Assembly (NCBI GenBank): GCA_944390435.1
Contig: CALXQC010000024.1
Coordinates: 1 to 35,242 of the forward strand
Length of the DNA: 35,242 nt
Direction: 5' to 3'
Source: an uncultured Clostridia bacterium
Lineage (GTDB): Bacteria; Bacillota; Dehalobacteriia; UBA4068
Below, in pieces: positions 1 through 35,242 of the stretch. A program made the translations under genes and the position numbers. How positions within the stretch are numbered: position 1 is the first letter of the stretch; each line of letters starts with the position of its first letter. Below the pieces are notes generated by a model, which was given only the letters and a program-made list of their open reading frames with translations, was not told the origin of the DNA and searched no databases.

Positions 1-83
1 AAACAATCAAGAATAATCGGGGAAAATCAATAAAATCAGCGAAAAATAAATAAAACTGACTTATTGGCCGTGAAAATAGTCCA

Positions 84-119
84 AAAACTCCGCAACAGCG
101 AATAGCATCGCGGAGTTTT
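84..119. terminator. Bidirectional terminator-like hairpin
   Basis: A perfect 10-bp stem (AAAACTCCGC at 84-93 with its complement at 110-119) flanks a 16-base loop. The stem ends in T-rich sequence on both strands, so it can work in either direction. It probably ends a gene lying outside the window to the left. Confidence 0.6.
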
Positions 120-292
120 CTTCTTTATCCAGAGATTAAATTGTTCTGCGGCGGGGCTTTGTCCAGGGGGATGAGTTCTGATAGCGGCGGCCGGCTTTGG
201 CCACAAGGCCCGGCTTGTCGCAGCGGCAGCTCCAGCAGCGAGGCAGCGGCAGTACCGGCCGCCGCCGCTGTTCGTGCGCTGTTTGGCCGGGC

Positions 293-322
293 AAAAAAAG
301 ACGCCGGTCGGTGAAACCGGCG
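293..322 (-). terminator. Rho-independent terminator of the CapK/PaaK-type gene
   Basis: On the minus strand a 7-bp G+C-rich stem (302-308 with 316-322, 7-base loop) is followed within one base by seven Ts (293-299 read in reverse). It lies about 100 bases after the stop codon of the gene at 420-1781. Confidence 0.75.
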
Positions 323-419
323 CCGAATGGGCGAAAACGGTATTGGCCGCGGCAGGAGCTTGCTGCGCCGTCCGGCTGGAGCGGCGGAGAAAAGCCTGCT
401 TGCTGCCGAGAGGCTCCTT

Positions 420-1781
420 TTAATCATGCGGCAGCGGGAATTGGCGGACCGCGTAGCGGATCTTGCCCGAAGCGCTGGGCGGGATCTTATCCACCAGCTG
501 ATAGCTGATCCGCGTTCCGGGCAGCAGCGCCTGATAATCGGCCTTGACCCCGTCGAGGCCCGGCGGTTCCTGGCCGCCCCTGGTCACCGGCAGCACCTTG
601 GCCTCCGCCGGCGCGAGCTGGACGATTTGGAAGGCTTCCACCTCCGGCAGCCGCTTGATGCAGTTGGCGAAGGCGACGCCGTGGACGAAGCGCCCGCCGG
701 TAGTGAGGAAGATATCGTCCTCGCGGCCGCAGGTCTCCTCGAGCAGCCGCATTACCCGGCCGCAGGAGCAGGGATGCTCGCCGGCGATCACCTCGTCGCC
801 CAGCTGATAGCGCAGCCGCGGCTGGCTGAAATTATTGAGGTCGGTCACCAGCAGCAGCCCGCGTTCGCCGGGCGGCAGCAGCTCGCCGGTGAGAATATCG
901 GCCACCTCGGCGATCAGGTTTTCCGCGGAGAGATGCATTCCGCCCGCGGGACACTGATAGGCGATGATGCCGCCGTCGCGCGCGCCGTATTCATTGACCA
1001 CCGGCGCGGCGAAAACCTCTTCCAGCAGCTCCCGCTGCCAGGGATGCAGCGTCTCCGAGGTCGAAACCACCGCTTTCAGCGGCACGCGGCAGGGCAGGTT
1101 TTGCTCCTTGAGCAGGCGGGCGAACAGGGTCAGCGCGCCGGCATAGCCGTAGAGGTATTCGGGACGGTAGCGGTGCAGCAGCCGCCAATGCTGCGGCATC
1201 GCCGCCGGATCGAGCGCATAGGCGGGGATGATGCGGCGGTTTTTCAGATAGCGTTCGGTGAGGCGGTAGCGCCGCTCCGCCAGCTTATCCAGCTCAAAAG
1301 GATTTCCCCAGATCAGCAGGCTGCGGCTGCCGGGGGTAATCCCGTACCAGCCCAGTCCGCGCCAGCGCGCGGCTTCATAGAATTCGACGGTGCGGCGGTC
1401 CATGAAGAACTGCACCGGCTGCCCGCTGCTGCCGCCGGAATTATTGGCGATCAGCGCCGAGCGGTCGGCGTCGTCGGCGATAAAGCTCTCCGGGTTGAGG
1501 CGGAAGGCCTCTTTGGTCAGCACCGGAAAGCAGCGCAGCGCCGCCATGGGATCAGCGACGATTTGCGGCACCAGCTCCTTGTACTGGCGGTAGGCCGGTA
1601 CATGCTCCACACAGTGCAGCAACAGCCGGCGCAGCTTCTCCTCGCGCAGCGATTTAAGCTCATGCGCCGGCCGGCGCTCGCTGTCCTGCAGCCAGCGCAG
1701 ATTGGCCCGCACCTGATTGCCGCGGCGGGCCTCCATCAGCGGATAAAGAAATTTTTCAATAGCGAATTTGATGAGATCCAT
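420..1781 (-). CDS. CapK/PaaK-type adenylate-forming enzyme (phenylacetate-CoA ligase family)
   Basis: The protein of about 453 residues belongs to the PaaK/CapK branch of AMP-forming enzymes, which activate a carboxylate as acyl-adenylate. The AMP-binding loop SGGSSGQP is near residues 115-122, the motif EYGARDGG near 264-271, and an ASGKIR motif with the conserved lysine lies close to the C-terminus. These argue for an intact enzyme. CapK-type relatives often act in polysaccharide or cell-surface metabolism, whereas true PaaK makes phenylacetyl-CoA; the substrate cannot be told here. I chose the ATG at 1781 because the protein then begins MDLIKFAIEKF, but no strong Shine-Dalgarno is visible. 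A tandem TTG start at 1802 or 1799 is possible. It lies downstream of arcA on the same strand, 149 bases apart, so shared transcription is possible but unproven. Confidence 0.8.
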   Translation of the reverse strand: MDLIKFAIEKFLYPLMEARRGNQVRANLRWLQDSERRPAHELKSLREEKLRRLLLHCVEHVPAYRQYKELVPQIVADPMAALRCFPVLTKEAFRLNPESFIADDADRSALIANNSGGSSGQPVQFFMDRRTVEFYEAARWRGLGWYGITPGSRSLLIWGNPFELDKLAERRYRLTERYLKNRRIIPAYALDPAAMPQHWRLLHRYRPEYLYGYAGALTLFARLLKEQNLPCRVPLKAVVSTSETLHPWQRELLEEVFAAPVVNEYGARDGGIIAYQCPAGGMHLSAENLIAEVADILTGELLPPGERGLLLVTDLNNFSQPRLRYQLGDEVIAGEHPCSCGRVMRLLEETCGREDDIFLTTGGRFVHGVAFANCIKRLPEVEAFQIVQLAPAEAKVLPVTRGGQEPPGLDGVKADYQALLPGTRISYQLVDKIPPSASGKIRYAVRQFPLPHD

Positions 1782-1872
1782 AGTTAAAAGAGCGTCCAAC
1801 AAAGCAATCAGCCAAAAATAAATAAAAAAATAAAGAAAACCGCGCTAAAACATCGTTATAGTGCTGGAAGCG

Positions 1873-1938
1873 ACGGGAGACTGCCGCGCCTATCTGTGAC
1901 AGCCTCCCGCCGCAGCGCGCTATGTATGGCTTAGCGCG
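1873..1938. repeat. Two inverted repeats after arcA
   Basis: One hairpin pairs CGGGAG near 1874 with CTCCCG near 1903. A second, perfect 7-bp stem (CGCGCTA at 1916-1922 with 1932-1938) overlaps the arcA stop codon. Neither is followed by a good T-run on the minus strand. They may slow transcription or protect the arcA mRNA 3' end, but are not convincing terminators. Confidence 0.35.
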
Positions 1939-3217
1939 AGGTGTTGATGGGGTCGGTGATTGTGCCGTCCGGCTCGGGGCGCGGCGGCGCGGACCACTTG
2001 CAGCTCTCGCGCAGCAGGGTCATGCTCATGCAGCGCGGGCCGCCGCGGCCGCGGACCAGCTCGCTGCCTTCGATCTCGATGGTCTCGATGCCGGCCTGGC
2101 GCAGGCAGCGGTTGGTGGTTTCATTGCGGTTATAGACGATCACCCGTCCCGGGGCTACGCAGAGGGTATTGGCGCCGTCGTTCCACTGTTCGCGCGCGGC
2201 GGTGCGGGAATCGCCGCCGCCGGAGAGGATCATCCGCACGCTGCCGATGCCCAGCGCCTTGGACAGCGCGGAGCGCAGGTTGTCGTAGCGCTTATAGACC
2301 AGCTCGCCGTTTTCCGCGGGGTGGCGCTTCATCTCCACCACGGTGACATCCTCGATCACCCGCGGATAGATGACGAAAGCGTCATGGTTGACCATGGTCA
2401 TTACGGTATCCAGATGCATGAAGGCGCGCTCCGGCGGCAGATAAACCGCCAGCACGCTCTCAAAGGAATTATGCAGGTTGAGGATCTGCCGCGCCAGATA
2501 TTCCGCGGTGTGGAAATTGGTCCGCTGCGAGCAGCCGATGGCCACAACCTTGTCGGAAAGCACCAGAATATCGCCGCCCTCGACCGGCATATGATAATGC
2601 TCGGTATTGTACAGCAGCGCCGTGCCGGTAAAGCAGGAATGGTGGTTCAAAATCAAGTTCATCAGCACGCCCTCGCGGTGACGCGCTGGGGTAGACATAT
2701 AGCTGGGGATCATGCAGTTGCCGACCGCTGCGGCCGGATCGCGGGCGAAATACATATTGGGCAGCGGATTGAGCAAATGGGTCTTATCCATCGGCAGATA
2801 ATCCGCCAGGCTCTCTTTCTTGCCCTGAATATCGCGCGGATAAACGCCGCAGATGGCATAGGCGGCCTTGACCTCCGGGCGGCTGGTCATGAACAGCTCG
2901 CGGAAGCGGCGGCTCTCCTGGCGGTCGCGGCGGATCTCGGTGGCGATCATCAGATCGACGAATTTTTCCGCCACTGCCGGAATAGAGAAAACGTCGCGGA
3001 GGAAATCTTCGATATAGACTACCTGCGCGCCCTCCTGCCGCAGCACCGCGGCGAAGGCGTCATGCTCCTCGCGCATCCGCGAGATCCAGGGGATCTCGTC
3101 AAACAGCATATCATGCATCTGCGAGGGCGTGAAGTGCTCCAGCTCCATGCCGGGGCGGTGCAGCATCACTCGTTTCAGCTTGCCGATCTCGCTGTATACG
3201 CCGACATAGCTACTCAT
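1931..3217 (-). CDS. arcA: Arginine deiminase
   Basis: ArcA hydrolyses arginine to citrulline and ammonia, the first step of the arginine deiminase route to ATP and acid resistance. The 428-residue length fits the family. Guanidino-group-modifying enzyme motifs are visible: FARDP (157-161), EGGD (213-216), HLD with the catalytic histidine (268-270), and the nucleophilic cysteine C396 in GRGGPRCMSMTL. The ATG at 3217 is preceded by a strong AGGGAGGTG ribosome binding site, and an open extension upstream runs through the promoter and is not coding. Carbamoyltransferase (arcB), carbamate kinase (arcC) and antiporter (arcD) genes are not adjacent. The enzyme therefore acts with partners elsewhere or mainly as an ammonia source. 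Confidence 0.96.
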   Translation of the reverse strand: MSSYVGVYSEIGKLKRVMLHRPGMELEHFTPSQMHDMLFDEIPWISRMREEHDAFAAVLRQEGAQVVYIEDFLRDVFSIPAVAEKFVDLMIATEIRRDRQESRRFRELFMTSRPEVKAAYAICGVYPRDIQGKKESLADYLPMDKTHLLNPLPNMYFARDPAAAVGNCMIPSYMSTPARHREGVLMNLILNHHSCFTGTALLYNTEHYHMPVEGGDILVLSDKVVAIGCSQRTNFHTAEYLARQILNLHNSFESVLAVYLPPERAFMHLDTVMTMVNHDAFVIYPRVIEDVTVVEMKRHPAENGELVYKRYDNLRSALSKALGIGSVRMILSGGGDSRTAAREQWNDGANTLCVAPGRVIVYNRNETTNRCLRQAGIETIEIEGSELVRGRGGPRCMSMTLLRESCKWSAPPRPEPDGTITDPINTSR

Positions 3218-3293
3218 TTCCAGCACCTCCCTTGGGGTTGCGCCGCTGTGCTGCGGAGCTCCCGTGATTGCCGCGGATAATCCCACTAATCCC

Positions 3294-3322
3294 ATTATAG
3301 CCGCCGCCGCAGGCCAATGCAA
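3294..3322 (-). promoter_or_regulatory. Predicted sigma-A promoter of arcA (TTGCAT-N17-TATAAT)
   Basis: On the minus strand TTGCAT (3317-3322) and a perfect TATAAT (3294-3299) are separated by 17 bases. The expected start is about 70 bases before the arcA ATG. The same -35 variant with the same spacing recurs at 14341-14369 and 26962-26990. Confidence 0.7.
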
Positions 3323-3506
3323 GCCTCTTTTTCCGCCAGGGAGCGGGAACAGAGGCCTTTCCCCAGCTTATCCCGGCTTGCTAACAGCTTATCCTCTTCC
3401 TGTCCCCGGCTTTTCCCCGGGAAATCCACAGTTTCTCCCCCTCTAGAAGCCTGCGCAGCAGGGAGGATTGCTGATAACTTTTCTTATTAAGAAAAATTAT
3501 TATTTA

Positions 3507-3535
3507 TTGACAAAGCGCTGTTTTCCATATATTAT
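3507..3535 (+). promoter_or_regulatory. Predicted sigma-A promoter of rubrerythrin (TTGACA-N17-TATTAT)
   Basis: A perfect -35 TTGACA (3507-3512) and TATTAT (3530-3535) are spaced by 17 bases, inside an AT-rich tract in otherwise GC-rich DNA. The transcript would start near 3542 and carry a leader of about 100 bases. Confidence 0.75.
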
Positions 3536-3643
3536 ATAAATAACTAGCCTGCGGCCCCGGCCGGAGCTGCGCGGCATAAGTTACGGCAACTTACCTAAAC
3601 GCACAAAAGCACAACCGCACATCACATTAAAAGGAGGAGCAAT

Positions 3644-4183
3644 ATGGAACTCAAAGGAAGCAAAACCGAAGCTAACCTCAACACCGCTTTTGCCGGCGAA
3701 TCGATGGCCAGAAATAAATATGATTATTTCGCCTCCGCCGCGAAAAAAGAAGGCTATGAGCTGATCTCCGCGATTTTCAACGAGACCGCCCATAATGAGA
3801 AAGAACATGCTAAAATCTGGTTCAAGCTGCTCAATGACGGCATCGGCAGCACTGTCGACAATCTCAAAGCCGCCGCTGCCGGCGAGAACTATGAATGGAC
3901 CGAGATGTACGCCGAATTTGCCAAAACCGCTAAAGAAGAAGGTTTTGACAAGATCGCTTTCCTCTTCGAGAAGGTCGCTGATATTGAAAAGCACCATGAG
4001 GAAAGATACCGCGCTTTCATCGATATGCTGGACAAGGGCGCTGTCTTTGTCTGCGAGGATGTCGTGGTCTGGCGCTGCCGCAACTGCGGACATCTCCATG
4101 TCGGCACCAGCGCTCCCGCTGTCTGCCCGGTATGCGCTCATCCGCAGGCCTTCTTTGAAGTCAAGCATGACGATTGCTGGTAA
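3644..4183 (+). CDS. rbr: Rubrerythrin
   Basis: Rubrerythrin is a cytoplasmic non-haem iron protein that reduces hydrogen peroxide in anaerobes using electrons from rubredoxin or NADH systems. The 179 residues show the standard two parts. First comes an N-terminal ferritin-like diiron domain with the ligands E19 and E52-x2-H55 and a second ExxH near IEKHHEERY. Then comes a C-terminal rubredoxin-like FeS4 domain with two CxxC pairs (WRCRNCG and VCPVCAHP). An AAAGGAGGAG ribosome binding site precedes the ATG. A strong promoter and terminator flank it, so it is a single-gene transcript. GCT and GAA codons are frequent, as in other probably highly expressed genes of the window. Confidence 0.97.
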
Positions 4184-4196
4184 ACCGCTTGGGAGC

Positions 4197-4264
4197 GGCG
4201 CCGGGCTCCGGCGCCGGGATTAAACGGATAACAGATAACCGCCGCCCACTCGGGCGGCGGTTAT
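4197..4264 (+). terminator. Rubrerythrin terminator, preceded by a GC-rich hairpin
   Basis: An 8-bp perfect hairpin (GGCGCCGG at 4197-4204 with 4208-4215) is followed by a 13-bp perfect stem (4235-4247 with 4252-4264, 4-base loop) ending in TTAT. The second is the likely terminator. It can also fold on the minus strand and may end the ModE-like gene. Confidence 0.75.
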
Positions 4265-4406
4265 TTATCGCTGTCGATAAGCCGGAGCTGTTCCGGCTGA
4301 TCCCTAGCGCAAGTAGAGGGATTGCGGGGTCTAATAGTCTTGCTTAGCGCAAATGCGGTAAGCCGCCGCGTCCAGTCTGTCCGCGGCCTGCCGGCTGAGC
4401 CGGGCT

Positions 4407-4748
4407 TTAGCGGAAATACTTATCGAAGACCTGCTGGGCGGCGCGTTCCGCAGCCAGCTCCATCTCCTGATAATGCTCGAGAAAAGCGCGGCCCTCGGCG
4501 GTGAGCTCCGAGCCGTGAGCGCCGTTGCGGTTGATGAATTTGACGCCGAACTCGCTTTCGTTGAGGCGCAGGACATTCCAGGCCTTGGAGTAGGCCATGC
4601 CCATCTCCTTGGCCGCCCGGTTGAGCGAGCCGAATTTGTCCACGCCCAGCAGCAGCATTTCCATACCCTTGCCAAAGCCGTGATGAGGATCATTTCGTCC
4701 GTCTGCGCGCATCGTAAGCCGCGTTTTGAAGGAGAGTGATCTGGTCAT
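4407..4748 (-). CDS. Single-domain ModE-like winged-helix regulator
   Basis: This 113-residue protein resembles the N-terminal DNA-binding domain of ModE, a winged-helix fold related to LysR: FGSLNRAAKEMGMAYSKAW is the helix-turn-helix and FINRNG with ELTAEGRAF the wing. The C-terminal molybdate-binding (MOP) domains of full ModE are absent, so how it senses metal, if it does, is not visible. One-domain ModE proteins in anaerobes are often tied to molybdate or tungstate uptake genes; that link is inference. The ATG at 4748 has an AAGGGGG ribosome binding site, and an upstream in-frame start at 4802 overlaps a palindrome and is less likely. It is divergent from the symporter gene. Confidence 0.8.
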   Translation of the reverse strand: MTRSLSFKTRLTMRADGRNDPHHGFGKGMEMLLLGVDKFGSLNRAAKEMGMAYSKAWNVLRLNESEFGVKFINRNGAHGSELTAEGRAFLEHYQEMELAAERAAQQVFDKYFR

Positions 4749-4795
4749 GCTGTTACCCCCTTGGCTGAGCCGCCTGACGGCGGCCGGTAGAAATT

Positions 4796-4821
4796 GTCGC
4801 AAAATTATTACAATTTGCGAC
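4796..4821. promoter_or_regulatory. Palindrome between the ModE-like gene and the symporter, possible operator
   Basis: A perfect 8-bp inverted repeat, GTCGCAAA (4796-4803) with TTTGCGAC (4814-4821), is separated by 10 AT-rich bases. It lies in the divergent control region 25 bases upstream of the symporter -35. Position and symmetry suggest a dimeric repressor or activator site. The neighbouring ModE-like protein is the obvious candidate, but the sequence does not match the TATAT-type ModE box. Confidence 0.45.
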
Positions 4822-4845
4822 GCTATTAAAATATATTGGCTCTTG

Positions 4846-4874
4846 TTGACAGAAACCCTTCTATCTGTTAAAAT
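4846..4874 (+). promoter_or_regulatory. Predicted sigma-A promoter of the symporter gene (TTGACA-N17-TAAAAT)
   Basis: A perfect TTGACA (4846-4851) and TAAAAT (4869-4874) lie 17 bases apart, giving a leader of about 70 bases. A short repeat (ACAGA and TCTGT) overlaps the spacer. Confidence 0.7.
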
Positions 4875-4951
4875 TCATCAGTAACACCGCGCCGGCTGCG
4901 CGGACGGTAGAATGAAGAATGGTAAAACGGCAGAACGGAAGGTAGAAAAAC

Positions 4952-6487
4952 ATGGTTATCAAAATTGCATTATTAGTTGTCTTTTTTGCCGCGTTGATCG
5001 TGGTGGGCGTCGTCAGCCGCAAGAAGGCTGATTCCGTCAACAGCTTTGTGCTGGGCGGACGCAGTATCGGGCCGTGGATGACGGCCTTTGCCTACGGCAC
5101 CACCTATTTCTCCGCGGTTATTTTTGTCGGCTACGCCGGGCAGTTCGGCTTCAAGTACGGCCTGGCCTCCACCTGGATCGGTCTGGGCAACGCCCTGATC
5201 GGCAGCCTGCTGGCCTGGGTGATCCTCGGCCGCCGCACCCGGGTGATGAGCAATCACTTAGGCTCGCGCACCATGCCGGAGTTTTTCGGCAGCCGCTATC
5301 ATTCGCGGGCGCTGAAGATCGTCGCCTCGGCGATTGTCTTTGTCTTTCTCGTTCCCTATACCGCTTCGGTTTACAACGGCCTTTCGCGGCTGTTTGAGAT
5401 GGCCTTCGGCATCCCCTATATTTACTGCGTGATCGGCATGGCAGTTCTGACCTGCATCTATGTGGTGCTGGGCGGCTATATGGCCACTGCGGTCAATGAC
5501 CTGATCCAGGGTATTATCATGCTGTTCGGCATCGTGCTGGTGATCGCTTCGGTGCTGAGCGATAACGGCGGCTTTATGTCGGCGATCAGCCAGCTGGCGA
5601 GCATCGAGAGCGCGGAGGCGGCGACGCTGGGGCAGCCGGGAGCCTACACCAGCTTCTTCGGGCCGGATCCGCTTAATCTGCTGGGCGTGGTGCTGCTGAC
5701 CTCGCTCGGCACCTGGGGGCTGCCGCAGATGGTGCATAAATTCTATGCCATCAAAAGCGAAAAGGCGGTTTATACCGGCACCATTATCTCCACCGCCTTT
5801 GCGCTGATCGTTGCCGGAGGCTCCTATTTTCTCGGCGGCTTCTCGCGGCTCTATGATAGTCCGGCTATCTACGACGCGGCCGGCAATGTCGTCTATGACA
5901 GCATTATCCCCACCATGCTCTCCACGCTGCCGGATATTGTCGTCGGCGTGGTGATCATGCTGGTGCTCTCGGCCTCGATGTCCACTCTGGCCTCGCTGGT
6001 GCTGACCAGCGCCAGCACGCTGACGCTGGACTTCATCAAGGGAACGGTGGTCAAGGATCTCTCGGAGAAAAAGCAGATGCTCGGCTTGCGCGTGCTGGTA
6101 GCGGTCTTTTTGCTGATCTCGGTGATCCTGGCTATCGATCCGCCGACCTTCATCGCGCAGCTGATGGGTATCAGCTGGGGCGCGCTCTCCGGCGCTTTCC
6201 TGGCGCCTTTCCTCTACGGCCTCTACTGGAAGCGCACCACCCGCGCTGCGGTCTGGGCCAGCTTTATCGCCGGTGTCGGCATCACGGTGGCCAATATGTT
6301 TATCGGCTTTATCGATTCGGCGGTTAATGCCGGGGCGATCACTATGCTGGTCAGCCTGATCCTGGTGCCGCTGGTCTCCCTGGTGACCAAGCCGCTGCCC
6401 TCCGAGCAGCTGGAGGCAGATTTCGCCTGCTATGAGGAGCAGGTGACGGTGGCGCGCAAGTATCAGCTGCGCCATGACGATAAATAA
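4952..6487 (+). CDS. Sodium:solute symporter (SSS family)
   Basis: The 511-residue integral membrane protein belongs to the sodium:solute symporter family (PutP/PanF-like), which imports a small organic solute with sodium. About 13 hydrophobic helices are visible from residue 3 to about 490. Family traits include the FVLGGRSIGPWMTAFAYGTT stretch near residues 32-51, the GGYMATAVNDLIQG segment near 170, and a hydrophilic C-terminal tail. The solute (proline, pantothenate or another acid) cannot be read from the sequence. A GGAAGG ribosome binding site precedes the ATG. It is a single-gene unit with its own promoter and terminator, divergent from the ModE-like regulator that may control it. Confidence 0.92.
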   Translation: MVIKIALLVVFFAALIVVGVVSRKKADSVNSFVLGGRSIGPWMTAFAYGTTYFSAVIFVGYAGQFGFKYGLASTWIGLGNALIGSLLAWVILGRRTRVMSNHLGSRTMPEFFGSRYHSRALKIVASAIVFVFLVPYTASVYNGLSRLFEMAFGIPYIYCVIGMAVLTCIYVVLGGYMATAVNDLIQGIIMLFGIVLVIASVLSDNGGFMSAISQLASIESAEAATLGQPGAYTSFFGPDPLNLLGVVLLTSLGTWGLPQMVHKFYAIKSEKAVYTGTIISTAFALIVAGGSYFLGGFSRLYDSPAIYDAAGNVVYDSIIPTMLSTLPDIVVGVVIMLVLSASMSTLASLVLTSASTLTLDFIKGTVVKDLSEKKQMLGLRVLVAVFLLISVILAIDPPTFIAQLMGISWGALSGAFLAPFLYGLYWKRTTRAAVWASFIAGVGITVANMFIGFIDSAVNAGAITMLVSLILVPLVSLVTKPLPSEQLEADFACYEEQVTVARKYQLRHDDK

Positions 6488-6506
6488 GCTTTTTCCGCGC
6501 TGATGC

Positions 6507-6537
6507 GAGCGCCCGGCAGCCCCGGGCGCTCTTTTTT
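6507..6537 (+). terminator. Symporter terminator
   Basis: A perfect 10-bp stem (GAGCGCCCGG at 6507-6516 with 6522-6531) with a 5-base loop runs into six Ts. It lies 20 bases after the stop codon. Confidence 0.88.
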
Positions 6538-6673
6538 ATCCGCCGCTGCCGCCGGGCGGAGAAAATCTGCTTTTGCTGCGGCGGCGGCAGGGGAAAGCGG
6601 CCCGAAAAGGCGAATATTATCATAACCGCCTGCTGTTCGCGGGCGGCGGCTCAACGATGAGGAGGAAACAACG

Positions 6674-7207
6674 ATGATTTTAGAAACCGAGCGCCTCTAT
6701 CTGCGCGAGCTGACCGAGGAGGATTTGCCGGCGCTGTGCCTGATGCTGCAGGATGCAGAGGTGATGTATGCTTACGGCCATGCCTTCAGCGATGAGGAAG
6801 CGCGGCAGTGGCTGGATAAACAGCTCAATAGTTATCTGCACGACGGCTTCGGCCTGTGGGCGATGATTTTGAAGGAGAGCGGCGAGCTGATCGGCCAGTG
6901 CGGCATCACTGTCCAGGACTGCGCCGGCGACGAGGTGCTGGAGATCGGCTATTTGCTGCGCAAGGAGTACTGGCATCAGGGCTATGCTACCGAGGCGGCC
7001 AAGGGCTGCGTCGAATATGCCTTCACCACGCTGTTCGCTCCGGCGGTCTACGCTCTGGTCCGCGATGATAATCTGCCCTCTCAGCAGGTGGCCAAGCGTC
7101 TCGGCATGGAAGAAGTCGGCAGCTTTGTCAGACATTATTGCGGCGAGGATCTGCCGCATCTGATCTTTTATCTGGAAAACGAGGACTCGCCGGTGCTCGA
7201 TCTGTAA
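6674..7207 (+). CDS. GNAT family N-acetyltransferase (RimJ/RimL-like)
   Basis: The 177-residue protein fits the GNAT family, which moves acetyl from acetyl-CoA to an amine. It opens with the RimJ/RimL-type LETERLYLREL. The acetyl-CoA-binding motif region is IGYLLRKEYWHQGYATEAAK near residues 95-114, followed by VRDDNLPSQQVAKRLGM, typical of ribosomal-protein-type acetyltransferases. The substrate is unknown. GAGGAGG precedes the ATG. It lies 22 bases before selA on the same strand and is probably cotranscribed, though nothing ties it to selenocysteine metabolism. Confidence 0.9.
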   Translation: MILETERLYLRELTEEDLPALCLMLQDAEVMYAYGHAFSDEEARQWLDKQLNSYLHDGFGLWAMILKESGELIGQCGITVQDCAGDEVLEIGYLLRKEYWHQGYATEAAKGCVEYAFTTLFAPAVYALVRDDNLPSQQVAKRLGMEEVGSFVRHYCGEDLPHLIFYLENEDSPVLDL

Positions 7208-7229
7208 GCGCCGGCAGAAGGAGGCTATC

Positions 7230-8624
7230 ATGGATTTATCGCTGTTACCAAAAGTCGATCGGGTGATCCTCGCTCTGGAGGGCGAAGACTACAACAGCCT
7301 GCTGCTGGCGGAGAGCGCCAGGGAGGGAGTGGACCGGCTGCGCCGGCAGCTGCTCGCGGGCAAGTTCGCCGACGCCGGACGTGAGACCCTGCTGGAGCTG
7401 GCCTGCGCCCAGACCCGCGAGATCTACGGCGAGAAAACCACTTTTTCCTTGCGCCCGGTGATCAATGCCACCGGCGTGCCGCTGCATACCAATCTCGGCC
7501 GCGCCCCGCTGGCGGCAGAGGCGGTCGATACCATGGCGGCGGTAGCGCGCGGCTACTGCAATCTCGAGCTGTCGCTGGCCACCGGCAAGCGCGGCAGCCG
7601 CTACAACCATGTGGCGGAGCTGCTGACCACGCTGACCGGCGCCGAGGATGCGATGGTGGTCAATAATAATGCCGCCGCGGTGCTGCTGGTGCTGGATACC
7701 CTGGCCAAAGGCGGCGAGGCGATCGTCTCGCGCGGCCAGCTGGTGGAGATCGGCGAGAGCTTCCGTATTCCCGATATTATGAAGAAAAGCGGCGCCGAGC
7801 TGGTCGAGGTCGGCGCGACTAATAAAACGCGGCTCAGCGATTATCAAAACGCCGTCACCGAGCGCACGCAAATGATTATGCAGGTGCATCCGAGCAATTT
7901 TAAGGTGATCGGCTTCCATGAGAGCGTCCCCACCGCCGAGCTGGTAGCGCTGGCCAAGCCGCTGGGCATTCCGGTGATGGGCGATCTCGGCGCCGGCTGC
8001 CTCTATCCCCTGGCCGAGCAGGGCGTCGGCGAGGAACCGCTGGTCTCGCGCGTAGTGGCGACCGGCGTCGATATAGTCACCTGCTCCGGTGATAAGCTGC
8101 TGGGCGGGCCGCAGGCCGGCATCATTCTCGGCCGGCGCGAATATATCGCCAAGATCAAGAAAAATCCGCTGACCCGCGCGCTGCGCGTTGATAAATGCAC
8201 CCTGGCCGCGCTGGAGGCCACCCTGCGCATCTACCGCCGCGGCGAGGAGCAGCGCCTGGTGCCGGTGGTCTCGATGCTGACCGCGCCGCTCGAGGAGCTG
8301 CAGGCCAAGGCCGAACGCCTGGCCCAGCTGCTGGAAGAGGCGGATCCGCAGCATCGCCTGTATACCCTGCGGCTGCGCGAGGGCTGCTCGGAATCCGGCG
8401 GTGGTTCGCTGCCCGGGGTGGAGCTGCCCACCTGCCTGGTGGAACTGACTCCGCTGACCGCCAGTGCCCAGGAGCTGATGGCGCAGCTGCGCAACGGCAG
8501 CTGTCCGCTGCTGGCCTATATCCGCGCGGCTAAGCTGCTCTATGCTCCGCGGACGATCAGCGAGGCTGATCTGGCCGCCGCTGCCCGCGCTACCGCCGAA
8601 CAGGCCGCCCGGCTGCTGCGCTAG
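7230..8624 (+). CDS. selA: L-seryl-tRNA(Sec) selenium transferase
   Basis: SelA uses pyridoxal phosphate to turn seryl-tRNA(Sec) into selenocysteinyl-tRNA(Sec) with selenophosphate. The 464-residue length is standard. Conserved blocks include NATGVPLHTNLGRAPL (79-94), a VVNNNAAAVLL segment (143-153), and TCSGDKLLGGPQAG with the cofactor lysine K289. GAAGGAGG precedes the ATG. selB follows 47 bases later, so the two form the usual selenocysteine insertion unit. selD and the selC tRNA are not in this window, and no gene here carries an obvious in-frame UGA. Confidence 0.97.
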   Translation: MDLSLLPKVDRVILALEGEDYNSLLLAESAREGVDRLRRQLLAGKFADAGRETLLELACAQTREIYGEKTTFSLRPVINATGVPLHTNLGRAPLAAEAVDTMAAVARGYCNLELSLATGKRGSRYNHVAELLTTLTGAEDAMVVNNNAAAVLLVLDTLAKGGEAIVSRGQLVEIGESFRIPDIMKKSGAELVEVGATNKTRLSDYQNAVTERTQMIMQVHPSNFKVIGFHESVPTAELVALAKPLGIPVMGDLGAGCLYPLAEQGVGEEPLVSRVVATGVDIVTCSGDKLLGGPQAGIILGRREYIAKIKKNPLTRALRVDKCTLAALEATLRIYRRGEEQRLVPVVSMLTAPLEELQAKAERLAQLLEEADPQHRLYTLRLREGCSESGGGSLPGVELPTCLVELTPLTASAQELMAQLRNGSCPLLAYIRAAKLLYAPRTISEADLAAAARATAEQAARLLR

Positions 8625-8671
8625 GCAGGCGGCTGCGGCGCTGGATTAGAAAAACAGTCAGAGGTAAGCAG

Positions 8672-10603
8672 ATGAGCGAAAACACTCCTTTTATCGACCC
8701 CCGTCATATCATTGTCGGCACTGCCGGCCATGTCGATCACGGCAAGACCGAGCTGACCGCCGTGCTGACCGGCATCAATACCGACCGTCTGCCGGAGGAA
8801 AAAAAGCGCGGCATGACCATCGTCCCCGGTTTTGTGCCGCTGATGCTGCCCAACGGTCTGCGTCTGGGACTGATCGATGTGCCAGGGCATGAAAAATTCG
8901 TCAAAAATATGCTCGCCGGCGTCGCCGGTATCGATATGGTGATGCTGGTGGTCGCCGCCGACGAGGGCGTGATGCCGCAGACCATCGAGCATTTGCATAT
9001 TCTTCATCTGCTGGGCATCGATAAGGGCGTGGCGGTGATCACCAAGGCCGATCTGGTTGATGAGGAATGGCTGGAGATGATCGAGGAGCAGGTGCGGGAG
9101 ACCCTGGCGCCGACCACGCTCAAGGACGCGCCGGTTATCGTTACCTCCGCTTATACCGGACAGGGCATCGAGGAACTCAAGCAATGCCTGATGCAGATCG
9201 CCGAGCAGGTGCAGCGCAAGCCGATTTCCGGCCATGCGCGGCTGCCGATCGACCGCGTTTTCAGCAAGACCGGCTTCGGCACGGTGATCACCGGCACCCT
9301 GTGGAGCGGCACCTTAAGCGAGGGGCAGAAGGTGGAGCTGTGGCCGGCCGGACGCGAGGCCCGTATCCGCAGCATCCAGGTGCATAATGAGAAGGTGGAG
9401 CGCGCCCTGGCCGGACAGCGCACCGCGGTCAATCTCTCCGGCGTCGAGTCGCAGGATTCGCCGCGCGGCGGCTGGCTGGCGGAGCCGTCACTGCTGCGCG
9501 AGACCTTCCGGCTCGATATTTCCCTGCGGCTGCTCGAGGGCGTCAAGCCGCTGGCGCAGCGGGCGCGGCTGCGCGTGCATCACGGCACCTCGGAGGTGCT
9601 GGCGCGCGCTAATCTGCTCGACCGCGAGGAATTAGCGCCCGGCGGCGAGTGCTTCTGCCAGCTGGAGCTGGAGAGTCCGCTGCCGCCTTTGGTAGGCGAC
9701 CGGCTGATCTTCCGCTCTTATTCGCCGATGGTCACTATCGGCGGCGGCACGGTGCTGGACATCGCTCCGCCGCGGCATAAGCGCTATCAGCAGGAGGTAT
9801 TGGCCGCGCTGGAGGCGCGTACCCAGGGCAGCGGCAGCGATTTGCTGGCTGATCTGCTGATGAAGGAGGCCAAGCCCTTCAATCTCAGCGCCGCCGCCAA
9901 ATTAGCCCAGGCTCCACGGGAGGAAACCGCCGCCATGCTCGCCGAGCTGACCGGGCAGGGGCGGCTGCTGGAGCTGTCGATCGACGGCGAACAGGTGTGG
10001 ATCGCTGCTGAGGCGATGGCCGATAAGCTCTATCTGCTGCGCGGCCAGCTGGCGGAATTCCATCAGCAGCATCCGCTGCGCAGCGGCTATCCCCTGGCCG
10101 AGCTGCGCGCCCAGCTCTTTCCCGGCTTCAGCGTCAAGCAGATGAACGCCCTGCTGGCTTATTGGCAGGAGCAGGGTGAGCTGGCGCTGCACGGGGTGAC
10201 GGTGGCCCTGCCGGAGCATCAGCCTCAGCCCGATCAGCAGCAGGCGGAGCTGATCGCCCGGATCGAGGCGGCCTATGCTGCGGAGCTTTTCAGCCCGCCG
10301 CTATGGGATGAGCTGACCGTTTCCCTGGGGCTTAAGGAAGCGGCAGCCGGAGAATATCTGGCCTATCTGCTCGATCAGGGCCGCTTAGTCAAGGGCGGAG
10401 ACTATTTCTTTGCCAGCGAGGCTCCGCAGGAGGCGCTGCGGCGGATGCGAGCGGCTAATCAGGAAGATGGCTTTGCTGCCGGCGATATCCGCGAGCTGCT
10501 GGGCACCACGCGCAAATATGCGCTGTCGCTGCTGGAATATATGGATGCCCATAAGCTGACCATCCGCGTCGGCGATAAGCGCTTCTGCGGCAAGGAAGCA
10601 TAA
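8672..10603 (+). CDS. selB: Selenocysteine-specific elongation factor SelB
   Basis: SelB is the GTPase that brings selenocysteinyl-tRNA to UGA codons marked by a SECIS hairpin. The 643 residues begin with an EF-Tu-like GTPase: G1 GHVDHGKT (19-26), switch region KKRGMTI (44-50), G3 DVPGH (69-73) and G4 TKAD (124-127). Two beta-barrel domains follow, then a long C-terminal part expected to be the winged-helix repeats that bind the SECIS RNA. The switch I region reads GMTIVPGF where many homologues have GITI. An AGAGGT ribosome binding site precedes the ATG. No clear T-run terminator follows; a 14-base palindrome at 10610-10623 lies just after the stop. Confidence 0.96.
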   Translation: MSENTPFIDPRHIIVGTAGHVDHGKTELTAVLTGINTDRLPEEKKRGMTIVPGFVPLMLPNGLRLGLIDVPGHEKFVKNMLAGVAGIDMVMLVVAADEGVMPQTIEHLHILHLLGIDKGVAVITKADLVDEEWLEMIEEQVRETLAPTTLKDAPVIVTSAYTGQGIEELKQCLMQIAEQVQRKPISGHARLPIDRVFSKTGFGTVITGTLWSGTLSEGQKVELWPAGREARIRSIQVHNEKVERALAGQRTAVNLSGVESQDSPRGGWLAEPSLLRETFRLDISLRLLEGVKPLAQRARLRVHHGTSEVLARANLLDREELAPGGECFCQLELESPLPPLVGDRLIFRSYSPMVTIGGGTVLDIAPPRHKRYQQEVLAALEARTQGSGSDLLADLLMKEAKPFNLSAAAKLAQAPREETAAMLAELTGQGRLLELSIDGEQVWIAAEAMADKLYLLRGQLAEFHQQHPLRSGYPLAELRAQLFPGFSVKQMNALLAYWQEQGELALHGVTVALPEHQPQPDQQQAELIARIEAAYAAELFSPPLWDELTVSLGLKEAAAGEYLAYLLDQGRLVKGGDYFFASEAPQEALRRMRAANQEDGFAAGDIRELLGTTRKYALSLLEYMDAHKLTIRVGDKRFCGKEA

Positions 10604-10737
10604 GCACAAGCCGCCCGGGCGGCGGTTCGGCTGTAACGCCGCCGCTAGGCAGCGCGCCTGCCCGTCTGCACCAGCCGCAGCAAAAAGGGCTTGATTGGGC
10701 AGATCAAACGAAGGCAAAAAGCTAAGGAGGGTTAACT
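10604..10737. other. Intergenic hairpin-rich stretch after selB
   Basis: It holds a perfect 14-base palindrome (GCCGCCCGGGCGGC, 10610-10623) and further G+C-rich pairing up to about 10700. I checked it for a selC tRNA because of its place after selB and found no acceptor/T-arm arrangement. The end carries the AAGGAGGG ribosome binding site of the lipoprotein gene. Confidence 0.4.
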
Positions 10738-11616
10738 ATGCGAGGGAATTGGCGCAGAGTACTGTTAGCGGCGGTAGCTGCCGGAGCGCTGTGCCTGCTG
10801 GCAGCTTGCACTCAGGTGCAGGAGCCGGAGAGCGGCCAGCCGGATGACGGGCAGGAGCTGACGCAGGCAGAGCCGGGGGATGATGCCGCTTCGCTGCTTG
10901 CCGAGTGGTTCAATGACGACTGGCGGGAGGATTTCCCCCCGCAGCAGCCGGACGGAGAGAACCTGGTTTATGGCGACCTGGTGCATAAAGAAAATATCAC
11001 CATGCAGGTAGAGGGCAGCGATTTCTCCGTGGCTGAGCTTCAGCGCATTATCCGCGATTATCTGGAGCTTTACGGCAGCCTGTGGCTGGAGGCTTCGGCG
11101 CAGCAGCCTGACGCTTCAGCAGCAATCACCGGCTTCCAGGTGACCGGCGAGCCGCAGATTATCTTCATGACCCCTACCGGCGAAATACCGGTTATTTTTG
11201 AGTGCCGCATGGATTATGCTTTAGCAGGCGTCAAGTCCGATTCGCCGATTTATGCCGGCAGCGGGCGGGAAGATTATCCGGAGGCCGGCTGGTACAGCCC
11301 CACTGCCAATGCGCTGTTCCAGATCGACGGGCAGGGCGTGTTAACTTACCTGACCGGCTTTACCGACTCTTGGTTCGGCGTCGGCAAGCAGGGAGTGATC
11401 CCTATCGGCGCGATTAATGAAGCGCATGCCCTCTATCAGCAGGATGACGCCGCAGCGCCGCAGATTGTCAGCGAGAAATGGAGCATTGTTGAGGAAGCCT
11501 GGGAGCGCTGCGTTTACCGCGGCGAGGCGGTGCTGCTGGAAGACGGCGCGCCGGTCACGATCAACTGCGACTATGTTTTTGAGCAAGGAAAGCTGGTTGA
11601 TTTCGACTATTTCTAA
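10738..11616 (+). CDS. Putative lipoprotein of unknown function
   Basis: I do not recognise this 292-residue protein. The N-terminus is a lipoprotein signal: MRGNWRR, a hydrophobic core, then the lipobox LLAAC with the acylated cysteine at residue 24. After this comes an acidic, glutamine- and proline-rich linker of about 40 residues. The mature part is a mixed alpha/beta sequence rich in aromatic residues, with no metal or catalytic motif I can name. It should sit on the outer face of the membrane. AAGGAGGG precedes the ATG. It stands between selB and the SRP RNA gene with no clear operon partner. Confidence 0.8.
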   Translation: MRGNWRRVLLAAVAAGALCLLAACTQVQEPESGQPDDGQELTQAEPGDDAASLLAEWFNDDWREDFPPQQPDGENLVYGDLVHKENITMQVEGSDFSVAELQRIIRDYLELYGSLWLEASAQQPDASAAITGFQVTGEPQIIFMTPTGEIPVIFECRMDYALAGVKSDSPIYAGSGREDYPEAGWYSPTANALFQIDGQGVLTYLTGFTDSWFGVGKQGVIPIGAINEAHALYQQDDAAAPQIVSEKWSIVEEAWERCVYRGEAVLLEDGAPVTINCDYVFEQGKLVDFDYF

Positions 11617-11687
11617 GCAATGGCTGCGGCGGTTTTGTTGCGCGGCGGCAAGCTTCGGGCTTTGCTTTTCATCAGCAAAACTTTTGC

Positions 11688-11716
11688 TTGTATCCGCTGC
11701 TGTTTTCTGTTACAAT
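11688..11716 (+). promoter_or_regulatory. Predicted promoter of the SRP RNA gene (TTGTAT-N17-TACAAT)
   Basis: TTGTAT (11688-11693) and TACAAT (11711-11716) lie 17 bases apart. A start near 11723 lies about 20 bases before the predicted mature 5' end, so short 5' trimming would be needed. Confidence 0.65.
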
Positions 11717-11741
11717 AGAAGCTACCCTTTTGTTAGCAAGT

Positions 11742-12013
11742 TTGCCGCGTGTGGCGGGGCGGTAGCGGCGCCCTGTAACCTTCAATCCGCTACAGGAGGG
11801 CCGATAAACCGTATTGAGGATATTTCCTGTGAGGCAGCCCCGGATAAGCGGTGTCGAAGGCCGGGTCCTGCGCGGCGGGCACCTGTGAACCTCGTCAGGT
11901 CCGGAAGGAAGCAGCGATAAGCAGATCTGTCCGGGCGCCGCGGGTTTGCCTGGCTGGAGCTGGCTGTTCGGAAAGCGCTCGGAGGTTAATATTCGAAGAC
12001 GGCTGCGCGGCAA
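11742..12013 (+). ncRNA. ffs: Signal recognition particle RNA, long Bacillus/Clostridium type
   Basis: This is the RNA scaffold of the signal recognition particle, which with Ffh targets nascent membrane proteins. The S-domain core is unmistakable: GTCAGGTCC-GGAA-GGAAGCAGC with the GNAR tetraloop and the asymmetric loop near 11895-11920. The 5' part (11755-11805) has the Alu-domain signature of long Firmicute SRP RNAs, with GGGCGGTAGC, CCCTGTAAC and AATCCGCT. The 5' end TTGCCGCGTG pairs with the 3' end GCTGCGCGGCAA, closing helix 5 and giving about 272 bases. End positions are estimated from this pairing. A promoter lies upstream and a terminator directly downstream. Confidence 0.93.
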
Positions 12014-12015
12014 AT

Positions 12016-12049
12016 AAAAAACCACTCTTCTTATGAAGAGTGGTTTTTT
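12016..12049. terminator. Bidirectional terminator of SRP RNA and the iron-sulfur protein gene
   Basis: A perfect stem (AAAAACCACTCTTC and its complement around the loop TTAT at 12031-12034) ends in six Ts on the plus strand and a run of Ts on the minus strand. It serves the SRP RNA and also the convergent gene whose stop is at 12079. Confidence 0.9.
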
Positions 12050-12078
12050 GCATCTCCGGCAGGCTCATGCGCCGCCGC

Positions 12079-12963
12079 TTATTGGCCGTCATAATCATCG
12101 AGGCCTTTCGGCACGCCGGTCTGGCAGGGGACATTGCCCTGGCAGAGACCGCAGCCGAAGGGGCCGTCGGCATTGAGGGCATTGCTGTCGATATAACTGC
12201 GCTTGAAATCCTGGATATATTCCCAGCAGAGATCCTTGTTGTGCCCCTCTTTGCCGATCGCTCCGGCCGGACAGGCCTTGATGCAGGAATCGCATTTGCC
12301 GGTGCGGTAGAAGAGGCACCAATAATGATAATCCTTGTAGGGGCGCGGGTCAGCCGGCAGCTTGGTCTCCAAGATCAGCGTGGTAAAACGGACCGCTTTG
12401 CCCAGGCGGGTGATCATGCCGTCGCAGAGGCCCCAGGTGCCCAGTCCGGCGATATAAGCGCTGTGGCGGTGCGACCAGTTGCAGGAGAGGCCGAATCGCT
12501 CCGACTGCCTCCAGCCCCATTGCGGGGACATATCCGGCGCTACGGCACGGATACCCGCCTTGGCCAGACGCTCAATGATATGGCCGCACAGCTCGCCTTC
12601 AACTTTTTCAAAGCAGTTGCGGGCATAAAGCCAGCGGAAATTAGGGGCTTTTTTCTGTCCTCGCTGCAATTCACGGGTGCGGTCATCACTGGCAAAGACG
12701 ATCGAGAGCACGGTCAGATCTTTATCTGCTGCTTGGGCGTCGGGGTAGAATTTTTTGTAGGCTTCAGCCGGCGTCCAGAAGAAATCGCCGATTTCTTTTT
12801 TGTAGTAGGGATAGAGCGGGTCGTCTCCCGCGGCAAAGCCGCAGTCGACCCGGGCCCAGATCTTCTCCTCCGGATGGCCGATCGCGCCGAAATTATTGCT
12901 CTTGGTCTCAGCGAAGGATTCTTGTACTATCTCCCGGATAGCAGTTTTGTCGATAATTGTCAT
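12079..12963 (-). CDS. Double [4Fe-4S] cluster protein, QueG/reductive-dehalogenase-like
   Basis: The 294-residue protein is related to the iron-sulfur part of epoxyqueuosine reductase and reductive dehalogenases. One cluster motif is C224-x2-C227-x3-C231-P in CDSCIKACPAGAI; C246 and the C271-x2-C274-x5-C280 set in CGLCQGNVPC complete the pair. An AGLGTWGLCDGMIT segment matches the conserved loop of this superfamily. At 294 residues it is shorter than true QueG and lacks its C-terminal repeats, so a queuosine role is doubtful. A GGAGGT ribosome binding site supports the ATG at 12963, and the upstream ATG at 12978 would overlap that site. The physiological reaction is unknown. Confidence 0.82.
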   Translation of the reverse strand: MTIIDKTAIREIVQESFAETKSNNFGAIGHPEEKIWARVDCGFAAGDDPLYPYYKKEIGDFFWTPAEAYKKFYPDAQAADKDLTVLSIVFASDDRTRELQRGQKKAPNFRWLYARNCFEKVEGELCGHIIERLAKAGIRAVAPDMSPQWGWRQSERFGLSCNWSHRHSAYIAGLGTWGLCDGMITRLGKAVRFTTLILETKLPADPRPYKDYHYWCLFYRTGKCDSCIKACPAGAIGKEGHNKDLCWEYIQDFKRSYIDSNALNADGPFGCGLCQGNVPCQTGVPKGLDDYDGQ

Positions 12964-13057
12964 GTTAGCCACCTCCAATAGGCTGATAGTTGTTGCTATT
13001 TAAGCAGCCCCGGCGTCAGACGCCAGGGCCGGATAAATTTATCGGTATTGACTGCGC

Positions 13058-14239
13058 TTAGCCGAGCGAGGCGAACAGCTCGCCCAGGCGTTGGCAAGCA
13101 GCGGTGATCTTCTCCACATTGCTGCTGGAGTAGTTGAGCCGCAGGCAGTCGAGGCCTTCATCCTCATTGATAAAGAAGGGCTGGCCGGGGACGAAAGCCA
13201 CCTTGTACTCGCTGACCGCGCGCTTGTTCAGCTCGATGGTATTGCAGCCGGGGATGCGCGCCCAGACGAATAAGCCGCCGTCGGGACGGGTATATTCGCA
13301 GTTAGCGGGGAAGTATTGCCGGATGCCGCGCTCCATGGCGGCGAAACGCTCGGCATAGATTTTGCCGACCTTTTGCAGATGCGCCGGCAGCAGGCCCTGG
13401 CGGAGAAACTCGGCGCAGATCGCCTGCGGCAGGGTGGCGGTATGGGTATCCGCGCCCTGCTTGACCAGCTCCAGTTTCTGCACCCATTCTTCCTTGGCGG
13501 TCACCGCGCCGACGCGCAGGCCGGGAGCGATGGTCTTGGAGAAGGAATTGAGCATGATGACATTGCCGCTCTCATCAAAGCTCTTGATCGGCGGCAGCGG
13601 CTCACCGCGGAAACGGACGTCGCCGTAGGGATCGTCCTCCAGCACCACCATATCATAGCGCGCCGCCAGCTCGGCGATGGCCTGACGCCGCGGCAGGCTG
13701 AGGCTGCGGCCGGTCGGATTCTGGAAGGTGGGGATGGTGTAGAGCAGCTTGGGATGATGCCGCTTGATCTTCTCTTCCAGATCCTCGATGATGATGCCCT
13801 CCTCGTCCATTGCTACGCCGACGATATTGGCGTCCATTTTCCGCAGCACATTGATGGTGTTGAGGAAGGTCGGGCTTTCGATCAGCACCGTGTCGCCCGG
13901 GTCGATAAAAACATCAAAGACCAGGTAAATCCCCTGTCCCGAGCCGGTCATTATGATGGTGTTCTCCACCTGCGCCTCCACGCCCTTGGGCCGCACCAAA
14001 TGCTCCAGATAGGCCTCGCGCAGCGGCAGATAGCCGCTGGTCAGCCCGTAGTCGAGCATCGCCACGCCGTGATCGCGCAGCAGGCAGTCGCTGATTTCGC
14101 GCACCTTATCCAGCGGATAGCCCTCCGCTGCCGGACTGCCGCCGCCCAGGGAGATGATCTCCGGGTCGGCCATCATCTTGAAGATCTCGCGGATCACGCT
14201 GCCCTTGACCCGGGACAAGCGCTGCGAATATTGCACCAT
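13058..14239 (-). CDS. PLP-dependent aminotransferase, class I fold (2-aminoadipate/aromatic type)
   Basis: The 393-residue enzyme is a fold-type I aminotransferase close to the LysN/MocR-catalytic-domain group that handles 2-aminoadipate, aromatic or branched-chain amino acids. Landmarks are ISLGGGSPAAEGYP near residue 30, the TGSGQGIYL segment near 97, TIPTFQNPTG with the cofactor-contacting asparagine, LEDDPYGDVRF, and SFSKTIAPGLRVG with the Schiff-base lysine near residue 230. No N-terminal GntR DNA-binding domain is present, so it is an enzyme and not a MocR regulator. GAGGAGG precedes the ATG and a TTGCAT/TATAAT promoter lies about 100 bases upstream. The true substrate is open. Confidence 0.92.
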   Translation of the reverse strand: MVQYSQRLSRVKGSVIREIFKMMADPEIISLGGGSPAAEGYPLDKVREISDCLLRDHGVAMLDYGLTSGYLPLREAYLEHLVRPKGVEAQVENTIIMTGSGQGIYLVFDVFIDPGDTVLIESPTFLNTINVLRKMDANIVGVAMDEEGIIIEDLEEKIKRHHPKLLYTIPTFQNPTGRSLSLPRRQAIAELAARYDMVVLEDDPYGDVRFRGEPLPPIKSFDESGNVIMLNSFSKTIAPGLRVGAVTAKEEWVQKLELVKQGADTHTATLPQAICAEFLRQGLLPAHLQKVGKIYAERFAAMERGIRQYFPANCEYTRPDGGLFVWARIPGCNTIELNKRAVSEYKVAFVPGQPFFINEDEGLDCLRLNYSSSNVEKITAACQRLGELFASLG

Positions 14240-14340
14240 AGTTCGCCGCCTCCTCGCCGTCCGCCGCCTGCCGTCCGCCGCCGCGGAACCGCCGCGCCAG
14301 CTAAGCCGGTATGCTGACAGGAAAATATTTGATAGAACAT

Positions 14341-14369
14341 ATTATAGAACAAAGCGCCGTTCGATGCAA
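14341..14369 (-). promoter_or_regulatory. Predicted promoter of the aminotransferase gene (TTGCAT-N17-TATAAT)
   Basis: On the minus strand TTGCAT (14364-14369) and a perfect TATAAT (14341-14346) are 17 bases apart. The transcript would start about 95 bases before the ATG. Confidence 0.68.
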
Positions 14370-14401
14370 TAAATAAATCTGTGGCGCAAATGAAAAAGCT
14401 A

Positions 14402-14410
14402 TGATATAAT
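14402..14410 (+). promoter_or_regulatory. Extended -10 promoter of the UPF0182 gene
   Basis: TGATATAAT is an extended -10 element (TG-N-TATAAT). The -35 region at the right distance (near 14382) is a poor match, as is usual for extended -10 promoters. A start near 14417 leaves a leader of about 186 bases. Confidence 0.55.
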
Positions 14411-14438
14411 AATGAAGTTATCATTAAAATGTATACTC

Positions 14439-14555
14439 GGCCTTTCCGGCGGTTCGCCGCCGCAGGCCTTGGCCGGCAGCCCCGGCATCCCGGGCGGACC
14501 GCGGACAGATCCGCGGCCAACGAGCGCTCCGGACGGGTAAGCGCGGAGGCAAGGC
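14439..14555 (+). ncRNA. Structured leader of the UPF0182 mRNA, no known riboswitch recognised
   Basis: The leader folds by eye into consecutive hairpins. The first has an outer stem 14439-14443/14464-14468 and an inner stem 14448-14452/14457-14461 capped by TTCG. Another perfect 7-bp hairpin pairs 14499-14505 with 14510-14516. A GCGCT/AGCGC stem and a GGAG/CTCC stem lie near 14523-14556. It could be a regulatory RNA or merely GC-rich leader. I could not match it to a riboswitch class I know. Confidence 0.35.
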
Positions 14556-14602
14556 TCCCCGCCCGCAGCGCCCTGCCAGAGTTTAAGAAAGGAGCAATTG
14601 TT

Positions 14603-17479
14603 TTGAAAAAGAAAAAATCCGTACTGCTGATTGTCGGCATTATCGTGGCCGTGCTGCTGATCCTGCTGGGTCTGGTCAATTTCTTTACCGACTGGATCTG
14701 GTTCGGCGAGATGGGCTACACCTCCGTCTTTTGGAAGGAGCTGCTGACCAAGCTCACCTACGGCGTGCCGATCTTCGTCCTGATTACCGTCGGCTGCTAC
14801 TTCTACCTGCAGGCGATGAAAAAGGGCTATTATAAAAAGATCGGCGGTTATGAATCGCTGCAGCCGGAGAAAAAGGTCAATGTCGCCGCCGGTATCATCA
14901 GCGCTGTCTTCGGCCTGCTGGCCGCAGTGCCGATCTCCAATCGGCTGTGGTTCCAGATGCTGCAGTTCGCCAACAGCACTGATTTCAATATCGCCGACCC
15001 GATTTTCGGCTACGATGTCAGCTTCTATGTCTTTAAGCTGGAATTTTTGAGCGAGATCAATAATCTGCTGATCCCGATTATCATCGGCTTCGCTGTGGTC
15101 AATGTCATTTTCTACCTGCTGCTGTTCCGCTACCGCAAGCCCTATTTCCTTGACGAGGTGTCGCAGGCGGAGGAGGAGCCGCGCGAGGAGCCGCGCAATA
15201 ACAGCCCCTTCGGCCAGTTTTTCGGCGGCGGCCAGAACCCCTTCGGCGGCGGCAGAGGCGGCATGTTCGGCATGGGCGGCGGCAGAAGCCAGGGCAGCCG
15301 CCTCAACCGCGACACCATCTCGCGGCTGATCGGCATCGCCGGCCGGCAGTTCCGCGTCCTGGGCGTGCTGCTGTTCCTGATGATCGGGCTGCATTATTTC
15401 CTCAAGCAGTTCACCCTGCTCTATGCCTCCAGCTCCGGCGTGGTCTACGGCGCGGGCTTCACCGATATTAATATCACCCTGTGGGTCTACCGTATTCTGA
15501 TGATACTCTCGCTGGTCGCGGCGGTGATGTTCGTCATCGGCATGAATAAGCGCAGCCTGAAAAAGGCGGTCATGGTGCCGGTGATTATGATCGGCGTCTC
15601 CATCGCCGGCGGCCTGGTCTCGCTGCTGGTGCAGAACCTGATCGTCACTCCGGACGAGATCAATAAGGAATACGCCTACCTGGAGAACAATATCGCCTTT
15701 ACCCGTTCGGCCTATGATTTGCAGGATATCGAGGTGCGCGAGTTCCCGGCGGATAATACGCTGACTTCGGCGGATATCGCCAATAATATGCAGACTATCT
15801 CCAATATCCGCATCAACGACTATGAGCCGGCGCTGAAATTCTATAATCAAACCCAGAGCATCCGTCTCTATTATCAGTTCAACGATGTCGATGTCGACCG
15901 CTATATGGTCAACGGCGAATATACCCAGACTTTCCTCTCCGCCCGCGAGATCGACGAGTCCGCCGTTACCGACCAGTGGATGAACAGCCATCTGATCTAT
16001 ACCCACGGCTACGGCATCACCCTCTCCCGCGTTGATAAAGTCACCGACAGCGGCCAGCCGGATATGATGATCGACAGCATCCCGCCGGTCTCCGATGTCG
16101 AGGAGATCACCATCGACCGGCCGGAGATCTACTTCGGCGAGAGCACCAACAGCTATGTGGTGGTCAATACCGATGAACCGGAGTTTGACTATCCTTCCGG
16201 CGACAGCAATGTCTATACTGAATACGAGGGCACGGCCGGCATCAATATGACCCTGCTCAACCGCATCCTCTTCGCCATCCGCGAGGGCAATATCAATCTG
16301 CTGGTCTCCACCAATATCGACAGCGACTCCAAGATCCTGATCAACCGTAATATCATGGAGCGTGTCCAGACCATCGCCCCCTTCCTCAGCTATGACGAGG
16401 ATCCCTATATCGTCACCGTGGACGGCAAGCTCTACTGGATTATCGACGCCTACACCACTTCCAGCTATTATCCGTATTCCGAGCCTTTCGCCGAGAATAC
16501 TTCCATCAATTATATCCGCAATTCGGTCAAGGTGATCATCGACGCCTATAACGGCGATACTGATTTCTATATCGTCGAGGACGACGACCCGATCGCCCAG
16601 ACCTATCAGAAGATTTATCCCGACCTCTTCAAAGATCTGGAGGAAATGCCGGATTCGCTGCGGGCGCATCTGCGCTACCCCAATACCTTGTTCAGCATCC
16701 AGGCTCAGACCTATGCCAAGTACCATATGACCGATGTCAATGTCTTCTATCAGAATGAGGACAGATGGGATATCGCCAAGGAGATCTACGGCACTGAGGA
16801 GACCACCATGGTCCCGACCTACTATATCACCAAGATCCCCGGCGAGGAAGAAGCTGAGTTCATCACCAATATCCCCTATACCCCGTCGGGCAAGGATAAT
16901 ATGACCGCGCTGCTGATCGCCAGGAATGACGGCGAGCATTACGGCGAGCTGCTGCTGTTCCAGATGCCGAAAGACCGTACCATCTACGGCCCGCGGCAGA
17001 TCGAGGCGCGCATCAACCAGCACACCGAGATCGCTCAGGACTTCACCCTGTGGAGCAGCGCCGGATCCACCTATACCCGCGGCAATATCTTCGTGATCCC
17101 GATCGAGAATTCGCTGATCTATGTCGAGCCGATCTATCTGGAGAGCGCCAATTCCTCGCTGCCGGAGGTCAAGCGCGTTATCATCTACTATAATGAGCGC
17201 ATCGCCTATGAAAACACCCTGGCCGAGGCTTTGGACGCCATGTTCGGCGAGGGCGCGTCCAGCGGCTATGAGGAGATCACCGGGCCGACCACCGAGACCC
17301 CGGGCGGCGAGGGCGACGCGCCGCCGGCCGATGAACCGGCGCTCGGCATGAGCGAGCTGGCCGATCTGGCCAACCAGGCCTTCAATAATGCACTCAATGC
17401 CCAGCGCGACGGCGATTGGGCCGCCTACGGCGAATATCTCGACGAGCTGCAGGGCTATCTCAATCAGATGACTAATTAG
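14603..17479 (+). CDS. UPF0182 family large membrane protein
   Basis: The protein of about 958 residues matches the UPF0182 (COG1615) family of large membrane proteins with unknown function. The N-terminal third holds about seven hydrophobic helices, with the family signature [18 protein letters not shown] near residues 22-39. A glycine-rich insertion, about 200 residues in, carries repeats of the type FGGG and is cytoplasmic or external by prediction. The C-terminal two thirds is a soluble domain, presumably outside the cell, ending in an acidic proline-rich linker and a short helical tail. I chose TTG at 14603 since AAGGAG lies 8 bases before it and the next residues are a lysine-rich start plus the first helix. 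The ATG at 14429 is unlikely. Confidence 0.9.
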
Positions 17480-17495
17480 CAAACTGCGGTCAGCT

Positions 17496-17547
17496 GCATA
17501 AAGCAAAGAGACGGAACCAGTAATGGTTCCGTCTCTTTGCTTTATGC
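17496..17547. terminator. Terminator with a 24-bp perfect stem after the UPF0182 gene
   Basis: Bases 17496-17519 pair perfectly with 17524-17547 around a GTAA loop. This is the longest perfect inverted repeat I noticed in the window. The upper stem is a CTCTTTGCTTT tract on the plus strand. It should stop transcription before tupA. Confidence 0.8.
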
Positions 17548-17596
17548 GGCGCTGCTGAGGCGCTATTCTTGCCGCAGGGCAATTATCCTCACACGA

Positions 17597-17618
17597 GTTA
17601 TATTTTCAAAAATATAAT
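17597..17618. promoter_or_regulatory. ModE-box-like palindrome at the tupA promoter
   Basis: GTTATAT (17597-17603), 8 bases, ATATAAT (17612-17618) form a near-perfect palindrome whose centre, TATATTTT-CA-AAAATATA, is perfect (17599-17616). Known ModE operators have TATA-type half sites (GTTATAT... ATAAC) at similar spacing, so this is a good candidate oxyanion-responsive site. It ends one base before the tupA -35, which suits either activation or repression. A one-domain ModE-like protein is encoded at 4407-4748. Confidence 0.55.
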
Positions 17619-17619
17619 A

Positions 17620-17648
17620 TTTACAAAAAGATAATAGTCTAGTATAAT
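17620..17648 (+). promoter_or_regulatory. Predicted sigma-A promoter of tupABC (TTTACA-N17-TATAAT)
   Basis: TTTACA (17620-17625) and a perfect TATAAT (17643-17648) are 17 bases apart, giving a leader of about 32 bases that ends in AGGGGGG. It is one of the strongest promoters in the window. Confidence 0.8.
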
Positions 17649-17686
17649 ATTCGTACCCAAAATAAACCTTTAGGGGGGATTAAAGC

Positions 17687-18565
17687 ATGAAAAAATTGTT
17701 GCTCGTTTTACTTGCTGTTATGTTGTGCTTTGGTCTGGTGGCCTGCGCTACTACTGAGACCGAAGAGCCCGGCGAAGGCGAAGTTGCTACTCCGGAAAAC
17801 CCGGTGATCCGTCTGTCCACCACCACCTCGGTCAACGATTCCGAGCTGCTGCCTTACCTGCAGAAGGAATTCGAAGCTGATACCGGCTACACTCTGGAGA
17901 TCACCTCCGCCGGCACCGGCGCTGCGATCGAAAAAGGCCGCACCGGCGACGCCGACCTGCTGCTGGTTCATGATCAGGCTTCTGAAGAAAAGTTCATCGC
18001 CGATGGTTACGGCGTAGAACGCATTCCCTTCATGTACAACTACTTTGTCATCGTCGGTCCGGCCGATGATCCGGCTGCTGTAGCAGACGCTGCTGAAGCC
18101 AGCGATGCTTTCGCTGCTATCGCTGAAGCCCAGGCTCCTTTCATCTCCCGCGGTGATGACAGCGGCACCCATAAAGCCGAGCTGCGCATCTGGGAAGCTG
18201 CCGGCATCACTCCTGATCCGGCTGTTGACACCTGGTACATCTCCGCCGGCGCCGGCATGGGCGCAGTGCTCAACATGGCCTCTGAGCAGCAGGCTTATAC
18301 CCTGACCGACAAAGGCACCTATCTCTCTCATGAGCTGAGAGACACTCTCTCCATCCTCAAAGAGGAATCCGAAGAGATGAAGAACACCTACTCGATGATC
18401 GCTGTTTCTCCGGAAGCTTATCCGGACACCAATATCGAAGGCGCTAACGCTTTCATCGAATGGATGCTCTCCGACAAAGCCACTCAGCTGATCGCTGAAT
18501 ACGGCGTAGAAGAATACGGCCAGGCTCTGTTCTTCATTCTCGATGACGAGACTGCCGCTGAATAA
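17687..18565 (+). CDS. tupA: Tungstate ABC transporter substrate-binding lipoprotein
   Basis: TupA captures tungstate outside the cell for the TupBC importer. The 292-residue precursor has a lipoprotein signal with lipobox LVAC (C20) and a short acidic linker. Then comes the TupA hallmark STTTSVNDS (44-52), which supplies oxyanion-binding residues, and SRGDDSGTHKAEL (154-166), the second anion-binding segment. These motifs separate TupA from molybdate ModA and point to tungstate, though dual use is possible. AGGGGGG precedes the ATG. Codon choice (many GCT and GAA) differs from tupB and tupC and suggests high expression, as expected for a binding protein. Confidence 0.95.
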   Translation: MKKLLLVLLAVMLCFGLVACATTETEEPGEGEVATPENPVIRLSTTTSVNDSELLPYLQKEFEADTGYTLEITSAGTGAAIEKGRTGDADLLLVHDQASEEKFIADGYGVERIPFMYNYFVIVGPADDPAAVADAAEASDAFAAIAEAQAPFISRGDDSGTHKAELRIWEAAGITPDPAVDTWYISAGAGMGAVLNMASEQQAYTLTDKGTYLSHELRDTLSILKEESEEMKNTYSMIAVSPEAYPDTNIEGANAFIEWMLSDKATQLIAEYGVEEYGQALFFILDDETAAE

Positions 18566-18597
18566 TCATTTTTCTGCTCTGATAGGGGAATAGCAGG

Positions 18598-19284
18598 ATG
18601 GAGGTTCTTCAAGAAACAATCAATCTGCTGTTTGGGAGCAATCCCGAGCTGCGGCAGATCATCGGCGTCACCTTGCAGATGAGCGTGACCAGCACCCTGA
18701 TCTCCGTCGGCATCGGGATCCCCCTGGGTACGCTGATCGGAATGTACCAATTCCGCGGAAAAGGCGTTCTGATGCGTATCATCAACACACTAATGGGTCT
18801 GCCGCCAGTGGTGGCAGGCCTATTGGTGTTTTTTCTGCTCTCGCGCTCCGGCCCGTTGGGCGAGTACAAGCTGCTTTACAGCGTCACCGCGATGGTCATC
18901 GCTCAGGTGTTGCTGATCACGCCGATCGCGACCGGCCTGACCGCCTCGATGATCTCCCAGCGCTACCCGCTGCTGCGCGAGACCGCGCTGGGCATCGGGC
19001 TGCCGCGGCGCAAGCAGCTGCTCTATACGCTCTATGAGTGCCGCAGCTCGCTGTTTTCGGTGCTGTTCACCGGCTTCGGCCGCGCTATCTCCGAGGTCGG
19101 CGCGGCGCAGATCGTCGGCGGCAATGTGCAGTATAAGACCAGGACCATGACTACCGCCATTGTCCTGGAAACCAATAAGGGCAATTTCGATATGGCTATT
19201 GCCCTGGGTATCGTGCTGCTGGTGATCGCCTTTGTCATCATGTGCCTCGGCCAGTATTTGAAGGATAAGAGTGAACGACCATGA
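18598..19284 (+). CDS. tupB: Tungstate ABC transporter permease
   Basis: The 228-residue membrane protein is the permease of the tungstate importer. It has about five hydrophobic helices and the ABC-permease coupling motif region RETALGIGLPRRKQLLYTL near residues 130-148. The segment FGRAISEVGAAQIVGGN is typical of TupB/ModB-like permeases. An AGGGGA ribosome binding site lies 8 bases before the ATG. It follows tupA by 32 bases, with no hairpin between, and overlaps tupC by four bases (ATGA), so the two are translationally coupled. Confidence 0.94.
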   Translation: MEVLQETINLLFGSNPELRQIIGVTLQMSVTSTLISVGIGIPLGTLIGMYQFRGKGVLMRIINTLMGLPPVVAGLLVFFLLSRSGPLGEYKLLYSVTAMVIAQVLLITPIATGLTASMISQRYPLLRETALGIGLPRRKQLLYTLYECRSSLFSVLFTGFGRAISEVGAAQIVGGNVQYKTRTMTTAIVLETNKGNFDMAIALGIVLLVIAFVIMCLGQYLKDKSERP

Positions 19285-19961
19285 TTAAAATCAGTCAGCT
19301 GCGGAAAAGCTATAACGGCCGCTGTGTGCTGAATATCGAGGATTTCGTCTTTGAGCCGGGGGGCAAATATGCCCTGATCGGCGCTAACGGCTCCGGCAAG
19401 AGCACGCTGCTGAAGATTTTGGCCGGCACGCTGGCGGCGGACAGCGGCAGCATCGACTGCCCGAGCGGGCTGCGCGAGCGGCTCGGCTATATGCCGCAGA
19501 AACCCTATATTTATGATTTTTCGGTGCTGAAAAATATCCTCATCGCCTTCACCCATAGTCAGAGCGATTCCGCTGCTGCGCTCCGCGCCCTGAGGCGGGT
19601 GGGAATGGAGGATTTCGCCGCGGCGCGCGGCTCCCGCCTCTCCGGCGGCGAATCGCAGCGGGTGGCCTTTGCCCGGATGCTGGTTGAGCCGCATCCGCTG
19701 CTGCTGCTCGATGAGCCGACTTCGGCGATGGATCTCAATGCCAGCGATCAGGTGGAGCAGGAGCTGCTGGATTATTGCTCCGAGCAGACCACGACGCTGA
19801 TCTTCGCCACTCATTCCCTGGCGCAGGCGCAGCGGGTCGCCGATACGCTGCTGCTGATGGATCACGGCCTGTTGGCGGAATACGGCTCCGCCGCGGAGCT
19901 GATTCATCATCCGCAGACCCAGGAGGCGCGCGATTTTCTCCGCAACTGGAAAGTGGACTAA
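19281..19961 (+). CDS. tupC: Tungstate ABC transporter ATP-binding protein
   Basis: This 226-residue ATPase drives the tungstate importer. All ABC motifs are present: Walker A GANGSGKST (34-42), a Q-loop glutamine in YMPQKP, signature LSGGESQRVAFAR (120-132), Walker B LLLLDEPTSAMD (140-151) and the switch histidine in FATHSL. It lacks a C-terminal TOBE/MOP regulatory domain, as in other TupC proteins. The start overlaps the tupB stop. Confidence 0.94.
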   Translation: MIKISQLRKSYNGRCVLNIEDFVFEPGGKYALIGANGSGKSTLLKILAGTLAADSGSIDCPSGLRERLGYMPQKPYIYDFSVLKNILIAFTHSQSDSAAALRALRRVGMEDFAAARGSRLSGGESQRVAFARMLVEPHPLLLLDEPTSAMDLNASDQVEQELLDYCSEQTTTLIFATHSLAQAQRVADTLLLMDHGLLAEYGSAAELIHHPQTQEARDFLRNWKVD

Positions 19962-20059
19962 AACAGCGCCAAAATTTCCGGCAGCTGATGATGCCGCCGA
20001 ATAGCGCCTAAATATAGTTTAATAGCTGAAAAACGGCTGATTTATGATAGGTATAAAAT

Positions 20060-20086
20060 AAAACACGCTTTAAGCGTGTTTTTTGG
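20060..20086. terminator. Bidirectional terminator between tupC and the FAD oxidoreductase genes
   Basis: AAAACACGCTT (20060-20070) and its complement (20072-20082) form a tight hairpin followed by Ts on both strands. It closes tupABC from the left and the convergent minus-strand operon from the right. The rest of 19962-20175 shows no gene. Confidence 0.85.
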
Positions 20087-20175
20087 TATTTTTAGGCGTT
20101 TTTTAGCTGATTTTATCGCGCACATCCTCCGGCAGCGGAAAGCCCCGGGCGCGCGGCAGGATGATGACGGTAGGC

Positions 20176-21066
20176 CTAAAGCAGCGCGCGGGCCGCTTGT
20201 TCTCCCTGCAGGGTGACGGTATCGACGATTTTATGCACATGCTCGCAGTTGCCGGCCAGCTGCAGCCATGCCGGATAAGCTCCGCCGTCGAGCAGCGGCG
20301 CTACCAGCTCGCGTTCCGGCCGCAGTCCGGCAGCCAGCACCAGGGTCGAGCAGGCGATCCGTTCTTCGGCGCCGCTGTCGAGATGGCGCAGCGTTACCGC
20401 CTCAATGCGCCGGCGGCCGTGGATCTCGCAGACCGTAGCGGAAGTAAGGCAGGGGATGCGGCACTGCTCGCAGCATTGGCGCTGATGCTCCGGCAGTCCG
20501 GAGAGCTGCGGCCGCTGCTCGACGATGGCCAGCACCTGCTTGCCCAGCAGATGGAACTGCCGCGCCATAATCAGGCCGATATCGCCGCTGCCCAGTACGA
20601 TGATCCGGTCGCCGATATCGTCGCCGTAGAGATTGAGCATTTGCTGCGCCTGCCCGGCGGTGAAAACTCCGGCCGGACGCGTGCCGGCGATCGGCAGCGC
20701 GCCGAGAGGTATCTCCCGGCAGCCGCTGGCCAGAATCAGCCGCCGAAAGGCCACTTGCTGCAACCCCTGCTCATTGCTGAGCAGGGCAATGCGCTCCCGG
20801 CTGACTGCCAGCGCCGTGGTATTGAGCAGCAGCTGCACCGGAGCTGCCGCTAGCTGCCCGGCGAAGCGCCGCGCGTATTCCGCACCGGTCAGATCCTGCT
20901 GAAAATAGCGGAGGCCGAAACCATGATGCAGGCATTGCGGCAGCACGCCTCCGAGATAGGGCGCGCGTTCTACCAGCAGCGTCCGCCGTCCGCTGCGGCT
21001 GGCGGCTAGGGCTGCGGCCATGCCCGCCGCGCCGCCGCCGATAATCAACAGCTCGCTGTTAAGCAT
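20176..21066 (-). CDS. NAD(P)/FAD-dependent oxidoreductase (pyridine nucleotide-disulfide type, GlpB/HcnB-like)
   Basis: The 296-residue flavoprotein starts with an FAD-binding Rossmann motif, LLIIGGGAAGMAAALAASRS (residues 5-24). It has the ATG-like LILASGCREIPLG and a second dinucleotide motif IIVLGSGDIGLIMARQF for NAD(P)H. Related proteins pair with an FAD/[2Fe-2S] dehydrogenase, passing electrons between substrate and NAD or quinone. AAGGAGGT precedes the ATG at 21066, and the start overlaps the stop of the gene before it by eight bases, so the two are translationally coupled. Three-gene versions of this system in Firmicutes often add a DUF1667 protein; none follows here. The substrate is unknown. 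Confidence 0.87.
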   Translation of the reverse strand: MLNSELLIIGGGAAGMAAALAASRSGRRTLLVERAPYLGGVLPQCLHHGFGLRYFQQDLTGAEYARRFAGQLAAAPVQLLLNTTALAVSRERIALLSNEQGLQQVAFRRLILASGCREIPLGALPIAGTRPAGVFTAGQAQQMLNLYGDDIGDRIIVLGSGDIGLIMARQFHLLGKQVLAIVEQRPQLSGLPEHQRQCCEQCRIPCLTSATVCEIHGRRRIEAVTLRHLDSGAEERIACSTLVLAAGLRPERELVAPLLDGGAYPAWLQLAGNCEHVHKIVDTVTLQGEQAARALL

Positions 21067-22519
21067 CGCTACCTCCTTGCAGCACCTCAGAGCCCGGCTC
21101 ATCCCAGGCGACTTCAGTGAGCGGGATTCCTTTTTCCCGGGCGATCAGCTCGACGATGCGGCGCAGGCAAAAACCGCCCTGGCAGCGTCCGGCTGTTGCG
21201 CCGACGCGCCGCTTGACGCCGTTGACCGTGGCGGCGCCGCGGCGGATCGCCGCGATAATTTCCCCCTCGGAGACGCCGCGGCACTGGCAGACGATGCGGC
21301 CGAAAGCCGGGTCACGGCGGATCAACTCCTGCCGCTGTTCCATCGGCAGTGCGGCCAGGCGGGGAATCGCCGCGCGATGCGGATCAAAACAGGAATTCCG
21401 CGGCGGATCGCCCAGGAAACGGCAGATTTTCTCTGCCGCCTGCTGCGCCAGCCCGGCAGCGCAGGTCATGCCCGGGGTTTTGATGCCGATGAAGCTGACC
21501 CAGTCCGGCGGGTCAAACTGTGGCGAGAGTTCAAAGCCGCTGACCTGGCCGGAGACGCTGCCGGGAAAGCTCAGCAGCGGCCGCAGCGAGGCGAAGCTGC
21601 GGATCACCTGGCGGCGCGGCAGCGCCGGCACCACCTGCGGCCACCAATAATCAAGCCAGTCCAAACCGGAGCGGCTGGTGGCGAAATCCTCTTTATCGCC
21701 GCTGCCCGGTTCTTCGGAGGGGCCGAGCAGCAGATTGCCCTCATGGGTCGGCACCAGGGTCAGACCCTTGCCCCCGTCCTCCGGCTGATGGAAAACGATG
21801 CGGCGGATCAGGCCGCGGCACTGCTCGTCCAGCAGATAATAATCAGCGCGCTGCGGACAGATCCGTACCGAAAAAGGCATGATCTGCGCCTGGATGGCGT
21901 CAGCGAACAGCCCGGCGGCATTGACTACGGTGCGGCAGCGGAATTGCTCCTCCGCGGTGCTGATCAGCCAGCCGCCGTCCTGCTTTCTGATCGAGTGCAC
22001 CTCGGCGTTCATCAGCGCAGTGCAGCCGTTGGCCAGAGCGTTCTCATAGGCGGCAATGGTCAGATGATAGGGATTGACCGTGCCGGTAGTCGGCGCCAGC
22101 AGCGCCAACCGGATGCCCGGCGCCAGCTGCGGCTCCAGCTCCGCCGCCTCCTCTCCGGAGATCAGGCGCAGGCCGGGAACGCCGTTTTCCTTTCCGTTGC
22201 GGTATTTATGCCGCAATGCCGCCTCGCCGCGCTCGCCCCAGCAGACCATCAGCGAACCGCAGCGGTCGAAGGGTACGTCCAGCTCCTGCGCGAGCTGCGC
22301 GAATCCGGCATTGCCCCGGCAGCAGAGCTGCATCTTGCGCGTGCCGGGCCGGGTATCGTATCCGGAGTAGACAATGGCGGTATTAGCCTTGGAAATGCCG
22401 GTGCAGACATCGCTGCACCGTTCCAGCAGCGCCACGCTCAGCTGATAGCGGCACAGCTCGCGGGCGGTAAAACAGCCCAGCATACCCCCGCCGATCACTA
22501 CACAGTCGAAATCCCTCAT
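21059..22519 (-). CDS. FAD-dependent dehydrogenase with C-terminal BFD-like [2Fe-2S] domain (GlpA/LhgO-like)
   Basis: The 486-residue protein is a DAO-type FAD enzyme related to glycerol-3-phosphate dehydrogenase GlpA and L-2-hydroxyglutarate oxidase. The FAD motif VVIGGGMLG is at residues 7-15, and GIKTPGMTCAAGLA near 362-375 is the C-terminal FAD-contacting block. The last 80 residues form a BFD-like [2Fe-2S] domain with CQC and RCQGGFC cysteines. A purine-rich GGGAAAGG region precedes the ATG. It lies 33 bases after the MoeA-PBP gene in the same direction, so it is probably in the molybdopterin operon. It could act on an unidentified 2-hydroxy or amino acid, or serve as redox partner for the AOR enzyme nearby. 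Confidence 0.85.
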   Translation of the reverse strand: MRDFDCVVIGGGMLGCFTARELCRYQLSVALLERCSDVCTGISKANTAIVYSGYDTRPGTRKMQLCCRGNAGFAQLAQELDVPFDRCGSLMVCWGERGEAALRHKYRNGKENGVPGLRLISGEEAAELEPQLAPGIRLALLAPTTGTVNPYHLTIAAYENALANGCTALMNAEVHSIRKQDGGWLISTAEEQFRCRTVVNAAGLFADAIQAQIMPFSVRICPQRADYYLLDEQCRGLIRRIVFHQPEDGGKGLTLVPTHEGNLLLGPSEEPGSGDKEDFATSRSGLDWLDYWWPQVVPALPRRQVIRSFASLRPLLSFPGSVSGQVSGFELSPQFDPPDWVSFIGIKTPGMTCAAGLAQQAAEKICRFLGDPPRNSCFDPHRAAIPRLAALPMEQRQELIRRDPAFGRIVCQCRGVSEGEIIAAIRRGAATVNGVKRRVGATAGRCQGGFCLRRIVELIAREKGIPLTEVAWDEPGSEVLQGGSDA

Positions 22520-22552
22520 ATCCCTGCCTTTCCCCGTCTCCTTGCCGCCGGA

Positions 22553-24463
22553 CTAGAGATGCAGCCGCACCCGTCCCGGCTCTCCGACCTGATAGCCGCC
22601 CAGCTCCTCCAGCTTGCGGCGGAAGGCCTCGCTGGAGAGTATCTCCAGCAGCTGCTGCAGCAGCGGACTCTCCCAGGCCTGATCCGGCACCAGCAAATCA
22701 TACTGCTCGATGCAGACCGGGATAAAAGCGAGCCCATACATCTGCGCCGCCGACCAGATGCCCATGCCGGCGTCAGCCGAGCCGCTGGCGATCTGCGCCG
22801 CCACGGCGGTATGGGTGAATTCTTCTCTCCCGTAGCCGTAAATAGCAGCGGAATCGATGCCCTGCTGACGGCATAGATAATCGGCGAGGATCCGCGTGCC
22901 GGAGCCTTTCTGCCGGTTGACATAGCGCAAGCCCTCGCGGGTAATATCGGCGAATTCCTTGATGCCCAGCGGGTTGCCGGGCGCAACCATCAGCCCCTGG
23001 GTGCGGCCGACACATTCCAGCAGCCGCACGCCGCCCTGGGGGAAATAGCGTTTGAGGAAAGAGACATTATAGACGCCGTCGTTCTCATCCAGCAGATGAA
23101 TACCGGCCAGATGCGCTTCATTGCGCCGCACCGCCATAATGCCGCCCATTGAGCCGACATGCGAAGAGCTCATATAGCAGTCAGGGTAGCGGATATGCAG
23201 CATATTGGCCAGCTCGTCGAGCATCGGGTCATGGCTGCCGATCGCCACCAGCGTCCGCCGCAGCTCATGCTCCGGCCGCAGCAGCTGCACCTTTACCTGC
23301 TCGCCCGCTTCATAGCCTTCCTGGCTTTGGGGTATTTCGAGGATGCCGTCGGCCTTCATGAAAGAGGAGATGACGCCGCTGCCGCGGTTGAGCGGCGAGG
23401 CGATCAGCTTCTCGCCCACATAGCCCAGGCGCACCCGGACGAATTCCTGATATTTGAGACCCGAGACTACGGGACTGCTGAGCACAGCTTCTGCACTCTG
23501 CTCCATGCTGAGCTTGGCTTTAGTCCAATATTCGATCAGCGGTTTCAGCAGCTGCTCGATAACGATGATCCCGGAGACCGGATATCCCGGCACACCCAGC
23601 ACCGGCTTGCTGCCGCAGACTCCGAGAATCGCCGGCTTGCCCGGCTTGATGGCAATGCCGTGATAGAGCACCTCGCCGATCTCGGCGATCACCTGACAGC
23701 TGTAATCCTCGCGTCCGGCGGAAGATCCGGCGTTTAAGATCACCATATCACATTCGGCCAGCGCATCGAACACTGCTTGCTTGATCAGCCCGAACTGATC
23801 TTTGACGATCGGATAAGTCTTGGTCAGCGCGCCCCATTCCCGCAGCATACCGGAGAAAATCGAGGAATTGAATTCCAAAATATCGCCCTCGCGCGGATCA
23901 GCGGTGGGAGCTATGATCTCGTCGCCGGTAGGGATAATGCCGACCAGCGGCTTTTTGAGCACCGCTACTTCCATCACGCCGCCGGCGATCATCGCGCCTA
24001 CCGCGGCCGGGGTGATCCTGACATGGGCGGGCATAATCATCTCCCCGGCGCAGATATCTTCGCCGATCTGGCGGATATGCTGCCAGGGTGCGGCTGCGGA
24101 GTAGAGGCGCACGCCGCCGTCCCCGTCTTCAATTACGTCTTCGATCATCACCACCGCGTCGCAGCCCTCAGGAATCGGATCGCCGGTATCGACGACCACG
24201 AATTGCTCCGGACTCAGCCGCACCGGCGTGGTTTCCGTAGCGCCGAAGGTCAGCCGCGCATCGAGAGCGATGCCGTCCATGGCGCTGGCATGATAATGCG
24301 GCGCGCAGATATGGGCATAGACCGCCTCGGCGGTGATGCGGCCGCAGGCTTCGGCTATCGGCACCCGCTCCAGCGGCGGCTCCATGCCCTGAGCGATCAG
24401 TTTTTCCAGATATTCCTGCTGCGCCTGAGCCAGCGGGGTATTAGTCAGATATTGAAAGGCCAT
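22553..24463 (-). CDS. MoeA-PBP fusion: molybdopterin molybdenum/tungsten transferase with C-terminal binding-protein-like domain
   Basis: The 636-residue protein joins two modules. Residues 1-400 or so are MoeA, which inserts the metal into adenylylated pterin: HYHASAMDGIAL near the N-terminus, VVDTGDPIPEGCDAVVMIED, TGDEI, NAGSSAGREDY and the KPGKPAILG and GVPGYPVS motifs. Residues 410-636 resemble a periplasmic-binding-protein fold of the PBP-like type (PF12727), with RQKGSGTRILAD similar to the anion-binding loop of TupA/ModA. There is no signal peptide, so it is cytosolic. The start at 24463 follows GAGGAGGAG. Upstream frames are open but out of reach of that site. A metal-selective role next to a second MoeA is likely but inferred. 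Confidence 0.93.
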   Translation of the reverse strand: MAFQYLTNTPLAQAQQEYLEKLIAQGMEPPLERVPIAEACGRITAEAVYAHICAPHYHASAMDGIALDARLTFGATETTPVRLSPEQFVVVDTGDPIPEGCDAVVMIEDVIEDGDGGVRLYSAAAPWQHIRQIGEDICAGEMIMPAHVRITPAAVGAMIAGGVMEVAVLKKPLVGIIPTGDEIIAPTADPREGDILEFNSSIFSGMLREWGALTKTYPIVKDQFGLIKQAVFDALAECDMVILNAGSSAGREDYSCQVIAEIGEVLYHGIAIKPGKPAILGVCGSKPVLGVPGYPVSGIIVIEQLLKPLIEYWTKAKLSMEQSAEAVLSSPVVSGLKYQEFVRVRLGYVGEKLIASPLNRGSGVISSFMKADGILEIPQSQEGYEAGEQVKVQLLRPEHELRRTLVAIGSHDPMLDELANMLHIRYPDCYMSSSHVGSMGGIMAVRRNEAHLAGIHLLDENDGVYNVSFLKRYFPQGGVRLLECVGRTQGLMVAPGNPLGIKEFADITREGLRYVNRQKGSGTRILADYLCRQQGIDSAAIYGYGREEFTHTAVAAQIASGSADAGMGIWSAAQMYGLAFIPVCIEQYDLLVPDQAWESPLLQQLLEILSSEAFRRKLEELGGYQVGEPGRVRLHL

Positions 24464-24506
24464 AGTTTTCTCCTCCTCGCGCTGCTGCGCTGTGCTGCGG
24501 CGCGGA

Positions 24507-25724
24507 CTATTCCGCGCTGTACAGGGTGACTGCGACCAGCGCTCCGGCGGCCAGGCCCTCGGTATCGCGGTCGATGCAGATATAACCGTCGGTGGCGGCC
24601 AGATTGCTGATCTGGCTTGATTTGGCGCGCAGCGGGCAGGCCCACCATTCGCCGCCGCGCTGCTCCAGGGAAACGCTGAGATACTGGGTGCGCCCGTCAT
24701 TGGCGCTGAGCTTCTCGCTGAGCCGCGCCGGCAGCTGATAGCTGACCGTCCGCCGTCCCTGGAGACGGTAGAGCAGCGGCCGCATGAACAGATGGCTGAT
24801 GAAGAATGCTGCTGCCGGATGTCCGGGCAGACCGACCACCGGCTTATTCCCCACCTTGCCGATGATTGTCGGCTTGCCCGGCTTGATGGCGATGCCGTGC
24901 AGCAACAGCTCGCCCAGCTCAGAGATGACCTGGCAGGTGGCGTCCTTCATCCCCACCGAACTGCCGCCGGAAAGCAGCACCAGCTCGTTTTCCGCCAGCG
25001 CCTGCTCCACCTGGCGCCGCAGCAGCCGGCGGTCGTCGCGGACAATGCCGTAACAGGTCACCTCTGCGCCGCAGCGCTGCATCAGCGCGCTGACCACTGT
25101 GGAATTAATATCGCGCACCTGTCCCGGCCCGGGGGTTTCCTCCACCGGCACCAGCTCGTCGCCGGTGGAGATGACGCCGACGCGCACCGCCGCGCGTACC
25201 GGCACCTGCGCCCAGCCCAGCGCGGCCAGCGCGCCCAGATCCTGCGCCGCCAGTTTTTTGCCGGCAGGCAGCACCAGCTGCCCGGGCTGGACATCATCGC
25301 CGCGGAACACGATATTTTTGCCCGGGGCGGCTGGCTTGCTCAGGCCGATAGTGCCGTCGCCGTAATCCTCGCTGTATTCGATCATCACCATCGCGTCGGC
25401 TCCGGCTGGAATAGCGCCGCCGGTCGGCACATAGAGGCAGTGTCCAGGCTGCAGCGGCGGCGCGCTCTCGCCCATCGCCACCTCGCCCTGCAGGGTGAAG
25501 ATCGCCGGTATCGAGGCGGAACAGCCGAAGGTGTCGGCCGCGCGCACCGCATAGCCGTCGACAGTGGAGCGGTCGAAATCCGGCACATATTCGGCGGCGC
25601 GGATCTCCTCGGCCAGCACCCGCCCCAGCGCCGCTGCGAGCGGCGCCTGCTCGCAGGCTGCCAGACAGCTGAACTGCTCCTCGATCAGCGCTAAAGTTTC
25701 TTCAGGGGTTTTGACTGTCAGCAT
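24507..25724 (-). CDS. moeA: Molybdopterin molybdenumtransferase MoeA
   Basis: MoeA releases AMP from adenylylated molybdopterin and inserts molybdate or tungstate. The 405 residues contain the family blocks DFDRSTVDGYAVRA near residue 50, VPTGGAIPAGADAMVMIEY, STGDEL, RDINSTVV, LSGGSSVGMKD, KPGKPTIIG and GLPGHPAA. AAAGGAGAG supports ATG 25724 over an earlier in-frame ATG at 25766. It is the first gene after LysR on this strand and is followed 43 bases later by the MoeA-PBP gene. Two MoeA proteins in one operon suggests that each handles a different metal or partner. Confidence 0.95.
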   Translation of the reverse strand: MLTVKTPEETLALIEEQFSCLAACEQAPLAAALGRVLAEEIRAAEYVPDFDRSTVDGYAVRAADTFGCSASIPAIFTLQGEVAMGESAPPLQPGHCLYVPTGGAIPAGADAMVMIEYSEDYGDGTIGLSKPAAPGKNIVFRGDDVQPGQLVLPAGKKLAAQDLGALAALGWAQVPVRAAVRVGVISTGDELVPVEETPGPGQVRDINSTVVSALMQRCGAEVTCYGIVRDDRRLLRRQVEQALAENELVLLSGGSSVGMKDATCQVISELGELLLHGIAIKPGKPTIIGKVGNKPVVGLPGHPAAAFFISHLFMRPLLYRLQGRRTVSYQLPARLSEKLSANDGRTQYLSVSLEQRGGEWWACPLRAKSSQISNLAATDGYICIDRDTEGLAAGALVAVTLYSAE

Positions 25725-25881
25725 AAGCTCTCCTTTGCTATAATTGCTGGAATAAAACAGTAACAAGCAGAATATTCAAAGATAAAAAGCATAAATATCA
25801 AAATATTGCCTAAAAATAACGGTAAAAGAGCTTTTTCATCCGGTCATTATTGGATTAACCTCTTTTTGCGGCAGGTACCGC
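25725..25881. other. AT-rich gap between LysR and moeA
   Basis: This AT-rich stretch probably carries the moeA promoter, but I found no convincing -35/-10 pair. It contains AATATCAAAA at 25794-25803, a 10-mer also found upstream of LysR at 26839-26848. A loose inverted repeat near 25826-25867 might end the LysR transcript. Confidence 0.35.
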
Positions 25882-26790
25882 TTATTCGCCTTTTTTCACC
25901 TCGCTGCGCTGCGCCTCCTCCAGACCTAGATCAGCGATCACGTGTTCTTTGAACTGGCGTCCGGCCTCGCTGAGATGCTTGTCGCGTTTGAAGCAGAGCA
26001 TCATCTCGCGGGCGAAGCGGGGATCGTCGATCGGCAGCAGGCGGATCTGCTGATTGAGCTGATAGGCGTCGGTGCAGTCCTCGAGCACGAAGCCGGCCAC
26101 CTGGTTATTGGCGATCATCTGGCAGTGATATTCCGGGCTGTCGGTGAAGAACTGGGTGTTGAGCGGCACATTGAGCGCTACGCAGAGGCGGTAGGCATGC
26201 TCGACATAATTGCCGCTGGCGATGAAGACGAAGGGATCGCGCCCCAGGTCTTCCAGGCCGACCCGCTCTTTGGCCGCCAGGGCGCTGGCGCTGTTGACCG
26301 CCAGAAAATAGCGCTTGCGGCCCAGGTGATAGCCCTGAAATTTTTCATAGCGGATATCCTCGGGGTAAATCAGCATATCATAATCATTGATATCCAGCTT
26401 GTCCAGCTGCTCGATATTGCTGGTGACGCTCAGCTCCGTCTCATGATGGCTGATAATAAAGCGCTGCATACAGTCCATGATTTGCTTATTGGCGCCGCAT
26501 AAGCCCACCTTGAGCTTATTGCCAAAGCCGTTAGCCAGCAGATTCATATCGTCGACGGCCAGTTCCAGCTCGCGCAGCACCAGGGAGCTGAACTGCCAAA
26601 AGCGCCGCCCCTGCTCATTGAGGACGATCTTTTTGCCGCTGCGCTGAAACAGCGTCATGCCCAGCTCCGCCTCGAGCTTGGCGATGCTTTTCGATAATGA
26701 GGACTGCGATAGATGCAGCAGGTCAGCAGCCTTGCTGATATTTTCCAGCTGCGCCACAGAGACGAAATAGCGTAATTGAAAGATGTTCAT
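25882..26790 (-). CDS. LysR-type transcriptional regulator
   Basis: The 302-residue regulator starts with a LysR helix-turn-helix: MNIFQLRYFVSVAQLENISK, then AADLLHLSQSSLSKSIAKLE, and an FQRSGKKIVLNEQG wing. The rest is the two-lobed effector-binding domain. GAGGAGG supports the ATG at 26790. LysR proteins typically control a divergent target and themselves; here the divergent gene encodes the AOR enzyme, and the moeA operon lies downstream. The effector is unknown and may be an aldehyde, acid or cofactor-related molecule. Confidence 0.93.
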   Translation of the reverse strand: MNIFQLRYFVSVAQLENISKAADLLHLSQSSLSKSIAKLEAELGMTLFQRSGKKIVLNEQGRRFWQFSSLVLRELELAVDDMNLLANGFGNKLKVGLCGANKQIMDCMQRFIISHHETELSVTSNIEQLDKLDINDYDMLIYPEDIRYEKFQGYHLGRKRYFLAVNSASALAAKERVGLEDLGRDPFVFIASGNYVEHAYRLCVALNVPLNTQFFTDSPEYHCQMIANNQVAGFVLEDCTDAYQLNQQIRLLPIDDPRFAREMMLCFKRDKHLSEAGRQFKEHVIADLGLEEAQRSEVKKGE

Positions 26791-26833
26791 CGGCGTCCTC
26801 CTCGCTGCCCTTTCCGGCGGTTGGTTATTACTC

Positions 26834-26843
26834 TTTGGAATAT
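26834..26843 (+). repeat. TTTGGAATAT, copy 1 of a possible LysR site
   Basis: The 10-mer TTTGGAATAT lies in the LysR 5' untranslated region. A second copy in inverted orientation lies at 26975-26984, inside the LysR promoter spacer. Two copies in one control region point to a regulator site, though chance cannot be excluded in AT-rich DNA. Confidence 0.4.
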
Positions 26844-26961
26844 CAAAAAGCGTATTTGCCGCGGCTTTTTCCCGCCTGCCGCTTGGTCTAAGCATAAAAA
26901 AAGCTTTAATATGAAGCATTGCTGTGGACAAGCGCGCTGCGGCGAGCTTTAGCTAAATTTT

Positions 26962-26990
26962 ATTATAGTAAAGTATATTCCAAAATGCAA
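26962..26990 (-). promoter_or_regulatory. Predicted LysR-gene promoter (TTGCAT-N17-TATAAT) with an internal TTTGGAATAT
   Basis: On the minus strand TTGCAT (26985-26990) and a perfect TATAAT (26962-26967) are 17 bases apart. The spacer includes copy 2 of TTTGGAATAT (26975-26984), a position suited to autorepression by LysR. The leader would be about 165 bases. Confidence 0.6.
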
Positions 26991-27011
26991 TATCCAAGTC
27001 GCGCCGGCGGC

Positions 27012-27040
27012 TTTACTTTGTCCGCTTTTGGCCATACAAT
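27012..27040 (+). promoter_or_regulatory. Predicted AOR operon promoter (TTTACT-N17-TACAAT)
   Basis: TTTACT (27012-27017) and TACAAT (27035-27040) lie 17 bases apart. Both elements deviate from consensus, which fits a promoter needing an activator such as LysR. The start would be near 27047. Confidence 0.6.
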
Positions 27041-27054
27041 AGACTTAAGCGATT

Positions 27055-27099
27055 ATGCGTATGATGACCTCCTGCAATGCAGCGGCACGCAGGAGGTAA
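27055..27099 (+). CDS. Possible 14-codon leader peptide in the AOR mRNA
   Basis: ATG at 27055 opens MRMMTSCNAAARRR, ending at TAA 27097-27099, 27 bases before the AOR ATG. Codons 5 to 14 and the first base of the stop cover a perfect hairpin, so ribosomes on the leader would open the stem. No ribosome binding site precedes the ATG, and with a start near 27047 the message would be almost leaderless. Two AGG arginine codons in a row end it. Its translation is speculative. Confidence 0.25.
   Translation: MRMMTSCNAAARRR
27067..27097 (+). promoter_or_regulatory. Hairpin in the AOR leader hiding an AGGAGG sequence
   Basis: ACCTCCTGC (27067-27075) pairs perfectly with GCAGGAGGT (27089-27097), 9 bp, with a 13-base loop. 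The 3' arm holds an ideal AGGAGG ribosome-binding sequence, but no start codon lies at the right distance after it. The AOR ATG at 27127 instead uses a weaker CAGGT 8 bases upstream. The hairpin is too short for a molybdenum-cofactor riboswitch. Confidence 0.55.
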
Positions 27100-27126
27100 A
27101 AATATCAGAAAGGCAGGTACTGCGCT

Positions 27127-28854
27127 ATGAAAGTACTGCGTATCAATACCCGTACCGCAGAAAATCATTACGAACCGTTCAAAGAAGAATGGAAGGTCTA
27201 TGGCCAAAGAGGCCTGATCGACAAATTTATCGAGGCTGAGCTGGATCCGAAATGCGATCCGCTGGGTCCGGACAATAAGCTGTTCATCGTCACCGGCGTG
27301 TTCGCCGGCACCGGCGTGCCCAGCTCCGGCCGTATTTCCGGCGGCGCTAAGAGCCCGCTGACCGGCACGATCAAGGAATCCACCTCCGGCGGCATGATCG
27401 GCCCCTACATGACCTCTCAGGAGATCAAGGGCATCATCTTGGAAGATCAGCCCGCGGCCGACGCTCCCTGGCAGGTGATTAAAATCGATCCCGACGGCAA
27501 GGTCGATTTCCTGCCCGCCGACGAGTATATGGGCAAAAACACCTATGAAGTCTCGCATATGATCCAGCACACCTACGGCGACAAAGCCGGCGCTTTGGTG
27601 CTGGGCCGTGCCGGCGAAATGGGCTATAAAGTCGCCAGCATCATGGCGATCGAGTTCAATACCGGCCATCCCTGCCGTGCGATGGGCCGCGGCGGTCTGG
27701 GCGCTGTCCTGGGCTCGAAGAAGATCAAAGCCATCATCATGGAAAAACCCAACGGCAAATATGCTCCGCCTTATGTCGACAAGGCGAAATTCGACGCCGC
27801 TAAAAAAGGCATCGCCACTGTTACCAAGGAAAACCCCAAGTGCCAGGGCTTTACCACTAAAGGCACCGCCGGCTTCCTGACCGGTACCAACCAGACCACC
27901 CGCGCGATCCCGATCCAGAACTTCCGCGGCGGCGCGGTCACTCCGGAACAGCGCGAGCATTTCGGCCCCGAAGCCTGGGAAGCTAAGAATAAGGTCAGCG
28001 GCGGCCACGGCAGCGTTCCCTGCCATCCCGGCTGCGTAATGCGCTGCTCCAATATCTACAATGATCCGCAGGGCAATCATATCACCTCCGGCCTGGAGTA
28101 TGAGACTGTTTCCCTGTTCTGCCCCAACTGCCTGATCTGGGATTTCGACGTAGCGGCTCGTCTCGACCGCCTCTGCGATGAAATGGGCATCGACACCATC
28201 GAAGCCGGCAACCTGATCGCCATCTGCATGGACGGCGGCGTGATCGACTGGGGCGACGGCGACGGCGCGATCAAGCTGCTGGAAGGCATGAACGAAGGCA
28301 CCGAGCTCGGCCGCATCATGGGCCAGGGCACTGTTCCGCTGGGCAAGCATCTCGGCGTGACCAGAGTTCCGCAGTGCAAGGGCCAGTCCTTCGCCGCTTA
28401 TGATCCGCGTACCCAGCCGGGAGGCGGCATCGCCTATGCGCTGTCTCCGCAGGGCGCCGACCATTCCGTCGGCCAGGTGGTTGCTCCGGATAAGAACAAC
28501 CGCGAGATTCTCGCCATGGCCGGCAATCGTATGCTCGACCAGTGCATCGTCGATAATTTCGGCTGCACGCTGATGAACGCCGCTTATTTCGGCCAGCCGC
28601 GCTTTGTGCCGGATCTCTATGAAGGCTTGTTCGGCGGCGAATGGGATAAAGAAAAACTTTACGAAATCGGTAGGGAAATGTTCCGCATCGAGCGTAAATT
28701 TAATAAGGAAGCTGGTTTCGGCCCCGAGGACGATATGCTCCCTGATTTCTGCGTCAACGAAGCGAACCCCGCCAATGACAATAAGTTCGACCTCACTGTC
28801 GAAGAATTAGAGGAAGTTTTCAGACCTATGGGAGCCTGCTACGACCAGCTGTAA
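27127..28854 (+). CDS. Tungsten-dependent aldehyde:ferredoxin oxidoreductase family enzyme
   Basis: The 575-residue cytosolic enzyme belongs to the AOR family, which uses a tungsten bis-pterin and a [4Fe-4S] cluster to oxidise aldehydes or reduce acids with ferredoxin. The N-terminal domain ends in GRAGEMGYKVASIMA and GRGGLGAVLGSKKIKAI (187-203), which contact the pterin. Cluster cysteines are C299, C303 and C307 in CHPGCVMRC, with C480 (DNFGCTLM) as the likely fourth; the spacing is C-x3-C-x3-C where classical AOR has C-x2-C-x3-C. QGADHSVG near 442-449 is the second pterin-binding motif. It heads an operon with MoaD-like and ThiF-like genes. Substrate is unassigned. Codon use suggests strong expression. 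Confidence 0.93.
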   Translation: MKVLRINTRTAENHYEPFKEEWKVYGQRGLIDKFIEAELDPKCDPLGPDNKLFIVTGVFAGTGVPSSGRISGGAKSPLTGTIKESTSGGMIGPYMTSQEIKGIILEDQPAADAPWQVIKIDPDGKVDFLPADEYMGKNTYEVSHMIQHTYGDKAGALVLGRAGEMGYKVASIMAIEFNTGHPCRAMGRGGLGAVLGSKKIKAIIMEKPNGKYAPPYVDKAKFDAAKKGIATVTKENPKCQGFTTKGTAGFLTGTNQTTRAIPIQNFRGGAVTPEQREHFGPEAWEAKNKVSGGHGSVPCHPGCVMRCSNIYNDPQGNHITSGLEYETVSLFCPNCLIWDFDVAARLDRLCDEMGIDTIEAGNLIAICMDGGVIDWGDGDGAIKLLEGMNEGTELGRIMGQGTVPLGKHLGVTRVPQCKGQSFAAYDPRTQPGGGIAYALSPQGADHSVGQVVAPDKNNREILAMAGNRMLDQCIVDNFGCTLMNAAYFGQPRFVPDLYEGLFGGEWDKEKLYEIGREMFRIERKFNKEAGFGPEDDMLPDFCVNEANPANDNKFDLTVEELEEVFRPMGACYDQL

Positions 28855-28876
28855 TCTTGCACTGGGAGGGTGAGCG

Positions 28877-29095
28877 ATGATTATTGTCAACGATCACCCG
28901 ATGGATTGGCATCCCGGAATGACGCTGGCCGACGCGATCCGTGCTTACGGCAGTAAGTATGATTCGCTGATCTACGTTAATCCGGATCTGATGACGATCA
29001 TCGGCAACCGTAGCTATAGCGATCAGGAAGTGGAGCATGTGGTGCTTGACGACGGCACCCGCATTATCCTGATGTATGAATTCTGGGGAGGCTAG
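28877..29095 (+). CDS. MoaD/ThiS-like sulfur-carrier protein
   Basis: This 72-residue protein has a beta-grasp, ubiquitin-like pattern and ends in the diagnostic glycine pair (MYEFWGG), the site that is adenylylated and thiocarboxylated. MoaD donates sulfur to the pterin dithiolene; ThiS does so for thiazole. The position between an AOR enzyme and a ThiF/MoeB-like gene favours a pterin role. GGGAGGG precedes the ATG, 22 bases after the AOR stop. The next gene starts one base after its stop, so the two are tightly coupled. Confidence 0.88.
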   Translation: MIIVNDHPMDWHPGMTLADAIRAYGSKYDSLIYVNPDLMTIIGNRSYSDQEVEHVVLDDGTRIILMYEFWGG

Positions 29096-29096
29096 G

Positions 29097-29783
29097 ATGA
29101 GCGAGGAACGTTACCTGCGCAATATGACGATGCTCTCCCCGGAAGAAAATGAGCGGCTGCACAGCTTTTGCGTGGCGGTAGTCGGCTGCGGCGGCCTCGG
29201 CGGCTATGTGATAGAGATGCTGGGGCGGCTGGGTATCGGCCGGATCACCGCTATCGACGGCGACTGCTTCGAGCCCACTAATCTTAACCGTCAGCTATTG
29301 GCAGATCAGACGACGCTGGGCGCTAATAAGGCGCTGGCCGCTAAGGCGCGGATGCAGCTGGTTAATCCGCTGATCGAGGTGGCAGCAGTCAGCGAGCATC
29401 TTACCGCGGAGAACGGCCGGCAGCTGCTGGCCGGGCAGGATCTGGTCATCGATGCGCTCGATGCCCTGGAGCCGCGCCTGCTGCTGCAGGAGCTGGCCCG
29501 CGAGCTGGAGATTCCGTTGATACACGGCGCGGTGGCCGGCTGGTATGGCCGGATCACCACCATTTTCCCCGGCGACGACGGCATCAGCCGTCTTTACCGG
29601 CAGCGGCCGCAGGCGGCCGGGCGTCAGCAGACGCTGGGCACGCCGTCCTTTACTCCGGCGCTGGTGGCCGCGGTACAGGTCAGCGAGGCGCTGAAGGTGC
29701 TGCTGGGCCAGGGCGAACCGCTGCGGCATAAGCTGCTCTATATCGATTTGCATAGCAATCTGTGGCAGACTATCGACTATTAG
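29097..29783 (+). CDS. ThiF/MoeB/HesA-like adenylyltransferase
   Basis: The 228-residue E1-like enzyme should adenylylate the C-terminal glycine of the adjacent sulfur carrier. The nucleotide-binding motif VVGCGGLGGYVIEMLGRLG lies near residues 23-41, with DGDCFEPTNLNRQ following as the ATP-binding arginine block and DALDALEPR in the middle. It lacks the zinc-binding CxxC pairs and any cysteine beyond the first third, so it cannot form the thioester used by some E1 proteins, and has no rhodanese domain. GGAGG just before the ATG supports the start at 29097; an earlier in-frame ATG at 29076 lies inside the carrier gene. Confidence 0.9.
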   Translation: MSEERYLRNMTMLSPEENERLHSFCVAVVGCGGLGGYVIEMLGRLGIGRITAIDGDCFEPTNLNRQLLADQTTLGANKALAAKARMQLVNPLIEVAAVSEHLTAENGRQLLAGQDLVIDALDALEPRLLLQELARELEIPLIHGAVAGWYGRITTIFPGDDGISRLYRQRPQAAGRQQTLGTPSFTPALVAAVQVSEALKVLLGQGEPLRHKLLYIDLHSNLWQTIDY

Positions 29784-29871
29784 CCGTGCTGCCGCCAGAG
29801 TATTAGTTATCAAGTTTGGCGCAACTAGGATAGCTTACAATGAGGGATTCGTACTCCTTGGTGCTGCCAAA

Positions 29872-29898
29872 AAAGACGGGCTGTTTCAGCCCGTCTTT
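29872..29898. terminator. Bidirectional terminator after the AOR operon
   Basis: AAAGACGGGCTG (29872-29883) pairs perfectly with 29887-29898 around TTT. It ends in T-rich sequence on the plus strand and a run of Ts on the minus strand. It closes the AOR operon and the convergent gene at 29998-30696. Confidence 0.88.
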
Positions 29899-29997
29899 CT
29901 TGATTGCGGCGCGAATTGCGGCCGCAGCCGGATGGAGCAGGGGTTTCGGCCGGCAGCTGCCTGGCAGGCCCGGGACACGCCCGGGACGGCGGCGCTA

Positions 29998-30696
29998 TCA
30001 GGTCTCCTCCTCGCCCAGTTCTTCCTCGCTGATGCCGGTCAGCAGGATCAGCGTCCGCGCTTGTGCCGCTTTGACCGCTGCCAGCTCGCCGTAGAGCAGC
30101 GCCAGGCAGGGGTCACTGATGCGCGCCTGGGCTACGCGGTATTCGCCTTCCAGCCAGCGGGTAGCGGCATAGAGCCGGTTCAGCTCTACTTCCGGATCAG
30201 CAGAGCCGCTGATGCCGGGCACAGCCGCCGGCCAGTAAATATTGCCGACGATGCGGTAATAGGCTGCTGCCAGCCGCTCGGCGCTGAGCAGGTTTTCCGC
30301 GGCGATGCCGCTGAGCGTTTCCTGCCACTGCGCCATCAGCTCCGCGAGCAGGCTCTGGCGGAGATTAAGCTCCTGGAGCAGGAAGTATTCGATCTGGCCG
30401 CTGTATCCCAGCGAATAGCTGCTCAGGCAGCGGCCGGCGCCCAGCGTTTCGCCCGGCGGCGGGGCGATGCCCAGCGGCGGCAGCTCGTCGAGCGGCGGTA
30501 TCTCCACGCCTACCGGCAGCTGGAGATTAGGCGGCGTGCTGCCGCCGGGGAAAAATTCGCCGGGGGCATTGTCCTGGGGGCGCTGCTGTTCGTTTTTGAG
30601 CGCATCCTGGTAATCGGCGGAAGCTGCGGCGGCGCGGACGCGCTGCGCCGGATTCCGCAGCGAGACCTGCGCCCAGGGGCGGTAATTATCTTTCAT
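29998..30696 (-). CDS. Unrecognised protein with proline-rich N-terminus and helical core
   Basis: I do not recognise this 232-residue protein. Residues 1-80 are charged then proline- and glycine-rich, with repeats of the type PPLDELPPLG. Residues 95-225 look like four amphipathic helices, some resembling ferritin-like or spore-coat helical proteins, with one cysteine in each half but no clear metal ligands. No signal peptide or membrane segment is seen. GAGGAGG supports the ATG at 30696. The stop is TGA followed at once by TAG, so a selenocysteine reading is excluded. A minus-strand terminator separates it from the carboxypeptidase gene upstream. Confidence 0.72.
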   Translation of the reverse strand: MKDNYRPWAQVSLRNPAQRVRAAAASADYQDALKNEQQRPQDNAPGEFFPGGSTPPNLQLPVGVEIPPLDELPPLGIAPPPGETLGAGRCLSSYSLGYSGQIEYFLLQELNLRQSLLAELMAQWQETLSGIAAENLLSAERLAAAYYRIVGNIYWPAAVPGISGSADPEVELNRLYAATRWLEGEYRVAQARISDPCLALLYGELAAVKAAQARTLILLTGISEEELGEEET

Positions 30697-30782
30697 GGGG
30701 ATTCCTCCTCGGCGCGCATGGTGGCGCGCAATGCTCTTTGCTGCCACAATATGCCGCGGCCGGATTGAAGGTGCAGGCCGGT

Positions 30783-30810
30783 AAAAAAACGCCGCGCAGC
30801 TGCGCGGCGT
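30783..30810 (-). terminator. Terminator of the VanY/SLH carboxypeptidase gene
   Basis: A 22-base perfect palindrome (ACGCCGCGCAG and its complement, 30789-30810) is followed on the minus strand by seven Ts (30789 down to 30783). It lies 57 bases after the stop codon. Confidence 0.88.
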
Positions 30811-30866
30811 GGATTAGCCGAAAAAATAGTTTCAGCGGAAAGCAGCTTCCGCCTGTTCTGGCAGGC

Positions 30867-32327
30867 TTAGCGCCCGGCGAAGAAGCTCAGCACGCGGTCG
30901 AGCATCGTGCTTAATTCCGCGCGGGAGAGCGTCTTGTCCGGAGAAAAATTGCCCGAGGCATTGCCGATGACGACGCCGGTATCTACCAGCAGCTGCACCG
31001 CCTGCTGCAGCTGGGGATCAGCATCCACCATATCTTGCAGCACCAGGTCGGAGGTGGGCAGATCCGGCAGCGAGATAAACAGCGGCGCTAGGGACTGGGC
31101 CATTTCGCGGCGCAGCGCGTCCTGATCCGGGAGGAAAATGCTGCTGCCGTCGGCCTGCTCCTCGATCAGCCCCGGCGCCAGCAGATCCAGCTCCTGCAGC
31201 GCCAGCAGCGCCGGCAGGTAATAGGCGCCGTCCGGCACATCAGCGAAGGGGCTCTCCTCCACTGTCCCGCTGCCGGCAGACTGTCTGGGATAAAGCGTCT
31301 GATAAGTGCGGTAGATCAGCGAGATCATCTCCGCGCGGCTGATCTTTTTCTCCGGGCGGAAGGTATTGTCGCTATAGCCCTCAATGATGCCCAGGGAGTG
31401 GAGATTGCGGATATAGCTCTCGGCCCAGTGGCCGGTGATGTCGAACAGCTCGATCTGCGGCACGGTGGTGGTGATCAGGAAGCCCAGCTCGCTGTCGGCA
31501 TAGGCGCGGCTGACTGCGATCAGCTCGTCATCAGGCAGATTGGCGCTGGTATTGTACTGATCTAGGCGCACCGCATAGGGGACGCCCTCGCCGTCGCTAT
31601 AAGTGAGGATGCCCTCTTCCTGCAGCAGCGCATAATATTCTTCCAGACAGAGGTTGTTGCGGTACATATATTCGGCATGGGGCTGGCCGACATAGCGGAA
31701 ATGCCACGGCTCATAGATATAGCCGGTGATCTCGGTCTTGTCCGCCGGATAGCGGAGAATGAAGCCGTATTTCCAACAGTTTTCGTTGAGCCATTGGCCG
31801 GCCGGAGTGCTGCCGAAGCTCTCGGTCAGGCCGCCGCCATTGGCGGAGGTAGCCAGATCGATCGCCAGTCCGCTCTGATGTTCGCTGGCGCCGGGCGCGG
31901 CCACTACGGTGCAGGCCAGTTCCACCGCCTGTTCATAGCTGTATCCGAGATTGCGGTAATACCAGATTTTATTATTATTGAGCTGCTCCTGCAGCTGATA
32001 GCTGCGGTAGCCGCTCTGGCCGTAAATATCGGTCAGTCCTTCTTCCGCCATCGCTGCGGCCATTTCACCCAGCGCGGCTGCGGCCTCGGCCGTCATAGTG
32101 ACATTAGCGCCGGCGCGCATATAATTGCTGAGCGGCACCAGGGAGGACGGCGCATAGTCCGAAGAGAGCAGATGCTGCTTATTGACCAGCATCTGCCGGC
32201 AGTTATCATCCGGAGACGCCGCCAGCGCCGGAGGCGCGCAGCATACTGCCAGCAGTAGCGCCAGCGCAAGAACGGCGGCCAGGCGGCCGAATGATGAAGA
32301 TAATTTAGCGGGTAGTCGGTTAATCAT
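30867..32327 (-). CDS. M15-family D-alanyl-D-alanine carboxypeptidase (VanY-like) with three SLH domains
   Basis: The 486-residue secreted enzyme trims the terminal D-alanine of cell-wall peptides. A signal peptide runs to about residue 36 (cleavage near ALA-AS). The VanY domain follows, with SGYRSY (105-110), the zinc ligands H150 and D157 in ASEHQSGLAIDLA, the base E206 and zinc ligand H209 in EPWHF. About 80 residues of linker lead to SLH repeats: the first is clear at 295-340 (FDITGHWAESYI and SDNTFRPEKKISRAEM), the other two near 360-415 and 430-482 are more diverged. SLH modules anchor proteins to pyruvylated wall polymers. Start 32327 has an unusual leader, described separately. Confidence 0.93.
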   Translation of the reverse strand: MINRLPAKLSSSFGRLAAVLALALLLAVCCAPPALAASPDDNCRQMLVNKQHLLSSDYAPSSLVPLSNYMRAGANVTMTAEAAAALGEMAAAMAEEGLTDIYGQSGYRSYQLQEQLNNNKIWYYRNLGYSYEQAVELACTVVAAPGASEHQSGLAIDLATSANGGGLTESFGSTPAGQWLNENCWKYGFILRYPADKTEITGYIYEPWHFRYVGQPHAEYMYRNNLCLEEYYALLQEEGILTYSDGEGVPYAVRLDQYNTSANLPDDELIAVSRAYADSELGFLITTTVPQIELFDITGHWAESYIRNLHSLGIIEGYSDNTFRPEKKISRAEMISLIYRTYQTLYPRQSAGSGTVEESPFADVPDGAYYLPALLALQELDLLAPGLIEEQADGSSIFLPDQDALRREMAQSLAPLFISLPDLPTSDLVLQDMVDADPQLQQAVQLLVDTGVVIGNASGNFSPDKTLSRAELSTMLDRVLSFFAGR

Positions 32328-32336
32328 CGTTAATTC

Positions 32337-32368
32337 CGGCGCCGGACAGCGCCGGCGCCGACTCCTCT
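32337..32368 (-). promoter_or_regulatory. Hairpin between ribosome binding site and start of the carboxypeptidase gene
   Basis: On the minus strand an AGAGGAG site (32362-32368) lies 34 bases before the ATG. A perfect 9-bp hairpin (32337-32345 with 32352-32360, 6-base loop) fills most of the gap and would bring the two to about 10 bases. No better ribosome binding site lies closer, so translation may depend on this fold. Confidence 0.45.
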
Positions 32369-32418
32369 TTTGCTGATAATCCGCGCGGCGGCGCGCCGGG
32401 CGGACAAAATTCATCATC

Positions 32419-32447
32419 ATTATACTTAAATCGCGCTTGCTTGTCAA
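32419..32447 (-). promoter_or_regulatory. Consensus sigma-A promoter of the carboxypeptidase gene (TTGACA-N17-TATAAT)
   Basis: Both hexamers match consensus perfectly on the minus strand (TTGACA 32442-32447, TATAAT 32419-32424) with 17-base spacing. The start would be near 32412, giving a leader of about 85 bases. Confidence 0.85.
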
Positions 32448-32545
32448 TCATTAGCTGCGTTTTCTTATACGTCGCAGCCTGGCCGGCGGCGGCTGTGGCG
32501 CGGGCGCGGAGCGGAAAAATTTTTTCAAAATCAGTATAAAAATAC

Positions 32546-32575
32546 TTGAAAGAACTGCGGTAATAATGGTATGAT
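32546..32575 (+). promoter_or_regulatory. Predicted promoter of the serine operon (TTGAAA-N18-TATGAT)
   Basis: TTGAAA (32546-32551) and TATGAT (32570-32575) are 18 bases apart. The leader is about 114 bases and includes a small hairpin (GCTATC-TGAT-GATAGC, 32634-32649). I saw no T-box motif. Confidence 0.6.
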
Positions 32576-32695
32576 AGAGAGTGTTTTTTCGCAGGGCCGC
32601 CGCAGAGGGCGCGCCGCTTAAAAAGGCACTTACGCTATCTGATGATAGCCGGTCAATATACTCGATCAATATAATCATGGCAGGAGGTCGAAACA

Positions 32696-33763
32696 ATGCA
32701 CACGAAACTGTTTATTCCCGGTCCGGTAGAGGTTTTGCCAGACGTGCTCGAAAAAATGGCTACCCCGATGATCGGCCACCGCAGCAAGGCCTGCGCCGAG
32801 CTGCAGCAACGCATCAGCGAAAAATTGCAGCAGGTATTCTACACCAAGAACGTCATCATTCTCTCTACCAGCTCCGGCTCTGGTATGATGGAGTCTGCGA
32901 TCCGCTGTTGCACCGGCAAGAGAGCGGCTGTTTTCTCGGTAGGTTCTTTCGGCGACCGCTGGTATAAGATGGCCAAAACCAATGGCAGGGAAGCCGACCT
33001 CTTCAAGGTTCCGGACGGCCAGGCGACCGCTGCCGCCGATGTCGATGCAGCGCTGGCTACCGGCAAATATGATCTGGTCACCATTACCCATAATGAAACC
33101 AGCACCGGCATCATGAACCCGATCGCCGAGATCGCCGCGGTAATCAAGAAATACCCCGACGTTGTTTTCTGCGTTGATACTGTCAGCTCGATGGGCGGCA
33201 CCTATATCCCAGTAGACGAGCTGGGCATCGATGTCTGCATCACTTCCACGCAGAAATGCCTCGGCCTGCCGCCCGGAATGTCCGTGGCCTCGGTTTCCGA
33301 GAAGGCCTATGAGCGCGCAAAAACTGTGGAGAACCGCGGTCTCTATTTCGACCTGGTAGCGCTCTATGATAAAGCGCAGAAGAAATTCCAGTATCCTTCC
33401 ACTCCTTCGATCTCCCATATGTTCGCGCTCGACTATCAGCTCGACCGTATTTTGGCTGAAGGCTTGGAGAACCGCTTCGCCCGTCATATCGAGATGGCTG
33501 AATATACCCGCGAATGGGCGCGCAAATACTTCGCGATCTTCCCGGATGAGCGCTATCTGTCCAATACTCTGACTACCGTCACCAATACCCGCGGCATCAG
33601 CGTGGCTGATCTCAATGCCGAGCTGGCTAAACGCGGCTTTAATATCAGCAATGGCTACGGCGATCTGAAAGAGAAAACCTTCCGTATCGCCCATATGGCC
33701 GACTGCACCCTTCCTGAGGTCAAGGAAGTTACCGACGCTATCGTCGATATCCTCGGCCTGTAA
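32696..33763 (+). CDS. PLP-dependent aminotransferase of the alanine-glyoxylate (AGAT) class, probable phosphoserine aminotransferase role
   Basis: The 355-residue enzyme belongs to the class V group that includes alanine:glyoxylate and serine:pyruvate aminotransferases. It starts with FIPGPVEVLPDVLEKM and has a STSSGSGMMESAIR cofactor-phosphate loop (57-70). D161 lies in the CVDTVSSMGGTYIPVDELG segment and the Schiff-base lysine K187 in STQKCLGLPPG. It is not classical SerC. Because it sits 33 bases before serA, it likely makes phosphoserine from 3-phosphohydroxypyruvate, as described for AGAT-type enzymes in some anaerobes and archaea; that step is inference. GCAGGAGGT precedes the ATG. Confidence 0.9.
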   Translation: MHTKLFIPGPVEVLPDVLEKMATPMIGHRSKACAELQQRISEKLQQVFYTKNVIILSTSSGSGMMESAIRCCTGKRAAVFSVGSFGDRWYKMAKTNGREADLFKVPDGQATAAADVDAALATGKYDLVTITHNETSTGIMNPIAEIAAVIKKYPDVVFCVDTVSSMGGTYIPVDELGIDVCITSTQKCLGLPPGMSVASVSEKAYERAKTVENRGLYFDLVALYDKAQKKFQYPSTPSISHMFALDYQLDRILAEGLENRFARHIEMAEYTREWARKYFAIFPDERYLSNTLTTVTNTRGISVADLNAELAKRGFNISNGYGDLKEKTFRIAHMADCTLPEVKEVTDAIVDILGL

Positions 33764-33796
33764 TCCGCTGAACAAGAATCGTAAGGAGAATCGCAT

Positions 33797-34705
33797 ATGA
33801 TCAGAATACTCGCTTCCGACGGTATGCAGGCTGATGCCGTCAAAGCTCTCGAAGCCAAAGGCTATGAAGTTACCCAGCAGTTTTATGAACCGGAGCAGCT
33901 GGCCGAAGAAGTCAAAAATTATGATGTGATGGTCGTCCGCTCCGCTACCAAGGTGCGTCAGCCGATCATCGACGCGGCTCTGGAAACCGGCCGCCTCAAA
34001 CTGGTGATCCGCGGCGGCGTCGGCGTGGACAATATCGACTGCGACTATGCTGCCTCCAAGGGCATCAAGGTCACCAATACCCCGCGCTCCTCTTCCGCTT
34101 CCGTCGCCGAACTGGCGCTGGCGCATATGTTCGCTCTGGCCCGTTTCGTCGGCATCAGCAATGTCACCATGCGCAACGGCGAATGGAATAAGAAGAAATA
34201 CGAAGGCGTCGAGCTCAGCGGCAAGACCCTCGGCCTGATCGGTATGGGCCGCATCTCTCAGGAGCTGGCCAAACGCGCCTCCGCCCTGGGTATGGACGTT
34301 ATCTATACCGATATCCTGGGACAGATCTCCGGCGTGGACTATGAATTCACCACTCAGGAAGAAGTGCTCAAACGCGCTGATTTCGTCTCGCTGCATATCC
34401 CGGCTTCTCCCGACGGCAAGCCGGTGATCACCGCGGCGGATCTGGCGCTGATGAAGCCCACCGCTTATATTATCAATACCGCGCGCGGCGGCCTGATCGA
34501 CGAAGATGCGCTGTGCGATGCGTTGGATAACGGCAAGCTGGCCGGCGCGGCGCTCGATGTTTATCCCAGCGAGCCGCCCAAGAATGAGCGCTTGCTCAAG
34601 AATCCGCTGCTCTCGCTGACCCCGCATATCGGCGGCTCCACCAAGGAAGCCCAAAAGCGGATCGGCGCCGAGATTGTGGAGATTATCACCGAGTTTTTCG
34701 CCTAA
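33797..34705 (+). CDS. serA: D-3-phosphoglycerate dehydrogenase, short form
   Basis: SerA oxidises 3-phosphoglycerate with NAD, the first step of serine synthesis. The 302 residues show the 2-hydroxyacid dehydrogenase fold: the substrate loop IRGGVGVDNID (71-81), the NAD motif GLIGMGRIS (146-154) with an aspartate following, and the catalytic R230 (NTARGG), E259 and H277 (TPHIGG). It stops right after the catalytic domain with no ACT or ASB regulatory domain, so serine feedback through such a domain is not expected. AAGGAG precedes the ATG. The aminotransferase before it and DUF1015 after it form a serine-type operon. Confidence 0.95.
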   Translation: MIRILASDGMQADAVKALEAKGYEVTQQFYEPEQLAEEVKNYDVMVVRSATKVRQPIIDAALETGRLKLVIRGGVGVDNIDCDYAASKGIKVTNTPRSSSASVAELALAHMFALARFVGISNVTMRNGEWNKKKYEGVELSGKTLGLIGMGRISQELAKRASALGMDVIYTDILGQISGVDYEFTTQEEVLKRADFVSLHIPASPDGKPVITAADLALMKPTAYIINTARGGLIDEDALCDALDNGKLAGAALDVYPSEPPKNERLLKNPLLSLTPHIGGSTKEAQKRIGAEIVEIITEFFA

Positions 34706-34719
34706 TCCTAGGCGAATTC

Positions 34720-34746
34720 AGAGGCGGCCGCAGACGGGCCGCCTCT
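34720..34746 (+). terminator. Possible terminator or attenuator after serA
   Basis: AGAGGCGGCC (34720-34729) pairs perfectly with 34737-34746, and a weak T-rich tail follows (CTTATTTC). It lies 60 bases before the DUF1015 gene, so it may only partly stop transcription from serA. Confidence 0.55.
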
Positions 34747-34805
34747 CTTATTTCCCGCTGTCGCGGCAGCAAGATTATTTTAGCGATTTTAAGGAGAAAA
34801 TGATT

Positions 34806-35242
34806 ATGGCCACAGTAAGACCTTTTCGGGCAGTGCGTCCGACCCCGGAGCTGGCGGAAAAAGTCGCCGCGCTCCCCTATGATGTGATGAGTTCCGCCGA
34901 AGCGCGCCAGATGGCCGCCGGCAACCCCTATTCTTTCCTCCATGTCGATAAGGCTGAGATCGACCTGCCCGAGGATACCGATATCTATGCCGATATCGTC
35001 TATCAGACTGCTGCCGACCGCCTGCAGCAGATGATCGCCGACGGCGTATTCATCCGTGAGGACAAACCCTGTTTCTATGTATACCGCCAGATCATGAACG
35101 GCCGCGCCCAGACCGGCATCGTCGGCTGCGCCTCGATCGATGATTATTTCAACAATGTTATCCGCAAGCATGAGCTGACCCGCGCCGATAAGGAGGAAGA
35201 CCGCTGCAAGCATGTCGACCGCTGCGATGCCAATACCGGCCC
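34806..35242 (+). CDS. DUF1015 family protein, 5' part, cut by window edge
   Basis: The reading frame is open from ATG 34806 to the end of the window (145 codons) and continues outside. It begins MATVRPFRAVRP and has the DUF1015 hallmarks LPYDVMSSAEAR, NPYSFLHVDK, and a block IRKHELTRADKEEDR followed by HVDRCDANTGP. AAGGAG lies 9 bases before this ATG; two earlier in-frame ATG codons (34800, 34803) are too close to it. The family function is not settled to my knowledge. It often neighbours serA in anaerobes, and a role in serine or phosphoserine metabolism is a guess from context. Confidence 0.88.
   Translation, partial: MATVRPFRAVRPTPELAEKVAALPYDVMSSAEARQMAAGNPYSFLHVDKAEIDLPEDTDIYADIVYQTAADRLQQMIADGVFIREDKPCFYVYRQIMNGRAQTGIVGCASIDDYFNNVIRKHELTRADKEEDRCKHVDRCDANTG

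Follow-up and report, generated by a model that had tools for sequence, protein, structure and literature searches.

The window analysed here comprises 35,242 nucleotides of contig CALXQC010000024.1 from an uncultured Clostridia bacterium and holds two flavoprotein genes, A and B, which span exactly positions 20176-22519 on the minus strand. Open reading frames and Pfam domains confirm the original prediction of a flavoprotein pair that overlaps by eight bases and follows a MoeA-PBP gene by 33 bases (MoeA-PBP stop at 22553, A start at 22519). MoeA and LysR lie upstream of MoeA-PBP, and AOR, a MoaD-like frame and ThiF are divergent from the operon of the pair:

17687..19961, plus strand: TupABC tungstate transporter (by nearest named families), convergent with the pair
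20059..20085, no strand: terminator-like inverted repeat between tupC and B, by reading, AAACACGCTTTAAGCGTGTTTTTT
20176..21066, minus strand: B, FAD/NAD(P) flavoprotein of short form, 296 aa (Pyr_redox_2 PF07992, 6e-26)
21059..22519, minus strand: A, DAO-fold flavoprotein with a C-terminal BFD [2Fe-2S] domain, 486 aa (PF01266 and PF04324)
22553..24463, minus strand: MoeA-PBP fusion (PRK14498, 742 bits; MoeA domains and PBP_like PF12727), mechanical ORF to 24700
24507..25724, minus strand: MoeA (PF03453/PF00994/PF03454), mechanical ORF to 25766
25882..26931, minus strand: LysR regulator (PF00126, PF03466)
27127..28854, plus strand: AOR, tungsten aldehyde oxidoreductase large subunit (WorL), 575 aa (PF02730, AFOR_N; PF01314, AFOR_C)
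28877..29095, plus strand: MoaD/ThiS-like sulfur carrier (WorX-like), 72 aa with C-terminal WGG, by reading
29076..29783, plus strand: ThiF/MoeB-like adenylyltransferase (PF00899, 2e-53)

The mechanical ORF of B begins at 21102 (308 aa; 44-base overlap with A). A good Shine-Dalgarno sequence, AAGGAGG (AAGGAGGTAGCG-ATG), precedes the ATG at 21066, and several homologues start about there; we therefore took B as 296 aa, with an 8-base A/B overlap (ATGCTTAA). The true start of MoeA-PBP is placed at about 24463 because homologues begin near residue 79-80. A Pfam search with the 72-aa MoaD/ThiS-like ORF gave no match. TupA (205.7 bits, cut-off 400) and TupB (180.8 bits, cut-off 320) fall below their equivalog cut-offs and ABC_perm1 lies above its own. 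The AOR is the sole PF01314 match in the window's own genome, which is 83% complete. Close homologues of A and B are present in the same gene order in other genomes, so the pair is not a chance arrangement. GC and GC3 of both genes are within the range of neighbouring genes, and an Rfam scan of the window at gathering scores returned the large SRP RNA only.

A consists of a DAO domain (PF01266, 4e-60, residues 5-363) and a Fer2_BFD domain (PF04324, 2e-13, residues 409-460). It shares the DAO domain and the four BFD cysteines of the GlpA/GlpO-like DAO + BFD family but not the catalytic His. Its predicted structure (pLDDT 93) has GlpO 4x9m as best PDB match (Z 44.8, rmsd 2.2, 375 aligned). B carries the motifs GGVLPQCLHHGFG and LGSGDIG, that is, the combination GG[IV]LxQCxHxGFG plus LGSGDIG that marks the DUF1667-linked B family, but it has neither the length of about 415 aa with the C-terminal domain (some 100 aa typical of the family are missing) nor a downstream DUF1667 gene. 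The AlphaFold model of B (mean pLDDT 96) predicts a thioredoxin-reductase-class fold with matches to sarcosine oxidase and L-proline dehydrogenase. The absence of a DUF1667 third gene, already pointed out in the original prediction, holds for the 83% complete genome, where none was found, and inspection by eye of all frames in the 215 bases behind B shows no remnant. A search of viral contigs with B found no relative.

The family to which the pair belongs is not, as a whole, linked to tungsten enzymes. A scan of named genomes, from which we kept the best 80 loci among more matches, yielded five loci with a short B and 75 others. None of the 75 has AOR or MoeA-PBP on the stretch examined (0/75), and DUF1667 is present in 70. 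The other five have none: four of these stop 0-167 bases past B, and one (L154) has 3.2 kb to spare; L151, where the contig ends inside B, is counted among the 75. The wider family is thus A plus a B of about 415 aa plus DUF1667, and it tracks neither AOR nor MoeA-PBP; with 0/75 among these best 80 loci, the idea that the pair tracks AOR was rejected for the family as a whole.

The five short-B loci (L085, L086, L087, L091 and L117, with 295-334 aa in the open frame of B, which in one of them is truncated at the start) behave differently: DUF1667 is found in 0/5, against AOR and/or MoeA-PBP on the stretch examined in 4/5. Three of them (L085, L086, L091) have the order of the window, namely MoeA, MoeA-PBP, A, B, and L085 and L091 also have AOR and tup genes. 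In a tree of A with 91 rows, five subclade rows fall on one branch (SH-aLRT 100; quick tree, no bootstrap), as do all 41 subclade A rows in the larger set (SH-aLRT 100, also a quick tree with no bootstrap). The B tree, again quick and with no bootstrap, groups seven short-B rows (SH-aLRT 99) on long branches. L087 and L117 were placed in the subclade by B alone. Two genomes of the window's own family, G007 and G011, adjoin the subclade in the A tree (99).

A subclade profile at E <= 1e-150 retrieved 37 of the 400 genomes in the family of L086's genome, one being L086's own. The 36 added loci are therefore members by choice of this threshold, and AOR linkage played no part in their selection. 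Together with the five short-B named loci and G014 (L033) they give 42 loci besides the window. Common in the family of L086's genome, the subclade occurs in a class sample of 43 genomes only in the window and G014, with G007 and G011 as sister, and in a phylum sample the single hit at E <= 1e-155 (1/398) is the window's own genome.

The subclade pair is tied to AOR and to tungsten/molybdopterin genes. The AOR and MoeA-PBP counts come from BLAST searches that used three AORs and the window's MoeA-PBP as queries and may miss remote members; they refer to the stretches examined, and since the contigs are short, absences hold for those stretches. Among the 42 loci, AOR is present in 27, MoeA-PBP in 23, either in 36 and TupA/B in 14; A lies directly behind MoeA-PBP in 21 (-121 to 30 bases between mechanical ORF ends), and 13 have AOR with no MoeA-PBP on the stretch. 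The comparison of 36/42 subclade loci with 0/75 other named loci (of the best 80) gives a Fisher p of 3e-24, which is too small because relatedness is uncorrected. The link to AOR suspected in the original prediction holds for the subclade and not for the wider family. Six loci have neither gene (L234, L257, L260, L262, L087, L033); among them, TupA is present in L262 (3.9 kb), a molybdopterin-binding protein of hydroxylase type in L087 and other MoeA-like genes in L234. At genome level, AOR is found in the window's own genome, in all six other subclade genomes covered by the search (6/6), in 2/2 sister genomes and in 6 of 39 long-B genomes hand-picked from the 75 (of the best 80), one of these six being a weak match (3e-13). 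In L239, L242 and L247 the pair and an adjacent AOR are divergent, and in L237 and L244 they stand tail to tail. MoaA is found directly behind B in L231, L233, L238 and L258, and by eye a MoaC-looking ORF takes that place in L239. A LysR gene is seen in several loci (e.g., L227, L228, L233, L236, L238, L252, L256). In L229, L243, L253 and L260 the stretches examined show no B beside A; B may therefore be dispensable.

When the window's genome and 60 relatives were compared (61 in all), 14 had a strong match to A (E < 1e-70). DUF1667 was found in nine, all among these 14; the five without it are G000, G007, G011, G014 and G040, the last having the pair at a contig edge and no DUF1667 match. AOR is present in 28 of the 61 and in only two of the ten pair genomes outside the window's family. 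The original prediction had named two observations as contrary to its proposal. One of them is seen: pairs of the wider family do occur without AOR/MoeA-PBP (neither gene at any of the 75 loci), and in the class relatives G036, G038, G040 and G042 the pair is present while AOR gave no match. The other is not, as there is no clustering with true GlpAB. Within the window's family, 4/14 AOR-bearing genomes have any such A, and two of these four belong to the subclade. Two of the ten without A are the congeneric G001 and G002, where the absence of the pair was dropped as evidence since both contigs break inside MoeA-PBP; the rest of MoeA-PBP was not found in G002. In 19 stretches from genomes that lack the pair, no replacement flavoprotein is seen behind MoeA-PBP where the next gene is readable (it is not in four of them, L181, L182, L185 and L186); several have moaA-, moaC-, MOSC- or mog-like genes there, by eye.

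Loss of DUF1667 in the subclade appears, on sequence evidence, to have been stepwise: fusion to B, then erosion, then loss. A custom HMM places DUF1667 at the end of B in L240, L241, L244 and L261; Pfam confirms the fusion for L240 and L241 and, at E <= 1e-6, has no DUF1667 hit for L261. These four and L260 form the first-splitting group in a rooted drawing of the A tree (support 88). In L237, L246, L247 and G014, B keeps only a short CxxCP..C...C tail, and the window's B has none.

The substrate pocket of A is altered in a consistent manner. By alignment, Tyr51 of A occupies the column of MpGlpO His51, and Lys258 and Arg320 of MpGlpO are retained. The column holds Tyr in 39/39 readable subclade A proteins vs. 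His in 83/84 others (one Cys). Ser348 is replaced by Thr in 40/40 subclade rows, against Ser in 83/85 others; position 347 of A is Lys in 40/40, against mostly Glu or Gln in the others (57/85; Lys 7); and position 353 is Cys in 40/40, the others having Ala (40), Ser (38) or Cys (4). Arg313 is kept in 41/41 subclade rows and Lys251 in 40/41, and the four BFD cysteines in every readable row except one at a contig edge. For this reading of the pocket we presumed functional roles for MpGlpO Lys258, Arg320 and Ser348. In the available text of PMC10726252, MpGlpO His51 is the proposed base that takes the C2-hydroxyl hydrogen, His92 of Drosophila L2HGDH is its equivalent, and the fly H92Y variant retains FAD and loses activity. 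Since that variant is inactive, Tyr at this column speaks against L2HGDH hydroxy-acid chemistry. Both glycine oxidases aligned (2/2), which oxidise C-N bonds, have Gly there; as they too lack the His, C-N oxidation is chemically open for A. Because the pocket positions are conserved yet altered, we argue for a real and different substrate, and the residue comparison suggests that the subclade pair has changed its chemistry with respect to the family.

Clustered at 45% identity, the AORs that accompany the pair make up five groups, with the window's AOR counted among them. In five loci (L228, L233, L236, L252, L256; Pfam for L228, L233 and L256) the AOR operon has a polyferredoxin, NuoE and NuoF, and A-B is kept. 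The InterPro numbers given for WorB and WorC presumably stand for NuoF- and NuoE-like proteins. The three accompanying proteins of those loci look like WorS, WorC and WorB of the bifurcating Class IV enzymes described in the available text of PMC13328260. As loci with their own NuoE/NuoF modules still hold it, A-B is not simply a missing NAD subunit. Another five loci (L229, L235, L241, L243, L249) have an Fe-ADH gene or a ferredoxin-ADH fusion near AOR, which, with the five AOR groups, makes a feeder for one fixed aldehyde an uneasy fit. Beside the window AOR no polyferredoxin (WorS) or NuoF gene is seen. We take IPR023753 to cover PF07992. B, a FAD/NAD domain protein (PF07992) in an AOR cluster, falls under the WorN rule (IPR023753), and the window AOR, as WorL alone with WorX and ThiF nearby, under the definition of Class I WOR, both as given in the available text of PMC13328260. 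AorC is not among the best 60 of 193 PDB matches for B, a result that excludes nothing.

Several known systems resemble the pair in part. The A-B-DUF1667 triads of Clostridia and others have the same domains, A then B, and the same motifs, and are sister lineages in the A tree; the subclade differs in Tyr for His, a B of about 295 vs. about 415 aa, the lack of DUF1667 and the tungsten/AOR neighbourhood. M. pneumoniae GlpO (4x9m) and Drosophila L2HGDH (8w75 and kin) have the fold predicted for A, with Z of 44.8 and about 41, respectively, but these matches stop before the BFD domain, and their His51/His92 is Tyr in A. Heterotetrameric sarcosine oxidase (1vrq) and P. horikoshii L-proline dehydrogenase (1y56) combine DAO and Pyr_redox_2 subunits whose folds match A and B; in 1y56 a BFD-like stretch is on chain A, the B-like subunit, whereas in the window pair it is on A. 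AorC/WorN of the Aromatoleum AOR (Class III WOR) is likewise a FAD/NAD protein encoded with AOR, but its partner is the polyferredoxin AorA, it has a C-terminal helical domain, and the available parts of PMC10413684, PMC6365974 and PMC13328260 mention no DAO partner. Judged by sequence, two linked flavoproteins have been adopted by tungsten/AOR gene clusters of gut-type bacteria; the literature searched, which covered few subscription papers, gave no description of the pair in such clusters.

The explanation we tentatively favour, at somewhat less than an even chance, is that tungsten/AOR gene islands have in this pair a two-flavin dehydrogenase of their own, linked to NAD(P), which acts on a small anionic substrate and probably stands on the substrate side of AOR. 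A and B would form a single enzyme, in which the FAD of A would take hydride from, or give it to, the anionic substrate in a GlpO-like pocket, and electrons would run from this FAD through the BFD [2Fe-2S] cluster of A and the FAD of B to NAD(P). Within the family of GlpA/GlpO-like A and DUF1667-linked B, the pair would represent a derived subfamily, taken into the islands with its chemistry altered (His to Tyr, Ser348 to Thr, Lys at 347) and with DUF1667 and the C-terminal part of B lost. An aldehyde or its precursor might be made or removed, possibly by C-N rather than C-OH oxidation. The second option of the original prediction, that the pair oxidises the substrate feeding AOR, may hold. 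We counted the Fe-ADH gene or ferredoxin-ADH fusion in five loci for such an AOR-pathway enzyme; counted against it were the five AOR groups, more than expected for a one-aldehyde feeder, the identity of the tightest neighbours, which are cofactor genes (MoeA-PBP in 21/42; MoaA behind B in four loci), the four loci where A was seen with no B at its side, and the 6/42 loci with neither AOR nor MoeA-PBP.

Those cofactor neighbours would be explained if A-B carried out a redox step in tungsten-cofactor or AOR maturation: it might help to synthesise, load or repair the W-pterin, with the pterin itself or a phosphate-bearing precursor as a conceivable substrate. The tight spacing behind MoeA-PBP (33 bases in the window), MoaA or the MoaC-looking ORF behind B, and the sharing of the pair by five AOR groups that differ in their sets of subunits all fit. 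However, a long MoeA-PBP match (E <= 1e-170) occurs in 18 other genomes, and A in just two of these, G011 and G014; 13 subclade loci have AOR and, on the stretch examined, no MoeA-PBP; and G009 and G017, with 5 and 4 AOR matches and no pair, sit uneasily with an obligatory cofactor step. The pair being optional (4/14), a pathway enzyme is favoured over such a step, and we hold maturation to be somewhat unlikely. An undescribed dedicated redox module, with a flavo-[2Fe-2S]/NAD enzyme of GlpO/L2HGDH-like descent catalysing a new step on tungstopterin or a precursor for several AOR groups of gut-type Clostridia, strikes us as unlikely. In some cofactor operons the pair is read between MoeA-PBP and MoaA.

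It was also proposed originally that the FAD subunit passes AOR electrons to NAD, as AorC/WorN would, here with the BFD cluster of A and the FAD of B as carriers. The FAD/NAD fold of B, the lack of a visible polyferredoxin or NuoF gene beside the window AOR and the loci where A-B adjoins AOR are in line with this, but the proposal is weakened by the AORs that carry the pair in spite of their own NuoE/NuoF module. Moreover, an electron carrier has no need of conserved pocket positions, and a plain one leaves the DAO domain unexplained; such a role seems quite unlikely. An ordinary glycerol-3-phosphate or 2-hydroxy-acid dehydrogenase that stands by chance beside a Mo/W operon is very improbable: GlpO and L2HGDH or its likeness are the closest solved structures of A and the rest of the family keeps the His, but this residue is replaced in every readable subclade row, and synteny kept across many genomes makes chance adjacency unlikely. 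A misses the NCBIfam equivalogs by far (GlpO-II NF033460 179/460, GlpA TIGR03377 108/553, L-2-hydroxyglutarate oxidase 126/299 bits), and plain GlpAB was rejected on these cut-offs, the placement in the A tree and the Tyr.

According to the available text of PMC13328260, a physiological role is known for only five of 92 tungsten oxidoreductase clades. A partner fixed in AOR islands, with an altered catalytic residue and a conserved pocket, may give a handle on the roles of gut-bacterial AORs or on a missing tungsten-cofactor step, and the swap of that residue together with the lost partner protein points to a new reaction tied to tungsten enzymes. Domain rules could label B as WorN and A as a glycerol-3-phosphate dehydrogenase; our evidence speaks against the second label and weakens the first.

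The C-terminus of B, the FAD/NAD(P) flavoprotein of the A-B pair, forms a stepwise series across loci of the subclade: DUF1667 is fused to it in L240, L241, L244 and L261, and a bare cysteine tail is found in L237, L246, L247 and L033. This series is a useful handle on what DUF1667 does.

The AOR of the window (27127-28854, forward strand) is 97.6% identical to the copy in the congeneric genome G002 (L053 1696-3423), whereas identity in the same comparison is 74% for ThiF, 82% for MoeA and 87% for LysR. Such an excess would reflect either recent transfer or unusually strong conservation of AOR.

Elsewhere in the subclade, AOR and MoaD are co-encoded with a fusion protein:

L229 7075-8739: polyferredoxin-iron-containing alcohol dehydrogenase fusion
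L235 6012-7679: the same fusion

At a further locus, L117 (3727-7633), AOR-MoaD-polyferredoxin genes face a short B and adjoin a glycyl-radical enzyme of 1003 aa and, by reading, a probable activating enzyme.

Sister-type A, found in two genomes of the window's own family, follows a protein of about 300 aa with a DDTDN motif (G007, L034 2119-3024; G011, L055 3701-4600), for which Pfam gave no match. The G011 locus also holds MOSC, a periplasmic binding protein and, by eye, a MoaA-like gene.

Two other features lie in the window:

11745-12010, forward strand: bacterial large SRP RNA, 183 bits
13058-14239, reverse strand: MocR/PdxR-like aminotransferase domain, best NCBIfam match starting at PdxR residue 92

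The latter frame apparently lacks the helix-turn-helix part. The window's own genome holds a second, remote DAO-type match (contig C6, about 12796-13473; open frame of 392 aa; E 1.1e-5), perhaps, as a guess, of the sarcosine-oxidase or hydroxyproline-dehydrogenase type.
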